A stretch of DNA of 64,000 nucleotides from Phosphitispora fastidiosa (GTDB lineage Bacteria; Bacillota; Thermincolia; Thermincolales; UBA2595), in contig NZ_JAHHUL010000015.1 in NCBI RefSeq assembly GCF_019008365.1, forward strand, positions 1-64,000. Reading direction: 5' to 3'. The number at the start of each line of letters is the position of its first letter. Positions within the stretch are counted from its first letter, which is position 1. Below, piece after piece: positions 1 through 64,000 of this stretch. The notes below the pieces were generated by a model, which was not told where the DNA came from, made no database searches, and was given only the letters and a program-made list of their open reading frames with translations. A program made the position numbers and the translations under genes.

Positions 1-13
1 GAGGACTTGACCT
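1..13 (+). rRNA. rrl: 23S rRNA, extreme 3' end (partial)
   Basis: The first bases match the usual 3' terminus of Firmicute 23S rRNA (the GAGGACTTGACC end). A short spacer and a 5S gene follow, as in an rrn operon. Only the last dozen bases are inside the window, so the call rests on this motif and on context. Confidence 0.7.
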
Positions 14-96
14 GAAGTAGTAGTGAAATTCTCTTACGAACAAATTCTCTGTAAAGTTTTGAGGGAACAAACCTCAACTAAATACCGATTACATTT

Positions 97-211
97 TCCG
101 GTGACTATGGCGAGAGGGATCACCCGTTCCCATCCCGAACACGGCAGTTAAGCCTCTCAGCGCTGATGGTACTTGGACCGCAGGGTCCTGGGAGAGTAGG
201 ACGTTGCCGGA
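97..211 (+). rRNA. rrf: 5S ribosomal RNA
   Basis: About 115 nt with the classic 5S signature: TCCGGTGACTATGGCGAGAG at the 5' side, CCCGTTCCCATCCCGAACAC in the middle and GGGAGAGTAGGACGTTGCCG near the 3' end. The terminal TCCGG/CCGGA bases pair. It lies about 85 nt downstream of the 23S end, closing an rRNA operon. Ends are set from the terminal stem and may be off by one or two bases. Confidence 0.95.
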
Positions 212-220
212 TTTTAATAT

Positions 221-252
221 GAAGAACCACTTGTGAGAGCAAGTGGTTCTTC
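221..252 (+). terminator. Hairpin after 5S rRNA
   Basis: A perfect 13-bp stem (GAAGAACCACTTG / CAAGTGGTTCTTC) with a 6-nt loop follows the 5S gene immediately. It lacks a long T-run but is the obvious end of the rRNA transcript. Confidence 0.75.
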
Positions 253-274
253 TCATTGACAAACACCATCAGCA

Positions 275-447
275 GTTAAGGGTGGATGTATTCCTCCGGC
301 GGGCAACGTCTCCGCCGGCAGCGGCTCCCGCAGTGGCGGGTTTACCCCAAGGGTACCGCCACCTCTAAGCACTAAAGTGCTAAGAGGTGCCATGGCCAGC
401 CCGGCCGGACGACAGACACCGCCTTCCGGAACACATCGACCCTTAAC
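275..447 (-). repeat. Structured palindromic repeat, copy A
   Basis: A 173-bp element bounded by near-perfect inverted arms (275-289 with 433-447, 14 of 15 bases). Read on the - strand, its inner flanks match copies B (566-674) and C (35401-35521): a TGTTCCGGAAGG box on one side and a GGAGGAATACATC box on the other. The outer arms differ from B and C (GTTAAGGGT instead of GTGGCAG) but stay complementary. The middle carries an extra strong hairpin at 359-391 (two 6-7 bp stems around an A-A mismatch). No ORF fits the element. Confidence 0.8.
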
Positions 448-532
448 AAAAACCTGATTTTGTCAACAGGTTAAACCACTTGATTTTTACAAAGAGTTTT
501 TCATATTTGAGCAAGATAGAAGAAAAAAGGAA

Positions 533-553
533 GGTTTGCGCTAAGCGCAAACC
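533..553 (+). terminator. Small perfect hairpin between repeats A and B
   Basis: GGTTTGCGC-TAA-GCGCAAACC is a 9-bp stem with a 3-nt loop, followed by AAAAATTTTT. It could end a transcript on either strand; no gene is recognisable next to it. Confidence 0.45.
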
Positions 554-565
554 AAAAATTTTTAA

Positions 566-674
566 GGTGGCAGATATGTTCCGGAAGGATGAGTCTGACG
601 TCAGCCGGCCCACGAGCTGAGCGAGTGGCAAGCCGGCTGAGTTGTAGCCATCCTGGAGGAATATATCTGCCACC
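566..674 (+). repeat. Structured palindromic repeat, copy B
   Basis: A 109-bp element with perfect 12-bp outer arms (566-577 with 663-674). Inside are a second stem (AGGATG / CATCCT) and a third (CAGCCGGC / GCCGGCTG) capped by a variable loop. It is very similar to copy C at 35401-35521 except at the tip, and it is inverted relative to copy A. The bases between stems two and three (CTGACGTC on the left, GAGTTGTAGCC on the right) are kept between B and C, as expected for a folded RNA or a protein-recognised hairpin. Confidence 0.85.
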
Positions 675-832
675 CTCCATCAGCGCGACCCGAGCTTCAG
701 ACTTGTGACAGCAATCCTTCACTGAGGGAAGAACGCTATTGATGTTTTCATTTATGTCATTTCCGGGAGCCTACTCATATACTATAAAACTAGCCGAAAT
801 ATAGTTCGCGTCATAAAGGTTATTTCCTCCTT

Positions 833-1816
833 ATGGAGAATATTCCATATAAAAGCATAACGACAAAGGTGTTGAGGTCGTTGAAAAAGAGATGGATTGT
901 GTTACTTGGGATTTTAGCTGTCTGGCTGACAGTTTCCTTAGCTGCTTATATTAACAATACGGTAACCATGAAAACCATGTACCTGCCCGAGTGGAAACTT
1001 AGCGAAGATAACCCGGTGCAAATTAAAGAGATTCGAATTATTAATAAAGAGAGTAAGTCTCCAGAAATTCCTGATAACATTTGGAACAGATTGATTTTGA
1101 AATCAAATTGGGTTCCCGATAGCGCCAAATATTTTCTTGTCAGAGTAATCCGTTTCTACAGTTTTACCTATGATAAATCTAATTCATGGATACTTGAGGC
1201 CTCGGGATGCTATCTTGATGCTGATGCTGAAGCTGATGTTGAGGTTAAGTCTAATTTTCCTGATATTGATTTAAAGATTAACGGTGCAGATGTTGTTACC
1301 CAGGGTATGAGCAGTAGGGGTAATGAAGAAAGCAATTTTAGGCTTTTTACTGCCAGGGCGCAAAATATTGGACATAATGTTAAGTCAATTGAGATTTTAT
1401 GGGAGTGGAACGGTAAAAACGGTCAACAGACTTACACTAATGATTTTACCTCTATCTCCTACAGTTTTTTTGACAGCAAACCCGGGGAATACCAAAACTT
1501 CGACCCTGAAGTGGCAGCATCAGAGGCTTTTTGGAATTATCTAAAAGGAAAAGATGCTGATGGATTTGCACTTGCCAGATCTGAATTAGAACAAAAATTA
1601 ATGTGGATCAAAGGCCACGAGGATATGAGTGTGCAAACGATTACGAGGTATGTTGGAAATTGCGCTGGGTTTGACGGCGTCATGTCTGTAAAATTCAGTT
1701 GTACTTTAGAACCAGAGATCACTGGAATTGAGACCACTGATGTGAGCCAAGTATTTTACTTGGTGCAACAGAATGGGAAGTGGAAAATTATTTATATTGG
1801 GCCCGCAGATTGCTGA
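833..1816 (+). CDS. Hypothetical membrane-anchored protein
   Basis: A 327-residue protein with a basic N-terminus (KRSLKKR-like cluster near residues 13-20), one hydrophobic segment at about residues 21-40 and a large, probably extracytoplasmic, domain. The last 100 residues have the look of a small secreted alpha+beta domain ending in a WKIIYIGP strand, reminiscent of DUF4829/NTF2-like folds; this is only an impression. There is no convincing ribosome-binding site before the ATG, so the start is uncertain. It stands alone between the rRNA-side repeats and a convergent gene, sharing the hairpin at 1895-1924 as a bidirectional terminator. I do not recognise a function. Confidence 0.7.
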   Translation: MENIPYKSITTKVLRSLKKRWIVLLGILAVWLTVSLAAYINNTVTMKTMYLPEWKLSEDNPVQIKEIRIINKESKSPEIPDNIWNRLILKSNWVPDSAKYFLVRVIRFYSFTYDKSNSWILEASGCYLDADAEADVEVKSNFPDIDLKINGADVVTQGMSSRGNEESNFRLFTARAQNIGHNVKSIEILWEWNGKNGQQTYTNDFTSISYSFFDSKPGEYQNFDPEVAASEAFWNYLKGKDADGFALARSELEQKLMWIKGHEDMSVQTITRYVGNCAGFDGVMSVKFSCTLEPEITGIETTDVSQVFYLVQQNGKWKIIYIGPADC

Positions 1817-1894
1817 AAGATACCAGTGGCTGTCCGCAATTGGCCCAGAGCTGAGCGAAGCATGAAACTATTCGATTTGAAAATTCATAAAGGA

Positions 1895-1924
1895 ATAGCC
1901 ACCGGTTTTAATTCCGGTGGCTAT
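1895..1924. terminator. Bidirectional terminator
   Basis: An 11-bp stem (ATAGCCACCGG / CCGGTGGCTAT) with an 8-nt loop between two convergent genes. Flanking AT-rich sequence on both sides suggests use in both directions. Confidence 0.75.
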
Positions 1925-1979
1925 TATCTATATATGGGGATTTTAGATAGCAATTGATGTTAAACTTCTCTTCCGGTAT

Positions 1980-3125
1980 CTAAACTTTTTTCATGGTGAA
2001 CTCTTCAAACTGACCTTCACATGGTTTACCGGCGGCGACGCGGATGGACTTGCGGCTAGGATATATTATAATTGAAGCCTGAGTGGAAAATACTGCACCA
2101 TGGCGGCAAATCGTATTTTCTCCCGGAACCTCTTCATTATGATCAGCAAGTATCTCTTCAATAGAGTCGGGGTTTATTGCTCCTTTGGAGAGCAATTGTT
2201 CGGCCCTTGAGTATCTTGAAAGGCTGGAGTTATATACAGCTTCTCCTCGCAGCCGGGGTAAGGCTTTATCACCCCATTTGGCATCCATAGGAAATTGATT
2301 TTTTGTCATTTCCGGCGATGTATAGTGGTTTGTGGCAATGATATAGTTATTTTCGGCCAACCGCTGAGCTGAGCTTGACCTGCTGGTTTCCAGCACTCTC
2401 ATGTCACCTGAAGCGTCAGCCAGCAGAATACTGGCCCCTGCATCCCTGTTGTGCCGGTTAATTAATCTGGCAGCTTCTTCAACAGTGTAACATGTTTCCA
2501 GCGCCTCCTGGAGAACAATGCTAAGGGGGATACTTTTAATGCTAAGACTGTCAGACGGGTAAGCAAAAGTATGCAGAAAACATAACCCGTGTTCGTTTAC
2601 CCCCGCATGGGCTCCTGAAGAAAAGGCCAGAGATACGTCAAGTGTCTGGCAGCCAGCCATGGGCTTGTTTCTCCTGACAAAAAGCATGTCCTGGTAAGGA
2701 AGGGTATAGTCCAGGTTCTTAATCAATACAGGTTCACCTGTATTGGTAGCCTCCGGCTTGATGCCCATTATGGTTCCGGATCCAAGTGCATACATACTGG
2801 GTTTGGGCGTAAGCTCCATTTCAATTGCCTGGAGCAGGTAGATAATTTTCTCGGGTATGTCTGCACCTGAAGCAATCCCTTTGATTCGCTCATGCTGTTC
2901 GGGGAGTGCATCTTTAACAATCTTTTTCAGAAAGTTTTCGGCTTTCTGTTGACAATGGATAAGATAAAGGGCTTTGGGAGCAAATTTTGCTTTTCGAATC
3001 ATCTCCAGGTGCTGAGAATCAGAAAAAATTTCCCAAGCAGCATGAATGGCCTGTTTGCCCATTCGGCCCTGCTGTATGCCTACCATATAATGAGAACCCA
3101 TACAGTCCAAGAATCTGACAGCCAT
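1980..3125 (-). CDS. C45-like (acyl-CoA:6-APA acyltransferase type) Ntn-hydrolase family protein
   Basis: A 381-residue protein. The N-terminal HYMVGIQQGRMGKQ segment, the central GEPVLIKNLDY strand and GVNEHGL fit the peptidase C45 / penicillin acyltransferase-like family. In that family a Gly-Cys bond is autocleaved to free an N-terminal Cys nucleophile. Here the corresponding spot reads LGSGTIMG, so the usual Cys appears to be Ser; that alignment is by eye. The chosen ATG at 3125 has GAGGAGGG seven bases upstream; a GTG seven codons earlier lies across that site and is less likely. No signal peptide is seen. Natural substrate unknown; some relatives act on small amides or peptides. Confidence 0.75.
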   Translation of the reverse strand: MAVRFLDCMGSHYMVGIQQGRMGKQAIHAAWEIFSDSQHLEMIRKAKFAPKALYLIHCQQKAENFLKKIVKDALPEQHERIKGIASGADIPEKIIYLLQAIEMELTPKPSMYALGSGTIMGIKPEATNTGEPVLIKNLDYTLPYQDMLFVRRNKPMAGCQTLDVSLAFSSGAHAGVNEHGLCFLHTFAYPSDSLSIKSIPLSIVLQEALETCYTVEEAARLINRHNRDAGASILLADASGDMRVLETSRSSSAQRLAENNYIIATNHYTSPEMTKNQFPMDAKWGDKALPRLRGEAVYNSSLSRYSRAEQLLSKGAINPDSIEEILADHNEEVPGENTICRHGAVFSTQASIIIYPSRKSIRVAAGKPCEGQFEEFTMKKV

Positions 3126-3187
3126 TTTTTTACCCTCCTCGGTCACGAAGGTTCTAGCAGCAACTTATATAAACATTTAAACAATTT

Positions 3188-3215
3188 TTGACAAAATCCT
3201 TCTTTTTAATATAAT
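3188..3215 (+). promoter_or_regulatory. Strong SigA-type promoter
   Basis: Perfect TTGACA and TATAAT boxes separated by 16 bp, on the + strand, in the gap between two - strand genes. No ORF follows for several hundred bases, so it probably drives a non-coding transcript starting near 3222. Confidence 0.7.
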
Positions 3216-3221
3216 TAATTA

Positions 3222-3393
3222 GTAATTTCTTGTAGGAGAGGAAAGAACTATCTCATCTAAAGGCCAATCACGTAGGGCGTGTTTACCTCAAAAGACAAAA
3301 CCCCCCAATGGAGACATCCTGAGGATATATTCCAAATAAGGGGTCCCCGGTTCAGGAAAATGGTTGTGTGTTCAGATAGGCAAGCTTTTATGG
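3222..3393 (+). ncRNA. Candidate small RNA (unassigned)
   Basis: Downstream of the promoter at 3188-3215 there is no reading frame. There is a long irregular hairpin at 3300-3344 (ACCCC.../...GGGGT outside, TGGA/TCCA and ATCC/GGAT inside). Flanking complementary pieces (CTATCT near 3250 with AGATAG near 3378; CTTG near 3228 with CAAG near 3385) could close a larger rod, an architecture similar to 6S RNA. I cannot show sequence homology to any family. It would run antisense into the 3' side of the transglycosylase gene. Confidence 0.35.
3290..3344 (-). terminator. Terminator of the lytic transglycosylase gene
   Basis: On the - strand the hairpin ACCCCttatTTGGA ... TCCAttGGGGGG is followed by TTTTGTCTTTT, a good intrinsic terminator about 50 bp after the stop codon at 3394. 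The same hairpin is part of the + strand RNA candidate. Confidence 0.6.
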
Positions 3394-3918
3394 TTATGCC
3401 ATGTAGTCGATATTGAGTGCCTCGGTCACTTTCCTGACATAATTACGAGTTTCCTTAAAAGGTGGAATTCCACCGTATTTATTTACATTGCCCGGACCAG
3501 CATTATATGCGGCCAGGGCTAGCTGCAGGTTTCCGTCGAACTTATCCAGCATCTGCTTCAGATATTTTGCCCCTGCTTCTATATTCTCAGCAGGGTTAAA
3601 AGGGTTATTAACCCCCAGGTACTTAGCTGTTTGCGGCATTAACTGCATTAATCCCTGGGCGCCTGCCGAGGATTGGGCACCAGTGTCAAAATTGGATTCA
3701 ACCTTAATTACCGCTTTTATAAGTTCCGGCTGCAGCCCATGCCGCCGGGCTGCGTCCATAATCAGTGTGTTAAAATCAGGGTGAGCGTCTGCGGATTTAC
3801 TGCTCCTGGCTGTTAGAGTCCTCTTTTGGCCCAAGGGGCTAACTGTTCCCGGATATCTAACCTTATTAAAAGCCTCTGTTAATTTCATAAAAAGATATGT
3901 TTCGACAAAATTCCACAC
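3394..3918 (-). CDS. Lytic transglycosylase (SLT domain)
   Basis: A 174-residue peptidoglycan-cleaving enzyme. Residues about 60-165 form the SLT/goose-lysozyme-like domain: [25 protein letters not shown] has the catalytic Glu in VES and the GLMQLMP strand. [15 protein letters not shown] and [12 protein letters not shown] are the other family motifs. I chose the GTG at 3918 because GGGGAAGGAG lies 8 bases before it; an upstream ATG at 3948 would put that site inside the gene. There is no evident signal peptide, so export is unclear, as for some spore or flagellar transglycosylases. It is a single gene with its own terminator. Confidence 0.88.
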
Positions 3919-4120
3919 ATTAATATCTCCTTCCCCACCTATTTCCATAATAATCCGAGAAGCAGAATTTGTAAAGAACCTTTATAGTATTTGGTACATA
4001 GAATAGTATATGGTTATATTACAGGAAACTTGTCAACAATACAGACTCAGGGAAAAATAATTGGGATTACTATTTACTTAAGTTTATATATAATGGAAAG
4101 GAAGGTTAGGGGGAACGTTA

Positions 4121-4303
4121 ATGAAGGGCTTGGTTCATTGCAGTTTTTGCGCTGAAAAGATTTATGAAGGCGAAGAAGGATTTAAATTACTGGGACGGTA
4201 TATATGTGAAAAATGTGAAAAGAAGATTGTCGATTCTACAGTAGAGGATAAATCTTACTTTCTTTTAAAGGAGAAGGTGAGGAACATTTGGTTTACCTGC
4301 TGA
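4121..4303 (+). CDS. csfB: Anti-sigma-G factor Gin (CsfB)
   Basis: A 60-residue zinc-ribbon protein: CSFC near residues 8-11, then YICEKCEKKIVDST, with the two CxxC pairs that define Gin. In Bacillus subtilis Gin binds and restrains the late forespore sigma factor SigG and also affects SigE. Length and the C-terminal YFLLKEKVRNI helix fit. The identification is reinforced by position: it sits directly before the yaaO-tmk-yaaR-holB cluster exactly as in Bacillus. The AGGGGGAAC site before the ATG supports the start. Confidence 0.88.
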   Translation: MKGLVHCSFCAEKIYEGEEGFKLLGRYICEKCEKKIVDSTVEDKSYFLLKEKVRNIWFTC

Positions 4304-4408
4304 ATTTGACAGTGAGTATTTTCACTGTTTTTTTTTATATTAGGCAGGGGCAAAAAGGAATTTACCTTAAATAAGGCGAATTCAACAGTGAGAAAGGGGC
4401 TTATTCCA

Positions 4409-5872
4409 ATGCACAAGTCCGGGTATATGCCTTTAATAGAGGCTCTGGTGAAGAACAAAAAGAGGAATATTGTTCCCTTTCATATGCCGGGTCACAAGAA
4501 GGGCCGGGGCATCCACCGGAAATTTGCCCGTTTAATGCGGACCAACCCTTTTGCTTTAGATATGACCGAAATTCCCGGGCTGGATGACCTTCACAATCCT
4601 ATGGGGCCGATAAAAGAGTCACAGCAACGGGCTGCCCGGCTTTTTGGTGCAGACAGGACTTTTTTTCTCGTAAATGGTTCTACTGTAGGAATACATGCAG
4701 CTCTTTTATCGGTATGCAGGAGAGGAGAAGAAGTATTACTTCCCAGGGACATGCACCGCTCGGTAATAGGGGCGTGTATTCTTGCCGGTCTGAAGCCAAG
4801 GTATTTACCTCTGCAGCTGGATGCCGAGTATCTGATACCTTATCCCCCTGCACCTGAGGAAATTGCTGTGATGCTTGAAAGATACCCTCTGATTAGGGCA
4901 GTATTTCAGGTTTATCCTTCGTATTACGGATTAGCCGGAGATCTGTCAAGAACTGCGGAAGTAGTTCATCGTTATAATATACCGCTGGTTGTTGATGAGG
5001 CTCACGGGGCTCACTTTATATTCAGTGATGAATTGCCCCAAACAGCGCTGCAGTCAGGCGCTGACATAAGTATTCAGAGTACCCATAAAACCCTGGATGC
5101 CTTTACACAGGCATCTATGCTTCACGTAAAAAGCAAAATTATTGATGACAGCCAAATAGCCCGGCAGCTCGGGATTCTCCAGTCAACAAGCCCTTCTTAT
5201 TTGTTGATGGCTTCCCTGGATGCAGCAACGGGACATTTGCAAATGTCGGGCAGGCGCTTAATGGGTAGGACCTTAAAGATAGCAAGGTACATTAGGGAGC
5301 AAATAAGTGGGATACCGGGGATTAAATGCTTTGGGGAGGATCTTTCCCAGATATCGGGGATGGCTGTTGTTGATCCTACAAAACTTTATATTTCTTTTAC
5401 GGATTTGGGGCTGTCGGGCTGCCAAGCCGCCGAAATGCTGCATAAAAAGTACCATATTCAGGTTGAACTATGTGACAGGTTCTGTATTTTATGTATGCTG
5501 TCAATCGGAAGCAGTCCTGAAGATGGGGACAGGCTTATAAGTGCCCTGACTGACATTGCCTCCAAATCATTCCCTAACGGTGCTGAGAAAAGTTTACCCG
5601 GGCCGGTGAATATTCCTCCACCCAGAGTTATTCTCAATCCTGAGGAGGCGTGGTTTGCCCCGCTAAGGCAGGTACTTCTTAAGGAAGCTGTGGGCAAGGT
5701 AGCGGGAGAACTGGTAGCCCCTTATCCACCGGGAATACCGCTGCTCTGTCCGGGAGAAATGATTACTAGTGAAATAGTAGCTTTAATCTGGGAATTGAGA
5801 TCCTGGGATTGCATGTTTCATGGTCCCGGCGACCCCACGCTGGATACCATAAAAGTAGTTGATTCATTTTAA
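4409..5872 (+). CDS. yaaO: Orn/Lys/Arg decarboxylase family PLP enzyme (YaaO)
   Basis: A 487-residue fold-type I PLP enzyme. Key features are FHMPGHKKGRG near the N-terminus, FLVNGSTVGIHA (cofactor phosphate region), VVDEAHGAHF (the PLP-pyridine Asp) and STHKTLDAFTQ with the Schiff-base Lys. The C-terminal Orn/Arg/Lys decarboxylase domain ends with the typical FHGPGDP. Family members decarboxylate arginine, lysine or ornithine for polyamine synthesis; the exact substrate cannot be read here. The ATG at 4409 is 9 bases after AGAAAGGGG; an upstream GTG would overlap that site. First gene of a tight run with tmk. Confidence 0.9.
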   Translation: MHKSGYMPLIEALVKNKKRNIVPFHMPGHKKGRGIHRKFARLMRTNPFALDMTEIPGLDDLHNPMGPIKESQQRAARLFGADRTFFLVNGSTVGIHAALLSVCRRGEEVLLPRDMHRSVIGACILAGLKPRYLPLQLDAEYLIPYPPAPEEIAVMLERYPLIRAVFQVYPSYYGLAGDLSRTAEVVHRYNIPLVVDEAHGAHFIFSDELPQTALQSGADISIQSTHKTLDAFTQASMLHVKSKIIDDSQIARQLGILQSTSPSYLLMASLDAATGHLQMSGRRLMGRTLKIARYIREQISGIPGIKCFGEDLSQISGMAVVDPTKLYISFTDLGLSGCQAAEMLHKKYHIQVELCDRFCILCMLSIGSSPEDGDRLISALTDIASKSFPNGAEKSLPGPVNIPPPRVILNPEEAWFAPLRQVLLKEAVGKVAGELVAPYPPGIPLLCPGEMITSEIVALIWELRSWDCMFHGPGDPTLDTIKVVDSF

Positions 5873-5894
5873 TTTACGCACACCGGAGGATTGG

Positions 5895-6536
5895 ATGAAA
5901 GGCATATTCATAACTTTTGAGGGCCCTGACGGGGCAGGTAAAACTACCCAGATCAAGATGCTGGGTCTAAGCTTGGAACAGCTGAATAAGAGTGTTGTAT
6001 ACACCAGGGAGCCGGGCGGGACAAGCATAAGTGAAGAAATCAGAGGTTTGCTGCTTGATCCCCGGAACAAAGAAATGGTTGCCCGCACTGAAGCATTATT
6101 ATATGCAGCGGCAAGGGCCCAGCATGTGGAAGAGGTTATCAGGCCGGCTATTGAGAAAGGACAGATTGTGCTGTGTGATCGGTATACTGATTCCACCATA
6201 GCTTATCAGGGATTTGGGCGCGGCATTGATATTGGTTTTTTAAATGAACTCAATGCAATGGCAGTTGCCGGGGTGGTTCCAGATCTTACCCTGATATTTG
6301 ACTTGGACCCCGATATCGGCATTGGACGCATCAATGAAAAAAGGATTGTGGCAGCAGGAGAAGAAAAAGACCGTATCGAACAGGAAAATATGGAGTTTCA
6401 CAGGAAAGTGAGACAGGGCTTCAGGGATCTGGCATTATCAGAACCCCAAAGGTGTAAAATAATTAATGCCGGCAGGGACCCGGAAACTATACATTCTGAG
6501 GTCGTCCGACTGGTAAAAGAGGTTTTGGGATTATGA
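5895..6536 (+). CDS. tmk: Thymidylate kinase
   Basis: Phosphorylates dTMP to dTDP for DNA synthesis. The 213-residue protein has the P-loop FEGPDGAGKTTQ at residues 8-19, the TREPGG dTMP-binding motif, DRYTDSTIAYQGFGRG (DRY motif) and a C-terminal LID with an arginine-bearing helix. The ATG at 5895 follows GGAGGA closely; the longer upstream frame lacks a ribosome-binding site. The stop overlaps the next start (ATGA), indicating translational coupling with yaaR. Confidence 0.97.
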   Translation: MKGIFITFEGPDGAGKTTQIKMLGLSLEQLNKSVVYTREPGGTSISEEIRGLLLDPRNKEMVARTEALLYAAARAQHVEEVIRPAIEKGQIVLCDRYTDSTIAYQGFGRGIDIGFLNELNAMAVAGVVPDLTLIFDLDPDIGIGRINEKRIVAAGEEKDRIEQENMEFHRKVRQGFRDLALSEPQRCKIINAGRDPETIHSEVVRLVKEVLGL

Positions 6537-6985
6537 AAATCCGCAAAATAACAAAAGATGGTACTTCCGGTTTTGCAATATCTGACAAGGATGCTAAACA
6601 GGTTGCCGGTCGGGAAAATCAATCATTTAACGAACAACTGCATAAAGTCCACAATGACATTGTGCACCAGCAGTTGGGGAATTTATTAAGTGATATCGAA
6701 AAACAGGGCAGGGTGCTGGGGGGAACTCTAAATATAAGGGACTTAAAAAAATATAAGGATCTCATTCAGAAATTCCTTGATTATGCGGTAAATAAAATGT
6801 ACCAGATGCGGGAACAGCATGGATGGGACAGAAGAGGCAGGCACAAGGTTTATTCAATGGTGGAGACAGTTAATAAGGAAATGGAAAGTCTAACCCAAAT
6901 GTTATTATCGGAACAGAAGGATAAAATAGCGGTACTTGCCAAGGTTGATGAGATCAGGGGCTTATTAATAGATATTTATTCATAG
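6533..6985 (+). CDS. yaaR: YaaR family protein (DUF327)
   Basis: A 150-residue, mostly helical protein overlapping tmk by 4 bases. The central RDLKKYKDLIQKFLDYAV and WDRRGRHKVYSMVETVNKEM segments are typical of the YaaR/DUF327 family, found next to tmk and holB in spore formers. Its function is not established. The sequence has no membrane segment or signal peptide. Assignment rests on family resemblance plus perfect synteny. Confidence 0.88.
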   Translation: MKIRKITKDGTSGFAISDKDAKQVAGRENQSFNEQLHKVHNDIVHQQLGNLLSDIEKQGRVLGGTLNIRDLKKYKDLIQKFLDYAVNKMYQMREQHGWDRRGRHKVYSMVETVNKEMESLTQMLLSEQKDKIAVLAKVDEIRGLLIDIYS

Positions 6986-7002
6986 ACAGAGGGATAATAA
7001 TT

Positions 7003-7986
7003 ATGATGATAGCTAATGTGATCGGGCATAAACAGCCAAAGATGATTTTACAGAATGCGTTGGCTGAAGGCAGGGTAGCCCATGCCTACCTTTTTCATGG
7101 CCCGGAAGGGGTTGGAAAAACCACTCTGGCAAAGGCGTTTGCCAATACCCTGTTGTGCAGGGAAGGAACAGGCGATGCCTGTGGCGAATGCAGTATCTGT
7201 ATGAGGTTTGCCAAGGGCAGCTTTCCCGACTTTTTCCTGGTAGAACCTCAGGGAAATAACATTAAGATAGAACAGGTGAGGGAACTGCAGAAAACAGCCT
7301 CCTTCAAACCTTATGAGGCTTCGGGGAAGGTATATCTGATAAGCCGGGCGGAAACCATGACCCGGGATGCAGGTAACTGCCTGTTAAAAATTCTTGAGGA
7401 TCCCCCGCCAGGGACAGTTTTTTTATTAACAACTGTAAATCCGTATAATTTATTGCCAACAATTGTCTCTCGCTGTCAAATGGTTGCACTTGGGAAGGTC
7501 CCGCAGCAGGAGATAGAACAATTTTTAAGAGATAACAACAGGGGTGACCCTGAAACTGCAGTACTGCTGGCCACTCTCTGTAACGGACTGCCTGGTAAGG
7601 CCTGGTCCATGGCTGAACCCGACAAAGGTCTGAGGACAAGGGAGTTGGTCTTTCAGTTGTATGAAAGGGTTAAAAAGGGGGATATCGGTGAACTTATAAA
7701 GAAAGCTGAGGAATTTGAGAAAAATAAAGAGATTATGCCTGAAGTACTGGAGCAGTTACTCTTATGGTACAGAGACCAGTTGATATGGAAAGAGACATCT
7801 GACACAAGTCTGATTATTAATATTGACAAGATTGAGGAGTTAAAAACAGATTCTGAATATAAAGACAAGAGCTATCTTATAAAGAGTATCCAGAACATTG
7901 TTGAAGCCAAAATGCAGATTAGCCGTAATGTAAATTTCAGACTTGCAATAGAAGTACTAATGCTGAGGCTTGCCGGATGTGCTTAA
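7003..7986 (+). CDS. holB: DNA polymerase III delta' subunit
   Basis: Clamp-loader subunit that helps open the beta clamp. In 327 residues it has AYLFHGPEGVGKTT (Walker A, about residues 29-42), a zinc module CGECSIC with an upstream Cys, ISRAETMTRDAGNCLLKILEDPP (Walker B/sensor region) and TIVSRCQMV (SRC motif). It lies between yaaR and ricT as in Bacillus. The start ATG at 7003 has GAGGGA upstream; the second ATG right after it is also possible. Confidence 0.95.
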   Translation: MMIANVIGHKQPKMILQNALAEGRVAHAYLFHGPEGVGKTTLAKAFANTLLCREGTGDACGECSICMRFAKGSFPDFFLVEPQGNNIKIEQVRELQKTASFKPYEASGKVYLISRAETMTRDAGNCLLKILEDPPPGTVFLLTTVNPYNLLPTIVSRCQMVALGKVPQQEIEQFLRDNNRGDPETAVLLATLCNGLPGKAWSMAEPDKGLRTRELVFQLYERVKKGDIGELIKKAEEFEKNKEIMPEVLEQLLLWYRDQLIWKETSDTSLIINIDKIEELKTDSEYKDKSYLIKSIQNIVEAKMQISRNVNFRLAIEVLMLRLAGCA

Positions 7987-8019
7987 AAAAGGTGGCAGGA
8001 GTTAGGAGGGCCCATAATA

Positions 8020-8931
8020 ATGATTAGAGTGGTTGGCATCAGATTTAAATCTGCAGGGAAAATATATTACTTTGACCCAGGTGACATTGATCTCAGGATT
8101 GATGAAATAGTTATCCTGGAAACGACCCGGGGGATTGAATCCGGACAGGTTGTTGTTGAGCCTAAAATGGTGGAAGAAGAAAAAATTGTAGCTCCACTTA
8201 AGAAGATTATCCGTAAAGCAAATCCGGTTGACTTAAAACAAATTGAAATTAATAAGAACAAGGAAAAAGAAGCCTATAAGGTATGTGCGAAGAAAATCGA
8301 AGAACATGGTCTGCCCATGAAACTGGTAGATGTTGAATTCACCTTTGACGCTAACAAAATAATATTTTATTTCACTGCAGATGGAAGAATTGATTTTAGG
8401 GACCTGGTTAAAGATTTAGCTGCTATTTTCCGTACCAGAATTGAACTCAGGCAAATCGGTGTTCGAGATGAAGCCAAGATGTTGGGCGGATTGGGTACCT
8501 GTGGGCGCGGCCTTTGCTGTGCTACGTTTTTGGGGGAATTTGACCCGGTATCTATCAGGATGGCCAAGGAGCAGAACCTTTCCCTGAACCCGACAAAGAT
8601 ATCAGGCATCTGCGGCAGGCTGATGTGCTGTCTGAAATATGAGTCAGAGGCCTATGAAACTGAAAAAGCGGCCTTTCCTCCTGAGGGGACTCCTGTGATA
8701 ACACCTGTGGGAGAAGGTAAGGTGGTATCGGTCAATATCCTGAAAAAGAAACTTATGGTAGAAATCAAAGAAAGCAGGCAGCTGGTTGAATTCACACCGG
8801 ATGAACTGCAGATTTGCCCAAGAGAAAAATGCAAAGACAAATGCAAAGAAAAATGTGTGGAAAAAAGAGATAAAAGACCCCAGAAAAACTCACGAAACTG
8901 TGAAAGTGAGGGAAAAGGTGAGGACCTTTGA
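8020..8931 (+). CDS. ricT: RicT/YaaT, PSP1-domain stage 0 sporulation and RNA maturation factor
   Basis: A 303-residue PSP1 protein. The conserved Cys region [14 protein letters not shown] ... [14 protein letters not shown] (about residues 152-210) matches RicT, part of the RicA-RicF-RicT complex that carries Fe-S clusters and assists RNase Y and Spo0A activation in Bacillus. The C-terminus is unusual: a Cys/Lys-rich tail [17 protein letters not shown] (about 266-283) with regular CxxxC spacing that might bind metal. The stop overlaps the TTG start of yabA, so the two are probably coupled. Confidence 0.93.
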
Positions 8932-9248
8932 AACAATTAAATGCCCTGTTGGCCGAATTTGAAGATAAGATGAAGGGTCTTATGCAGGAACTGCAGTCCC
9001 TTAAAACAAGAGCTTATGCTTTAGAGGATGAAAACGAGAAACTGCGCCGGGAAATAATGGATGTTTACCAGTATTATCTGAAGGATGCCGCCGATCCCAA
9101 AAACAAGCATGAACAAAGCCGGAAACACGGGTTTGAAAATCTGGTCCGCCTATATAGCGAAGGATTTCATATTTGCAATCTTCATTTCGGAGAGTTCCGT
9201 TCCGAAGGTGACTGCCTTTTCTGTATGGGGTTTCTTGACAAAAAGTAA
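8928..9248 (+). CDS. yabA: YabA, replication initiation control protein
   Basis: A 106-residue protein with an N-terminal leucine-zipper-like coiled coil (residues 1-50, [11 protein letters not shown]) and a C-terminal zinc module [11 protein letters not shown]...CLFCMGF. In Bacillus YabA bridges DnaA and the beta clamp DnaN to limit re-initiation. The start is a TTG overlapping the ricT stop, with GGTGAGG upstream. Size, domain order and position all fit. Confidence 0.92.
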
Positions 9249-9262
9249 CGGGGGTTTTAGGT

Positions 9263-10066
9263 ATGCTGTATAATGATTCTGATGCCAATTCCCGTTTTGA
9301 CATTATGGAGGGAGAGCGGCTTGATGACCTGATTAGGGGAGGCCTAAAGATTATTCAGTCTCCGTCTGCCTTCTGTTTTTCCATGGATGCTGTGTTGTTG
9401 GCTAACTTTACCGCTCTGAAGAAGGGGGACAAAATTATTGATTTGGGCACGGGTACCGGAGTGATACCATTGCTTTTAGCGTCAAGGGAAGCAGCTGGGA
9501 AAATCATCGGACTCGAAATACAGGAGGATAGCTGTGACCGGGCCAGAAGAAGTGTTCGCGGCAACCGACTCGAAGGTCTCATTGATATAATTCAAGGGGA
9601 TATTTGTGAAGCAGACAGGGTGCTGGGAGTTGGCCAATTTGATGTGGTAACGACCAATCCCCCTTATCTTCCGGTAGGCAGAGGCGCTCAGAATGTGACT
9701 GACGTAATCGCTATTGCGCGTCACGAAATCCGGTGCAGTCTTGATGATGTTGTCAATGCCGGCTCCAGGCTGGTCCGGTATGGAGGGCGAATGACTATGG
9801 TCCATCGGCCTGAAAGGCTTTCTGAAATTATTGTTACACTGGAAAAATACCGTTTAAGGCCTCGAAGGCTGCAGATGGTACATCCGAACCCGGGTAAAAA
9901 ACCCAACATGATACTTATTGAGGCCCAATTGGGCGGTAATCCTGAGCTTATTATACAGGAGCCTTTTTTTGTTTATAATGAAGATGGCAGTTATACCAAT
10001 GCCTTTTGGGATATTTATTATCCAGGTAAACCGTATTCCCGGGGAAGTGGCTGTTATGACGGTTAA
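9263..10066 (+). CDS. trmN6: tRNA1(Val) (adenine-N6)-methyltransferase family protein (YabB)
   Basis: A 267-residue class I SAM methyltransferase. IIDLGTGTGVIPLLLA (about 54-69) is the SAM-binding motif I and VVTTNPPYLP (about 129-138) is the NPPY catalytic motif of N6-adenine or N5-glutamine enzymes. The PSAFCFSMDAVLLANF segment near the N-terminus is typical of the TrmN6/YfiC family. The 3' end overlaps the following gene by 11 bases. Confidence 0.9.
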   Translation: MLYNDSDANSRFDIMEGERLDDLIRGGLKIIQSPSAFCFSMDAVLLANFTALKKGDKIIDLGTGTGVIPLLLASREAAGKIIGLEIQEDSCDRARRSVRGNRLEGLIDIIQGDICEADRVLGVGQFDVVTTNPPYLPVGRGAQNVTDVIAIARHEIRCSLDDVVNAGSRLVRYGGRMTMVHRPERLSEIIVTLEKYRLRPRRLQMVHPNPGKKPNMILIEAQLGGNPELIIQEPFFVYNEDGSYTNAFWDIYYPGKPYSRGSGCYDG

Positions 10067-11168
10067 ATTTTATACTTATATATTGAAATGCAGCGATGGG
10101 AGACTCTACACAGGATATACCAACGACCTGGAAAAGAGAATTGCCAAGCATAATACGGGAAAAGGGGCCAAATTTACGCGGGGCCGGGGGCCTGTAGAAC
10201 TTATGTTTTCCGAAGAATGCCCCTCAAAAGAACAAGCCATGACCCGAGAAGCAGAGATAAAAAAGCTGACAAGGCAGGAGAAATTAGAGATTATTAAAGG
10301 TGATCAGAAAATGACCGGAGATAATAAAAAAGGTATCCTGTACCTGTGTGCCACACCGATAGGCAATCTTGAGGACATCACATTAAGGGCCCTGAGGATA
10401 CTTAAAGAGGTAAGCCTTATAGCTGCCGAAGATACCAGGCACACCAGGAAGCTGTTGAGCTATTATGATATTCATACCCCCCTTACCAGCTACCATGAGC
10501 ATAATGAAAAAGGAAAGGGGCAGATTCTGATATCTGAGCTCAATGCCGGAAAAGATGTGGCTCTGGTTTCTGATGCCGGTACACCTGGAATTTCGGACCC
10601 CGGATATGAACTGGTATGTCTGGCAATAAATGAAGGGTTTACGGTAGTTCCGGTTCCGGGCCCGGCGGCGCTTGTTAGTGCAGTGGTAAGTTCGGGACTG
10701 CCAACAGACAGGTTTGTGTTTGAAGGATTTTTACCCAGGGTTAAAAAAGAGCGGAATAAGGTTTTGGAACAGATGAAGTCTGAGGAAAGGACCCTGGTTT
10801 TTTATGAGTCACCCCGCAGGATAATTAAAACACTAAAGGAAATACAAAAACTGCTGGGAGACAGGAAAGTTGCTGTAGCCAGGGAACTTACCAAAATCCA
10901 TGAAGAAGTTGTGCGGGGATTGCTGTCAGATGTAGTTAGACATTTTGAGGAAAAAAGTCCTAAGGGAGAGTTTGTCATAGTCCTGGAAGGCATTAAAGGA
11001 GATGAAAAAAACCCTCAGGTTCATGAAGCTTCCGGTCTGTCTCTAATGGTAATTGATTTAGTCACCCGGGGGTGGGATAAAAAAGAAGCTATTAAGGAAG
11101 TTGCCCGTCGCACAGGCACAGGCAGAAACGCTGTATATACTGCCGTATTGGAAGCTGAAGGTAAATAA
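10056..11168 (+). CDS. rsmI: Fused YazA (GIY-YIG) and RsmI (16S rRNA 2'-O-methyltransferase)
   Basis: One uninterrupted 370-codon frame covers two proteins that are normally separate. Residues 1-80 are a YazA-type GIY-YIG domain (FYTYIL, LYTGYTNDLEKRIAKHN, EAEIKKLTR). Residues from about 86 are a complete RsmI: LYLCATPIGNLEDIT, AAEDTRHTRKLL, SDAGTPGISDPG, PGPAALVSAVV, YESPRRI. RsmI methylates C1402 of 16S rRNA. No stop separates the halves. An ATG at 10311 with AAAGG ten bases before it could start RsmI alone, so both a fusion and a free RsmI may be made. The GIY-YIG part is of unknown function. Confidence 0.92.
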   Translation: MTVKFYTYILKCSDGRLYTGYTNDLEKRIAKHNTGKGAKFTRGRGPVELMFSEECPSKEQAMTREAEIKKLTRQEKLEIIKGDQKMTGDNKKGILYLCATPIGNLEDITLRALRILKEVSLIAAEDTRHTRKLLSYYDIHTPLTSYHEHNEKGKGQILISELNAGKDVALVSDAGTPGISDPGYELVCLAINEGFTVVPVPGPAALVSAVVSSGLPTDRFVFEGFLPRVKKERNKVLEQMKSEERTLVFYESPRRIIKTLKEIQKLLGDRKVAVARELTKIHEEVVRGLLSDVVRHFEEKSPKGEFVIVLEGIKGDEKNPQVHEASGLSLMVIDLVTRGWDKKEAIKEVARRTGTGRNAVYTAVLEAEGK

Positions 11169-11187
11169 GTCGGTTAATTAAGGTAAA

Positions 11188-11224
11188 AAAGAGAAGAACT
11201 CCTTTAAAAGAAGTCCTTCTCTTT
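11188..11224. terminator. Bidirectional terminator between rsmI and abrB
   Basis: A 13-bp stem (AAAGAGAAGAACT / AGTCCTTCTCTTT, one mismatch) between convergent genes, with A-rich and T-rich flanks. Confidence 0.8.
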
Positions 11225-11249
11225 ATTCTACAAGGTAAACTTTAAACTT

Positions 11250-11504
11250 TTACTGCGCATCAGCCGCATCGGCCATTGCGTGGGCACATTCTTTGCAAAC
11301 ATTTTTTCCGCGGAAGTGCTGCACATCATCCGCGTTTCCACAAAAGATACAAGCGGGTTCGTATTTTTTGAGAATGATTTTTTCACTGTCCACATAAATC
11401 TCAAGTGCATCTTTTTCATCAATGCCAAGAGTTCTGCGCAGCTCAATCGGAATCACGACACGTCCGAGCTCGTCAACTTTGCGAACAATTCCTGTTGATT
11501 TCAT
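11250..11504 (-). CDS. abrB: AbrB family transition-state regulator
   Basis: An 84-residue DNA-binding protein. Residues 1-50 form the swapped-hairpin AbrB fold (STGIVRKVDELGRVVIPIELRRTLGI, EIYVDSEKIILKKYEP). The C-terminal part has four Cys (CIFCGN, NVCKEC), as in Bacillus AbrB and Abh-type proteins. It is likely a repressor of post-exponential genes. GGGAGG lies 8 bases before the ATG, and a strong promoter precedes it at 11548-11576. The opposite orientation to its neighbours, next to metG, is the Bacillus arrangement. Confidence 0.93.
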   Translation of the reverse strand: MKSTGIVRKVDELGRVVIPIELRRTLGIDEKDALEIYVDSEKIILKKYEPACIFCGNADDVQHFRGKNVCKECAHAMADAADAQ

Positions 11505-11547
11505 ACTTATAACCTCCCAGCGACTTTCGACAAATATTTACAAGTAA

Positions 11548-11576
11548 ATGATACCAGTGATTCCATTAAAAGTCAA
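11548..11576 (-). promoter_or_regulatory. abrB promoter (SigA type)
   Basis: On the - strand, TTGACT (11576-11571) and TATCAT (11553-11548) with a 17-bp spacer, about 45 bp before the abrB start. Confidence 0.7.
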
Positions 11577-11746
11577 CCACTTTTTTAGAAAGAATTCTGC
11601 CAAATTATGCAGCCATAGTGCCGGTAGTCAAGCTTTGGCAAAAAACAATCCGCTCTAAAAAAATACGAAAGTGGGCAGATATTTAAGGGGGTACAACGAG
11701 GATATATTCGGAACCAGTGTATATATGATGCAACTCCAGGGAAAAC

Positions 11747-11775
11747 TTGACAAAAGGCAGTTTTATAGTTATTAT
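11747..11775 (+). promoter_or_regulatory. metG promoter (SigA type)
   Basis: TTGACA and TATTAT with a 17-bp spacer. Transcription would begin near 11782, just before the T-box leader folds. The rest of the abrB-metG gap (11577-11746) shows no gene. Confidence 0.7.
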
Positions 11776-11781
11776 CTGTTT

Positions 11782-12110
11782 ATACTCATTAAAATTGGTT
11801 TCCGAAATGTAATGAAGGGGAAGAGTAAATACGGGATTATCCGCCCAGAGAGCAGGGAGTAGGTGAAAGCCCAGCCGGAGAAACTGTATTGAACATGGCC
11901 CCAGAACAGCAGGCTGAAATTGTTAAGAAAGTAGGCTGTGCCGGATAAGCTCCGTTAACAGGCTTCAGGTATAGAAAACTCCTTCTGTTCAGATAATACA
12001 TTCTGTACCTGTATAAGGCTTTGTGTTTCACAAAGTAAAAAAGGGTGGTACCACGTGGATATCCCTCGTCCCTTTCGTTATTTTCCGGGGCGTGGGTTTT
12101 TCGTTTTTGT
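11782..12110 (+). promoter_or_regulatory. T-box riboswitch (methionine)
   Basis: A tRNA-sensing leader controlling metG. The T-box sequence AGGGTGGTACCACG is at 12042-12055. Stem I carries the AGGGAGTAGG and GGTGAAAG-type elements around 11865-11885, and the specifier region GAACATGGCC at 11891-11900 places ATG at 11895-11897, matching tRNA-Met. After the T-box, CCACG (12051-12055) can pair with CGTGG near 12092 followed by TTTTTCGTTTTT, the terminator that uncharged tRNA-Met would prevent. Confidence 0.9.
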
Positions 12111-12150
12111 GGACCGTTTAAAGTGTATCCAAATAAAGAGGAGTGAGATT

Positions 12151-14115
12151 ATGGTCAGGAAAAGTTTCTACATTACCACACCGATTTACTATCCCAGTGA
12201 CAAATTACATATCGGTCACGCATACACCACTGTGGCAGCTGATACCATTGCCCGGTATAAGCGGCTAAAGGGATTTGACACCCGGTTCCTGACAGGGTCT
12301 GATGAGCATGGCCAGAAAATTCAGCGTACTGCCAAAGAGAGAGGCATGGAACCCAAGGAATATGTGGACCGGATTGTGGCCGGGTTTAAAGAACTCTGGA
12401 AGGCGCTGGAAGTCTCATATGACGACTTCATCAGGACCACGGAAGACAGACATAAAGAGGTTGTCCAGGAGATATTTGTTAACCTGTACGAACAGGGGGA
12501 CATATACAAATCAGAGTATGAAGGTTGGTACTGCACCCCTTGCGAAACCTTCTGGACCGAACGTCAGGCAGAGGGAAAGGTCTGCCCTGATTGTGGGCGT
12601 CCGGTAGAGCTTGTTAAGGAAGAAAGTTACTTTTTTAAAATGTCGAAATATGCCGATCGCCTGCTGAAGCATATTGAAGACAATCCTGCATTTATTCAGC
12701 CTGTATCCCGCCGCAATGAAATGGTTAACTTTATTAAACAGGGTCTTGAGGACTTATGCGTTTCCAGGACAACCTTTGACTGGGGGATTAAGGTTCCCTT
12801 TGACTCCAAACATGTAATTTATGTGTGGATTGATGCATTGACCAACTATTATTCGGCGCTGACGGGAGGTCAACCGGATAATTCTCTGGTTAATAAATAC
12901 TGGCCTGCCGATGTCCATCTTATGGCTAAGGACATAGTGCGTTTTCACACTATCATATGGCCTATAATTTTGATGGCATCGGGAATTGAACTGCCTAAAA
13001 AGGTAGTTGCTCATGGATGGCTGCTGCTTGAAGGCGGGAAGATGTCCAAATCCAAAGGGAATGTAATAGATCCATTAGTGCTGATTGATAAGTACGGAGT
13101 CAATGCCATACGTTACTATTTGTTAAGGGAACTGCCTTTTGGCGCAGATGGCTATTATTCGGAAGAGGCGCTGGTACAGAGGATTAATTCTGACCTGGCC
13201 AATGACCTGGGCAACCTAGTGAGCCGCTCTGTGGCTATGGTAGAAAAGTACTTTGCCGGTGCGGTGCAGTCTCCGGATGAATATGATGACATCGACAGGG
13301 ATTTGATAAAGACGGCAGGCGCGGTTGTTGAGGAATATGAGCAGCTTATGGAAACTTACGAACTCAGTAACGCTCTGGTGGCAGTATGGCGATTTATCAG
13401 CAGAGCTAACAAGTATATTGATGAGACCTTCCCATGGCTGCTGGCTAAAGACGAAAATAAAAGAGCGCGTCTGGGCACGGTCCTTTACAACCTGATGGAA
13501 AGCATCAGGGTCATCACTATTATGGTTGCTCCCTTTATGCCGACATTACCTCCGCGCATCTGGGAACAAACCGGGCTCAAGAATGCGGCAGATGATGTAA
13601 AAACATGGGAATCGTTACAAGAATGGGGCCGGTTCCCATCGGGTGCGGCTGTTTCAAAGGGGGCTGCCCTTTTCCCCAGGATCGACGTTGAAAAGGTGCT
13701 GAGTGAGGAGGCCGAAAGTACAGCAGTACTGAAACAGGAAGCCGGCGAACAGGAAGCTGGCGAACAGGAAGCTGACAAACAGGAAGAATACGTTTCCTTT
13801 GAGGACTTTGCTAAAATAGATTTACGCCTGGCAGAGGTTTTAAGAGCTGAAAGGGTTGAGAAAACGGATAAACTTCTGAAGCTGGAGGTTGCCTTGGGGG
13901 ACCGGCAGAGGACAATAGTTGCTGGAATTGCCAAACATTATAGTCCTGAAGAGTTGATCGGCAAAAAGATTCTAATTGTTGCCAATTTAAAACCTGCCAA
14001 ATTAAGAGGAATCTTATCCGAAGGGATGATTCTGGCTGCTTCAGAGGGTGACAGCTTGGGAATTGTTACCGTAGACCCTGACAAAGAGATCCCCAGCGGT
14101 TCAAAAGCTAAGTAG
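12151..14115 (+). CDS. metG: Methionyl-tRNA synthetase
   Basis: Charges tRNA-Met. 654 residues: YITTPIYYPSDKLHIGHAYT (HIGH motif, about 6-25), a zinc knuckle CTPCETF ... CPDC, KMSKSKGN (KMSKS, about 298) and an anticodon-binding helical domain. The C-terminus is an EMAP/Trbp111-like tRNA-binding OB domain (FAKIDLRLAEVL ... LKPAKLRGILSEGMI). A Glu/Gln-rich linker made of 15-bp DNA repeats (13735-13788) joins the last two domains. The ATG at 12151 has AGAGGAGTGAG upstream. Regulated by the T-box before it. Confidence 0.97.
   Translation: MVRKSFYITTPIYYPSDKLHIGHAYTTVAADTIARYKRLKGFDTRFLTGSDEHGQKIQRTAKERGMEPKEYVDRIVAGFKELWKALEVSYDDFIRTTEDRHKEVVQEIFVNLYEQGDIYKSEYEGWYCTPCETFWTERQAEGKVCPDCGRPVELVKEESYFFKMSKYADRLLKHIEDNPAFIQPVSRRNEMVNFIKQGLEDLCVSRTTFDWGIKVPFDSKHVIYVWIDALTNYYSALTGGQPDNSLVNKYWPADVHLMAKDIVRFHTIIWPIILMASGIELPKKVVAHGWLLLEGGKMSKSKGNVIDPLVLIDKYGVNAIRYYLLRELPFGADGYYSEEALVQRINSDLANDLGNLVSRSVAMVEKYFAGAVQSPDEYDDIDRDLIKTAGAVVEEYEQLMETYELSNALVAVWRFISRANKYIDETFPWLLAKDENKRARLGTVLYNLMESIRVITIMVAPFMPTLPPRIWEQTGLKNAADDVKTWESLQEWGRFPSGAAVSKGAALFPRIDVEKVLSEEAESTAVLKQEAGEQEAGEQEADKQEEYVSFEDFAKIDLRLAEVLRAERVEKTDKLLKLEVALGDRQRTIVAGIAKHYSPEELIGKKILIVANLKPAKLRGILSEGMILAASEGDSLGIVTVDPDKEIPSGSKAK
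13735..13788 (+). repeat. 15-bp tandem repeat inside metG
   Basis: Three and a half copies of CAGGAAGCYGRCRAA encode repeated QEAGE/QEADK residues in the linker before the tRNA-binding domain. A simple in-frame repeat likely to vary in copy number. Confidence 0.8.
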
Positions 14116-14906
14116 TGGAGTTGGTGATAGAGTTGTTTTTTGATTCACATGCTCATCTTGATGACAAAAGATATGATCCGGACCGGAATGAAATGTTAAT
14201 GCGCGCCAGAGAAAAAGGGGTTTCCGGCATAATTAATGTAGGGTATGATATACCTTCTTCAATGCGGTCTGTAAAGCTGGCAGAGGAGTATGACTTTATT
14301 TTTGCTGCAGTGGGAATTCACCCGCATGATGCGGCAGATGCCGGCACAGATGCCCTTGAACAGGTCCGGCTGCTTGCGGCCCATCCCAAAGTTGTTGCAA
14401 TTGGGGAAATGGGGCTTGACTATTACCGCAACCTTTCACCCCGGGATATCCAGCAAAAAGTATTTAGACAGCAAATAAGTCTCGCCAAAGAGATAAACAA
14501 GCCAATAATAGTACACGACCGGGATGCTCATGGTGATGTGATGCAAATATTAAAAGAAGAAGATGCCGCCACAAACGGAGGTGTTTTGCACTGCTTCTCC
14601 GGAAGTGTTGAAATGGCCAGGGAATGCGTTAAGATGGGATTTTATATTTCCATTGCCGGACCGGTAACTTTTAAAAATGCCGCTAAGCTTTGGGAGGTTG
14701 CCGTTGAGGTTCCCTTGAACCGCCTTCTGATTGAAACAGATGCCCCATATTTGACACCTGAGCCTCACCGGGGTAAGCGAAACGAATCTGCCTACGTGAT
14801 ATTTACCGGTGAACGCATTGCTGAACTAAGGGGGATATCTGCTGGAGAATTGGCGGAAGCAACAACTCGAAATACTCAAGAACTGTTTGGTATTAAAAAT
14901 TTCTAA
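14115..14906 (+). CDS. tatD: TatD family DNase
   Basis: A 257-263 residue metal-dependent hydrolase with a TIM barrel. FFDSHAHLDDKRYD (metal-binding HxH), GIHPHDA, AIGEMGLDYYRN, PIIVHDRDA, VLHCFSGS and LIETDAPYLTPEP are the TatD metal and active-site motifs. The family contains 3'-5' exonucleases and D-aminoacyl-tRNA-type deacylases. The start is uncertain: the GTG at 14115 overlaps the metG stop, while the TTG at 14133 gives the typical M-F-F-D start and follows GGTGATAG. Confidence 0.93.
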   Translation: MELVIELFFDSHAHLDDKRYDPDRNEMLMRAREKGVSGIINVGYDIPSSMRSVKLAEEYDFIFAAVGIHPHDAADAGTDALEQVRLLAAHPKVVAIGEMGLDYYRNLSPRDIQQKVFRQQISLAKEINKPIIVHDRDAHGDVMQILKEEDAATNGGVLHCFSGSVEMARECVKMGFYISIAGPVTFKNAAKLWEVAVEVPLNRLLIETDAPYLTPEPHRGKRNESAYVIFTGERIAELRGISAGELAEATTRNTQELFGIKNF

Positions 14907-15257
14907 AATTAATTTTAATTAGTTGAAAAATAAATCGATGACTCAAATGAAAGCAATAACTAATTGTTAGTGGCGGTATAAGTCGTTAATAGCCCGCCTT
15001 TAAAGGAAATAAGCTAAAGTTATCTATTAAGATCACTGTCTGTGAAACCCTCTGCAGGGTTTCTTTTTTTTGTGCCAATATCCCGTGGTTCGCCAAATAC
15101 TTGGGTAAAGTCGCTGCCATAGAATGACATGTTTCTGGCGGGTAGTATATTAAAATGTTTTTGAAGGCGCAGACCATGGAATTATTTGGCAGTAATTTTT
15201 AGACAACCCTGTAGATATATTTTAAAGGACATAGTGTAGATGCGAGGAGGTTAGTGT
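14907..15257. other. Intergenic region tatD-yabE
   Basis: No gene is seen. The first part has an 8-bp inverted pair (AATTAGTT near 14922, AACTAATT near 14959) and a short GGCGG/CCGCC pair, then the terminator at 15044-15070. The remaining 190 bases before the next gene hold no clear promoter or riboswitch; I looked for a c-di-AMP (ydaO) motif and found none. Confidence 0.4.
15044..15070 (+). terminator. Rho-independent terminator
   Basis: GAAACCCT-CTGC-AGGGTTTC, an 8-bp stem with a 4-nt loop, followed by a run of T. About 140 bp downstream of tatD. Confidence 0.88.
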
Positions 15258-16157
15258 ATGTATGATATTAAGAACGGGGCTGCAAGCCTGAGGATTAATC
15301 AGAGCCTGACCACATTTATGGCTTATGTTCTATATGGGGTTCTGGTCCTTGTAGTGGGGATTTTTGTATCTTGTACGGTAAAGGAGGTCTCTGTAAAAAT
15401 TGATAATAAAACCATATCTTATCATACGTTTGCCCCAACCGTCCAGGAGGTTATCAGGGAAGCCGGCATAAAAGAAGAAATTGGCTTCAGTGGGTCACCT
15501 GATACGCTGAAGGAAGGGGAAACGGTAGAATACTATTCGGTATCACGTCACCTGTCATCAAGAGTAAGGGATGGCATGGTTATCTGGGTTTATAAGCATA
15601 GAATAACTAAAACAACGGAGAATGAAGAAATCCCGGCGCCTGTTACTAAAAAGTGGGACCTTTACCTGGAGCCCGGGCAGCAGCGGGTAACTCAAGCGGG
15701 TAAAAGCGGTGTTATGAAGCATACTTTTATAGAACATTACCGTGATGATGAACTCCTGTCAAAAGAGATGACCGGCAGCACAGTAATTATGACTCCGACT
15801 CCACAGGTTATAGCCGTGGGTTCGTACAGAGCCCCAACCAGGGATGTGCCATCACGACAGGTGTCATCCCGGCAGGGAGCACCCGGCACCGGTCAGTCGA
15901 TAAAATTTGTATCCACTGCATATACACACACCGGTTATCGTACCGCAACCGGGATCAAGCCCAGGAGGGGAGTAGTTGCGGTGGACCCGAGAGTAATTCC
16001 CATGGGCACGAAATTATACATTGAAGGATATGGTTACGGAATAGCTTCTGATACAGGTGGAGCTATCAAGGGTCGGAAGATTGACGTCTTTTTTGAGACG
16101 CGTGCGGAAGCGCTGAAATGGGGCAGAAGGACTGTTGCTGTTCAGATAATAACATAA
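15258..16157 (+). CDS. yabE: YabE-like DUF348/G5/3D-domain cell-wall protein (1)
   Basis: A 299-residue membrane-anchored protein. One transmembrane segment (about 20-40), a DUF348 module (VSVKIDNKTISYHTFAPTVQEV), a G5-like region (about 125-185) and a C-terminal 3D domain. The 3D domain has its three aspartates in GVVAVDPR, ASDTGGAIKGRKIDVFF and preceding strands, as in MltA-type lytic enzymes. Resembles Bacillus YabE and resuscitation-promoting-factor-like autolysins acting on peptidoglycan. GAGGAGG precedes the ATG. A second, tandem paralogue follows. Confidence 0.88.
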   Translation: MYDIKNGAASLRINQSLTTFMAYVLYGVLVLVVGIFVSCTVKEVSVKIDNKTISYHTFAPTVQEVIREAGIKEEIGFSGSPDTLKEGETVEYYSVSRHLSSRVRDGMVIWVYKHRITKTTENEEIPAPVTKKWDLYLEPGQQRVTQAGKSGVMKHTFIEHYRDDELLSKEMTGSTVIMTPTPQVIAVGSYRAPTRDVPSRQVSSRQGAPGTGQSIKFVSTAYTHTGYRTATGIKPRRGVVAVDPRVIPMGTKLYIEGYGYGIASDTGGAIKGRKIDVFFETRAEALKWGRRTVAVQIIT

Positions 16158-16190
16158 AATTCCAACAGTGGATTGGATTCCGAAGTTAAT

Positions 16191-16219
16191 TTGACAATTG
16201 CCTTTTTATAGTTTAAAAT
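16191..16219 (+). promoter_or_regulatory. SigA-type promoter of the second yabE-like gene
   Basis: TTGACA (16191-16196) and TAAAAT (16214-16219) with a 17-bp spacer, 65 bp before the start codon. Confidence 0.75.
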
Positions 16220-16283
16220 ATAACGACAACCATTTCGTAAATACAGAAAATTTAAACAAAATGATATTACAAGGAGTGATTAC

Positions 16284-17282
16284 ATGCAGGCTAACACCTC
16301 CCCGGGAAGCGCTTTAGGGTTTTTGGGAGACAAAAGGTGGATTGCTTGGGGCCTCGGGGTCGTTGTAGCAGCTATAATAATTTTAACGGGATTTTTTTAC
16401 AACAGGCATAACATCAGGATATTTGCAGACGGAAAAGAAGTAAATGTGGTTATGAGGGGCGGTACAGTGGCCGAATCTTTAAAAAAGGCCGGTATTCCCC
16501 TTGGTGAGCGAGACATAATTGAACCATCCCCGAATACCAAACTGACAGATGACATCACCGTGCGCATCACCCGTAAATTACGCATTAATCTGGTGGATGC
16601 CGGTGAAATCAGCGAACAATGGATTACTCCGGGAAATGTGGGACAGGCCCTGGAAAAACTAAAAATTGCAGTCAACCCCGGAGACCAGGTAGTTCCGGAG
16701 CCTGGCACAGCTATCAAGTCCGGTGATACTATAGAAATATCCAGGTATAGTGATAAATATATTGAAGAATCTATAAAAGTTCCCTTTAAACTGGAGAGGC
16801 GAAGTGACACTTCTATGGAGAAAGGGACTACCAGGGTTGTCTGTAAAGGCCAGGATGGCTTGATTCAGAAGACAATAAAGATTACATATAGAAACGGTAA
16901 GGAAGTAAAACGCGAAGTAATGAGCGAAAAGGTTGTCCGTGAGCCGGTTGCCAAGGTAGTGGCTTATGGTACTGTGACAGTAAAAGAGGTCTCCCGTGGT
17001 GGTCAAATCAGATTTGACAGAGCGTTGTCTATGAATTCCACAGCTTATTCCCATACCGGCAATAATACTGCTTCCGGGATATATCCATATAGGGGGGCTG
17101 TGGCTGTTGACCCTGCGGTAATTAAATTAGGAACAAGGCTGTATGTCGAGGGCTATGGATATGCTAAGGCTCTTGATATCGGAAGCGCCATAAAAGGAAA
17201 CAGAATTGACCTATTTTTTGATAGTGATAAAGAAGCTCGCAAATGGGGGCGGCGCAAAGTAAAGGTATATGTTTTGGAATAG
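16284..17282 (+). CDS. YabE-like DUF348/G5/3D-domain cell-wall protein (2)
   Basis: A 332-residue paralogue of the preceding gene. Transmembrane segment at about 16-38, two DUF348 modules (HNIRIFADGKEVNVVMRG and LRINLVDAGEISEQWITPG), a G5 domain (about 160-220) and a 3D domain at the end. In the 3D domain the DTGGAIKG motif is DIGSAIKG, keeping the Asp. It has its own promoter and terminator, so it is expressed independently. Likely a wall-remodelling hydrolase used in growth or spore outgrowth; inferred from domains only. Confidence 0.88.
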   Translation: MQANTSPGSALGFLGDKRWIAWGLGVVVAAIIILTGFFYNRHNIRIFADGKEVNVVMRGGTVAESLKKAGIPLGERDIIEPSPNTKLTDDITVRITRKLRINLVDAGEISEQWITPGNVGQALEKLKIAVNPGDQVVPEPGTAIKSGDTIEISRYSDKYIEESIKVPFKLERRSDTSMEKGTTRVVCKGQDGLIQKTIKITYRNGKEVKREVMSEKVVREPVAKVVAYGTVTVKEVSRGGQIRFDRALSMNSTAYSHTGNNTASGIYPYRGAVAVDPAVIKLGTRLYVEGYGYAKALDIGSAIKGNRIDLFFDSDKEARKWGRRKVKVYVLE

Positions 17283-17283
17283 T

Positions 17284-17308
17284 GGAAAGGCTAAGCCTTT
17301 CCTTTTTT
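17284..17308 (+). terminator. Rho-independent terminator
   Basis: GGAAAGGCT-A-AGCCTTTCC followed by TTTTTT, directly after the stop codon of the second yabE-like gene. Confidence 0.9.
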
Positions 17309-17387
17309 GTACTACAGGAAAGAGCGCACATAGGGAACTGAATAAGCACGCTTCTCTAGTATATACTAATTTTCGGGGGAGTTCTGA

Positions 17388-18269
17388 ATGAAATTATATT
17401 CACCGGCTACTGTAAGGCAGGTAATAGATAAATATAAATTTACATTCAAAAAAAATCTGGGCCAAAATTTCCTGGTTGATGGCAATATTGTCAATAAAAT
17501 AGCTGATGCTGCATCTTTAGGCAGTGAAGATGCGGTTCTGGAAATTGGTGCCGGAATAGGTACTTTAACCTGTGCTCTTGCTGAAAGAGCAGGGAAGGTG
17601 GTAGTTATAGAAATTGATAAAAACCTTCAGCCTGTTTTGGCAGAGACCCTGTCCGGATATACAAATATTGATATGTTTTGGGGAAATGCCCTGAAAACAG
17701 ATTTTGATGCTTTGGTTGAGGAGAAGACCCAAGGGCAGTATGGAAAAAACGGCAGGCCGTTTAAAGTTGTGGCAAACCTTCCGTATTATATCACCACACC
17801 GCTGCTGATGCATGCTCTGGAAAAACGTTTTAATATCAGTCTGATGATATTAATGGTGCAAAAAGAGGTAGCCGAGCGCATAACTGCTGCCCCTGGAAGT
17901 AAAGACTATGGCGCCCTTACTCTGGGGGTCAACTATTACAGTGAGCCTCAGCAGGTTGTAAAAGTGCCCCGGAAGGTATTTATGCCTCAACCGGATGTTG
18001 AGTCTGCTGTTATCCGGTTTATTCCCAGAAAAAACCCTCCCGCTTCGGTGGAAAATGAGCAGGCTTTTTTCCTTGTTGTTAAAGCAGCCTTTGGCCAGCG
18101 CCGCAAAACCCTGTTAAATTCGCTTTCTTCTCTTGGGATTGATAAGAATCAAATAGGCACAATACTTCCGGATTTGGGTATTGACCCTGGGAGAAGGGGC
18201 GAAACCCTTAGCTTTGAGGAGTTCGCCAGAGTAAGCAACTCCCTTCATCCATTGATACCGGAGAAATAA
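17388..18269 (+). CDS. ksgA: 16S rRNA dimethyladenosine transferase KsgA
   Basis: Dimethylates two adjacent adenines in helix 45 of 16S rRNA, a late 30S assembly checkpoint. 293 residues: KKNLGQNFLVD (about 21-31), SAM motif VLEIGAGIGTLT (about 50-61), catalytic NLPYYITTPLL (about 130-140) and a C-terminal helical domain with FGQRRKTLLNSL. GGGGGAG lies 8 bases before the ATG. In Bacillus rnmV lies just before ksgA; it is absent here. Confidence 0.96.
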   Translation: MKLYSPATVRQVIDKYKFTFKKNLGQNFLVDGNIVNKIADAASLGSEDAVLEIGAGIGTLTCALAERAGKVVVIEIDKNLQPVLAETLSGYTNIDMFWGNALKTDFDALVEEKTQGQYGKNGRPFKVVANLPYYITTPLLMHALEKRFNISLMILMVQKEVAERITAAPGSKDYGALTLGVNYYSEPQQVVKVPRKVFMPQPDVESAVIRFIPRKNPPASVENEQAFFLVVKAAFGQRRKTLLNSLSSLGIDKNQIGTILPDLGIDPGRRGETLSFEEFARVSNSLHPLIPEK

Positions 18270-18300
18270 TGTCTTAATTTAGCGCTGAAATTACTATTTA

Positions 18301-18342
18301 GGACAGCTTTGCACAATGATGTGACGGCTGTCCGTTTCTTTT
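18301..18342 (+). terminator. ksgA terminator
   Basis: GGACAGC (18301-18307) pairs with GCTGTCC (18327-18333), followed by GTTTCTTTTT. About 30 bp after the stop codon. Confidence 0.75.
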
Positions 18343-18348
18343 TGCAAT

Positions 18349-18377
18349 AACGGCTGGCTGCTTTTCTGCATAATATA
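18349..18377 (+). promoter_or_regulatory. SigK-like promoter of yabG
   Basis: A -10 of CATAATATA (18369-18377), which fits the SigK pattern CATAnnnTA, lies about 17 bp after an AAC -35-type element (18349-18351). Bacillus yabG is a SigK target, so the position is meaningful, although the -35 is weakly defined. Confidence 0.55.
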
Positions 18378-18406
18378 TAACCAGAGATGAGGGCGGGGTG
18401 AACGAT

Positions 18407-19273
18407 ATGGACATAAAAGTAGGCGATATTGTTGCCCGGAAATCCTACAATAATGATGTTTACTTCAAAGTTAATGACATTATTGAGAGTGATTCCGGAG
18501 AAGTCAGGGTAAAGTTACTGGGGCTTGATGTCAGGCTTTTTGCCGACTCTCCTGTTGAGGATCTGGTTAAGGTTGACCGGGAACACATCAGGGAGTACCG
18601 CAAAAAATTTATCAAAACTAATAATGATTGCCTGAAGAGAATATTTGAAAGAAGGGCAAAGGAACGGAGCAACAGTTTAATGCGAGCCCAGAGTGAAACA
18701 GTGGAAGATTTTTTTGAGATACCGGGACGGGTGCTTCATATTGACGGGAATCCGGAGTATCTGAATTTGTGTATGGCAATCTACGAACAGCTCGGAATTC
18801 ATGCCAGAGGAATGAATCTGCCTGAAGTAGAACAATCTGCATCTGTCCCGGAGTTATTAAAAAAATATAGCCCTGATATCCTTGTTTTGACGGGCCACGA
18901 TGGAATTATCAGGTCAGGTGTTGATTTCTCCGACCTGAGCAATTACCACAACTCAAAATACTTTGTTGAAGCTGTAAAAGCAGCGCGGCGGATAGAGTGT
19001 AACAGGGATAATCTGATCATATTTGCAGGGGCGTGTCAGTCACATTATGAGGCTTTACTGGAAGCAGGCGCTAATTATGCCAGCGCTCCCCTGCGTGTAC
19101 TGATTCATGCTTTTGATCCGGTGTTTATAGTGGAAAAGGTAGCCTTTACGTCTGTTAACAGGATGGTAGCGACAAGTGAGGTCATTGAAAATACCATTAC
19201 CGGAACAGATGGACTGGGCGGAATTGAGACAAGGGGAAAATTTCGTTTGGGTTTTCCTAAATCTCCTTATTAG
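18407..19273 (+). CDS. yabG: Sporulation-specific protease YabG
   Basis: A 288-residue cytoplasmic protease of the C55 family, made late in the mother cell, that trims coat proteins such as SafA in Bacillus. The N-terminal SH3-like DIKVGDIVARKSYNNDVYFKV and the later VLTGHDGIIRSG, FAGACQSHYEALLEAGANYASAPLRVLIHAFDP regions are diagnostic; the His and Cys there are candidate catalytic residues. The ATG at 18407 is 8 bases after GGGCGGGG. A repeat-rich LysM protein, a plausible substrate type, lies 1.1 kb downstream. Confidence 0.92.
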   Translation: MDIKVGDIVARKSYNNDVYFKVNDIIESDSGEVRVKLLGLDVRLFADSPVEDLVKVDREHIREYRKKFIKTNNDCLKRIFERRAKERSNSLMRAQSETVEDFFEIPGRVLHIDGNPEYLNLCMAIYEQLGIHARGMNLPEVEQSASVPELLKKYSPDILVLTGHDGIIRSGVDFSDLSNYHNSKYFVEAVKAARRIECNRDNLIIFAGACQSHYEALLEAGANYASAPLRVLIHAFDPVFIVEKVAFTSVNRMVATSEVIENTITGTDGLGGIETRGKFRLGFPKSPY

Positions 19274-19331
19274 TCACAAACCTGAGTGGTTCGAAATATA
19301 ATGAATTGAACTGGGCCAAAGGGGTGATTAT

Positions 19332-20291
19332 GTGAATGTACTGGTTTCAGGGGCCGCCGGATTATATGGCATACATACTGTCGAAGAATTATTATCACGG
19401 CAGGATATTACGAAAATTTACGGACTGGATGACCTTTCGCGAGGGTATCTGGACGGAGATAGCCTGCCGACCAATTGGTTGGATGGGAAGGTCCAAAATC
19501 TGAAACAGAGATACCAGGATATATCAGTGAAAGAAATGAATTCACTGAATATCGATGTAGTGATTCATTTAGCCGGGTACAACTCGGGAAAGGAATCAAT
19601 GAATACCCCGGAGGAATATTTTCTGAATAACGAATATGGGACCTTTCAGTTGATGCAAACACTTCTGCGGACAAAGAACCGTCCCTTTTTTGTTTATGCA
19701 TCCACTGTTGAAGTGTATGGCGCCGGCGAAAGCCCTGTAGTTGATGAAAAGTCTTCTGTGATACCTCAGAGCACCTATGCAGTCACAAAACTGGCGGCTG
19801 AACAGCACATAATGGCTGTAGGCAGGTGGTATAACTACCCGGTGACCTCTATCAGGTTTAGCAATACCTTCGGAGAAAATCACAGCATTTATGGGTATAA
19901 TTCTGTTGTGGCGTCATTTATAGACAGGGCTTTGCGCAATGAACCACTAATTGTTTACGGCACAGGTGAACAGACCAGAGATTTCATATATGTCAAAGAT
20001 GCTGTTCGGGCGCTTAGTTTGGCAGTATCTTACCGCAGCAAAGTAGAGGGGCTGATAATAAATATCGGTTCAGGAACACAGCTTTCTATAAATGAGCTGG
20101 CAAACAGTATAATCAGACTCACGTCTTCAACTTCTGAGATAATTAATCTCCCCTGTGAAAAGGGAAAACACCTTGGCTTCAAGATTGATATAGGTCTTGC
20201 CGGGAGAAGTATAAAGTGGTTTCCGACATTTACCCTTGAAGAGGGACTCCTGCGCACAATTAATTGGCATAAGGGGTTATATAGTATTTAA
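19332..20291 (+). CDS. NAD-dependent epimerase/dehydratase (NDP-sugar type)
   Basis: A 319-residue extended short-chain dehydrogenase. VSGAAGLYGIHTVEELL (residues 4-20) is the NAD-binding GxxGxxG motif, VYASTVEVYG holds the catalytic Ser/Thr region and YAVTKLAAEQH is the YxxxK motif. RDFIYVKDAVRAL is typical of UDP-glucose 4-epimerase relatives. The start is a GTG shortly after GGGGTGAT. Its place behind yabG hints at a role in spore-surface or envelope polysaccharide, but that is inference; the sugar substrate is unknown. Confidence 0.88.
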   Translation: MNVLVSGAAGLYGIHTVEELLSRQDITKIYGLDDLSRGYLDGDSLPTNWLDGKVQNLKQRYQDISVKEMNSLNIDVVIHLAGYNSGKESMNTPEEYFLNNEYGTFQLMQTLLRTKNRPFFVYASTVEVYGAGESPVVDEKSSVIPQSTYAVTKLAAEQHIMAVGRWYNYPVTSIRFSNTFGENHSIYGYNSVVASFIDRALRNEPLIVYGTGEQTRDFIYVKDAVRALSLAVSYRSKVEGLIINIGSGTQLSINELANSIIRLTSSTSEIINLPCEKGKHLGFKIDIGLAGRSIKWFPTFTLEEGLLRTINWHKGLYSI

Positions 20292-20390
20292 CCTCACAGA
20301 AGGCCCTGAAATTGACCTAAGAAAATATTAGAAATAAATTGGATAAGGTATCATATATTATATTAAAGTGCTTTGAAAGGGGGGATATAG

Positions 20391-21074
20391 TTGGCCGGAG
20401 ACAAACAAAGGTTCCTTTTCTTTAAATACGTTCCACTGAAAAAAGGTGAAAAGCCTTTAAAGGATAAGGAATACATATCCAGTGAAGATACTGAAAATAT
20501 TATAGAGGCGCCAGACTTTATTCAGGGGGACCAGACCGGAGCTATGGCGGATACGGGGGGGCCTGTGGAACCTGAGGTTCCGGTGCAAGCAGAGATGCCT
20601 GCAGAAGCTGAAGAAAACCTTGTGGAAGAAAACCTTGTGGAAGAAAACCTTGTGGAAGAAAACCTTGTGGAAGAAAACCTTGTGGAAGAAGACCTTGTGG
20701 AAGAAGACCTGGAATCTTGCCCGCAAATTCCTTGTTTTCCCGATTTACCCGAGTGTCCCGAACTTCCGGAGATACCTGAGTGTCCGGAACTTCCGGAGCT
20801 GCCTGAGTGTCCCGAGATTCCGGAGCCGCCTGAGTGCCCTGAGCTTCCGGAAATACCCGAGTGCCCGGAACCTCCTGAAGAACCTGAGGGTCCTTGTCCG
20901 AGTAATGCCATCATGCATGTTATCCAGCAGGGAGATACGTTTTGGAAGCTCTCCAAGAAGTATGGGACCACTGTTGAGGCAATTACAGACGCCAACCCGG
21001 AGGCAGACCCGTTGAACCTGCAGATTGGCGAAACCCTGTGCATTCCTGTTGGAATACCGGGGGCAAAAGGGTAA
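20391..21074 (+). CDS. LysM protein with Leu-Val-Glu-Glu and Cys-Pro-Glu repeats, probable spore coat/cortex protein
   Basis: A 227-residue protein starting at TTG after AAAGGGGGGAT. Residues about 74-108 are seven near-identical NLVEE units encoded by a 15-bp tandem repeat. Residues about 112-165 are a second repeat of PECPELPEIP type with regularly spaced Cys. The C-terminus (about 175-222) is a LysM domain: HVIQQGDTFWKLSKKYGTT ... NLQIGETLCIPV. LysM binds peptidoglycan, and SafA and SpoVID are LysM spore proteins processed near YabG. A CATATATTA element at 20352-20360 resembles a mother-cell (SigE/SigK) -10. Spore role is inferred. Confidence 0.8.
   Translation: MAGDKQRFLFFKYVPLKKGEKPLKDKEYISSEDTENIIEAPDFIQGDQTGAMADTGGPVEPEVPVQAEMPAEAEENLVEENLVEENLVEENLVEENLVEEDLVEEDLESCPQIPCFPDLPECPELPEIPECPELPELPECPEIPEPPECPELPEIPECPEPPEEPEGPCPSNAIMHVIQQGDTFWKLSKKYGTTVEAITDANPEADPLNLQIGETLCIPVGIPGAKG
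20610..20714 (+). repeat. 15-bp tandem repeat, seven copies
   Basis: Five copies of GAAGAAAACCTTGTG followed by two variants, all in frame inside the LysM gene. Near-identity at DNA level points to recent expansion by slippage. Confidence 0.95.
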
Positions 21075-21083
21075 TGAACTGTC

Positions 21084-21112
21084 GAAGCTGTTTCTAAGCA
21101 GCTTCTTTTGTT
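21084..21112 (+). terminator. LysM gene terminator
   Basis: GAAGCTG (21084-21090) pairs with CAGCTTC (21099-21105), followed by TTTTGTTTT. Confidence 0.8.
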
Positions 21113-21131
21113 TTGCTTCCGGAAAGCTTCA

Positions 21132-21179
21132 GGCAAAAAGAAAGGCACGCAGTTTAGGATATATTCCTGTAACTGCGTG
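21132..21179 (-). terminator. ZIP transporter gene terminator
   Basis: CACGCAGTT (21146-21154) pairs with AACTGCGTG (21171-21179), with an inner AGGA/TCCT pair. Read on the - strand it is followed by a CCTTTCTTTTT run down to about 21132. Confidence 0.75.
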
Positions 21180-21216
21180 TCTCCGCTTTTGTACTACAGG
21201 TTGGTTAACGGAAGAA

Positions 21217-21948
21217 TTAATGAACGAACCCCAGAACCAATATAAAAAGAAAGCCAATAATTCCGCCAAGAGTTGCATAATTGGGATGTCTGCGCCTGGA
21301 TTCCGGCAAAAGCTCATTTTTAACTATATATGTCATAGCTCCGGCGGCAACTGCCAGCAGAAGGGCAACATGACCGGGAGACAGGTTTAAAAGCAACAGA
21401 CCGATGATGGCGCCGACTGGGGTAAACAGGCTGAGGACGATGTTAAGCAGCAGGATCGTTAAATCCGGTACTTTTCCAATTTTGAGGGGTGTGGCCGTTG
21501 CCATCCCTTCAGGTATGTTATGGAGACCGATAGCTACCGCAATAACCAAGCCCAGATGCTGTTGAGCAGAAAATCCTGCTGCAATTGCTATTCCTTCGGG
21601 CAGATCGTGCAGCGCAATTCCGATGCCCACCAGATAGCCCATTTTTCGAAAGTAGGCTGTCTGATTAGAATTACTTTTTAAAGGCGGATAAACTTGAGAC
21701 AGGACAAGGTCCAGCACCAGCATGACGATTATCCCAATACTGAAACCTGCTGCTGTCTGCCGGAATGTACCCTGTTCCAGAGCGGAGGGCAGCAGGTCTA
21801 ATACTATAACGGCAAGCATAATTCCGGCAGCCAGGCCAAACAGGGCCGAAAGGGTTTTTTCCCGGGGGTTGCCGATCATTAGTACCACCAGGGCTCCAAA
21901 ACAGGTGGCAAGTCCTGCTATCAGACTTATTATCACAGTTTCTGCCAA
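21217..21948 (-). CDS. ZIP family metal transporter
   Basis: A 243-residue inner-membrane protein with about eight hydrophobic segments. GIALHDLPEGIAIA and IGLHNIPEGMA are the paired metal-binding HxxPEG motifs of TM4 and TM5 in ZIP/GufA transporters for zinc or iron. A polar stretch (KSNSNQ, near 92-97) marks the variable loop. The start is TTG with AAGGTGG six bases upstream; the overlapping ATG frame is a different, short frame. Transcribed divergently from the small ORF and MCP that follow. No clear metalloregulator site. Confidence 0.9.
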   Translation of the reverse strand: MAETVIISLIAGLATCFGALVVLMIGNPREKTLSALFGLAAGIMLAVIVLDLLPSALEQGTFRQTAAGFSIGIIVMLVLDLVLSQVYPPLKSNSNQTAYFRKMGYLVGIGIALHDLPEGIAIAAGFSAQQHLGLVIAVAIGLHNIPEGMATATPLKIGKVPDLTILLLNIVLSLFTPVGAIIGLLLLNLSPGHVALLLAVAAGAMTYIVKNELLPESRRRHPNYATLGGIIGFLFILVLGFVH

Positions 21949-22104
21949 TCATACCACCTTCACTATGCTTAATATTCTTTTACATACGTATTCCACTTGG
22001 CAAAAATTATGCTCCGGTTTCATAATAAGGTCCTCCGGTACGTATAAATTACCAGACGGGGAAAGGGATTAGGGCAGAACATTGCGGCTAACGGGGGTGC
22101 TTTT

Positions 22105-22209
22105 ATGTGGGGTATAATCAGATTACGTTCCATACTGGCAGCAGGAGTATTTTTTTTAACGGTGCTTCTTATTGGATTAATGGGTCCGATTTCCAGATAT
22201 TTTTTTTAA
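22105..22209 (+). CDS. Small single-span membrane peptide (34 aa)
   Basis: An ATG at 22105 preceded by ACGGGGGTG eight bases upstream opens a 34-codon frame: a short RLRS basic stretch, then a hydrophobic helix (about residues 10-27) ending in SRYFF. It is too short for automatic ORF lists, but the ribosome-binding site is good. No family recognised. Lies between the ZIP gene and the MCP leader. Confidence 0.45.
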   Translation: MWGIIRLRSILAAGVFFLTVLLIGLMGPISRYFF

Positions 22210-22299
22210 ATTTGCGGAGTAAAAGTTGAATACTGAAGGATTTTCCCATATTTTGTCGAAGTATCAGTTAAGACTGGCTAAATTTGCTAATTATATTAA

Positions 22300-22392
22300 A
22301 TACTTTGATGGAAACGCATGAGAAACATTGGACCAGTAACCGGCAGAACATCATGCCAAAGTGGCGGACAGGCAGGTATTCCGTCAAAGTAT
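22300..22392 (+). promoter_or_regulatory. Candidate structured leader before the MCP-che operon
   Basis: A 14-bp stem with one G-U pair (22300-22313 with 22379-22392) encloses a perfect 6-bp stem (22316-22321 GCATGA with 22351-22356 TCATGC) and a purine-rich segment with GGCGGACAGGCAGG. It lies just downstream of a possible promoter (TTAAGA near 22267, TATATT near 22291) and about 50 bp before the MCP start. I compared it by eye with c-di-GMP-I/II and Ni/Co riboswitches and could not match it. Confidence 0.45.
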
Positions 22393-22445
22393 GCAACACC
22401 ATGTGGAGCCAAAAAAAAAATATGAGTTGGGATGGGTGATGCAGG

Positions 22446-24299
22446 GTGAAGTTAAGCATTAAAGGCAAGTTAATGGTAATGATGTTTATTGTTGCTTTCT
22501 TTGCAGTAATTACACTGAGTGTTGTGGCGATTTATTCTATGAATAAGGGAGCCAAAGAGACTTTTCTGGAAAAGGCCAAGGGAGACCTGGCATCAGGGGA
22601 GGAATTGATTAACCGGACCTTCCCCGGCGATTGGAGCATCAGAGGCAACAAACTTTACAAGGGTAATACTGTCATGAATGAGAACTACGAACTCATAGAC
22701 AAGATTGCAGAGCTAACCAATGATACTGTTACAATATTCCAGGAGGATACCAGGGTTGCCACAACTGTCAAAAGGGACGGAGTGCGTCAGATTAACACCA
22801 AAGTATCTGATGAGGTGAAACAGCAGGTGCTTGTAAAAGGAGAGCCTTTTTACGGTGAGGCAGAAGTGGTGGGAGTGATGTATCAAACAGCATACAAACC
22901 TATCAGAGATGCATCCGGAAAGGTTATTGGCATCTGGTATGTGGGTGTATCAAAACAATTTCTGGATTCGTTGAATACCACTTTTATTACTACAATTGGC
23001 ATCTTCGGGATTGGCATCCTGTTGATAAGTATTATAATTGCATTATTGGTAGCCAGAACCATAGCTGTTCCGATAAACAAGGTGAAAGCGGCTGTTGAGA
23101 AGGCGGCGGAGGGGGATCTTACCGGTGAGCTTGTTATCAGAACAGATGATGAAGTGGGGATACTGGCAGCTTCTTTTAACAGCATGACTGCCAATATGAA
23201 ACAGATAATCTCAGAAATTATTGCTGCCAGCGAAAAGTTTGCTTCTGCAGCCAATGAGTTCTCAGCCAATTCATTAAACATGACTCGATCCAACCAGGAA
23301 GTTAACAATGCTATTGAAGAGGTGGCCAGGGGCAACACAAAGCAGACTCAGGACATCTCAGAGGTTGTAAAAATAATGGACAGGCATGGTGAAACCATAA
23401 CTTCGATTGCCAGAGGGGCAGGACAGCAGGCTGAGAAGGTTAACAGCACCTCTATGGCGATTGGTCAAATGGTTTCCGGTGTTGAAGAGGTTGCTTCCAG
23501 TGCACAGTTTGCGGCAGATACCGCAGAAGAGACTTCCCAGGTAGCCGGCCAGGGGGGGCAGGCGGTAGAAAAGGTTGTATCAGGTATGGATAACATTAAG
23601 TCCAAGGTTTTTGATGCGGCCAACCGGATTAAGGAACTTGGGGAACGCTCACAGCAGATAGGAGAAATCATTCAGGTTATTGACGATATAGCTGAGCAGA
23701 CTAATCTTCTGGCCCTTAATGCCGCTATTGAAGCGGCACGGGCAGGTGAACATGGCAAGGGATTTGCCGTGGTGGCTGATGAGGTCAGAAAACTGGCTGA
23801 GCGAAGCAGTAAAGCAACTAAAGAGATTGCAGAATTGGTCAATGCAATTCAGGGAGGTACTGAACGAGCTGTTACGGCAATGAATGAAGGAACACAGGAG
23901 GTTGAAAACGGCGCCGGGCTGGCAGCAGACGCAGGCAGCGCTCTGGAACGAATTATTACTAATGTGTCCCGGACAAATGATGAAATCCATAAGATTTCAA
24001 AGGCTGCCCAACAGATTTCCGAATACAGTACTGAAGTTGTAGGTTCCATGGAAGTTGTGGCCGGTATCACAGAAGAGAATTCTTTAGCTACACAGGAGAT
24101 GGCAGGCAGTAGTGATGAAGTGATCAGAGCGATAGAGGAAATCGCTGCAATCGCTCAGGAAAGCGCCGCTGCAGCCGAAGAAGTGACTGCTTCCTGTGAA
24201 CAGATGTATTCAACCAGTGACCTGATATCCACATCTTCAAAAGAAATGGCAGCAATGGCTCAGAACCTGAAAGATTTATCTCTGAGGTTCCGTGTCTAA
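22446..24299 (+). CDS. Methyl-accepting chemotaxis protein, single-Cache type
   Basis: A 617-residue receptor: TM1 (about 8-30), an extracellular single-Cache-like sensor (about 32-177, with [25 protein letters not shown]), TM2 (about 178-203), HAMP (about 205-257), then a long signalling coiled coil. The conserved tip is [20 protein letters not shown]. Starts at GTG. It heads the operon with cheW, cheA, cheY and cheB, so it is probably the dedicated receptor of that array. The sensor type resembles those for small organic acids or redox-linked ligands; the actual ligand is unknown. Confidence 0.92.
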
Positions 24300-24316
24300 G
24301 TTTAAGGAGGGATAAT

Positions 24317-24787
24317 ATGGCTGAAGAGCTGATGACCGGTGACAATCAATATGTGGTTTTCCGGCTTGGCAGAGAAGTTTACGGGCTGGAAATTTCTACC
24401 GTGCTGGAAATCATTACAATGCAGACTATCACTGAGGTTCCAGGTACGGAAGATTACATAGAAGGTGTGATAAACCTCAGGGGTCTTGTTATTCCTGTGT
24501 TTAATCTGCATAAGAAATTTAACCTGCCCGGTGGTGAAATAACCCGCCTGACTCGCGTTGTTGTAGTAGAGGTTGAAGGGAGTAATATTGGAATGCAGGT
24601 TGACGGGGTGTCTGAAGTTGTCCGGATTCCCGGTGGGGTTATTGAACCTCCTTCAAAGATTATGAACGGTATTGATGAGGAATACCTGTTGGGTATTGCC
24701 AAATTGGAGGACGGGCTGGTAATCCTGCTTGACCTTGCTAAAGTGCTTCGCAAGGACGACACATCCATGCTGGATAACTTCAGTTAA
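24317..24787 (+). CDS. cheW: Chemotaxis coupling protein CheW
   Basis: A 156-residue two-barrel SH3-like adaptor linking receptors and CheA. VVFRLGREVYGLEISTVLEI (about 12-31), VINLRGLVIPVFNLHKKF (about 53-70) and the later GIAKLEDGLVILLDLAKVL strand are typical. AAGGAGGGA precedes the ATG by 6 bases. It lies 17 bp after the MCP stop and 24 bp before cheA. Confidence 0.96.
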   Translation: MAEELMTGDNQYVVFRLGREVYGLEISTVLEIITMQTITEVPGTEDYIEGVINLRGLVIPVFNLHKKFNLPGGEITRLTRVVVVEVEGSNIGMQVDGVSEVVRIPGGVIEPPSKIMNGIDEEYLLGIAKLEDGLVILLDLAKVLRKDDTSMLDNFS

Positions 24788-24811
24788 AAAAGAGAGAAGG
24801 GGGGATGTACC

Positions 24812-26935
24812 ATGGGACTAAATTTAGATGCCTCTCCGGAGGAAATGAAGATATTTCTTGAGGAAGCTGAAGAGCATTTTCAGACCTTGGAAGAAGACCT
24901 CGTACGAATGGAAAAGGAAGAGTTTAATGAAGATTTGATGCAGGAAATTTTTCGTGCTTCTCATACATTGAAAGGTTCATCAGCTACTATTGGGCACAAC
25001 CGCATGGCTCAGCTGACACATGCCATGGAAAATGTTCTCGACAAGCTGCGCAAAAGGCAGATCGAGATTACCAGCCATCTTGTTGATATATTTTTTGAAT
25101 GCCTGGACTGTCTCCGGGTGCTTAGAGATGAAATTATTAATGATGAAGAATCAGACCTGGACCTTCAGGATATTGTTGCTAAACTGAGCATTGCAGCTGA
25201 GTTAGATGCTGCTCCTGTTCAAAAGGAAGCAGCAGCGCCGCCTGTCACCGGCGAACCTGCGTCAGAGCAGAATGGTGGAACCGGACCGGGACTGCCTGCC
25301 GGAAGTAGTCTGGAGCTCTCCTGGGAAGAAAAGGATGCCGTGCAACACGGAGCGGAGGAAGGCGCTGTTCCTTACTGGGTCAGGATAAAGTTCAATGTGG
25401 AACCTGAGATGGCAGCTGTGCGTACTTTTGTTACCCTGATGGCTTTTGGCGAAATCGGTGATGTAATCAAGTCAAAACCTACTGCCGAAGAAATCGAACA
25501 GGAAAAGGTTTCTGACTGCCTGGAAATGCTCATTCTGAGCAGGGCTGAAGAGGAGTCTGTTAAAAAGCTTATTCAGGAGCTGCCTGACATAGACAAATTC
25601 GATGTCTTGAATTACGGTGTCCCGGAGTCTTCATCAGGACAGCCTGATAATATTAAAGAAGCAGCTAAAAAGGTTGTCACCGAGCCTGCCGCAAAAGAAG
25701 GGAATTCTGAGAAGGCGGGCAATGGGGCTAAGAAAATGGCTGCAAAGAAAACCAACAGAACTGTGCGAGTGGATGTTGAGCTTCTTGACGGTCTGATGAA
25801 CCTGGTGGGGGAACTCGTTATTGACAGAACCAGACTGTTCCAGATACTTAATATGATGGAGACCGAACAAGAAATGGATGATATGTCTCAGGACCTTGGC
25901 AGAACTTCGATACACATAGCCAGGGTCACGACTCAGCTCCAGGAACAGATTATGAAGGCCCGGATGCTTCCTGTCGAAAACCTTTTCAACAAGTTTCCGC
26001 GTATGGTTAGAGACCTTTCCCAGAAAGCGGGGAAAGAGGTTGATTTTATTATGACAGGCCAGGAGACGGAGCTTGACCGGTCAATTATTGAGGAAATTGG
26101 CGATCCGCTGATTCACCTGCTGAGAAATGCTGTTGATCATGGCCTTGAAATGCCTGAGGAACGGGAAGCCGGCGGTAAGAACCGGATTGGACAGCTGAAG
26201 CTTCAGGCTGCTCACGAAGAAAACCATATTATTATAACTATTAAAGATGATGGCAAGGGAATTGACCCTGAGGCCGTCAGGCAAAGTGGTATCAAAAAGG
26301 GGCTGGTATCAGAAGAACAGGCCAGGAGGCTTACAGATAAAGAAGCAATTAGTTTGATTTTCATGTCAGGACTGAGTACTGTCAAAAAAGTGACAGATGT
26401 ATCCGGTCGAGGGGTGGGAATGGATGTAGTCAGGAACAACATTGAAAAAATTAATGGGGCTATTGAGATTAACTCAATTGTGGGTAAGGGCACAGAGTTT
26501 AAAATCAAGCTGCCGCTAACCCTTGCTATTATTAGAGCCCTGCTGGTTTCAATAGGAGAAGCTGTCTATGCAATCCCGTTATCCACCGTAACAGAAACTA
26601 TCAGGATACAGAGAAAGCAGATTGAATACGTGAATAATCATGAGGTAATTGTTGTCAGGGGTAAAGCGCTGCCCTTAATCAGACTTAAGGCTGTATTCAG
26701 CGGCTGTAGCAGTGAAGATGAGAGGGAAAAACTCTTTATCGTTGTAGTCAATCTGGCTGGACAGCAGGTAGGGCTTGTGGTAGACTCTTTGGTAGGTGAG
26801 CAGGAAATTGTTATCAAGAGCCTGGGCAAGTACGTAGGTGATGTCCAGGGGATTTCAGGGGCAACCATTCTGGGGGATGGAAATGTTGCCCTTATTGTCG
26901 ATGTTTCCAATCTCATAAAAAAGGTTGCCTCTTAA
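24812..26935 (+). CDS. cheA: Chemotaxis histidine kinase CheA
   Basis: A 707-residue kinase. P1: FRASHTLKGSSATIG with phosphorylated His at 51. A middle region (about 190-270) may be a P2-like CheY/CheB docking domain. P3 dimerisation helices (about 318-375); P4 ATPase with HLLRNAVDHGLE (N box), IKDDGKGID (G1) and GRGVGMDVV (G2); P5 CheW-like domain (about 575-705). Ala/Glu-rich linkers join the domains. Phosphorylates the CheY and CheB encoded next. GAAGGGGGGAT precedes the ATG. Confidence 0.97.
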   Translation: MGLNLDASPEEMKIFLEEAEEHFQTLEEDLVRMEKEEFNEDLMQEIFRASHTLKGSSATIGHNRMAQLTHAMENVLDKLRKRQIEITSHLVDIFFECLDCLRVLRDEIINDEESDLDLQDIVAKLSIAAELDAAPVQKEAAAPPVTGEPASEQNGGTGPGLPAGSSLELSWEEKDAVQHGAEEGAVPYWVRIKFNVEPEMAAVRTFVTLMAFGEIGDVIKSKPTAEEIEQEKVSDCLEMLILSRAEEESVKKLIQELPDIDKFDVLNYGVPESSSGQPDNIKEAAKKVVTEPAAKEGNSEKAGNGAKKMAAKKTNRTVRVDVELLDGLMNLVGELVIDRTRLFQILNMMETEQEMDDMSQDLGRTSIHIARVTTQLQEQIMKARMLPVENLFNKFPRMVRDLSQKAGKEVDFIMTGQETELDRSIIEEIGDPLIHLLRNAVDHGLEMPEEREAGGKNRIGQLKLQAAHEENHIIITIKDDGKGIDPEAVRQSGIKKGLVSEEQARRLTDKEAISLIFMSGLSTVKKVTDVSGRGVGMDVVRNNIEKINGAIEINSIVGKGTEFKIKLPLTLAIIRALLVSIGEAVYAIPLSTVTETIRIQRKQIEYVNNHEVIVVRGKALPLIRLKAVFSGCSSEDEREKLFIVVVNLAGQQVGLVVDSLVGEQEIVIKSLGKYVGDVQGISGATILGDGNVALIVDVSNLIKKVAS

Positions 26936-26962
26936 GCCGGCACAAATGAAAGGAGTGGCAAA

Positions 26963-27319
26963 ATGGCGAAGGTGTTGCTGGTTGATGATGCCGCATTTAT
27001 GCGTATGCGGTGTGCTAAACTGCTTACCGAGAATGGATACGCTGTTGATGAAGCTGAAAATGGACAGGAGGCTCTGGAAAAATACCAGAATATAAAACCT
27101 GATCTGGTGCTGATGGACATAACCATGCCGATAATGGATGGTTTGACAGCTGTTGCGGAAATTAAAAAGGTAGACCCAAATGCAATTATTGTCATGTGCA
27201 GCGCGCTGGGGCAGCAAAATACTGTTATGTCAGCTATCAAGGCAGGAGCTAAGGATTTTATTGTTAAACCTTATCAGCCCGAAAAAATATTATCAACAAT
27301 TAAAAGATTTATCGGATAA
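26963..27319 (+). CDS. cheY: Response regulator CheY
   Basis: A 118-residue single receiver domain. Acidic pair D8-D9, phosphoacceptor D52 (LVLMDITMP), Ser80 in the switch Thr/Ser position and K102 (FIVKPYQ). Carries the output of CheA to the flagellar switch. GAAAGGAG lies 8 bases before the ATG. Confidence 0.96.
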   Translation: MAKVLLVDDAAFMRMRCAKLLTENGYAVDEAENGQEALEKYQNIKPDLVLMDITMPIMDGLTAVAEIKKVDPNAIIVMCSALGQQNTVMSAIKAGAKDFIVKPYQPEKILSTIKRFIG

Positions 27320-27360
27320 ATTGCTTACATTAGTCATCATGCTGTGCAGGAGGAATAACA

Positions 27361-28410
27361 ATGTCGAAAAGGATTGAGGTCCTTGTCGTAGATGATTCCG
27401 CATATATGAGGAAAGTGGTTTCCAACTTACTCGAGTCTGATCATAATATCGTCGTAATTGATACCGCCAGAGATGGGTTGGATGCACTTGAGAAAATCAA
27501 GAGGCTGAAGCCGGCCGTAGTTACCCTTGATGTGGAGATGCCAAGACTTGATGGTTTATCAGCTCTGGAGCGAATTATGAAAGAATGCCCTACTCCGGTG
27601 ATTATGTTAAGCAGCCTTACACAGGAGGGGAGTGAGACGACGGTAAAAGCGCTCACTCTTGGCGCGATTGATTTTGTTGGCAAGCCGTCAGGGACGATTT
27701 CCCTTGATATACATAAGGTGCAGGAAGAGCTGGTAGCTAAGGTTAGAATTGCTGCCAGAGCTGCTGTTGCCAATTTTAGAAGCCCAATAGCGCCGCTTTT
27801 GCAAAAACCTGTAATATTCTCTCCTCTGCCATCAACCGGGTTGACGCCAAATAAGCTGGTTATCATTGGGAGCTCTACGGGAGGGCCGAATGCATTGCAG
27901 CAGGTTGTTCCGCGCCTGCCCGGGAATCTATCGGCCGCTGTCTTGATTGTCCAGCATATGCCACCTGGTTTCACTAAATCTCTGGCCAACAGGCTTAATG
28001 ATATCTCTCAACTGGAGGTGTGTGAAGCTCAGGAGGGAGATGAGCTGCTGAACGGAAAGGCATATGTCGCCCCCGGAGGATACCACATGATGCTGCGGTC
28101 CAAAACCCTGCTGGGGTTAAACCAGAACCCGCCGGTACACAGTGTCAGGCCGGCTGTGGATGTAACTCTTGAATCTGCAGTGGATTTTTACGGGTCCGGG
28201 GTTGTCGCCGTAATCCTTACCGGGATGGGTTTCGATGGTTCCAGGGGAGCAGCTGCAGTGAAACAGGCAGGAGGAAAAACGGTTGTCCAGGATGAAGCAA
28301 CCTGTGTAGTATATGGAATGCCGCGGGTTGTTGCCGAAATGGGGAAAGCGGATAGAATTCTTCCGATTCACAATATCGCAGATGAGATAGTGACAATGTT
28401 AATGATGTAG
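27361..28410 (+). CDS. cheB: Chemotaxis methylesterase CheB
   Basis: A 349-residue response regulator with an N-terminal receiver (phospho-Asp 57, LDVEMPRLDG) and a C-terminal methylesterase. The catalytic triad lies in IGSSTGGP (Ser 171/172), VQHMPPGFT (His 199) and TGMGFDGSRG (Asp 292). Removes methyl groups from receptor glutamates. The partner methyltransferase cheR, and cheC/cheD, are not in this window. Confidence 0.96.
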   Translation: MSKRIEVLVVDDSAYMRKVVSNLLESDHNIVVIDTARDGLDALEKIKRLKPAVVTLDVEMPRLDGLSALERIMKECPTPVIMLSSLTQEGSETTVKALTLGAIDFVGKPSGTISLDIHKVQEELVAKVRIAARAAVANFRSPIAPLLQKPVIFSPLPSTGLTPNKLVIIGSSTGGPNALQQVVPRLPGNLSAAVLIVQHMPPGFTKSLANRLNDISQLEVCEAQEGDELLNGKAYVAPGGYHMMLRSKTLLGLNQNPPVHSVRPAVDVTLESAVDFYGSGVVAVILTGMGFDGSRGAAAVKQAGGKTVVQDEATCVVYGMPRVVAEMGKADRILPIHNIADEIVTMLMM

Positions 28411-28426
28411 TCAGTGGGAGGTTGCT

Positions 28427-28897
28427 GTGGACCGCAAAGCGCTTGTTATCGGGATTGGAAATGTTATCAGACAGGATGACGGTGTGGGGGTATATTGCGC
28501 CGCACTTATAAAAGAAAACCTGAAAGAGGAAAACAAGAAGCTGGTGGACGTTATTACCGTACACCAGCTTGATGTTTTGCATTGTGAGCTGTTTGCCGGA
28601 TATGAGCTGCTTATCTTTATAGATGCCGATGCCAGGGATGGTGAAGACCCTTTTGTTGTGGAAGAGGCCTCTTCTCAGCCGGATTCCCGGCACTTCACCA
28701 GCCACATTAGTTCCATTCCGGACCTCCTGGCGCTTACAGGAACGCTCTACGGGAAAACTCCAAGAGCATATACGGTTGCTGTAAGAGGCAAAGTTTTTGA
28801 AGTGGGAGACAGACTTTCTTCTGAGGTCTGCAGAAACGCAAAAAAAGCAATTTCAGAGGTAATCCGGTTAATCGATGACGCTCTTCCATTTTGTTGA
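28427..28897 (+). CDS. [NiFe]-hydrogenase maturation protease (HyaD/HycI family)
   Basis: A 156-residue endopeptidase that removes the C-terminal tail of a hydrogenase large subunit after nickel insertion. IGIGNVIRQDDGVGVYCAAL (residues 8-27) has the conserved metal-sensing Asp; VHQLDVLH and FIDADARDGEDP hold the other acidic and His positions. The start is GTG with GGGAGG before it, 16 bp after cheB, so it looks co-transcribed with the chemotaxis genes. It converges on, and overlaps by 30 bp, the tail of the hydrogenase operon, whose large subunit has a cleavable C-terminal extension. Confidence 0.92.
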   Translation: MDRKALVIGIGNVIRQDDGVGVYCAALIKENLKEENKKLVDVITVHQLDVLHCELFAGYELLIFIDADARDGEDPFVVEEASSQPDSRHFTSHISSIPDLLALTGTLYGKTPRAYTVAVRGKVFEVGDRLSSEVCRNAKKAISEVIRLIDDALPFC

Positions 28898-29110
28898 TTT
28901 TTCTCGCGCACCGGCGGCGCCAAGCATACTCTGTACCCGGTTGTCACCGCAAATTACATCTACCAGGTCGAGGTAATTTTGTTTCGTCATCCCTATCAGG
29001 GGTGCGTTTGCCTTAGTCCTGGCAATTGCAATAATTGATGCTGCCATGGTGTTGCCAAAAGTGCTTTCAAGTTCTGATTTGATGCTGCGAACAGCATTGG
29101 AAGCGTCCAT
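28868..29110 (-). CDS. Small conserved-looking protein at the end of the hydrogenase operon
   Basis: 80 residues, no Cys pairs beyond a single Cys, no membrane segment. It begins 1 bp after the large-subunit stop with AAGGAGGGG eight bases before the ATG, so it is very likely translated as part of the operon. Its 3' end overlaps the convergent maturation protease gene by 30 bp. The sequence (SIKSELESTFGNTMAASI, then LDLVDVICGDNRVQSMLG) is not one I recognise. A small hydrogenase accessory or regulatory protein is possible, from context only. Confidence 0.7.
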   Translation of the reverse strand: MDASNAVRSIKSELESTFGNTMAASIIAIARTKANAPLIGMTKQNYLDLVDVICGDNRVQSMLGAAGAREKSTKWKSVID

Positions 29111-29111
29111 T

Positions 29112-30536
29112 TTATATTCCCCTCCTTACCGTCCTTACAACATTACCGCCTGGACCGGTTATCAGGATTTCCAGAGGCATTTTTCCGATCTGGTGAGTTG
29201 CACAGGATAGGCAGGGGTCATAACAACGGATAGCCATTTCTACCTGATTAAGTAGAGGTTCCTCTACTTTATTGTCTTTCAGGACCATTTTGGCCACTTC
29301 ATTAACCGCCCTGTCCATTGCTGCATAGTTATGGGCGGTAGAGACGATAATATTTACCTTTTCCAGCTTACCCATATCATCAGCCTGATAATGGTGTATC
29401 AGGGTCCCCCGGGGAGCTTCAATAACACCAATCCCTTCACCTGCCTGCCTGGCAACAGTTACCCGGACATCCTTGCTGATTATATCATCATCATGAAGAA
29501 GTTCCTTTGCCCTTTCCACAGCATGCAGCAGTTCAATAAGCCTTGCATAGTGGTAATAGAGACTGTCATGGACAGGCTGGCCATTGCCGAGCTGTTTAAA
29601 TTCCTTCAGCTCAATATTGGCAAGAGGAGTGGAGATTCTATCGGCTACATTAAGCCTGGCGAGAGGAGCAACCCTGTATACGCCTTCAGGCCAGCCAAGT
29701 TTTTTGTAGTAGGGGAACTTAAGATAAGTCCAGTCCTCGGTGTGTTCAGCGATATGGTCCAGGTAGTCTGCCGGTGCGAATTCGTCCAGAATTTTGCCGT
29801 TCTCGTCATTCAGCCTTAACACTCCATCATACAGCTCCAGGGCGCCGTCTTTGACCAGACCCATATATTTTGTTCTAAATGATGCAAATCCGGGAATCAG
29901 GGCGCTGTACTTTTCATTAATCCCTTTCACGGCATTTAATGCCAGTTTTGCCAGTTCAAGGCCTTCATCCATTTCCTTAATCATTATGTATCTGTCTTCA
30001 TGGGAAAGGGGTTTACTCATCCCTCCGGGAATAGCCGCGACCGGGTGAATTGAACGACCGCCCACTTTTTCAATTGAGGCCTGTCCTATCTGACGGAGTC
30101 TGATCGCCTTTTTGCCAAGCTCCGGGTTGGCGTTTAAAACGCCGATAACACTCCTCTGTTCCGGCCCGGCATCAAGACCGAACAGAAGGTCAGGGGCGGC
30201 CAGATAGAAGAAATGCAGGGCGTGTGAGTGGATAATCTGGGACATATGCATGAGTTCCCGCAGTTTTTTGGCCGCCGGGGGGATATCTACCCCAAAAAGG
30301 CTGTCACAGGCCTTAGCTGAGGCCAGGTGGTGGCTTACCGGACAAATACCGCAGATTCTGGTGGTGATGACAGGCATTTCCCACACCATCCGGCCTTCAC
30401 AGAACTTCTCAAAACCGCGGAATTCCTGAACATGAAAATGTGATTCCGTAACATTACCGGCATCGTCAAGGTGGATGGTAACTTTTCCGTGACCTTCAAC
30501 TTTGGTTACCGGATCAATGGTTATTGTTTTAGCCAT
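29112..30536 (-). CDS. [NiFe]-hydrogenase large subunit, group 3 (MvhA/HoxH-like)
   Basis: A 474-residue catalytic subunit binding the NiFe(CN)2CO centre. L1 motif [11 protein letters not shown] (about 60-70) and L2 motif DPCLSCATH (about 440-448) supply the four Cys ligands. A 26-residue tail beginning QIGKMPLEI follows the last His and should be removed by the maturation protease. The compact size and motif wording fit cytoplasmic bidirectional/group 3 enzymes. The ATG at 30536 is 8 bases after AGGGGG; the GTG three codons earlier lies in that site. Overlaps the small subunit by 8 bp. Confidence 0.94.
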
Positions 30537-31437
30537 TTGTGCCACCCCCTTTTTTTACATTTGTGGGTACTATCGAGACGGGTAAGGAATACCGGTAACC
30601 GGTGCCCACTATATCTTCCATAAACATCAGACCACCTGCCGGAAGAACGGATGCCAGGGCATTTACTATTTTGGCGCCCTGTTCCAAGGCACCCGGTGTT
30701 GGCCCCATACATCCCCGGCAGGGCATGTTGCCCCTGAGACAACGGGCGTGGCAGCCTTCGCGGGTGGCTGGGCCCATACACATGACACCCTGCTCCAGGA
30801 AGCATTTTTCGGGATCAATAGTCTCCAGTTCCATGACAGAGGTAACTGAGTCAGTAATAAATTCCCGTTTGGGAGCCAGCATTTCGGAATGGCTGCGCCC
30901 ACATTCATCACAGAGACTCTTTTGGGGTAATACAGGTTCCGTGCCGTTGACCAGTGCAAGGAGGACATCTTTTATCATTGAGGGCAGAGGAGGGCAGCCC
31001 GGAATATAATAGTCGACGGTAACATATTTGTTGATTGGCCCTACGTCTTCCAGGAGGTCGGGGAGACTTGGGGAACCAGGTATTTTACCGTCCGTTACAC
31101 TGGGAGCCTCCTCGTAAGCCCGGCTGAGGACTTCAGCTTTGCTATAAAGGTTTCTGATTCCGGCGATTCCGCCGAAGCACGCACAAGTGCCCAGAGCTAC
31201 CAGCACCTTAGATTTTTCCCGGATTTTCTTTAGCACTTCAATGTTATGGCTGTTGGAAACACAGCCTTCAACAATTCCAACCGTGACTTCGGGGATTTCT
31301 TTGACATCCTGAAGGGGAGATGCTTTAAGGTCTACAACTTCCAGAAGGTCAAGCAGTTCTTCATTAAGGTCCAGAAGTGAAATGTGGCAGCCTGAACAAC
31401 CCTGAAGCCAGACGGAAGCTGCTGTTACTTTCCCCAT
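30529..31437 (-). CDS. [NiFe]-hydrogenase small subunit, group 3 (MvhG-like)
   Basis: A 302-residue Fe-S electron-transfer subunit without a Tat signal, so cytoplasmic. LQGCSGCH (about 11-18), [14 protein letters not shown] (about 83-90) and YIPGCPP (about 143-149) bind the proximal cluster. [10 protein letters not shown] and the Cys-rich [11 protein letters not shown] ... CHARC ... CRGCMG region bind the medial and distal clusters, as in MvhG and F420-type hydrogenases. The start overlaps the stop of the upstream HdrA-MvhD-like gene (TAATG). Confidence 0.94.
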
Positions 31438-33050
31438 TAGTTTCCACCTCCGTTATTTTTAATCTCCTCGACCAGGGTTTGAACAGTATGGACACAGATA
31501 TTTTCTTTTCCCTTGAGACCCTCAACAATACGCAGGCTCTCAGAATCAATTCCCCTGCTCCTCAGGATTTCGCGGAAGAGGTTGGCGCGCCGGTCCAAGT
31601 CGGTATTTCCGACGATATTGCGACAGTCGGTATCGGCACATTTACAGATCACGATTCCCTGAAATCCATGCCGGTAGGCATCAAGAATCAGCTGGGTGTC
31701 AATATTGCCGCCACATCTGATGCCCAGTGGCATTACATTGATATCATACTCTAGGCCGGCGATACCGGCCAGGTCCAGCGCCTGATATCCACAGCCCTCA
31801 CAAAGAAATGCCAGTATCTTGGGCCCGCTGTTTTCTTTGCGGCCAGCCAATAATTCAATGGCTTTTGTGAGGTACTTCTGAGGGTAGGTCAGCAGGTCTC
31901 TGGCCCCGGTGGGGCAGGAGGTAACACAGTTGCCGCAGCCCTTACATCTCTGTTCATCTATTATAGATATGTTTTTATGGGGATCGATGCTGGAGGCTTT
32001 AAACATACAGGTTTTCACACAGGCGCCGCAGCCGCTGCATAGTTCTTCATTAATTTCGGAAACCTGTATCCGGTAACTGATCTCTCTTTTTTCCAGGAAG
32101 GAGGTGACGGCAAAGGCCACCGAGTCACTCAGGGCCACAATATAGGAAATATCCAGCTCTTCATCATCAGGGAGCAGGAAAATTCCCTTTTCATAAGTGA
32201 ATACCTGCAGGGTATCTGGATTGACCGGTTTGAAAAGGCCGGCATCATCTACATCAATGTGGACCAGTGGGCGCAGAGACCGGGTTGTTTCAGGGTCGGC
32301 AGTATTTGCCAGAATAATACTACCAACAGTAATATCATTAGTTACACCATTAGTTGTAATATTCAGGGTGAACCTCCCCGGATAACCGTAAATGTCATTA
32401 ATCTGTGTATTCAGCAGAAATCTGGTCATTGGGTTCATTTCAATATATGTAATTACAGAGGCGGTTTTTTCCTGGCGCTCTTTTCCTTTAAATTTCCGGA
32501 ACCTGTCAGCCGTGTCAATGATATACACCTTAAAATTACGCTCCAGAAGCCGCTGTGCGGCCAGCATTGCTGCCGGAGTCGCTCCTATGAGGGCAACAGC
32601 CGGGTGGGGCGCAATTTGCCGTGTTTTGATGGGGTGCGAATAGCGTACCTTTTCAATAGCAACCTCCACCAGAATTCTTGCCTTTTCAGTTGCTTGCTGC
32701 GGTTGGCCCGGGTGAGCCAGGGCTACCTGTTCCTTAATATTGGCAAAACTTATTTTGCTAATATTAATACCTGTAGACTCAAGCTGGTTTACCACAAAAT
32801 CGGCGCTCTTCCTGTTTGAGTATTTCATTGGAGAATCTCCGGCAAGTACGACCGCATCAAAGATCGTTTCATTGACTTGGGCCAGGATAACCCTAAGTCC
32901 TTCAGGTGTAAAGAAATCATCAACAATGAAGGTATGGTACTCCTGACTGAAGTGCCTGGCCAGGTGGTCAATATCGACGACTTTATCGGTAACTCCGCCT
33001 GACCGGGAGAAAAATAAACCTATTTTCATCCCCTCTAACGCCCCTTTCAT
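31437..33050 (-). CDS. HdrA-like / MvhD fusion, electron-transfer partner of the hydrogenase
   Basis: A 537-residue protein. Residues 1-140 show no familiar domain. About 149-180 is a Rossmann-like segment ([23 protein letters not shown] shape) like the FAD site of HdrA but with a degenerate glycine motif. Two [4Fe-4S] ferredoxin motifs follow ([11 protein letters not shown] about 338-348, [11 protein letters not shown] about 369-379). Residues about 410-537 are an MvhD/FrhD-like domain ([35 protein letters not shown]) expected to hold [2Fe-2S]. First gene of the hydrogenase operon. No hdrB or hdrC is nearby. The start may be the ATG at 33029. Confidence 0.85.
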
Positions 33051-33386
33051 AATCTGTTTATAGCCTTTACGTGGAAGTAAACCCCAGATTCAATGTATAC
33101 ACCCCCCCTTAATACCAGGTTTTGAATATGAATTCGACAAAAAAAGGGAATTACCTGCAATTAACAACAAAATCCTACATGTTTCCGATTAATCTGCTAA
33201 ATAACTGTTTATCTCCAAAAATTGTATGTTAGCGGGAAAAATATTTATTAAAGCAGGCATATGTGATAACTTACTAAAGAAGGAAATAACTGGGGGTATA
33301 GGTTTGAAATAAGCGTGCGTATGAGTTGGGTGACGGGTTTCTTGTAATGTATTTCCAAAACAGCATATACAGAGGGGGGATATGTT
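33051..33386. other. Divergent intergenic region, hydrogenase operon / second MCP
   Basis: 336 bp without a convincing ORF. Both operons should start here, but I see no consensus SigA or SigD promoter. A GGAAATA (about 33280) / TATTTCC (about 33350) pair could close a loop in the MCP leader. A poly-C/G stretch at 33102-33115 lies on the hydrogenase side. Confidence 0.35.
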
Positions 33387-35348
33387 TTGGTCAGAATCGG
33401 GAAAAGTCTGTCTTTTAAGTTAGTGGTTACCCTGTTCATTTGCCTGGGGATACTTATGGGTCTCTTTACATGGTATCAGTGCCGCCAGGTCCGGATGCGG
33501 GTAGAAAAGGATCTGGAGGCAAAAGGCTTCGCCCTGGCAAAAGCTGCTGCTTTGGGCCTGCAGGCCATGGTTGTAAATGATATCAGAGATGGAATTATTA
33601 CCAAAGAGGAGTTATTTGACAGGAATTACCGGGAAACAGGTAAGACCGAAGATGGCGCTTACAGTGTTTACAGTTCCGCATTTGATAGTTATACCGACAA
33701 GTACTGGCAGGAGTATGTGGACTCGTTTCTGGTAGATGAAGATGTGGTTTTTGCGATTCCGGTGGCTTTCTCTGAGGACCCAAGTCTTAATGGATACCTG
33801 CCTACACATAATACCACATACAAAGCAAGAACAAAGCGGATTTTCAATGATCTAACCGGGGCAGCGGCAGCAATCACCACTGAGGCCCTGAAGCAGGTTT
33901 ATAACCGGGATACCGGTGAAGTCATGTGGGACATGTCGTATCCTATCTTCATAGATGGCCGGCACTGGGGCGGTTACAGAGTGGCCATATCTATAGAGCA
34001 GGCTGAAGCAAAAATTGCGGTGGTGCAGAAACAGACAATCGGGATCATGTTAGGGATCCTGGTGGCGATAAGTCTAATTCTTGCGGTTGTTACCAAATTA
34101 ATGGTAAACAACCCGGTAAAGAGGATTCTGGAGGCAGCCCGGAACCTGGCATCCGGAGATGCCGACCTGACCCGCCGGCTCCAGGTTAGCGGCGCTGACG
34201 AATTCAGTATGCTGTCAGATAACTTTAATCAATTTATAGAGAAAACACACCTTATGGTAAAAAAGGTGGTCAATTCCGTAGACCATGTTACCCAGACCAG
34301 TGACAGTCTGACTCTCACTTCTGAGGAAGCAGCAAAAAGCGGGCAGTTGGTTGCCGCATCCATACAAGAGATGGTGCAGGGTATCAACAACAAGATGGAT
34401 GCCGTGACGCGGACAAAAGAAATAATGGACCAGTTTACCCAAGCCATAAATCAGATAGCCGGCGGGGCCCAGGAACAGGCGACTCATGTCAACCAGACCT
34501 CTATGACCATAGGTGACATGGCTAAAGATATTGAGGAAGTTACCAGCAATGCCCGGTCTGTTTTAAATGCTGCCACTGATGCCGCCAAGGTTGCCCGCAA
34601 TGGGGAGGCGGCTGTTAATTCCACTATCTCCGGAATGGAAAAGATAAAAACCTCTGTCGATGAATCGGCGGTCAAAATAAAGGAACTGGGTGACCAGTCA
34701 CAAAAGATCGGAGAAATTATCCAGGTGATTGACGAGATAGCGGAGCAGACAAACCTGTTGGCATTAAATGCGGCCATTGAGGCTGCCCGTGCCGGTGAAC
34801 ACGGAAAGGGCTTTGCTGTGGTGGCTGATGAGGTCAGAAAGCTGGCAGAGAGAAGCGGCAGAGCGACCAAAGAAATTGCGGAACTGATTAACAGTATTCA
34901 AAAAGGGACGGAAAAGGCTGTAGCAGCAATGGAGCAGGGGACATCTGAGGTCGAAGAGGGGGTACAGCTGGCTCATGATGCCGGACAGGCCTTAGAAGAG
35001 ATAATGAAGACTGTGGAGCTGACCCTGAGCCAGATCCAGCTTATCTCAGGGGCAGCTCAGAAAATGAGTGAAAACAGTTCTGCGGTGGTAGTGGCTGTAG
35101 ACAATGTGGCATCAATAACTGAGGAAAACTCGGCCTCAACACAGCAAATGGCCGCTGGAAGCCATAATGCCATGGAGGCTATCGAGACTATTTCTCACTT
35201 GACCCGGATTAACTCAGAACATGCTGAAAACATTTCTACTGAAGTAGAGGAGCAGGCGGTGTCTACCGAGGAGATTGCCCAGTTTGCCGAAAACCTGTCA
35301 GGGATGGCACATGAACTGCGTGACCTGGTCAAGGGGTTTAAGGTGTGA
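33387..35348 (+). CDS. Methyl-accepting chemotaxis protein with GYLPTHN-type periplasmic domain
   Basis: A 653-residue receptor starting at TTG after AGAGGGGGGAT. TM1 about 9-30, an extracytoplasmic sensor about 31-215, TM2 about 216-240, HAMP, and a signalling domain with tip [20 protein letters not shown]. The sensor contains NGYLPTHN and the [23 protein letters not shown] stretch, a pattern I associate with Cache-type energy or redox taxis receptors. It faces the hydrogenase operon across the shared intergenic region, which fits a link with energy taxis, but the ligand is not known. Confidence 0.92.
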
Positions 35349-35400
35349 AGATACAGTGAATAATTGGGGCAGATTGCTTTAATCTTGAGTTTGAAAGTAA

Positions 35401-35521
35401 GGAAGTGGCAGATGTGTTCCGGAAGGATGAGACTGACGTCCGCCGACCCACGACCCGCGTAAGCGGGAGTGGACTGTCGGCGGAGTTGTAGCCATCCTGA
35501 AGGAATATGTCTGCCACTTCC
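35401..35521 (+). repeat. Structured palindromic repeat, copy C
   Basis: A 121-bp element with perfect 12-bp outer arms (35401-35412 with 35510-35521). It matches copy B through the GTGGCAGAT, TGTTCCGGAAGGATGAG, CTGACGTC, GAGTTGTAGCCATCCTG and AGGAATAT segments, differing mainly at the hairpin tip. It lies between two convergent genes, 10 bp past the L,D-transpeptidase stop, and may double as their terminator there. Confidence 0.85.
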
Positions 35522-35530
35522 TGCATCAAC

Positions 35531-35905
35531 TCAAAATTCGGCAAGTGGCTTTATTATTACCGTTGTTCCTATACGAACCATGTTGAAAAGTTCTTCAACA
35601 TCCTGGTTAAACATCCTGATACAGCCATTGGAGATGGCTTTTCCTATGGATTCAGGCCTGGAAGTGCCGTGGATGCCGTAAGGGCCGTTGGGGATACTCA
35701 GACCCAGCCACCTGCTGCCTAGTATTCCTCCGGGATTAATAATTTTGTTTATGACCTGATAAGTTCCGTGGGGAGTAGGAGTCTGTGGTTTTCCTACTGC
35801 TATGGGATAGATTTTTTCAGTTCGTTGTGAAGTGGCGAGAAAGAGTCTACGGTCAAAGGTATAAATATAGATGCGCTTTTGGGAATAAACGGTATCTCTG
35901 TTCAT
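35531..35905 (-). CDS. L,D-transpeptidase (YkuD domain), minimal
   Basis: A 124-residue YkuD protein. IYIYTFDRRLFLATSQ is the first strand; PHGTYQV, GPYGIHGTSRP (catalytic-site His) and SNGCIRM (catalytic Cys, with Asn where SHGCIRM is usual) complete the motif set. Family members make 3-3 peptidoglycan cross-links. There is no signal peptide or LysM domain, as in short spore-former YkuD proteins. GGAGG precedes the ATG. Confidence 0.9.
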   Translation of the reverse strand: MNRDTVYSQKRIYIYTFDRRLFLATSQRTEKIYPIAVGKPQTPTPHGTYQVINKIINPGGILGSRWLGLSIPNGPYGIHGTSRPESIGKAISNGCIRMFNQDVEELFNMVRIGTTVIIKPLAEF

Positions 35906-36049
35906 GACAACCTCCTTATAATTGCCGGTTGGCAGCCGAAATGTATGCCGGATACGGTTATTAGCATTATATGCATCTGGACGGAAATAGTATAATCACT
36001 GGTAAAAAAGGGCAAAATAGCCTCTGATTGATTAAAAACGGAGGGCTAT

Positions 36050-36901
36050 ATGGGAAACAAGGTTAATGGAACTCTGCTGATTATCGGGGGAGCTGAGGAT
36101 AAGGAAGGGAAATGTGAAATTTTAAGGGAGTTTATCAGGTTGGCCGGCGGTCCTGAGGCAAACTTAGTAATCATTACCACAGCTACCCTGGAACCGGATA
36201 GGGCCGGGAAGAAGTATCAGGGCCTGTTTGAGCAATTGGGAGCGGGCATAGTCCAGGCGCTTGAACTGGATTCCCGGGAAAAAGCCAATAACCGGTGCAT
36301 TGTCGAAAAGATGGCAAAAGCAACGGGTATCTTTTTTACAGGGGGCGACCAACTGCGTATTACTTCGATATTGGGCGGTACAACAGCGAATGAGGCTCTT
36401 CAGAAGGCTTACCGGCGCGGAGCTGTTATCGCAGGCACCAGCGCCGGCGCTTCAGTTATGAGCAATACCATGATTGTTGAGGGCAACAGTGATGAGGCGC
36501 CAAAATTGAATAGTATTAAGCTGGCGCCGGGTTTGGGTCTGCTGGAGGAAGTGGTAATTGACCAGCATTTTGCCCAGAGAGGCAGAATTGGCCGTTTACT
36601 GTCTGCTGTAGCACACAATCCCTATATACTGGGAATGGGCGTAGATGAAGATACTGCCGTAATCATAAGAGCAGATGCCAGGCTGGAAGTAATCGGTTCC
36701 CAGACGGTTACTTTTATGGATGGCCGGGGTGTTTCTTTTACCAATGTTTCTGAACTGTCACCTGGGCAGGCTCTGGCCATAGACCGGGTAGTTTTACATG
36801 TGCTGCCAAAAGGCTATGGCTTTGACATGGCTGCAAGGGTTCCGGTTATCAGTGATATAAGCGGTGAATTGAAGGAAGGAGAAGGAAATGGAGATAATTG
36901 A
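36050..36901 (+). CDS. cphB: Cyanophycinase
   Basis: A 283-residue serine peptidase (S51-like) that cuts cyanophycin into Asp-Arg dipeptides. LLIIGGAEDKEG, FFTGGDQLRI and IAGTSAGASVMS (nucleophile Ser in GTSAGAS, about residue 130) are diagnostic; a His-bearing VIDQHFAQRGRIGRL segment follows. ACGGAGGGCTAT precedes the ATG. Overlaps cphA by 14 bp, so degradation and synthesis of the polymer are co-expressed. Confidence 0.95.
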   Translation: MGNKVNGTLLIIGGAEDKEGKCEILREFIRLAGGPEANLVIITTATLEPDRAGKKYQGLFEQLGAGIVQALELDSREKANNRCIVEKMAKATGIFFTGGDQLRITSILGGTTANEALQKAYRRGAVIAGTSAGASVMSNTMIVEGNSDEAPKLNSIKLAPGLGLLEEVVIDQHFAQRGRIGRLLSAVAHNPYILGMGVDEDTAVIIRADARLEVIGSQTVTFMDGRGVSFTNVSELSPGQALAIDRVVLHVLPKGYGFDMAARVPVISDISGELKEGEGNGDN

Positions 36902-39533
36902 AATCAGAGTAATTGAAGGAGCAAACATTTACTGCTATAGTCCTGTAATCAAGACTAAAATTGACCTGGGAGAGTATCGGAAGTTAACTACCGATACAAA
37001 TCCGGGCTTTGTGGAGAACCTGCAGGCTCATATGCCAACCCTGTCGGAACACTATTGTTCCCGGGGCAAACCGGGCGGTTTTGTGGAAAGGCTGAGGGAA
37101 GGTACATATCTGGGGCATGTAATCGAACATGTTTCCCTGGAACTGCAGCACCTTGCCGGAATGGATGTAGTTTACGGGAAGACTATTTCCGCTGAAACAT
37201 CAGGGATATACTATGTGATTACTGAATTTGAGTCCAAAGAAGGCGGTATCAGGGCAGTACAGGCTGCTGTTAAGGTTGTTGATACACTAATGAAAAATAA
37301 ATTTATTGATTTAGCTGCTGAAGTTGCTGCTATCAGGCAGGTGGCAGACCGGACCAGTTTGGGGCCCAGCACGGCGGCTGTGGCACGGGAGGCCGTAAGA
37401 AGGGGAATACCTGTGATGCGCTTGGGTGAAGGCAGCATTCTTCAGCTTGGATATGGCAAATACCAGCAGAAAGTTGAGGCCACCATCACCGGACAGACTC
37501 GGTGTGTGGGTGTGGATATTGCATGTGATAAGGTGCTGGTTAAACAGCTCTTGGCAGAATCCGGGATACCGGTGCCGTGGGGCGGAGTAGCCCATACTGT
37601 AGCGGAAGCCCTTGAAATCGCCCGACAGATTGATGATGCCGTTGTGGTTAAGCCTTTTGATGGAAATCAGGGGAAGGGGGTTGCCTTAAACCTGACAAAG
37701 CGGGAAGAAATTTCCCGGGCCATGGAGACCGCCCTGCAGATAAGTCCAAGGGCAATTATTGAAAAACATGTTAAAGGAAAGCACTACCGCTTGGTGGTTG
37801 TAGGAGACCGGGTGATAGCGGCCGCGGAACGGATTCCTGCCTTTGTGGTAGGAGACGGACAGAGCACTGTCAGACAGCTGGTTGATATGGTAAACATGGA
37901 CCCACTGCGGGGTGAAAGCCATGAAAAGCCCCTGACCAAAATTAAAATTGACCCCATAGTTATCATGGTGTTGGCCAAAAAGGGGCTGACACCTGAATCA
38001 GTGCCGGGAGAGGGCGAAATAATGTATCTACGGGAAAATGCCAATATCAGCACAGGGGGAATCGCCGCAGATGTAACGGGAAGGGTGCACCCGGATACGA
38101 TACAGATGGTGCTTAGGGCAGTCCGTCTGGTGGGGCTTGATGTAGCCGGGGTTGATCTGGTAACCCGGGAAATTGACCAGCCGCTGGAGCCTGATAATGG
38201 AGCCCTGATAGAAGTGAATGCTGCGCCGGGGATAAGAATGCATCATTATCCGGCCAAGGGTAAGGTCAGGAATGTTGCCGGAGCAATTGTGGAAATGCTG
38301 TTTCCCCAGGGGACCCGGTCCAGGATTCCAATAGTGACTGTAACCGGGACAAATGGGAAGACAACTGTTGCCAGGATGGTTAGTCATATTCTCCGGGGAA
38401 CAGGCCAGGTTGTGGGAACTACCACGTCAGACGGCGTTTATATCAATGGCCGGAAAATCGTAACCGGCGACACTACCGGTCCCCAAAGCGCCAGAGTTAT
38501 CCTCAGGGATCCCTCTGTGGAGGTTGCGGTCCTGGAAACCGCCCGGGGAGGGATTCTCAGAGCCGGGTTGGGCTATGACTATAGCGATATCGGCATTATC
38601 ACCAATATCAGCAATGATCACCTGGGACTGGAGGGGATTGAGACTCTGGAGGATATGGCAATGGTGAAGGCGGTGGTTGCCGAGGCGGTATTTAAGAGAG
38701 GTGCAGCTGTCCTTAATGCAGATGATATCCATGCAGCGGCAATAGCTGACAGAGTACGCTCAGGGATAGTATATTTCAGCGCTGTCGCAGATAATGTCAT
38801 CGTCAGGAGACATCTGGGTGCAGGTGGAACGGCGGTATTTATAAAGAATGGATCAATGGTTAAGGCAACCGGTATAAAAATTGAAAAGATTCTGCCGGTA
38901 AAGCATATTTCCTGCACTTTTGGAGGTATTGTGAAACACAATCTGTTTAACGCTTTAGCTGCCGCTGCCGGCTGTGCCGCCCTGGGGGTTGATACAGAAA
39001 GTATCCGGGAGGGCCTGTTAAGCTTTAAATCTGATGAGACATGCAATCCGGGCAGGTTTAATGTATTTGATACCGGGCTGTATAAGGTTGTAGTGGATTA
39101 TGGTCATAATACCGAAGGGTTTCTGAATACCCTGCAGACCGTAAGAAAGCTGAACCCCAAGCGGGTGATAGGTGTTGTTGGGATGCCCGGAGACCGGAGA
39201 AATGATGATATAATACAAGCGGGAAGCATCATGGCTCAATACTGTGATGAAGTCATTATCAAAGAAGATGAAGACCTGCGCGGCCGCGAGGCCGGGGATG
39301 TAGCCGCACTCTTAAGGCAGGCAGCCCTAAAGGCCGGTATGGAGGCAGATAGAGTTACGGTTTGTCTGCCGGAGACGGCTGCTGTTGAGGATGGAATGGG
39401 CCGAGCCCGTAAAGGAGATATAGTGGTCGTGTTCTACGAAAAGTTTACCCCTGTACAGGAACTGGTTAAAAAGGCATCAGACAAGCTCAATGCTAATATT
39501 AAGGAAGATGATGGAAGAAAGGTTGTCTGTTAA
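36888..39533 (+). CDS. cphA: Cyanophycin synthetase
   Basis: An 881-residue, ATP-dependent enzyme building the Asp-Arg storage polymer without ribosomes. N-terminal domain (about 1-160), ATP-grasp domain (about 215-475; VVKPFDGNQGKGV, EVNAAPGIRMHHYP) adding one amino acid, and a Mur-ligase-like domain (P-loop VTGTNGKTT about 483-491, later DYGHNTEGF and GMPGDRRNDD) adding the other. Size and domain order are standard. Nitrogen and carbon storage, perhaps during sporulation. Confidence 0.96.
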   Translation: MEIIEIRVIEGANIYCYSPVIKTKIDLGEYRKLTTDTNPGFVENLQAHMPTLSEHYCSRGKPGGFVERLREGTYLGHVIEHVSLELQHLAGMDVVYGKTISAETSGIYYVITEFESKEGGIRAVQAAVKVVDTLMKNKFIDLAAEVAAIRQVADRTSLGPSTAAVAREAVRRGIPVMRLGEGSILQLGYGKYQQKVEATITGQTRCVGVDIACDKVLVKQLLAESGIPVPWGGVAHTVAEALEIARQIDDAVVVKPFDGNQGKGVALNLTKREEISRAMETALQISPRAIIEKHVKGKHYRLVVVGDRVIAAAERIPAFVVGDGQSTVRQLVDMVNMDPLRGESHEKPLTKIKIDPIVIMVLAKKGLTPESVPGEGEIMYLRENANISTGGIAADVTGRVHPDTIQMVLRAVRLVGLDVAGVDLVTREIDQPLEPDNGALIEVNAAPGIRMHHYPAKGKVRNVAGAIVEMLFPQGTRSRIPIVTVTGTNGKTTVARMVSHILRGTGQVVGTTTSDGVYINGRKIVTGDTTGPQSARVILRDPSVEVAVLETARGGILRAGLGYDYSDIGIITNISNDHLGLEGIETLEDMAMVKAVVAEAVFKRGAAVLNADDIHAAAIADRVRSGIVYFSAVADNVIVRRHLGAGGTAVFIKNGSMVKATGIKIEKILPVKHISCTFGGIVKHNLFNALAAAAGCAALGVDTESIREGLLSFKSDETCNPGRFNVFDTGLYKVVVDYGHNTEGFLNTLQTVRKLNPKRVIGVVGMPGDRRNDDIIQAGSIMAQYCDEVIIKEDEDLRGREAGDVAALLRQAALKAGMEADRVTVCLPETAAVEDGMGRARKGDIVVVFYEKFTPVQELVKKASDKLNANIKEDDGRKVVC

Positions 39534-39605
39534 TTGAGGGTCTGGGAAGGATTTTTCCCCTTTGGCAGAAAATACATTACCATAACGTAAAAAGGGGGGG
39601 ATTCT

Positions 39606-40481
39606 TTGAGACGAATGGAACTCGATGCAACCGCTAAAATTAACCTGACCCTGGACATCCTCGGGAAACGTCCTGATGGATACCATGAGGTAGAAATGGT
39701 AATGCAGGCAATTGAACTTCATGATGTGGTGGTCCTGGAGGAGACCGGAGAAGGGATTGAGGTTGTTACCAATCATCCCGGACTTCCGGGAGGCCCGTCT
39801 AACATAGCATACAGGGCAGCTTTACTTATAAAAGAGAGTTTTGGAATAAAAAGCGGGGTAAGGATTCAAATCAGCAAGAATATTCCCCTGGCTGCGGGAC
39901 TGGCAGGAGGGTCAACAGATGCGGCAGCGGTACTTAAGGGGTTAAACTCCTTGTGGGAACTGGGCTTAAGTTATGAAGAGCTTTTAGCCCAAGCGGTACT
40001 GATAGGTTCCGATGTATCTTTCTGTATCAGAGGTGGAACCGCTTTAGCCAAAGGACGAGGGGAAGTTATCACTCCTCTGCCGGATGCTCCCGAACTGTGG
40101 CTGGTCTTAGTAAAGCCTCCGCTTGATGTCTCCACAGCCCAAATTTACAGGGGCTTTGACCCTGCGAGGGTTGCCGGCAGGCCTGACACCCGGATGATGG
40201 TTTCCTCAATTGAGAGAGGCGATAAGGCAGGCATAGCAGGAGGTCTGGCTAATGTGCTGGAATCAGTGACTTTATCGGAATATCCGGTTGTCGGGCAGAT
40301 TAAGAAGCGTCTGGAACAGGCAGGGGCGCTGCGGGCCCTGATGTCAGGAAGCGGGCCGACCGTATTTGGCATAACCCATGACTTGAATCAGGCAGAGGAA
40401 ATTGCCGCAGGCCTGAAAAAGGAGATGGAAGGTATGTTTATAGGGGTATCCCGGACATTGCGCGCAGATAGCAGGAATTAG
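39606..40481 (+). CDS. ispE: 4-diphosphocytidyl-2-C-methyl-D-erythritol kinase
   Basis: GHMP kinase of the MEP isoprenoid pathway. 291 residues: AKINLTLDILGKRPDGYHEV (about 10-29), the ATP loop IPLAAGLAGGSTDAAAVL (about 96-113) and SGSGPTVFG (about 251-259). The TTG at 39606 is 5 bases after a GGGGGGG site; an ATG three codons in is the alternative. It resumes the conserved locus after the accessory block. Confidence 0.95.
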   Translation: MRRMELDATAKINLTLDILGKRPDGYHEVEMVMQAIELHDVVVLEETGEGIEVVTNHPGLPGGPSNIAYRAALLIKESFGIKSGVRIQISKNIPLAAGLAGGSTDAAAVLKGLNSLWELGLSYEELLAQAVLIGSDVSFCIRGGTALAKGRGEVITPLPDAPELWLVLVKPPLDVSTAQIYRGFDPARVAGRPDTRMMVSSIERGDKAGIAGGLANVLESVTLSEYPVVGQIKKRLEQAGALRALMSGSGPTVFGITHDLNQAEEIAAGLKKEMEGMFIGVSRTLRADSRN

Positions 40482-40553
40482 GAGAAAACATATCGAATAG
40501 ACTATTAACCGATAATAATAAATTTTACCAGCCGCATGAAAGGGAGAGAAACA

Positions 40554-41258
40554 ATGTCTGAAAGTAGATTAATTCCGGTTACCCTTGATAATTACAAACC
40601 CTTAAGGGAAATAGTATTTGAAACACTGAGGGAAGCCCTCATCAACGGAGTGCTGAAACCCGGGGAAAGACTCATGGAGATTCAGCTTGCTGAAGAAATG
40701 GGAGTCAGCCGGACTCCGGTAAGAGAAGCCATCCGAAAACTGGAACTGGAAGGGTTCGTTGTCATGATACCCCGGAAGGGCGCCTATGTGGCCGGGATTT
40801 CGGTCAAGGACATAGCCGATGTTTTTGAAATCAGGACTGCCCTTGAGGGCCTGGCAGCAGGCCTGGCAGCAGAACGTATTACTGAAGAGGAATTGGAGCA
40901 GCTGGAACGTATTCTGGTCAAGATAGGAGAATGTGTTCAGAGTAACAACCTGGAAAAACTGGTTGAGGTGGATACCGAATTCCATGATACTCTTTTTAAG
41001 GCTAGCCGGAATGAGCGGCTGGTACAAATTGTGAGTAATCTTCGCGAACAGATACAAAGGTTTCGGACCACGTCTCTTTCGACACCGGGGCGGATGAAAT
41101 ATGCCCTTGATGAACACAAAAAAATAGTTGAAGCCGTCTCGGAACGAAATGTAGAATTGGCTCAGGCCTTGGCCAGGGAACATATTGAAAATGCTGAAAA
41201 CAGCATGCTGGAAAAGTTAAATGAAGTAAAAGATCCCGGGCCAGAAGAGCAAATCTAG
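40554..41258 (+). CDS. GntR family regulator, FCD/FadR type
   Basis: A 234-residue transcription factor. Winged helix about 15-80 (FETLREALINGVLKPGERLMEIQLAEEMGVSRTPVREA region), then an all-helical FCD ligand domain (about 90-220) with the metal/ligand Asp and His residues (FEIRTALEGLAA, DTEFHDTLF, EHKKIVEAV). Ligand unknown. It occupies the place of purR in Bacillus but is unrelated. AAAGGGAGAG lies before the ATG at 40554. The next gene starts 17 bp after it. Confidence 0.92.
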   Translation: MSESRLIPVTLDNYKPLREIVFETLREALINGVLKPGERLMEIQLAEEMGVSRTPVREAIRKLELEGFVVMIPRKGAYVAGISVKDIADVFEIRTALEGLAAGLAAERITEEELEQLERILVKIGECVQSNNLEKLVEVDTEFHDTLFKASRNERLVQIVSNLREQIQRFRTTSLSTPGRMKYALDEHKKIVEAVSERNVELAQALAREHIENAENSMLEKLNEVKDPGPEEQI

Positions 41259-41274
41259 TTAAGGAGTTATTCAA

Positions 41275-42030
41275 ATGCTTGATGCTATAGTTGTTGCCGG
41301 CAGTGACAATTCCGGACCTCTGAGGGACTGCAGTAACGAGCCCTACGAGGCTATGATCAGAATAGGGAGCAAGCCTATGGTCAGGTATGTCATTGATGCC
41401 CTTAAGGAATCAGGGATAGTTCGCAGAATCGTGGTTGCGGGTCCAAAACAGTTAGGGGAGTTCTTGACTGATGATTGTGTCAGTGTAGTGCAGACAAAAT
41501 ACGGAATAATCGAAAATGCTGTTAAAGCCATGGAATATGTTGACACATCTGCTCCTGTCCTCATTGCCACCTGCGACATTCCGCTGCTGACGGCACAGGC
41601 AGTGAAGGACTTTGTGGATTTAAGCCTGAAATACGATGCTGACTTTTTCTATCCGATAGTTTCGATGAATGAAGTATACAACCGGTTCCCGGAAATTGAG
41701 CGAACATCGGCGAAGCTCAAAGAGGGCAGGTTTACCGGAGGGAACCTTTTTATTGTAAACCCTGATGCTGTACCAAGAAGCGCCGAAAAGGCCAGGGAGT
41801 TTGTAAATTACCGCAAAAGCCCGGTTAAATTATGTCGTATTCTGGGGTTTAAATTTGTCTTCAAGTTTATATTAAACCTGCTTTCCATTCCCGAGCTCGA
41901 AGCCAAGGTTTCTGAAGTACTTGGCATTAATGTAAAGGCAGTAGTCACAAAATACCCTGAAATTGGCATTGACGTTGATAAACCCAGTGACTATTCAATC
42001 GTATCTCAATACCTCGACCGGCCAGCCTGA
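41275..42030 (+). CDS. NTP transferase domain protein (MobA/GlmU-like nucleotidyltransferase)
   Basis: A 251-residue GT-A fold protein. DAIVVAGSDN at the N-terminus replaces the usual LAAGxGxRM loop; KPMVRYVIDAL, VVAGPKQ and LIATCDIPLL (Asp of the metal site) match the family. The weak signature loop means the nucleotide could differ from that of MobA. Co-transcribed with the GntR gene. Substrate unknown; such genes are found before spoVG-glmU in several Clostridia as far as I recall. Confidence 0.8.
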   Translation: MLDAIVVAGSDNSGPLRDCSNEPYEAMIRIGSKPMVRYVIDALKESGIVRRIVVAGPKQLGEFLTDDCVSVVQTKYGIIENAVKAMEYVDTSAPVLIATCDIPLLTAQAVKDFVDLSLKYDADFFYPIVSMNEVYNRFPEIERTSAKLKEGRFTGGNLFIVNPDAVPRSAEKAREFVNYRKSPVKLCRILGFKFVFKFILNLLSIPELEAKVSEVLGINVKAVVTKYPEIGIDVDKPSDYSIVSQYLDRPA

Positions 42031-42147
42031 GTGCTGGTCTTTTTCGTCGATTCCCTCTTAATTCGCCACATTTTTCCCTAAATTTCAGGCATAACCAGTA
42101 TCCATTCTCAGTAAATTAGAAATTTTCTTAAAATTTTGCACTTGCAG

Positions 42148-42176
42148 GAAGGAATTCTTTGGTAAATGAAGAATAT
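42148..42176 (+). promoter_or_regulatory. SigH promoter of spoVG
   Basis: GAAGGAATT (42148-42156) and GAAGAATAT (42168-42176), with an 11-bp spacer, match the SigH pattern RnAGGAwWW-N11-12-RnnGAATww at every position. Bacillus spoVG is the classical SigH-dependent gene. The start codon is 50 bp downstream. Confidence 0.8.
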
Positions 42177-42225
42177 CGAAATTTAACGAATGATTTTGAT
42201 TGGGCTGAAAAGGGGGTTGCAAAAA

Positions 42226-42489
42226 ATGAATGTCACTGATGTGCGGGTAAGAAAAATTAACCAGGACGGCAAGATGAAGGCTATTGTATCTGTGACTCTG
42301 GATGATTCCTTTGTTATCCATGATGTGAAGGTTGTTGAAGGCCAGAACGGTCTGTTTGTAGCGATGCCGAGCCGGAAAACTCCTGACGGGGAGTTCCGGG
42401 ACATAGCTCATCCGATTACGTCAACTGCCCGAGAAGTGATACAGTCTGCTGTGCTTGAAGCTTACCAAAATGCTTTAGCTACAGCTTAA
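42226..42489 (+). CDS. spoVG: SpoVG, RNA/DNA-binding regulator
   Basis: An 87-residue protein: [30 protein letters not shown] and [21 protein letters not shown] are the family's hallmark stretches. SpoVG binds RNA and DNA and affects sporulation, division and metabolism. The ATG at 42226 follows AAGGGGG by 9 bases; an upstream in-frame ATG would lie between the promoter and this site. Followed by a terminator, so monocistronic. Confidence 0.97.
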
Positions 42490-42502
42490 TGGTTAAAATG
42501 TG

Positions 42503-42531
42503 AACAGGAGTGCAGATTCCTGTTTTTTTTT
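42503..42531 (+). terminator. spoVG terminator
   Basis: AACAGGA (42503-42509) pairs with TCCTGTT (42518-42524), followed by a run of T. Confidence 0.88.
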
Positions 42532-42545
42532 GTACTTCAACAACT

Positions 42546-42571
42546 AACTTTTCCACAATTGTGGAAAAGTT
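42546..42571. repeat. 26-bp perfect palindrome with two DnaA-box-like halves
   Basis: A perfect inverted repeat centred on AATT. Each arm contains TTTTCCACA, one base from the DnaA box TTATCCACA, so two DnaA-like sites face each other. It lies between two terminators in the spoVG-glmU gap. It could be an operator or DnaA-binding site, or simply a hairpin; there is no T-run. Confidence 0.6.
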
Positions 42572-42586
42572 TAAGGAATGAAGTAT

Positions 42587-42628
42587 AAAAAGGCGCGCAC
42601 ATCGGGAACTGAAAGATGCGCGCCTTTT
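42587..42628 (+). terminator. Strong hairpin before glmU
   Basis: AAAAAGGCGCGC pairs with GCGCGCCTTTTT across a loop containing CACATCGGGAACTGAAAG. Looks like a second terminator. Its loop resembles the sequence at 17321-17338. Confidence 0.75.
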
Positions 42629-42763
42629 TAATCTCTGATTGCAAAGTTGAAGTTTTCTGTGGACCGCAGGAAAACCCGTATTTACGTGGAATATTAATTT
42701 TATGCTAAAATGTCAGAATTATGGTAATTATAATAACTAATCAAAAGGGAGGAGAGCTCTTTC

Positions 42764-44134
42764 GTGAATGTAGTGGCAATTATTTTGGCAGCCGGAAAGG
42801 GAACGCGGATGAAGTCCCGAATGCCTAAAGTGCTGCATGGCATATGCGGCAAACCGATGCTGGAACATGTAATTGGCGCCGCTGTAGGAGCCGGTATCAG
42901 CAGGAATATTGTGGTCATCGGGCACGGCGCAGATACGGTCCGGGAATCCGTCAAGCTTGATGTTGACTGGGTTGAACAGACTGAGCAGTTGGGCACCGGT
43001 CATGCCGTAATGCAGGCAGAACGGCTGTTAAGTGATTTTACCGGCAGTATCCTGGTGTTGTGCGGGGATACCCCGTTAATCTCATCTGATACGCTGCAGC
43101 GGCTTTTGCAGAAACATAAGGAATCGGGGAATTCCGTTAGTGTATTGACCGCTGATGTTGGGGATCCATCGGGCTATGGGAGGATTATTAGAGGCGATGA
43201 TGGCGCTGTAACCGGGATTGTGGAACACCGGGATGCTTCAGAAGACCAGTTAAAGATAAATGAAATAAATACGGGAATTTACTGTTTTGCAGCTAAAGAG
43301 TTATTTACAGCTTTGCAAACTATTTCTCCGGCCAATGCCCAGGGCGAGTATTATCTTACTGATGTAATAGCAGTGATAGCTTCTAATGGTGGGCGGACGG
43401 GAGCTGTTAAAGTGGAGGACGCTCTGGAAACCATGGGGATTAATGACAGGGTCCAGCTTGCTGCCGCCGAGACCCTGATGCGCAGGAAGATACTGACCGC
43501 ACATATGACTGCGGGAGTGACAATCATTGACCCCGACAACACTTACATAGGCAGTGAGGTTATTATTGGCTGTGATTCCGTTGTATATCCTGGCACGGTC
43601 ATGGAGGGGAAGTGTTGTTTTGGAGAAAATTGTATCCTGGGGCCATACTCAAGATTAACTGATGTGAAGGCAGGAAATGCATTAACCGTGCAGAATTCTG
43701 TTATTAGTGATGCCACGACCGGCAATGGCGTAACTATCGGACCATTTTCCTATATCAGGCCCGGAACTGTACTGGGGGATAATGTAAAGGTAGGCGATTT
43801 TGTAGAAATTAAGAATTCGGTGGTGGAGAATGGCAGCAAAGTCCCGCATTTGAGTTATGTAGGTGATGCTCATATTGGAGAGCGGGTTAATATTGGCGCC
43901 GGGACCATTACCTGCAATTATGACGGAACAGAGAAATGGCAGACCAGAATTGGAAACAATGCCTTTATTGGCAGTAATACCAATTTGGTAGCGCCTGTAA
44001 CAGTAGGGGAGAACGCTATTATAGGCGCTGGTTCAACGGTGACCAAAAATGTTCCCGGTGGGGCTCTCTGTATCGAAAGAGCAAAACAAAAAGTTTATCC
44101 TGACTGGACTACTAGAAAAAACAAGAAAAAGTGA
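42764..44134 (+). CDS. glmU: Bifunctional UDP-GlcNAc pyrophosphorylase / GlcN-1-P acetyltransferase
   Basis: Makes UDP-GlcNAc for peptidoglycan. 456 residues: pyrophosphorylase domain with [19 protein letters not shown] (residues 6-24) and LCGDTPLI, then a left-handed beta-helix acetyltransferase from about residue 250 with hexapeptide repeats ([23 protein letters not shown]). Starts at GTG with AGGGAGGAG upstream. Next to prs as in Bacillus. Confidence 0.97.
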
Positions 44135-44140
44135 TATAAT
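44131..44140 (+). promoter_or_regulatory. Possible extended -10 promoter of prs
   Basis: GTGATATAAT provides TGn-TATAAT overlapping the glmU 3' end; only a poor -35 (TAGAAA, 16 bp upstream) is present. prs could be read from glmU and from here. Confidence 0.4.
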
Positions 44141-44195
44141 AGATAATTGGGTTAAAATATCTATATTAATTTGCTGGGGGGGTTTTTGCAAGCCA

Positions 44196-45143
44196 ATGCC
44201 AATCTTTAACCGGAAACTCAAAATCTTTTCTGGAAATGCGAATTTGAAACTGGCCGAGGAAATAGCCGAATACCTTGGGGTATCAATTGGCGAATCAAAG
44301 GTTTCCAGGTTCAGTGACGGTGAGATTCATGTAAAGATCAATGAGAGTGTCAGGGGTGCCGATGTATTTGTAATCCAGCCTACCTGTGAGCCTGTTAATG
44401 ACAATATCATGGAGCTTTTGATCGTCATTGATGCACTTAAGAGGGCTTCAGCCCGGAGAATTACTGCGGTTGTGCCTTACTACGGATATGCCAGGCAGGA
44501 TAGGAAAGCCAGGGCCCGTGACCCGATAACTTCGAAATTGCTGGCAAATGTGATTACAGCAAGTGGGGCCATGAGAGTAATTACCATGGATCTGCATGCA
44601 GGTCAGATACAAGGATTTTTTGATATTCCTGTGGACCATTTGCCGGGAGTTCCGATTTTGGCTGAATATTTCCTCAGCAAGAATCTTGATAATTTGATTG
44701 TTGTCTCACCTGATCTGGGAGGGGTTACCCGTTCCCGGGATATGGCTGAGCGTATTGGGGCATCCATAGCTATAATCGACAAGCGTAGACCTGAACCTAA
44801 TGTTGCTGAAATCATGAATATTATCGGAGATGTTGATGGCAAAACAGTTGTTATGATTGATGACATAATTGATACTGCAGGGACCATAACTCAGGGTGCA
44901 GCTGCCCTTTTGGAGCGGGGTGCCAAAGAGGTTTATGCCTGCTGTACTCATGGAGTCCTGTCCGGTCCGGCTATGGACAGGCTGCAGAAGTCACCCATTA
45001 AAGAAGTTGTGGTAACAAATACAATCCCGCTGCCCGAACATAAAGCAATTGACAAAATTAAGGTTCTTTCGGTGGCACCGCTTCTTGGGGAGGCCATAAT
45101 CAGGATTCATGAGGATTTGTCAGTAAGCAAGCTTTTTGCATAG
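44196..45143 (+). CDS. prs: Ribose-phosphate pyrophosphokinase
   Basis: Makes PRPP from ribose-5-phosphate and ATP, feeding nucleotide, His and Trp synthesis. 315 residues: [60 protein letters not shown] (ATP-binding flag) and [14 protein letters not shown] (PRPP loop). The ATG at 44196 starts the standard MPIFNRKLK; a GGGGGGG lies 13-20 bases before it, rather far. A perfect terminator follows. Confidence 0.97.
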
Positions 45144-45185
45144 CGGTTATTGACAGCTACTTCGTTGATTTATTGATATAGTGCT

Positions 45186-45211
45186 AAAAACCGCGTTGAG
45201 ACGCGGTTTTT
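45186..45211 (+). terminator. prs terminator
   Basis: AAAAACCGCGT-TGAG-ACGCGGTTTTT, a perfect 11-bp stem with a 4-nt loop and built-in T-run. Confidence 0.93.
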
Positions 45212-45426
45212 CTGCGTACAGGAAAGTACAAATTGAAACCTGAATTCCCGTCAAATTATACCTATGATGGAACATTAACCCCGAGGCACTCATAGAGGCA
45301 CATCTGCTTTTTAGTCATTGGGTGTGAATATTCTTTAGTGTAAATGGAATAACCATCCAAATATTTGGTAATAACGCATATTCCGCACCCTTACGTAGCA
45401 CTTAAAATTGATTTTCTGCCCCTCAA

Positions 45427-46329
45427 TTAAATTTTGGGTACTGTTTTAGGCATAGTATAAATGGTATCATCAAAACCAACTAACTTTAAGAGACGTAGAA
45501 TTTGCGTATTAACAAGGTTTTTAGGTAACAAGCGGTTAATCTTTCCACCATTTACGATACGGACAATTTGCATTGACTTCAACATTTCAAGAAGGGAAGT
45601 ACCTGTAGGTGAATTGCTTTTCCTTTTGCCAGGTAAAATTAATGGCTCTGTTTCTTCTTTTAACTTTTGCCTTACCCGGCGTTCCAAAAGGGCATATATA
45701 AGTAAAGCCATAAGGAACACAAAACTTAAAGCTAATACGCGTTCTCGATTTTTCACATAGATGCCGTCAACAAATACAGGATCCTTCAGGAATCTAAACC
45801 TAACTTCCACTGCCGTCTGCTCTTTATACTCTTTTAAAATATCAATAGCTGACAGTTCTTCTTCTTTTAAGACATTGGTCATTAAAACGAAGGTACCGGC
45901 CTTGGCTCGCAAATTAGATACGGTTTGTTCACTGGGACTTTGAATTTCTATGTTTAACCGCCAAGTTGTCTCTGTCTCCGGTACTGCGCCCTTTTTGGGT
46001 CGACCTGCTTTTCTTTTGATGGTTACTATTTCTTCTGCTATCCCGTTTATACTATGCAGTATGCGTTTGTGTCCGCTGATAAAAAGCTCCAGTTCTTTTT
46101 CAGCGTCGGCGCGGCAATAAAAAGTCCTTTTGCCTAACTCCAAACAATCTTTTTCCAGTTCCATTCGTTCTTTTTCAATGTGTCTGGCAATGGTCTTTTC
46201 TTTTCTGGCATCAAGTGCAGTCGACTGGATGACCAAGCACCGGTAATTACTTCCGTCAATTTCTCTGATGGTGCTTTGGCAGCGATATTGGGAGGCATTT
46301 TTCTTATTGCTGAAAGTACCGATTTCCAA
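45427..46329 (-). pseudogene. IS1634-type transposase, C-terminal half
   Basis: A 300-codon open frame encoding only the later part of an IS4-superfamily (IS1634 group) transposase: VIQSTALDARKEKTIARHIEKE, AGRPKKG, then YKEQTAVEVRFRFLKDPVF with the catalytic Glu of the DDE triad. The N-terminal domain and first catalytic Asp are missing; matching pieces lie just beyond 46330 but on the other strand. So this is a decayed, rearranged element, not an active gene. No terminal inverted repeats were found by eye. Confidence 0.85.
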
Positions 46330-46340
46330 CCAGTTACGCA

Positions 46341-46603
46341 GACACTACCTCGATTTCGGTTTATGGTGAATATGACAGAGAAGGAAGTATTAATATAACC
46401 AATGGCTACAGCAAAGAACTGATTCTGCGCTAGTAACCAGAGACAATCTGAAAATCATTCAACAGCAAAATATAAAGTTTATTTCTAGACTACCAGAAAC
46501 CTTTGGTCTGGCCGAAGAAGTAAAGCAATGGTCCTGGGAACGGAACAGAAGGGCTTACCGTTTTACCGGCTGGCAGTGCGCCTTTAATAGCAGCTATGTG
46601 TGA
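46341..46603 (+). pseudogene. IS1634-type transposase, central fragments
   Basis: Translation from 46341 gives TTSISVYGEYD and ITNGYSKE, the conserved region after the N-terminal domain. It ends at TAG 46432. An overlapping frame from about 46422 then gives ALVTRDNLKIIQQQNIKF and SRLPETFGLAEEV, which belongs about 60 residues further on. Hence an internal deletion plus frameshift. Strand is opposite to the C-terminal fragment to its left. Confidence 0.75.
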
Positions 46604-46912
46604 TGAAATAGAATTGGCAAGAATTGTTGATAATATTGTTTTATGGATCCCAAACAATGCCGTGTATCACCAGGCACCTTGATTAAAGGACTTGTAATCA
46701 ATGTTCTGTCAGGCCGTAAGGCACTATACAAGGTTTTCGAATATTTTGCGGAACAAGATTTAGAAGTATTGTTTGGCTCGGGAATTGAAGCCGATGCCTT
46801 TAATGATGATGCTCTGGGCCGTGCATTGGATAAATTAGCATTCGTACACCCTAATAGGGTTTATTCAAATATAGTTTTATCTGCTATTACCAAGCATGAT
46901 ATAGATTTTAAA
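46550..46912 (+). pseudogene. IS1634-type transposase, N-terminal (DUF4277) fragment
   Basis: GLTVLPAGSAPLIAAMCDE, then a one-base loss near 46645, then DPKQCRVSPGTLIKGLVINV, GRKALYKVFEYFAEQDLEVLFG and NDDALGRALDKL, the N-terminal DUF4277 region of IS1634-group transposases. It lies downstream of the central fragments although it should precede them, so the element is scrambled. Confidence 0.75.
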
Positions 46913-47206
46913 GGAGTTAGTGGCTTTAGCGGCTACCTGCTACCAAGTGGGGTAAACTTTACAGAAGAAGACGATGGAAACTGGAGTGTGACTATAAAGT
47001 GGGATACTGTAGACAATAATGTAACGGCTGCCTGTGAAGTTTTAACTAAAAACACAGCCAGTGATTATAATCTATGGAAATGGGCTCACTTGGCAAATGG
47101 AGAGAATGTGCAAGCATGGAGCGCTTGGCAAGCCGATGGTGCACCGTTCAATCTATTTGGTCCTATAGTTGAATTTCAGAGTTTTTATTACTGGACACCC
47201 TATTAA
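46643..47206 (+). CDS. Chimeric ORF: transposase N-terminus joined to an unrelated C-terminus
   Basis: The 187-codon frame starts inside the DUF4277 fragment (to about residue 90). It continues without a stop into a Trp- and Asn-rich tail (GVNFTEEDDGNWSVTIKWDT ... AWQADGAPFNLFGP ... YYWTPY) that has no transposase resemblance and looks like the end of a secreted protein. It is probably the accidental join of an IS remnant with the 3' end of an older gene. Whether it is expressed is unknown; no ribosome-binding site is seen. Confidence 0.5.
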   Translation: MDPKQCRVSPGTLIKGLVINVLSGRKALYKVFEYFAEQDLEVLFGSGIEADAFNDDALGRALDKLAFVHPNRVYSNIVLSAITKHDIDFKGVSGFSGYLLPSGVNFTEEDDGNWSVTIKWDTVDNNVTAACEVLTKNTASDYNLWKWAHLANGENVQAWSAWQADGAPFNLFGPIVEFQSFYYWTPY

Positions 47207-47244
47207 AAGATATTATTAATAGTAAATTAAAGGAGGATTGCTTA

Positions 47245-47514
47245 ATGAAAAAATGGTTAATTGCAAGCATTTTAACAATCTCTCTGCTTTTGGCAGGTAT
47301 CTTTGTCGCGTATGCCGCACAAGATGAAATACCTACTGTTGACAAAATGGACCCGGTTGCCGAAGAGTTTGAAAAGAACAAGGGTGAAGCAGTTGATTTA
47401 ATTGGTATTCCTGTAATTATTAAAAACAAGGACGGTAAGGTCTATAAGACCACTACCGATAAATTTATTAAAGAGAAGGATAAGATTGAAAAGGAATTAA
47501 AAGTGAAATTTTAA
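47245..47514 (+). CDS. Small secreted protein with signal peptide
   Basis: An 89-residue protein: basic MKKW start, hydrophobic core (about 4-21) and an AYA-A cleavage site near residue 24, leaving a 65-residue, charged Lys/Glu-rich mature peptide. AAAGGAGGA precedes the ATG. Not recognised. It lies in the gene-debris region right behind the chimeric ORF, but its signal peptide and ribosome site look intact. Confidence 0.65.
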   Translation: MKKWLIASILTISLLLAGIFVAYAAQDEIPTVDKMDPVAEEFEKNKGEAVDLIGIPVIIKNKDGKVYKTTTDKFIKEKDKIEKELKVKF

Positions 47515-47536
47515 TGAACTGGTTTTCCATAATATG

Positions 47537-47562
47537 ATGAGTCAAACGGGGCTCATTTTTTT
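47537..47562 (+). terminator. Weak terminator
   Basis: ATGAGT pairs with GCTCAT (one G-U) followed by a T-run, after the small secreted protein. Confidence 0.55.
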
Positions 47563-47578
47563 TGTTCTGACTAAATAA

Positions 47579-47773
47579 TCCATATTAGGCATTGAAATAG
47601 TTAGAGAAACGCAAGCCTGCAGCGGGATCGAAAACACCGTAAAAAAACCAATTGCAGTGGATGCGGACCATCACTTTATTGTGGGCATCCAAATGAGCAA
47701 CAGAGCAGCAACCAAAAGCAATGTGAAGGCATTTGTTTTTTCCGGGGGTGCAGCTTTTTCAACGGCTAGTTAA
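47579..47773 (+). pseudogene. Gene fragment without start
   Basis: A 64-codon open frame with no plausible start or ribosome-binding site: GIEIVRETQACSGIEN ... ADHHFIVGIQMSN ... FVFSGGAAF. It reads like the tail of a protein. The rest of the 47515-47915 gap is AT-rich and otherwise empty. Confidence 0.35.
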
Positions 47774-47915
47774 TTTGCAAAATACTCAATTAATATATTC
47801 ATACATAAAATAAAAAAAACAATAACCATTAAAAATGCAGGAAAACAGATTAGCGGATTTAATTTATACAATATCCACCCACTATATGTGTAAATAACTG
47901 ACTAAGGTGAAAGGA

Positions 47916-48353
47916 ATGTGTTTTATCATGAAAAATGATATTCAGATTAATAAGTTTATATTGGGATGTATCTTTTTGCTTATGGCGATATTGTTTTATA
48001 TTTTTTCAATTAATGAAAAAGCTTTAGCAACAGCATATCAGAAAATGAATAATTGGGTAGAATTCTCGATTAAAGCTTCGGTTATTAGCTTGTTATTAGG
48101 AGTTCTATTTGAATTGATATTTTTATATCCCCATAGAAAGTGTGAGTTGAGAATCAATGCTAAGATTATACCAGCAATCATGCTTATAATTGTAGGAGTT
48201 ATTCCTCACATCTATTGGTATTCATTGATATTGAAATCCTCTCCTTTTTTTAAACTAGTATTAAACCCTCTAAGTGTTAGTAAAACACAAGTAGTTATAA
48301 ATGTATTTGCAGGTATCTTATTAGTAAAATCCTCTCTTCGCAGAAATGAATGA
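47916..48353 (+). CDS. Hypothetical four-span membrane protein
   Basis: A 145-residue, AT-rich gene with about four hydrophobic helices: FILGCIFLLMAILFYIF, SVISLLLGVLFELIFLY, AIMLIIVGVIPHIYWY and VVINVFAGILLV. AAGGTGAAAGG precedes the ATG at 47916. Its low GC differs from neighbours, suggesting recent acquisition. No family recognised. Confidence 0.6.
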   Translation: MCFIMKNDIQINKFILGCIFLLMAILFYIFSINEKALATAYQKMNNWVEFSIKASVISLLLGVLFELIFLYPHRKCELRINAKIIPAIMLIIVGVIPHIYWYSLILKSSPFFKLVLNPLSVSKTQVVINVFAGILLVKSSLRRNE

Positions 48354-48386
48354 AAATACTGATTTACTACCATCACATTGCTGGAC

Positions 48387-48500
48387 TTTCATTTTGGACC
48401 CCAAAGAAATGATAAAACCGGGCATAGCGGGGGTGCAGCTGTTAAAGAAGCATGGCAAACACTGAAAAAACTTTCCCCGAAAGAACGGCTGAGACCATAG
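48387..48500 (+). pseudogene. Short gene fragment
   Basis: An open frame ending at TAG 48500 encodes KTGHSGGAAVKEAWQTLKKL followed by SPKERL, which looks like a real C-terminus with a helix. No start or ribosome site is present. Probably a remnant. Confidence 0.3.
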
Positions 48501-48520
48501 TAAATTGGTCTCGGCCTTTT
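48491..48520. terminator. Terminator between debris region and degV
   Basis: GAGACC pairs with GGTCTC across a 10-nt loop; TCGGCCTTTT follows on the + strand and AGTCTCAG-type sequence on the other. It lies just past the degV stop. Confidence 0.6.
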
Positions 48521-48527
48521 CTAAAGT

Positions 48528-49364
48528 CTAAAATATAACGACACCCACAAGGCCCGGGCCGGTATGTACAACCATAACGGGACCTATCTGGCCTGTTACT
48601 ATTTCTTCAACATTATCGAGTGTGTTAAGTTGACTAATCAAAAAATCTGCCTCCTGCCGGGCATCTCCATGAAACACTGCGATTTTAACTGTCCTGCCTT
48701 CGGCTGCCTGCCGGATAATTTCTAACATCCTGTTTAGAGATTTTTTTCTGCCCCGGGTCTTTTCATATGTATAGTATTTTCCCTCATCGTTTATGGATAT
48801 AATGGGCTTTACCTGCAGTATCTCCCCCAGAGAAGCCGCTACATAGCCAATTCTCCCGCCTCTTTTCAGGTATTCAAGGGTGCCGACAACAAAGAAAGTC
48901 TGCACCCGGTTAATTACCTCTTCAGCCCTGTTGACTACCTCGTCAAAACTGCTCCCTTTGGAGACTTCTTTTGCTGCTTCCAGGACAGGAAAGCCTAACC
49001 CCATTGACAGGGACTTGGAGTCCAGGACCCTAATTACAATGCCGCTGAATTCCGCAGCTGTGTTCCGGACCATCTGTATAGTGCCGCTTAAGCCGCTGGA
49101 GATGTGGATACAGAGGACATGGGTGAAGCCGCTGTTTTTCAGGTGTTCAAATAACTGAAAAGCATCAGAGGGACTGGGCAGCGAGGTTTTAGGGACTTCC
49201 TTTTCGAGGTTCCGGTACACTTCCTCCGGGGTAATGTCAACCCTGTCGGTAAATTCACGGTCAGTGTAGATTATTTTAAGCGGGAGGACACTAATCCCAT
49301 ATTGTTCAAGTTGTTCATTTTCCAAATCACAGGTGCTGTCAGTTACAATAGCGATTTTTTGCAT
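48528..49364 (-). CDS. degV: DegV family fatty-acid-binding protein
   Basis: A 278-residue two-domain DegV protein. IAIVTDSTCDL (residues 3-13), PLKIIYTDREFTD, PKTSLPSPSDAF (lipid-head-group Ser), HISSGLSGT and LEYLKRGGRIG are family motifs. In Firmicutes these are FakB-type subunits that present fatty acids to FakA for phosphorylation; no fakA is near. The ATG at 49364 is 7 bases after AAAGGTGG; the longer frame to 49382 covers that site. Confidence 0.92.
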   Translation of the reverse strand: MQKIAIVTDSTCDLENEQLEQYGISVLPLKIIYTDREFTDRVDITPEEVYRNLEKEVPKTSLPSPSDAFQLFEHLKNSGFTHVLCIHISSGLSGTIQMVRNTAAEFSGIVIRVLDSKSLSMGLGFPVLEAAKEVSKGSSFDEVVNRAEEVINRVQTFFVVGTLEYLKRGGRIGYVAASLGEILQVKPIISINDEGKYYTYEKTRGRKKSLNRMLEIIRQAAEGRTVKIAVFHGDARQEADFLISQLNTLDNVEEIVTGQIGPVMVVHTGPGLVGVVIF

Positions 49365-49561
49365 AATAACCACCTTTCGCAAGTGAATATACTGTATTCA
49401 ATTAAAAGGGGAATTATACATTATTCAACAGAAATGCCATATATCCTCCTGTGGATGTGGGAATGAAGCCAGAGCGCCTGTCGGCAAAGCTTTCTGAATT
49501 AAAAGAATAGAGGTGAGGAAAGCTATCCTAAAGCTTAACATGTTACAAGGAGGATGTACAC

Positions 49562-51475
49562 GTGACCAATAAAACCAGGCACCGTTTGGATGAAAAAGTC
49601 AGTATCCATGAGTCTGTTCAGGAAATGTATCAACGATTGCATGAAGATGGGATGAGCAATACTTTCGACCGCTTTGAGCCTCAGGAAAAAATAAGGTGCA
49701 ACTTTTGCGTATCAGGAACTAGCTGCCAATTATGCACCAATGGCCCCTGCCGCATTTCAGAGAAGACCGGGGCCACTCTTGGAGTATGTGGGATAACTCC
49801 TGATGCCATGGCGATGCGGGACATGCTGCTGAGAAATGCTATGGGGGCTTCAACTTATGCCCATCATGCCTATGAGGCCTTCAGGACCTTGAAGTCCACT
49901 ATTGAAGGGAAAACCCCCTTCGGAATCACTGACAGGGAGAAGCTTTACTGGTTTGCCGGACAGTGCGGGGTTAATACAAATGGTGATCCGGGTCAGGTGG
50001 CTTTGTGGCTGTCAGATTTTCTGATGTATGAGCTTCATCGCGGATATGATGAGCCCAGCCGGATAATTGCGGCATTTGCACCTCCCGCGAGGCAGAAGGT
50101 GTGGCGGGATCTGGCTATCTATCCTGCAGGGACACTGCATGAGATTAAGGATGCTGTGGCCAGTTGTCTGACAAATGTTGACGGTGACTTTATATCACTG
50201 GCGAAGAAGGGACTCCGGCTGGGGGTAGCCACGATTTACGGAGCCCAGATAGGTCTTGAAATGGTTCAGGACATCCTTTTTGGAACTCCCATGCCTCATG
50301 AGGTGGAAGTAGACCTGGGGATTCTGGATCCGGAATATATTAACATTGTTTTTAACGGGCACGAACCATGGGTGGGGATGGCAACTTACTATGCTGCCAA
50401 AAGACCTGAGGTTCAGCAGCGTGCTAAGGACGCCGGAGCAAAAGGATTACGGATTATCGGTTCCATAGAAACAGGGCAGGAGATGCTGCAGCGGCTTCCC
50501 ATAGATGAAGTGTTCAAAGGTCTGACAGGCAACTGGCTGACAATTGAACCGGCATTGGCGACTGGGGCAATAGATGTTTTTGCCATGGATGAAAACTGTT
50601 CACCTCCTTTTTTAAAGCCTTATGAGGAAAAGTACGGCGTAACCCTTGTGAGTGTTAATGATCTGGTTCGGATTCCGGGCGTCAGCAGAAATTTTGATTA
50701 CAAACCCCCTGAAGCAGTCGGCATTGCCAATCAGTTGTTAGACCTCGCTGTGGGAAACTTTACCCGGCGTAAGGGAAAAATTACACCAAGAGTACCCCAA
50801 AAGGTTACCAAGGCAATTTCAGGGTTCTCCACAGAGGCGGTGCTTAAAGCTCTTGGGGGCACTCCCGAGCCTTTGGCCGGGGCCATAAAGGCCGGTAAGA
50901 TAAAAGGCGTGGTTGCTCTGGTAAACTGTACTACTTTATCTACCGGACCCCATGATTATATGACTGTCAACCTGGCTAAGGAGCTTATCAGAAGGGATAT
51001 TCTTATTATTAGCGGCGGATGTGGCAACCACGGTCTTGAAGTTGCCGGACTGTGCAACCTTGAAGCCATTGAGATGGCAGGACCGGGGCTTAAAGAGGTA
51101 TGCCGGAGCCTCAAAATACCACCGGTGCTTAGCTTCGGAACCTGTACCGATACGGGCAGGATTTCCATGTTAACAACAGCCCTGGCCAATCATCTGGGGA
51201 TTGACTCCGCAGATCTGCCGGCGGCTGTTACGGCACCCCAATACATGGAACAAAAGGCGACAATAGACGGCATGTTTGCTCTGGCATACGGGCTTTACAC
51301 CCATCTATCACCCACACCTCCCGTGGCGGGGGGGCCTGAGCTGGTCAAGCTTTTGACAGAAGACCTTGAGGGTCTCACGGGTGGTAAGGTAGCTCTGGGC
51401 GATGACCCGGTTGAGGTCGCCGCAGGCATAGAGGAACATATCAAGAAAAAAAGGACTAAAATCGGCCTTGATTAA
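49562..51475 (+). CDS. cooS: CooS-like CODH family protein with altered active site (CooS-V-like)
   Basis: A 637-residue CODH-scaffold protein starting at GTG after AAGGAGG. N-terminal cluster Cys are C46, C49, C55, C58, C63 and C76. The D-cluster pair is CxxC (46/49) instead of the CX7C of the C. hydrogenoformans type. C-cluster ligands aligned by eye: His267, Cys346, Cys456, Cys487 and Cys528 are kept. The usual GxCCTGNE motif reads GSIETGQE (300-307), so the Cys295-equivalent is Glu303. The KA motif (MEQKA) and His pair (101-102) remain. As I recall, a CODH lacking this Cys (CooS-V) has an Fe-S-O cluster and no CO activity. No cooC, cooF or ACS gene adjoins. Confidence 0.9.
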   Translation: MTNKTRHRLDEKVSIHESVQEMYQRLHEDGMSNTFDRFEPQEKIRCNFCVSGTSCQLCTNGPCRISEKTGATLGVCGITPDAMAMRDMLLRNAMGASTYAHHAYEAFRTLKSTIEGKTPFGITDREKLYWFAGQCGVNTNGDPGQVALWLSDFLMYELHRGYDEPSRIIAAFAPPARQKVWRDLAIYPAGTLHEIKDAVASCLTNVDGDFISLAKKGLRLGVATIYGAQIGLEMVQDILFGTPMPHEVEVDLGILDPEYINIVFNGHEPWVGMATYYAAKRPEVQQRAKDAGAKGLRIIGSIETGQEMLQRLPIDEVFKGLTGNWLTIEPALATGAIDVFAMDENCSPPFLKPYEEKYGVTLVSVNDLVRIPGVSRNFDYKPPEAVGIANQLLDLAVGNFTRRKGKITPRVPQKVTKAISGFSTEAVLKALGGTPEPLAGAIKAGKIKGVVALVNCTTLSTGPHDYMTVNLAKELIRRDILIISGGCGNHGLEVAGLCNLEAIEMAGPGLKEVCRSLKIPPVLSFGTCTDTGRISMLTTALANHLGIDSADLPAAVTAPQYMEQKATIDGMFALAYGLYTHLSPTPPVAGGPELVKLLTEDLEGLTGGKVALGDDPVEVAAGIEEHIKKKRTKIGLD

Positions 51476-51496
51476 GAAAAAATTGATTTTTCGGAT

Positions 51497-51535
51497 GGGG
51501 TTCCCCAAGAATTGAATGGGGGGCCCCGTTTTTTG
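51497..51535 (+). terminator. cooS terminator
   Basis: GGGGTTCCCC (51497-51506) pairs with GGGGGGCCCC (51518-51527, two G-U), followed by GTTTTTT. Confidence 0.85.
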
Positions 51536-51567
51536 GGGGGGTACGTTGTAAGGCCATAAATTACCAC

Positions 51568-51587
51568 ACCTGCTAGGCAGGTTTTTT
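51568..51587 (+). terminator. Second short terminator
   Basis: ACCTGC-TAG-GCAGGT followed by TTTTT, 40 bp after the cooS terminator. Confidence 0.7.
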
Positions 51588-51642
51588 CGGCAGGGTTGTC
51601 TAATTGATATAGTCGACTAAACAATAGAGTTGGGTGGTAAAT

Positions 51643-52194
51643 ATGGAAGAAGCAGTAATGTTATATAAAAAGAAAAAGTTTATTGACGAATTTTTAAGTA
51701 AATATGCACTAAAGAAACGGGAGGCTTCCCAAGTTCTGAATTTTCTGCGCTCCAGGGACGGGCTGTTAGCCAATACCTATTTTGTGGAAAATGTCAGACA
51801 CCTTCCGAATGCCTTGATTATTTCTGCATCTAATGCAGCAACGGTTTCATTCCTGTGTCGGATTGATAACGAATATTATGAGGATATCGAAGAAATTATT
51901 TCTTTGTTGGACCTGGAAGCTCCTGAAGAATTATTTGTCTGGCTTTCTTTTGAGGAGGACTACAGGTGTTCTGTCTGCAATACTGATTTGGAAATAGCGC
52001 CTGAAGTCAGGGAGAAGGTTTTCTATTATCAGGTTATTCGGGCTTTGGAACGCGAAATGAGCCGGAAGATACTGGACCGGGAAGAGCGGAAGGCAGAAAT
52101 GCTGGCCGAGATTGACCTTGCCTTGGAGAAGGGTGACAGGAAAAAGTTTGACTACCTGGCAATCAGGTATAAAAAGCTTTTCAAGGCATCCTAG
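51643..52194 (+). CDS. YpiB/UPF0302 family protein
   Basis: A 183-residue soluble protein. KKKFIDEFLSKYALKKRE, then VLNFLRSRDGLLANTYFVENVRHLP and ALIISA resemble the start of YpiB (UPF0302), and the C-terminal helices (RKAEMLAEIDLALEKGDRKKF) fit the DUF at the YpiB end. A CSVCN pair in the middle is an addition. Function of the family is unclear. The ATG at 51643 is 5 bases after GGGTGG; an in-frame GTG earlier lies in that site. Confidence 0.72.
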   Translation: MEEAVMLYKKKKFIDEFLSKYALKKREASQVLNFLRSRDGLLANTYFVENVRHLPNALIISASNAATVSFLCRIDNEYYEDIEEIISLLDLEAPEELFVWLSFEEDYRCSVCNTDLEIAPEVREKVFYYQVIRALEREMSRKILDREERKAEMLAEIDLALEKGDRKKFDYLAIRYKKLFKAS

Positions 52195-52224
52195 GAGTTT
52201 TTTACAGGAATTGAAATGGAAGAC

Positions 52225-52254
52225 GGGGCGGCCCTGAAGTTAAAGGGCGGCCCC
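52225..52254. terminator. Terminator between convergent genes
   Basis: GGGGCGGCCCT pairs with AGGGCGGCCCC with one G-G mismatch. Very GC-rich; no long T-run on either side. Confidence 0.6.
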
Positions 52255-52263
52255 ACTTTGGGT

Positions 52264-53154
52264 TTATTTGGTGTTGGCCTCTTCCGGGGTGTTAACTGCC
52301 TCCTCAGGAGTATCAGCCTCCGGCTCTGCAGAATTATTTTCCGGCACATCAGGAGAATTTGCTGTCTCATTGTCTTCAGGTTCCACGCATTCGCTGTCGG
52401 AAACTCCGGTAATTATTTCTTCATTTTTTATTTCCACTTCACTGGTTACATCAAGACCAGAGTTCGGTTCGGGGAAATTTTCGTTTCCGGAGTCTTCTGC
52501 TGCATCAGCTGCAGGTGATGTACTGGGGTTATCATTTTTTTCATACTTGTCTTTAATGTTTTTACGGATTTTTCCGGTGCGTTTTTTAGTGGTTTCCCAA
52601 AGTGTGGAGGTGCTTTCTTTCAGGTTGTGGATAGTTTCATTTAACCCGCCGTCGACCTTTTTCAGATATGTTTCTGTACCTTCATTAACAACAATGATGT
52701 CTGAACCCAGTGTCCTGATATGTTCCGCCGGCATGAGCGCCTTGCCCTTGAAAAGACTCTCCAGAAATTTACCGCTGATTTCGAAGCATTCGATTTTTCC
52801 GGTTATTTCATCAATATAATATTCGTCAACTACCCCTAACACGGTTCCGCTTTCTGTGATTACCTTGACGCCAATGGGATTAATATTTTCCTTGATTAGC
52901 TTCAGCATGTGGGGGAGGCTCATGGTTCTCTGCACATTTGCCGACTGGTCTATGGTAATGGCATCATCACCCATACTCCGGACCTTTGTGTAGGGGATTA
53001 TTTTTTGTTCCCGGAACCATCCGCGCTGGTCAATAATTATTGCGGCAATCTCCATTTTGGACGGGTCCACAACTATATTTTTGGATGCACCAATCTGGAT
53101 ACCTTCTTCTAAACTTATTATCGGCATGGAGATAAATTTACGGCTCTTTCTCAA
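52264..53154 (-). CDS. PRC-barrel domain protein with acidic tail
   Basis: A 296-residue cytoplasmic protein. Two PRC-barrel units (about 8-75, MPIISLEEGIQIGASKNIVVDP, and about 90-155, GVKVITESGTVLGVVDEYYID) are followed by a basic helix (ESTSTLWETTKKRTGKIRK) and a long acidic, low-complexity tail rich in Glu, Pro and Asn (about 205-296). PRC barrels occur in RimM and in sporulation proteins of the YlmC/YmxH type. Start TTG with GGGGGG eight bases upstream. Function unknown. Confidence 0.82.
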   Translation of the reverse strand: MRKSRKFISMPIISLEEGIQIGASKNIVVDPSKMEIAAIIIDQRGWFREQKIIPYTKVRSMGDDAITIDQSANVQRTMSLPHMLKLIKENINPIGVKVITESGTVLGVVDEYYIDEITGKIECFEISGKFLESLFKGKALMPAEHIRTLGSDIIVVNEGTETYLKKVDGGLNETIHNLKESTSTLWETTKKRTGKIRKNIKDKYEKNDNPSTSPAADAAEDSGNENFPEPNSGLDVTSEVEIKNEEIITGVSDSECVEPEDNETANSPDVPENNSAEPEADTPEEAVNTPEEANTK

Positions 53155-53294
53155 TTTTAAAACCCCCCAAAAAATTCTTTGCTACCATATTATTCATGAG
53201 ACATGTTTGTTATACCATTTTCCGGGAAATACTATAACAAATTTGATTGTTAGCCTGGAAGGCTGATTTGACAATTAACAGAGGGGGTATGAAA

Positions 53295-53948
53295 ATGGTT
53301 GAGGCAAAGATAGGCGCCAGCCTGAGGCCAAGTACCAAAGGAAGCTATCGGCACTATTTACGGGATAACGGGAGGATACCGGCGGTGGTTTATGGGAAGG
53401 GCATTAAGGGACAGGCCATTGAACTGGATGCCAAGGATCTGGAGTCCGTGATTCGCCAAAAGGGGCGTAATGTTCTTATTGACCTGGATGTAACAGGAGG
53501 GTCGGAGCAGAAAAAATATGTTGTTATGATTAAAGACCTGCAAAGAGATCCTATCCGTAGAGATATTGTCCATGCCGACCTGTGTAAAGTATCCCTGGAG
53601 GAAAAATTACGTACAACCGTTCCTCTGGTGTTAAAGGGCGAGGCTGCCGGAAAGAAGACCGGGGGTGTTTTGCAAACCGGGCTGCGGGAACTGGAAATTG
53701 AGTGTACTCCCGACAAGATGCCGGATGCGGTAAATGTTGATATTTCCAGCCTTGAGACCGGTCAGCATATTACAGTGGCTGACCTTTTGGTATTTGGCGA
53801 GTTTAAGATTCTAACAGAACCGGATAAGATGGTTGTCATGGTAGCGGCACCCAGAGTGGCGGAAGAAAAGGAAGAAGACACCGTAAGAGATGCGGAAACT
53901 GCCGAAGCGGAAACCGAAGCTGAAACTGAAGATGCGGAGGTTTCTTAG
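53295..53948 (+). CDS. rplY: 50S ribosomal protein L25/general stress protein Ctc
   Basis: A 217-residue CTC-type L25 binding 5S rRNA. N-terminal L25 domain (about 3-90; RHYLRDNGRIPAVVYGKGI, VVMIKDLQRDPIRRDIVHADL) and a C-terminal TL5 domain (about 95-185). It ends in an acidic AETEAETEDAE tail. The ATG at 53295 is 7 bases after GAGGGGG. Lies before pth, as in Bacillus (ctc-spoVC). Confidence 0.95.
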   Translation: MVEAKIGASLRPSTKGSYRHYLRDNGRIPAVVYGKGIKGQAIELDAKDLESVIRQKGRNVLIDLDVTGGSEQKKYVVMIKDLQRDPIRRDIVHADLCKVSLEEKLRTTVPLVLKGEAAGKKTGGVLQTGLRELEIECTPDKMPDAVNVDISSLETGQHITVADLLVFGEFKILTEPDKMVVMVAAPRVAEEKEEDTVRDAETAEAETEAETEDAEVS

Positions 53949-54047
53949 AGCTTCCGCAAACATAAAAAGGGTTGCTAAAGTTTAAATTTCACAGGAGGAA
54001 AATTCCTTCAGCCCTCGAATAAACAAGTGGATAAAGGGGGATTCTTT

Positions 54048-54614
54048 GTGAAACTGATAATTGGATTGGGCAACCCTGGTAATAAGTATGCTTCCACAAG
54101 ACATAATATCGGCTTTATGATTATTGATTACCTGGCCGGGGTTTTGGATATTAGCGTAGACAGAGTCAGATTGAAAAGCCTGGTCGGTGAAGGCTTTAAG
54201 GATGGTGAAAAAATAATTCTGGCCAAACCCCAGACCTATATGAATCTCAGCGGGGAAGCTGTGCTTGACATGGTACATTGGTATAAAACCGATCTGCAGG
54301 ATATCCTGATAATCTATGATGATATGGACCTGCCTCTTGGAAAGCTGCGCCTTAGAATCAAAGGCGGTGCCGGAGGACATAATGGGATGAAGTCAATAAT
54401 TTACCTGATACAGTCTGAAGATTTCCCCCGTTTGCGCATCGGCCTCGGTCGACCGGAGAATGAGCATTTGGAGAATATTGATTTTGTCCTCGGCAAATTC
54501 AGTGAAGCGGAAGCAAAGGTAATGACTGCAACAGTCAAAGAGGCTGCGGAGGCTGTACTGGCAGTAATTGAAAAAGGTGCTGCACAGGCTATGAATGAGG
54601 TAAATAAACTGTAA
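54048..54614 (+). CDS. pth: Peptidyl-tRNA hydrolase
   Basis: Releases tRNA from stalled peptidyl-tRNA. 188 residues: LIIGLGNPGNKYASTRHNIGF (residues 3-23; catalytic His in TRHNIG), KPQTYMNLSGEAV, YDDMDLPLGKLRLR and GGAGGHNGMKSI. The start is GTG with AAGGGGG seven bases upstream; the longer frame to 54027 is unlikely. Confidence 0.96.
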   Translation: MKLIIGLGNPGNKYASTRHNIGFMIIDYLAGVLDISVDRVRLKSLVGEGFKDGEKIILAKPQTYMNLSGEAVLDMVHWYKTDLQDILIIYDDMDLPLGKLRLRIKGGAGGHNGMKSIIYLIQSEDFPRLRIGLGRPENEHLENIDFVLGKFSEAEAKVMTATVKEAAEAVLAVIEKGAAQAMNEVNKL

Positions 54615-54631
54615 GCGGTCGGAGGGATGTT

Positions 54632-55036
54632 ATGCTGTTTTTCGCGGCCGGGGCACTGGCTGCCATGGCTTCATGGATAGGGAACAGGCTGGCCTTAAAG
54701 TTAATGGGCGCCAGGGAAATAGTGCTATTAGCGCCTCTGATTGAAGAAGCCGCAAAGACCGGGGCAGCTATTCTGACCGGTAGTTCTTTAATCCTGACTC
54801 ACGGAGCATTTGGCTTAATAGAGGGGGTTTATGATGCCTGGAATGCTGGTTTGCAGGGGCTGCAGGCCGGAGTGGCCAGTCTTGCCGGACACCTTTTTTA
54901 CGGATATATTACCTTTATGGTTATGCAGAGGCATCATAGCTGGTTATTTGCTGTGTTGAGCGGGTATCTGCTGCACATGCTCTGGAACGTTACGGTGTTA
55001 AAATTTTTGGTTAAGAGAAGGAGGCAGTCAGCTTGA
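54632..55036 (+). CDS. PrsW-like intramembrane metalloprotease, minimal
   Basis: A 134-residue membrane protein with about four helices. APLIEEAAKTGAAI (EExxK), HGAFGLIEGVYDA (FxxxE), LAGHLFYGY (conserved His) and LHMLWN (HxxxN) line up with the four motifs of the PrsW/M82 group, relatives of CPBP proteases. It is shorter than the usual PrsW. GGAGGG precedes the ATG. Overlaps the next gene by 4 bp; set between pth and mfd. Substrate unknown; in Bacillus PrsW cuts anti-sigma factors. Confidence 0.7.
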   Translation: MLFFAAGALAAMASWIGNRLALKLMGAREIVLLAPLIEEAAKTGAAILTGSSLILTHGAFGLIEGVYDAWNAGLQGLQAGVASLAGHLFYGYITFMVMQRHHSWLFAVLSGYLLHMLWNVTVLKFLVKRRRQSA

Positions 55037-55272
55037 AGATCAGATTTTTTTGTGACTGCTGTGATTCCGTTTTTGATGAGACTGAGGTTGCTGAAGATGC
55101 ATTTCCGGAGGAAATAGAAGCCTTGACCTGGGAGAACGGGAGGGGTATAATATTACAAGACGCTGACGATTACGGAGTTTTTTTCCTGTCAGTTTGTCCC
55201 GAATGTAACAGGGATCTCGGTTTTGGAGAGGAAGATAAGTTTGCCTTCTTACAAAAGCCGGTGTTGCACTAA
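55033..55272 (+). CDS. Small zinc-ribbon-like protein
   Basis: A 79-residue acidic protein with CDCCD near residue 7 and CPECN near residue 55, a likely zinc ribbon formed by two Cys pairs. The TTG start overlaps the previous stop and has GGAGG eight bases upstream, so it should be co-translated with the PrsW-like gene. No family recognised. Confidence 0.68.
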   Translation: MKIRFFCDCCDSVFDETEVAEDAFPEEIEALTWENGRGIILQDADDYGVFFLSVCPECNRDLGFGEEDKFAFLQKPVLH

Positions 55273-55354
55273 AGCTTATAATATTTAATTTAAATATCGA
55301 ACAGCGGTTAATCACCGGAGAGCAAGGGGATTGATATTCCCGGAGGCCTATCAG

Positions 55355-55383
55355 AGCTTTAGCCCAGGTGCTGGAGCTTTTTT
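55355..55383 (+). terminator. Terminator before mfd (1)
   Basis: AGCTTTAGC pairs with GCTGGAGCT (two G-U) across a 6-nt loop, followed by TTTTT. The 80 bp before it contain a GGGA/TCCC hairpin and an AT-rich palindrome near 55279-55296 but no gene. Confidence 0.75.
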
Positions 55384-55393
55384 AATATCCAGA

Positions 55394-55421
55394 TACCACC
55401 GGATGCCAAAACCGGTGTTTT
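55394..55421 (+). terminator. Terminator before mfd (2)
   Basis: CACCGG pairs with CCGGTG across a 9-nt loop, followed by TTTTTT. Confidence 0.8.
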
Positions 55422-55502
55422 TTGGCGTGCACGTGTTTTTTGAGGGGTTTAAGGGAGTTCCGACTTAAGGCTTATTTCCGTTACAAGAAAGGGAATGCAA
55501 TT

Positions 55503-58500
55503 ATGAAGGTACACGGATTTTACGATCCATTGCGTGAAAGCTCAGATTATCTCTCACTGGTAAAAGGCCTTCAGAAAAAGACCGGATATCAGATGGTGTA
55601 CGGGCTGTCATCAACTCAGACAAGCTATTTGACGGCAGGTCTTATCAGCGGCAGCAGGCAGCCGGTGTTTTTTGTAACTGCCGGAGCCCTGTCGGCTAAG
55701 AAAAAGTTTACTGACCTGAAATCCCTTTTACCGGATAGGGAAGTCCTGCTTTTTCCCGACCTTGACCCTGTTCCTTTTGGAGCCATTGCTCAAAGCAGAG
55801 AGGTTATGATACAACGTCTTCAAGCCCTTGACGGGATTATTGGGCATGAGGGAGCCATTGTGGTAATACCTGTTGAAGCGCTTCTGAAGAAAATTATTCC
55901 TCACCAGGTCTTTTATGAGTTTTGCCTAAAGATTGAAGTGGGGCAGCGGCTCGACCTGTCAGAAACGGTCAGGCTGCTGGTAGACCAGGGGTATGAGAAA
56001 GTGGATATGGTGGAAGGTCCAGGGCATTTCAGCCTCAGGGGAGGAATATTGGATATATATTCTCCGGTTTCGCAGAACCCGGTCAGGATCGAATTGTTTG
56101 ATGATGAGGTAGATTCTGTAAGGGACTTTACCGTAGAGACACAGCGTTCTCTCGAAAAACGCAGCAGTATCACGATTATTCCGGCGCGGGAAGCTGTCTT
56201 TCCCGCGGAAAGAATTTTAAAAGCGCTGCCGCGGCTGAAAAAGGATTTTGTTACCGAAAAAACTATGCTCCTGAAAGCCGGAAAAAATGAAGCTTATAAG
56301 AGGTTGTCTGAAAGGATGGGTGACTTCCTGGAAAAACTTGACCAGGGAATAATTCCTGAGGGAATTGAGGCCCTGTTTTCGTATTTTTATCCGGATGGGG
56401 TCACGGTATTGGAGTATTTGCCTCAGGGATCAGCAGTTTTTATTGAAGAGCCGTCCCGGCAGAGGGACATTATTCAGAACAGGCTGCGGGAACAGGTAGA
56501 AATGCATGTGAGCCTATTGGAACAGGGACTGGCTCTTCCCGCTCAGCAGCATAATAACTTGACTGCCGAAGACCTTAACAGGGTCATGACACGGTATACC
56601 AGGATTGGTTATTCCCTTCTGCCTAAACAACATGGGGTAAAACCGGGTAACATTGTGAACTTTTCTGCTAAAACCATGCACATATTTAAGGGTAAAATTG
56701 ACATCCTGGTTGATGAAATAAAAATGCTCAGGGAAAATGGCTTTGCAGTTGTTATTTTTGGAAGCACTCCCGGCAGGATGGAAAAGATCAGAGAGCTTCT
56801 CAAGGAAAACAGTATCTTTGCCGGTATGGAATCCGAACTCCCCCAGAGGGTTGCACCCGGGGAAGTTATCATCACATGTGGGCTGCTGGAGGCCGGGTTT
56901 GAATTAACTGCAGTCAAACTTGCTGTGATTACAGACTGGGAAATTTATGGACAGCCCAAAAAGACCCGCGTTGTCCGGGCCCAGACTCAGCAGGGAGCCA
57001 AGATAAGCCATTTTTCAGACTTGCGGCCCGGTGACTTTGTAGTCCATGTAAACCACGGTATTGGGAAATATATGGGTATCAAACAACTTGAGGTAGGCGG
57101 AATTCGGAAGGACTATCTTTTTGTCCAGTATTCCGGAGAGGACAAACTATATGTTCCGACAGACCAGATAGAGCTTATTCAAAAGTACCTGGGTGCAGAA
57201 GGGACGGCGCCAAAACTCTACAAATTGGGTGGAAGCGAGTGGAGCAGGGTTAAGCAAAAGGTAAAGGAATCCGTCAAAGACCTGGCCAATGACCTTATTG
57301 CACTTTATGCCGCCAGGCAGAAAATTCCGGGACACAGTTTTTCCCCGGATACAGTATGGCAGCAGGAATTCGAAGATGCCTTTCCTTTTGAGGAGACCCA
57401 TGACCAGGTAAGCGCTATTGAGGATGTCAAAAAAGATATGGAAACTTCCAGGCCAATGGACCGTCTTTTGTGTGGGGATGTCGGCTATGGCAAAACAGAA
57501 GTTGCCATCAGGGGCATTTTCAAGGCTGTGATGGACAATAAACAGGTTGCGGTCCTGGTCCCCACAACTATACTCGCCCAGCAGCATTTTAACACCTTTA
57601 GGGAGAGGTTTACGGGATATCCTATCCGGGTGGAGATGTTAAGCAGATTTAAGTCTGCAGGGGAACAGAAAGGAATTATAAGTGACCTAAAAAAAGGGTT
57701 GGTTGACGTTATTATCGGAACTCACCGCCTGCTTCAGGGAGATGTGGAATTTAAGGAGCTTGGCCTGGTAATTATTGATGAGGAACAGCGTTTTGGGGTT
57801 ACCCACAAAGAAAAACTAAAATATATCAGGCAGACTGTTGATGTCCTGACCCTTTCGGCAACCCCCATCCCCAGGACTCTGCATATGGCTATGATTGGTG
57901 CAAGGGATATGAGTATCCTGGAGTCACCCCCGGAGGACCGTTATCCTGTCCAAACTTATGTGCTGGAGTTTAACCTGGAAATAATTGCTGATGCTGTCAG
58001 GCGCGAGATCGACCGGGGAGGCCAGGTCTATTTTGTGCATAACAGGGTCAAGGATATTGACAAAACAGCCCGGATGCTTCAGGAGGTGGCGCCGGAGGCA
58101 CGTATTGCGGTAGCTCACGGACAGATGAGGGAAGACCAGTTGGAAAGAAGAATGCTGGATTTTATATCCGGTGATTACGACATTTTAGTTTGTACGACTA
58201 TAATTGAAACAGGCCTGGATATTCAGAATGTCAATACCCTGATAGTGGATGAAGGGGACAAAATGGGACTTTCCCAGCTGCATCAGCTCAGGGGACGCGT
58301 AGGCAGGTCACACCGCCTGGCTTATGCTTATTTCACCTACAATAAAGATAAGAGCCTGACGGAAATCGCGGAAAAACGCCTGCAGGCCATTCGCGAATTT
58401 ACTGAATTTGGTGCCGGGTTCAAAATTGCCATGAGGGATCTTGAGATACGGGGCGCCGGTAATGTCCTGGGACCTGAACAGCACGGTCACATGATGGCTG

Positions 58501-59027
58501 TGGGCTTTGATATGTACTGCAGGCTCTTGGAGGAGGCTGTTCATGAGCTGCGCGGCACATCGTCAGAAATCCTGCCCGAGCCGTCTATAGATTTGAATAT
58601 TAATGCATTTATCAGTGATAATTATATATCTGACCCGGCGGTTAAAATTGAGGTATACAAAAAGATTATGCATATTGACACCCAGGAAGACTCCTTTGAT
58701 GTTATGGAAGAGCTGGTGGACCGCTTTGGTGATGTTCCTGAACCGGTCGAAAACCTGATTTCTATTGCCCGGATAAAATCTCTGGCTGCTAAAAAAGGGG
58801 TCCAGAGCATTATTCAAACCAGAGATTCAGTGAGTATCAGTTTTCACGAACTATCAGGCATTAAGGTTGAACAACTGGCTCCGATTACGGAAATGTTTAA
58901 GCGGAGGGTATCTTATTCGGCAGCTTCAGGTTTTCAGATAATCCTTTCAGTAAAGAATTTAAGCGGCCCGGAGGTGCTCCGGAAATTGGAGAAGATGCTG
59001 GCCAAATTAGCGGAACAGGTAGAATAA
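55503..59027 (+). CDS. mfd: Transcription-repair coupling factor Mfd
   Basis: A 1174-residue helicase that removes stalled RNA polymerase and recruits UvrA. UvrB-like N-terminal modules (about 1-350), RNA-polymerase interaction domain (about 500-570; VHVNHGIGKYMGI), RecG-like motor with GDVGYGKTE (Walker A, about 658-666) and DEEQRFG (about 758), translocation motif region (HQLRGRVGRS), and a C-terminal TRCF domain that includes the UvrA-mimic lock. The ATG at 55503 has GAAAGGGA upstream; the longer frame has no site. Confidence 0.97.
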   Translation: MKVHGFYDPLRESSDYLSLVKGLQKKTGYQMVYGLSSTQTSYLTAGLISGSRQPVFFVTAGALSAKKKFTDLKSLLPDREVLLFPDLDPVPFGAIAQSREVMIQRLQALDGIIGHEGAIVVIPVEALLKKIIPHQVFYEFCLKIEVGQRLDLSETVRLLVDQGYEKVDMVEGPGHFSLRGGILDIYSPVSQNPVRIELFDDEVDSVRDFTVETQRSLEKRSSITIIPAREAVFPAERILKALPRLKKDFVTEKTMLLKAGKNEAYKRLSERMGDFLEKLDQGIIPEGIEALFSYFYPDGVTVLEYLPQGSAVFIEEPSRQRDIIQNRLREQVEMHVSLLEQGLALPAQQHNNLTAEDLNRVMTRYTRIGYSLLPKQHGVKPGNIVNFSAKTMHIFKGKIDILVDEIKMLRENGFAVVIFGSTPGRMEKIRELLKENSIFAGMESELPQRVAPGEVIITCGLLEAGFELTAVKLAVITDWEIYGQPKKTRVVRAQTQQGAKISHFSDLRPGDFVVHVNHGIGKYMGIKQLEVGGIRKDYLFVQYSGEDKLYVPTDQIELIQKYLGAEGTAPKLYKLGGSEWSRVKQKVKESVKDLANDLIALYAARQKIPGHSFSPDTVWQQEFEDAFPFEETHDQVSAIEDVKKDMETSRPMDRLLCGDVGYGKTEVAIRGIFKAVMDNKQVAVLVPTTILAQQHFNTFRERFTGYPIRVEMLSRFKSAGEQKGIISDLKKGLVDVIIGTHRLLQGDVEFKELGLVIIDEEQRFGVTHKEKLKYIRQTVDVLTLSATPIPRTLHMAMIGARDMSILESPPEDRYPVQTYVLEFNLEIIADAVRREIDRGGQVYFVHNRVKDIDKTARMLQEVAPEARIAVAHGQMREDQLERRMLDFISGDYDILVCTTIIETGLDIQNVNTLIVDEGDKMGLSQLHQLRGRVGRSHRLAYAYFTYNKDKSLTEIAEKRLQAIREFTEFGAGFKIAMRDLEIRGAGNVLGPEQHGHMMAVGFDMYCRLLEEAVHELRGTSSEILPEPSIDLNINAFISDNYISDPAVKIEVYKKIMHIDTQEDSFDVMEELVDRFGDVPEPVENLISIARIKSLAAKKGVQSIIQTRDSVSISFHELSGIKVEQLAPITEMFKRRVSYSAASGFQIILSVKNLSGPEVLRKLEKMLAKLAEQVE

Positions 59028-59032
59028 ACAAC

Positions 59033-59061
59033 TTGAATATTAATATTTGTCGGAGTATAAT
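59033..59061 (+). promoter_or_regulatory. SigA-type promoter of the prsA-like gene
   Basis: TTGAAT (59033-59038) and TATAAT (59056-59061) with a 17-bp spacer, 34 bp before the start codon. Confidence 0.75.
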
Positions 59062-59094
59062 AAATTTATGATTTTTATTAGGGGAGGGTAATTC

Positions 59095-60198
59095 ATGGGA
59101 AGAAATCTGAAAAGAATCGTTGCTTTAATGCTTGTTCTCGCGTTCTCAATTGCTGTGACCGGCTGCAGTTCCAAAACCCTGGCTACAGTTAATGGGGCGA
59201 AGATATCAAAGGATGACCTGGACAAAAGAATGAACAAGGAAAAACTCTATTTAGAGCAGCAAGGAGCCTCGTTTTCCGGTCAGGAAGGTCAAATGATGCT
59301 GACAGCCCTGGAAAAACAGACCCTTGAGAAGATGATTGAACAGACCCTTATTGAGCAGACTGCAAAGGATGAGGGGGTATATCCTTCAAAGAGTGAGATT
59401 GACAAACAGGTTGAGGATATTATATCGAAGTTTGGCAGCAAGGCCGAATTTGAAGCGGCAATGAAACAGTATAATTATACATTGGAAGATATTGAAGATA
59501 AGGTTTCATTTGAAACAGCATATACCCAGCTCTATGAAAAAGTTACCGCTGATGTTAAAGTATCTGAGGATGAAATAAAGAAATACTACGATGATAATAA
59601 GGACCAGTTTAAAGACCCGGTAAAAATAGGCGCCAGAGCGATTCTTATCAAATATGACAACCCTAACCAGACTACCATGATGGGACAAGAAGTACCCAAA
59701 GTGGGCCGTAATGAGGAACAAGCCAAGGAGATGGCTGCAGGTATAATTAAGGAACTAGACTCCGGAGCGGATTTTGAAAAACTTGCCAAGGAGAAATCCG
59801 AAGATGCCAGGTCCAAGGAAGACGGAGGACTGGTTAAGGATATGCAGGAGAGCAGTCCTTATGCCAAAGGCACCGTAATGCCTCCTGAATTTGATGAAGC
59901 GGCCATGGCGCTTAAAGCAGGACAGTACAGCAAAGAGCCTGTGAAAACGGCCACCGGGTATTATGTAATTAAGCTGGAGTCCCTGACCGAAGAAAAACAG
60001 CTTTCCTTTGAAGAAGCCAGGGAACAGATTGAGCAAACCCTGCCGATGGTACAGAAACAGCAGAAGTTTGCTGAGTATATGGCCGGAGTAAAGGGAAATG
60101 CAAAAATTGTCAACAAGCTGGCAGAAGAAGCTCCTGCGACCGTTCCGGAAGCTCCGGCAATGCCGCCTGAGACAGGTTCCCAACAGCCGGCTAAATAA
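59095..60198 (+). CDS. prsA: Peptidyl-prolyl isomerase lipoprotein (PrsA/SurA-like foldase)
   Basis: A 367-residue lipoprotein that helps exported proteins fold. Signal peptide with lipobox AVTGC (lipidated Cys near residue 23), a SurA-like N-terminal helical domain (about 30-170) and a parvulin PPIase domain (about 175-310; GARAILIKYDN, KSEDARSKEDGGLV, PPEFDEAAMALKAGQYS). The C-terminus is Pro/Ala-rich (APATVPEAPAMPPETG). AGGGGAGGG precedes the ATG. Own promoter. Confidence 0.93.
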   Translation: MGRNLKRIVALMLVLAFSIAVTGCSSKTLATVNGAKISKDDLDKRMNKEKLYLEQQGASFSGQEGQMMLTALEKQTLEKMIEQTLIEQTAKDEGVYPSKSEIDKQVEDIISKFGSKAEFEAAMKQYNYTLEDIEDKVSFETAYTQLYEKVTADVKVSEDEIKKYYDDNKDQFKDPVKIGARAILIKYDNPNQTTMMGQEVPKVGRNEEQAKEMAAGIIKELDSGADFEKLAKEKSEDARSKEDGGLVKDMQESSPYAKGTVMPPEFDEAAMALKAGQYSKEPVKTATGYYVIKLESLTEEKQLSFEEAREQIEQTLPMVQKQQKFAEYMAGVKGNAKIVNKLAEEAPATVPEAPAMPPETGSQQPAK

Positions 60199-60278
60199 GC
60201 TAAATCAAAGTATTGGTACAAGTTAGCCAGGCTTAATGGAACATTGCTGCGCCTGACCAAAATCCGATGGAAAAAAAT

Positions 60279-60308
60279 GAATAATTCCCTCTGCTCTGTT
60301 ATATACTA
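60279..60308 (+). promoter_or_regulatory. SigG-like (forespore) promoter of spoVT
   Basis: GAATA (60279-60283), 18-bp spacer, then TATACTA (60302-60308). This is one base from the SigG pattern gHATR-N17/18-CATWHTA. Bacillus spoVT is SigG-controlled. Confidence 0.55.
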
Positions 60309-60361
60309 TCAATGGAAAGATCATTGTTAAAAAGTGCAGAAAAAGGAGGGAAGACAAACTA

Positions 60362-60913
60362 ATGAAGGCGACCGGTATAGTACGCAGGATAGACGACCTA
60401 GGACGCGTAGTGATTCCAAAAGAAATTAGAAGAACCCTGAGGATTCGTGAAGGGGACCCTCTTGAGATTTTTGTGGACAGGGAAGGGGAGGTTATCCTAA
60501 AAAAATACTCACCCATTGGTGAGTTGGGTGATTTTGCTAAAGAATATGCGGACTCTCTTTATGAAGCTATTGGGCATATTGCCTGTATTGCTGACAGGGA
60601 CACCATTATTGCTGTTGCTGGGGCGCCTAAAAAGGAATTTCTGAACAAAGCTATTGGGCCCGCAGTGGAAAAGGTAATGGAGGACCGTAAAGCGATACTT
60701 ATAAACGATCCTGGCTCTGAACCCGTATTAGATGGTGATGAGGATGAGCCTGATAAGTTTAGTGCACAGGTGATTGCACCGATAATCGCAGAAGGTGATC
60801 CGATTGGTGCAGTGATACTCCTGTCCAAGGAGTCCGGCACCCAGATGGGCGATATGGAGTTAAAGCTTGCGGAAACAGCGGCAGGCTTCCTGGCAAAACA
60901 AATGGAGCAGTAA
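60362..60913 (+). CDS. spoVT: Stage V sporulation transcription factor SpoVT
   Basis: A 183-residue AbrB-family regulator of forespore genes. Residues 1-50 form the DNA-binding swapped hairpin (MKATGIVRRIDDLGRVVIPKEIRRTL); residues about 60-180 form a GAF-like domain. Length matches Bacillus SpoVT. AAGGAGGG lies 11 bases before the ATG. The N-terminus is closely similar to the AbrB at 11250-11504, as expected for the two AbrB-type paralogues. Confidence 0.96.
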   Translation: MKATGIVRRIDDLGRVVIPKEIRRTLRIREGDPLEIFVDREGEVILKKYSPIGELGDFAKEYADSLYEAIGHIACIADRDTIIAVAGAPKKEFLNKAIGPAVEKVMEDRKAILINDPGSEPVLDGDEDEPDKFSAQVIAPIIAEGDPIGAVILLSKESGTQMGDMELKLAETAAGFLAKQMEQ

Positions 60914-60915
60914 TC

Positions 60916-60945
60916 AAAAGGTAGCTTAAATGCTACCTTTTCTTT
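60916..60945 (+). terminator. spoVT terminator
   Basis: AAAAGGTAGC pairs with GCTACCTTTT across a 6-nt loop, followed by CTTTG. Confidence 0.85.
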
Positions 60946-61026
60946 GTGCGTGCGTGGTTTTCCTGTGGAATTTTTTGTCCCCCCCGTAAATACTTATAGA
61001 TTAACACATTTGGGGGAGGCGCTTTT

Positions 61027-62577
61027 TTGAAGACCCATTCTTTTTTAAAAGGGGCTGCTATACTGGCGCTGGCGGGATTGATCAGTAAAGTCCTCGGGGC
61101 GCTGTACCGGATTCCGCTTTTTCGGGTAGTGGGGTCAGAGGGAATGGGGCTATATCAGATGGCTTATCCTATTTACACGATATTACTGGCCATTTCCAGC
61201 GCCGGTATCCCTGTAGCGGTTTCGAAAATTATCTCTGAAAATATGGCCCGCCGGAATTTTCCCGGTGTCAGGCGTACCTTTACGGTTTCTCTGGTATTTA
61301 TCGGGTTATTATCTGGTTTCCAAGCGATAATGCTTTACAAAAGTGCTGGATACCTGGCGGCAGATGTGTTTCATGTACCTGCGGCAGCACATAGTATCCG
61401 GGCTATTGCTCCGGCTGTTTTTTTTGTAGGGCTGATGTCTGTGTTCAGGGGGTATTTTCAGGGCTTTCAGGAAATGTCCCCTACTGCTTTATCACAGGTG
61501 CTGGAACAGTTTATCAGGGTAGGAACTGTACTGACCGGCGCTTATATCTTCCTGCCAATCGGCATAGAATATGCCAGCGCCGCCGCTACTTTTGGCGCCG
61601 TAACCGGAGCGGCGGGAGGGCTGTTGTTTCTGGCGGGTCTGTATTTCATCAGGCCTTATTTCAAAATGGCCCCTTCAGGTTCTTACGGGTCCTCAAACGG
61701 ATATGTTCGCAGTGCTTTGTTTATTGTATTTAGACTAATCTTACTTGCCCTGCCCATTTCCCTGGGAGGGCTTGTCCTTCCGTTAATGCAAACCCTTGAT
61801 GCTGTTACGGTTCCCGGACGCCTGCAGTTGGCGGGATATACTGTATCCCGGTCATCTCAGCTATACGGGCAGCTTACCGGCGCTGCCATTACCCTGATTA
61901 ATCTGCCGACAGTGCTGACAGTTTCATTGGCTTCTTCTCTTGTTCCGGCTGTTTCCCGGGGCCTTGAACGCAGGAGCTTTGGGGAAGTCAAGAGGCAGAT
62001 CGGGACATCTCTGGAGATAACCTTACTGGTATGTATACCGGCGGCAGCAGGACTGATTGTTTTGGCCAGGCCGATTACCAATCTCTTATTCAGGTGCCCT
62101 GAGGCCGGACTGCCCTTGGCAGTTTTGGCGCCGGCAGCAGTATTTCTGGGGCTGCACCAGACCACTACCGGGATCCTTCAGGGCATGGGTAAGACTTTTG
62201 TCCCCGTAATAAATCTTGCCCTGGGTGCAGTTATTAAACTGATCCTCAATTATACCCTGACGGCCTCGCCGCAAATCGGCATTATTGGCGCTGCTGCCGG
62301 GACCGTAGCCGGTTTTTTAATTTCCTCTTACCTGAATTATATTCATATCCGCAGCTTTTTGGGCTGGACGGTGGATTACCGGAAAATATTGCTTAAGCCG
62401 GTATTTGCTGCTACAATAATGGCGGTGGGGGTATATTTTACATATGCTCAATCAACAATAATCATGGGAAGCGATTGGGCGACTGTGACCGCCGTACTAA
62501 CCGGGGCCATAATATATTTTTCGGCATTATGCTGTATGGGAATATTCGGCCAAATTGGGATAACCATAAAAAAGTAA
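61027..62577 (+). CDS. spoVB: SpoVB/YabM polysaccharide flippase family protein
   Basis: A 516-residue MATE/MurJ-superfamily membrane protein with about 14 hydrophobic segments. The N-terminal SFLKGAAILALAGLISKVLGALYRIPLF is the family signature. Members flip lipid-linked sugar intermediates, in spores for cortex peptidoglycan. Starts at TTG with TGGGGGAGG upstream. Bacillus has yabM at this spot between spoVT and yabN; SpoVB itself is a close relative, so YabM-like is equally right. Confidence 0.93.
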   Translation: MKTHSFLKGAAILALAGLISKVLGALYRIPLFRVVGSEGMGLYQMAYPIYTILLAISSAGIPVAVSKIISENMARRNFPGVRRTFTVSLVFIGLLSGFQAIMLYKSAGYLAADVFHVPAAAHSIRAIAPAVFFVGLMSVFRGYFQGFQEMSPTALSQVLEQFIRVGTVLTGAYIFLPIGIEYASAAATFGAVTGAAGGLLFLAGLYFIRPYFKMAPSGSYGSSNGYVRSALFIVFRLILLALPISLGGLVLPLMQTLDAVTVPGRLQLAGYTVSRSSQLYGQLTGAAITLINLPTVLTVSLASSLVPAVSRGLERRSFGEVKRQIGTSLEITLLVCIPAAAGLIVLARPITNLLFRCPEAGLPLAVLAPAAVFLGLHQTTTGILQGMGKTFVPVINLALGAVIKLILNYTLTASPQIGIIGAAAGTVAGFLISSYLNYIHIRSFLGWTVDYRKILLKPVFAATIMAVGVYFTYAQSTIIMGSDWATVTAVLTGAIIYFSALCCMGIFGQIGITIKK

Positions 62578-62593
62578 TCCGGGGGTGGATAAA

Positions 62594-64000
62594 GTGGCTG
62601 TAATTGCTAAAGAGTTATTAATTGTTGGGCTTGGACCGGGAGATGTTGATTTAATCTCTATAGGCACATTTGAGAAAATAAAAAACGCCCGGAAACTGCT
62701 CCTGCGCACTGGGAAGCATCCTGCGGCCGAGGAACTGCGCAGTATGGGTTTGGAGTTTGAGACATTTGACCATCTTTACGAACGGTACGGTGATTTTGCG
62801 GAAATATATTCTGAGATTGCTGTAGAGGTCGTCAGGCTGGCCGGGGAGGGTCCTGTGGTTTTTGCAGTTCCCGGAAACCCACTGGTAGGGGAGGAAGCAG
62901 TCCTTAGAATTATCCAGCTAGCCCTGGAAGCTAACCTATCTTATGAGATAGTGCCTGCAATGAGTTTTCTGGACCCGGTATTAACAGGCCTTGGTTTGGA
63001 TCTGTCAGGGGGCCTTAAACTTGTTGATGGGCTGCAGTTGGCCGGGGAGGAGCGGAACCCTGCGGCCAACCCGGACCCGTTAGTTTCAAATATAATCATG
63101 CAGGTATATAATTCCAGGGTTGCTTCTGAAGTGAAGCTGTCTCTGATGGAGTTTTATCCGGATGAGCACCCTGTAACCGTGATTAGCGCTGCCGGAGCGG
63201 CAGACCAGGTCAGGATTGAGGAAATCCCCCTTTTTGAACTGGACAGGCTGCCGTGGGTTGATCACCTGACCTGTGTCCATGTACCTCCATATTTAGAATC
63301 AAAATCAATGGTGAGCCGGTATCCTGCCGACCGCCTGGTGGGACTGTTGGAAATACTCAGAAGTGAAGCTGGCTGTCCCTGGGATAAGGACCAGACACAC
63401 ACTTCATTGAAAAAATATCTTGTAGAAGAGACCTATGAAGTGATAGATGCAATTGAAGAAGGAAATATGTATAAAGTCTGCGAAGAATTGGGAGACTTAT
63501 TATTACAAATAGCTTTTCACGCCCAGATAGCGGCGGAACAGGGCTTTTTCGACATGAATGATGTCATCGGGGTAATTGCTGACAAACTTATCAGAAGGCA
63601 TCCGCATGTATTTGGCGATACTTATGTTAGGAACAGTGAGGAGGTTTCCATCAAATGGGAGGAGATTAAAAAAAATGAGCTGAAGGAAAAGGGTGAAACC
63701 CGTAATTCATTGTTAGACGGTATACCAAACCATATGCCTGCTTTAATGAAGGCCGACAAAATTCAGCGGCGAGCAGCCAAAGTCGGGTTCGACTGGTCTG
63801 ACTACAGGGGTGCTTTGGACAAGGTTAGCGAGGAGTTAATGGAGGTGTGTGAGGCTATTGACAGCGGCAATTCGGACAAGGTTCGTGAAGAGATAGGAGA
63901 TATACTGTTTGCTGTTGTAAATCTAGCCCGTTTTAAGAAAATTGACCCTGAAGAGGCCCTGGCACTTACGAACCGCAAGTTTAAAAACAGGTTTGTCTTT
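62594..64000 (+). CDS. yabN: YabN: tetrapyrrole methylase domain fused to MazG pyrophosphohydrolase (cut by window end)
   Basis: An open frame of 469 codons with no stop before the window ends. Residues 1-215: a SAM-dependent tetrapyrrole-methylase-type domain (ELLIVGLGPGDVDLIS, VVFAVPGNPLVGEE, VISAAGA). Residues about 245 onward: two MazG-type helices (CPWDKDQTHTSLKKYLVEET, EELGDLLLQIAFHAQ), then the second half (RRHPHVFGD, KVREEIGDILFAVVNLAR) with the acidic EExxD metal sites. MazG removes abnormal NTPs. Start: GTG at 62594 after GGGGGTGG; a GTG at 62585 is possible. Confidence 0.93.
   Translation, partial: MAVIAKELLIVGLGPGDVDLISIGTFEKIKNARKLLLRTGKHPAAEELRSMGLEFETFDHLYERYGDFAEIYSEIAVEVVRLAGEGPVVFAVPGNPLVGEEAVLRIIQLALEANLSYEIVPAMSFLDPVLTGLGLDLSGGLKLVDGLQLAGEERNPAANPDPLVSNIIMQVYNSRVASEVKLSLMEFYPDEHPVTVISAAGAADQVRIEEIPLFELDRLPWVDHLTCVHVPPYLESKSMVSRYPADRLVGLLEILRSEAGCPWDKDQTHTSLKKYLVEETYEVIDAIEEGNMYKVCEELGDLLLQIAFHAQIAAEQGFFDMNDVIGVIADKLIRRHPHVFGDTYVRNSEEVSIKWEEIKKNELKEKGETRNSLLDGIPNHMPALMKADKIQRRAAKVGFDWSDYRGALDKVSEELMEVCEAIDSGNSDKVREEIGDILFAVVNLARFKKIDPEEALALTNRKFKNRFVF

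Follow-up and report, generated by a model that had tools for sequence, protein, structure and literature searches.

The window, a 64,000-nucleotide stretch of a Phosphitispora fastidiosa contig, contains an open reading frame (49562 to 51475, +) that begins with a GTG start codon and encodes a 637-amino-acid protein of the prismane/CO dehydrogenase (CODH) fold. Direct reading of the sequence places a ribosome-binding site, AAGGAGG (49547 to 49553, +), 8 nt 5′ of the start. On the 3′ side, a hairpin followed by a run of T (51568 to 51582, +) matches the consensus for a terminator and would be consistent with a single-gene transcript. For reasons set out below, the gene is almost certainly cooS-V, an ordinary member of an already described family (CODH clade D, structural group D-1), and we use that name throughout.

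A solitary gene and its surroundings

The cooS-V gene is solitary, flanked by a divergent DegV gene and a downstream ReoY/UPF0302 gene. Family searches also recognized a PRC-barrel protein and prs nearby; rplY, pth, glmU, and mfd, in the same neighborhood, were named from their sequences. The initial annotation had stated that no cooC, cooF, CO-hydrogenase, or ACS gene is adjacent, and the family searches of the neighboring genes bore this out. Elsewhere, the same genome codes for four canonical CODHs and two hybrid cluster proteins (HCPs).

How far this setting is shared depends on the distance of the relative. Several members of the same family retain glmU, prs, ReoY, PRC, rplY, pth, and mfd; DegV is kept beside cooS-V only in two genomes of the same genus. 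The glmU-prs-...-rplY-pth-mfd setting with ReoY downstream is found in close relatives only, and genome G009 has ReoY only. When 2,299 ORFs near 97 cooS-V loci were clustered, no gene family was common to more than a dozen of the loci, so no operon partner emerged, and the largest clusters were response-regulator and ABC-transporter ORFs, which lay on varying sides of the gene. In a published survey, 64% of clade D genes were without an operon partner (PMC13056359). No operator common to the cooS-V upstream regions was found either. In 96 upstream regions, matches to consensus sites for FNR, HcpR, Rex, PerR, CooA, NsrR, and others hardly exceeded background, and the GGAAAACTAT stretch seen upstream of cooS-V in the nearest relatives does not extend further.

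Other features of the region were observed in passing. Between prs and the DegV gene, fragments of an IS1634-type transposase (45427 to 47206) lie in opposite orientations and are probably insertion remnants. The leader of the divergent DegV gene carries a near-perfect inverted repeat, AAGTGAATA-N5-TATTCAATT (49381 to 49403), present in G002 and absent in G001, which is possibly a DegV operator. About 16 kb from cooS-V, genes for an Mvh/Vhu-type [NiFe] hydrogenase (29112 to 33050, -) encode a large subunit, a small subunit, and an HdrA-like/MvhD (FlpD) fusion protein.

Cluster ligands and family assignment

The protein carries the segment GSIETGQE (residues 300 to 307; 50459 to 50482, +), in which Glu303 (codon GAA, 50468 to 50470) aligns with the second Cys of the canonical GxCCTGNE motif and so takes the position of Cys295. 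This exchange had been read by eye in the initial annotation, and it stood up in alignments that included the genome's own four canonical CODH paralogs, all of which have Cys at the Glu303 position (and also Gly49 and Gln345). Ile302 and Glu303 align unambiguously with canonical CODHs, and there is thus no Cys at position 295 after all. The remaining cluster C ligands of canonical CODHs align, as had been proposed, with His267 (50360 to 50362; CooS-V His259), Cys346 (50594 to 50599 together with Asn345; CooS-V Cys338 and Asn337), Cys456 (50927 to 50929; CooS-V Cys449), Cys487 (51020 to 51022; CooS-V Cys480), and Cys528 (51143 to 51145; CooS-V Cys521, the persulfide-forming Cys), all on the + strand. 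Further along the same strand are Glu563, the counterpart of the redox-switching ligand Glu556 of CooS-V, and the acid-base Lys565 (51248 to 51256).

The N-terminal part carries the ligands of two further clusters. The CxxC pair Cys46/Cys49 (49697 to 49708, +), also correctly picked out at the start, forms with Cys55 the pattern Cys-X2-Cys-X5-Cys of a type III D-cluster, which in CooS-V (homologous Cys41) is a subunit-bridging [2Fe-2S]. Cys55, Cys58, Cys63, and Cys76 make up the B-cluster motif CX2CX4CX12C (49724 to 49789, +). Tyr99 (49856 to 49858, +), a signature of group D-1, replaces the acid-base His of true CODHs. With Glu at the Cys295 position, one His and four Cys, a Glu two residues before the Lys, and Tyr99, the protein has the full set of residues by which group D-1 is recognized. 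A catalytic Ni,Fe-CODH has five Cys and one His on cluster C and an acid-base His near the cluster; here Glu303 stands in for one of the Cys and Tyr99 for the acid-base His.

By sequence, the best match in the PDB is the CooS-V chain 7b7q (E 1e-294). A monomer model (mean pLDDT 83.7) has the CODH fold, and CooS-V is its nearest solved structure (Foldseek, TM 0.96, 68% identity). CooS-V of Carboxydothermus hydrogenoformans had been offered initially as a similar deviant; from the identity, the structural match, and a shared clade that contains only Glu295 proteins, it is the ortholog. The assignment is based on what was shown directly: ligand set, fold, and clade.

What is known of this ortholog comes from crystal structures, EPR, and CO and CO2 assays that failed (PMC9311411). 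It forms a homodimer bridged by a [2Fe-2S] cluster, with one [4Fe-4S] cluster in each subunit. The hybrid cluster of the active site, [4Fe-3S-nO], contains no Ni and rearranges as it passes from the oxidized to the reduced form and back, with a channel open solely in the reduced state (PMC9311411). Neither CO oxidation nor CO2 reduction was observed, and NO reduction was not detected (PMC9311411). The Cys-to-Glu and Gly-to-Cys exchanges described for CooS-V (PMC9311411) are the same pair seen in the window protein. The initial annotation also mentioned a reaction of CooS-V with hydroxylamine; that activity exists, but the emphasis needs correcting, as it is very poor, with a kcat of 0.13 per s and a kcat/KM of 20 per M per s, more than 20-fold below even a true CODH (PMC9311411). 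Hydroxylamine is therefore better seen as a probe than as a likely natural substrate.

Automatic annotation treats the protein as a CO dehydrogenase, which would mean a Ni,Fe enzyme that works despite having Glu at the Cys295 position. The NCBIfam model TIGR01702 does score it at 800 bits, above the cut-off of 478, in some clade B CODHs a different (second) Cys is replaced by Asp or Glu (PMC6344411), and genetics in Methanosarcina acetivorans has suggested that a D-1 protein has some part in CO oxidation (PMC6344411). Against this, the ortholog, whose ligands are identical, contains no Ni and shows no activity with CO or CO2, the C295E mutant of CODH-II loses both Ni loading and CO oxidation (PMC9311411), the acid-base His is a Tyr, and cooC is not nearby. 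We consider a working CODH very improbable. The suspicion that the name CO dehydrogenase is wrong is supported by an ortholog with identical exchanges (PMC9311411), and the automatic name is misleading. With this routine misannotation corrected, the presence of the gene should not be taken as a sign of CO oxidation or of the Wood-Ljungdahl pathway.

A strict HCP, i.e., a hydroxylamine/NO reductase, is still less probable, to the point of being hardly credible. The equivalents of Tyr99, Asn345, Glu563, and Lys565 are indeed common to the HCPs of the same genome, but the HCP family models give only about 40 bits (39.8 against 360.8; cut-offs 361 to 367), fold and clade are of the CODH type, the genome already has two HCPs, and the potentials of the ortholog are about 300 mV lower than those of HCP (PMC9311411). 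Family score and tree together exclude the window protein from the HCPs.

Conservation and unusual relatives

Of 130 aligned CooS-V rows from many Bacillota, in which some genes are counted more than once, 126 have the same residues at all 14 diagnostic positions (the D- and B-cluster Cys, His267, Glu303, Asn345, Cys346, Cys456, Cys487, Cys528, and Glu563). A pattern repeated so often makes Glu303 neither a chance event nor a sequencing error. Two of the four exceptions (L024 and L055) are cut short, and a third (L044) is without the N-terminal Cys pair in an open frame; the fourth, L014, is the only full-length row that differs at the active-site ligands. In a maximum-likelihood tree, a branch with support of 100/99, found in 200 of 200 bootstrap trees, separates all 43 Glu295 rows from the others. 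Placement on a tree had been named as a check in the initial annotation, and the window protein does lie inside this Glu295-only clade, together with C. hydrogenoformans CooS-V, represented by row L017 (genome G056), which agrees with 7B7Q wherever the two were compared by eye.

The direction of the exchange is a separate matter. The nearest relatives outside the Glu295 clade are the D-2 to D-4 types of clade D (L167, L168, and their relatives). These proteins retain Cys295 and, like the HCPs, already have Asn345, Glu563, and mostly Tyr99; the L168 type differs further in having Gly49 and thus no CxxC D-cluster. Among the relatives of L168, L221 to L235 have Cys295 together with Tyr99, Asn345, and Glu563 and so look like an intermediate state; these proteins appear to be uncharacterized. 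A tree rooted with HCPs puts the Glu295 clade inside clade D. An AU test (P = 0.43) did not reject a topology with all Cys295 CODHs in one clade, under which Glu came first, so the rooted tree does not decide which residue is ancestral, and both published scenarios (PMC9311411 and PMC10502027) stand. The Glu ligand of HCP is reported not to be at the aligned position (PMC10502027).

L014 (G003:C21:59432-61336, -) is a syntenic ortholog from the same family, full length and with an open frame, and it carries the changes C346S, C456G, C487S, C528S, N345G, and E563D, so that all four active-site Cys are gone; His267, Glu303, and all six D- and B-cluster Cys are retained. Of 177 nearly invariant sites, 25 are changed, very unevenly: the N-terminal part accounts for 2 of 61, the middle for 4 of 50, and the C-terminal part for 19 of 66 (N- versus C-terminal, Fisher P = 8e-5). 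Its end branch in the maximum-likelihood tree is 0.57, compared with about 0.01 to 0.07 in near relatives; saturation at synonymous sites prevents dating of the change. Such an uneven distribution, in a frame that has neither a stop nor a frameshift, suggests in this one genome a protein kept without its active-site cluster. Early decay of the gene is a possible alternative, as is an assembly error.

The same genome holds two ACS-type CODH copies, L143 (G003:C66) and L144 (G003:C4), that both appear broken: each has a short deletion and a premature stop, in almost identical positions, and the copies differ by two bases. These breaks may reflect either decay of the Wood-Ljungdahl pathway in G003 or an assembly artifact.

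A published statement holds that CooS-V occurs only alongside other CODHs. This is contradicted by 12 of 15 chosen CooS-V genomes, in which cooS-V is the sole gene above the NCBI CODH cut-off (G132, G113, G143, G181, G275, G386, G035, G057, G010, G303, G366, and G072; loci among L191 to L205). As the 15 were mostly picked for seeming poor in CODH homologs, the count shows that such genomes exist and gives no frequency. G181 and G366 are single-contig assemblies. At E 1e-50, four of the 12, all draft genomes (G143, G057, G010, and G072), had no HCP match. In the CooS-V-only genomes, the role of the protein cannot depend on CO metabolism. These genomes, some of them also without HCP, offer clean genetic backgrounds for studying it.

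Possible chemistry, role, and comparison with known proteins

Because every ligand is conserved, including the counterpart of Glu556 (here Glu563), we infer the same cluster and a reductase-like cycle for the window protein. By analogy with the ortholog, the active site would be a Ni-free Fe-S-O hybrid cluster on His267, Glu303, Cys346, Cys456, Cys487, Cys528, and Glu563. In a homodimer, the bridging [2Fe-2S] D-cluster and the [4Fe-4S] B-cluster of each subunit would feed electrons to it, our best guess for their source being a ferredoxin encoded elsewhere in the genome. Upon reduction, the cluster would rearrange to [4Fe-3S], a persulfide on Cys528 would become a bridging sulfide, and the channel would open; a small oxidized substrate could then bind and be reduced, returning the cluster to its oxidized, closed form. 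On this analogy, CooS-V here would be a low-potential reductase or a redox-responsive protein and not a CO dehydrogenase.

As for its role in the cell, we would guess first at the reductive disposal of a small reactive nitrogen or oxygen species during nitrosative or oxidative stress; a role against such species is also the published guess (PMC13056359). We offer it tentatively, with somewhat less than even confidence, since the one activity measured for the ortholog is very slow and NO reduction went undetected, which leaves the stress-reductase step a guess. Genetic findings on the family are unsettled, with a deletion of a family gene in Clostridium autoethanogenum giving lower biomass only (PMC13056359), as against the M. 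acetivorans hint at CO oxidation.

A rival for the role, and not for the assignment, is that of a redox sensor or regulator, with the cluster reporting redox state or reactive species and catalysis being incidental. A redox-sensing or regulatory role has been proposed for clade D (PMC13056359), and the ortholog's redox-dependent channel opening and very slow turnover would agree with it, as would the open frame in G003, with its B- and D-cluster Cys kept and active-site Cys lost, which fits a noncatalytic role there. No conserved partner or regulator gene lies near cooS-V, however, and the invariance of the active-site ligands in all other full-length orthologs fits cluster chemistry and does not tell sensing from catalysis. 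We regard a sensor as unlikely. A broader speculation, in our view also improbable, is that CooS-V, as the sole protein of the CODH family in many genomes, is a free-standing redox system and not an auxiliary of CO metabolism, with the G003 scaffold noncatalytic, perhaps regulatory, and equipped with electron-transfer clusters only.

The group to which the gene belongs is already published. Clade D group D-1, with CooS-V as its representative, was defined by Inoue et al. in 2019 (PMC6344411) and characterized in 2022; the window gene is a further member. The genomes with CooS-V as sole CODH, L014, and the tree result on Cys and Glu go slightly beyond the published CooS-V work; the side observations made in relatives are the less expected ones.

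Set beside known systems, the protein departs from the HCPs in lying far below their family cut-off and in a separate clade, even though it probably shares their type of active-site cluster and does share several active-site residues. Of the clade D proteins, the D-2 to D-4 groups differ in their Cys at position 295. With the Ni,Fe-CODHs of clades E and F (CODH-II, CODH-IV, and Desulfovibrio vulgaris CODH) it has in common the fold, the B-cluster, and five of six active-site ligands, and it differs in Glu for Cys295, Tyr for the acid-base His, Asn for Gln345, and the lack of a nearby cooC. From group D-1 (PMC6344411) no difference was found; the type III D-cluster, the His-Glu-Cys4 site, the Tyr, the Lys, and the Glu two residues before it are all alike. 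C. hydrogenoformans CooS-V itself (WP_011342982; PDB 7B7Q, 7B7T, 7B95, 7B97, and 7B9A) comes from another genus and has other neighbors than the glmU-prs ... rplY-pth-mfd locus, and it matches the window protein in the ligands at every cluster, in fold, in clade, and in being encoded by a solitary gene.
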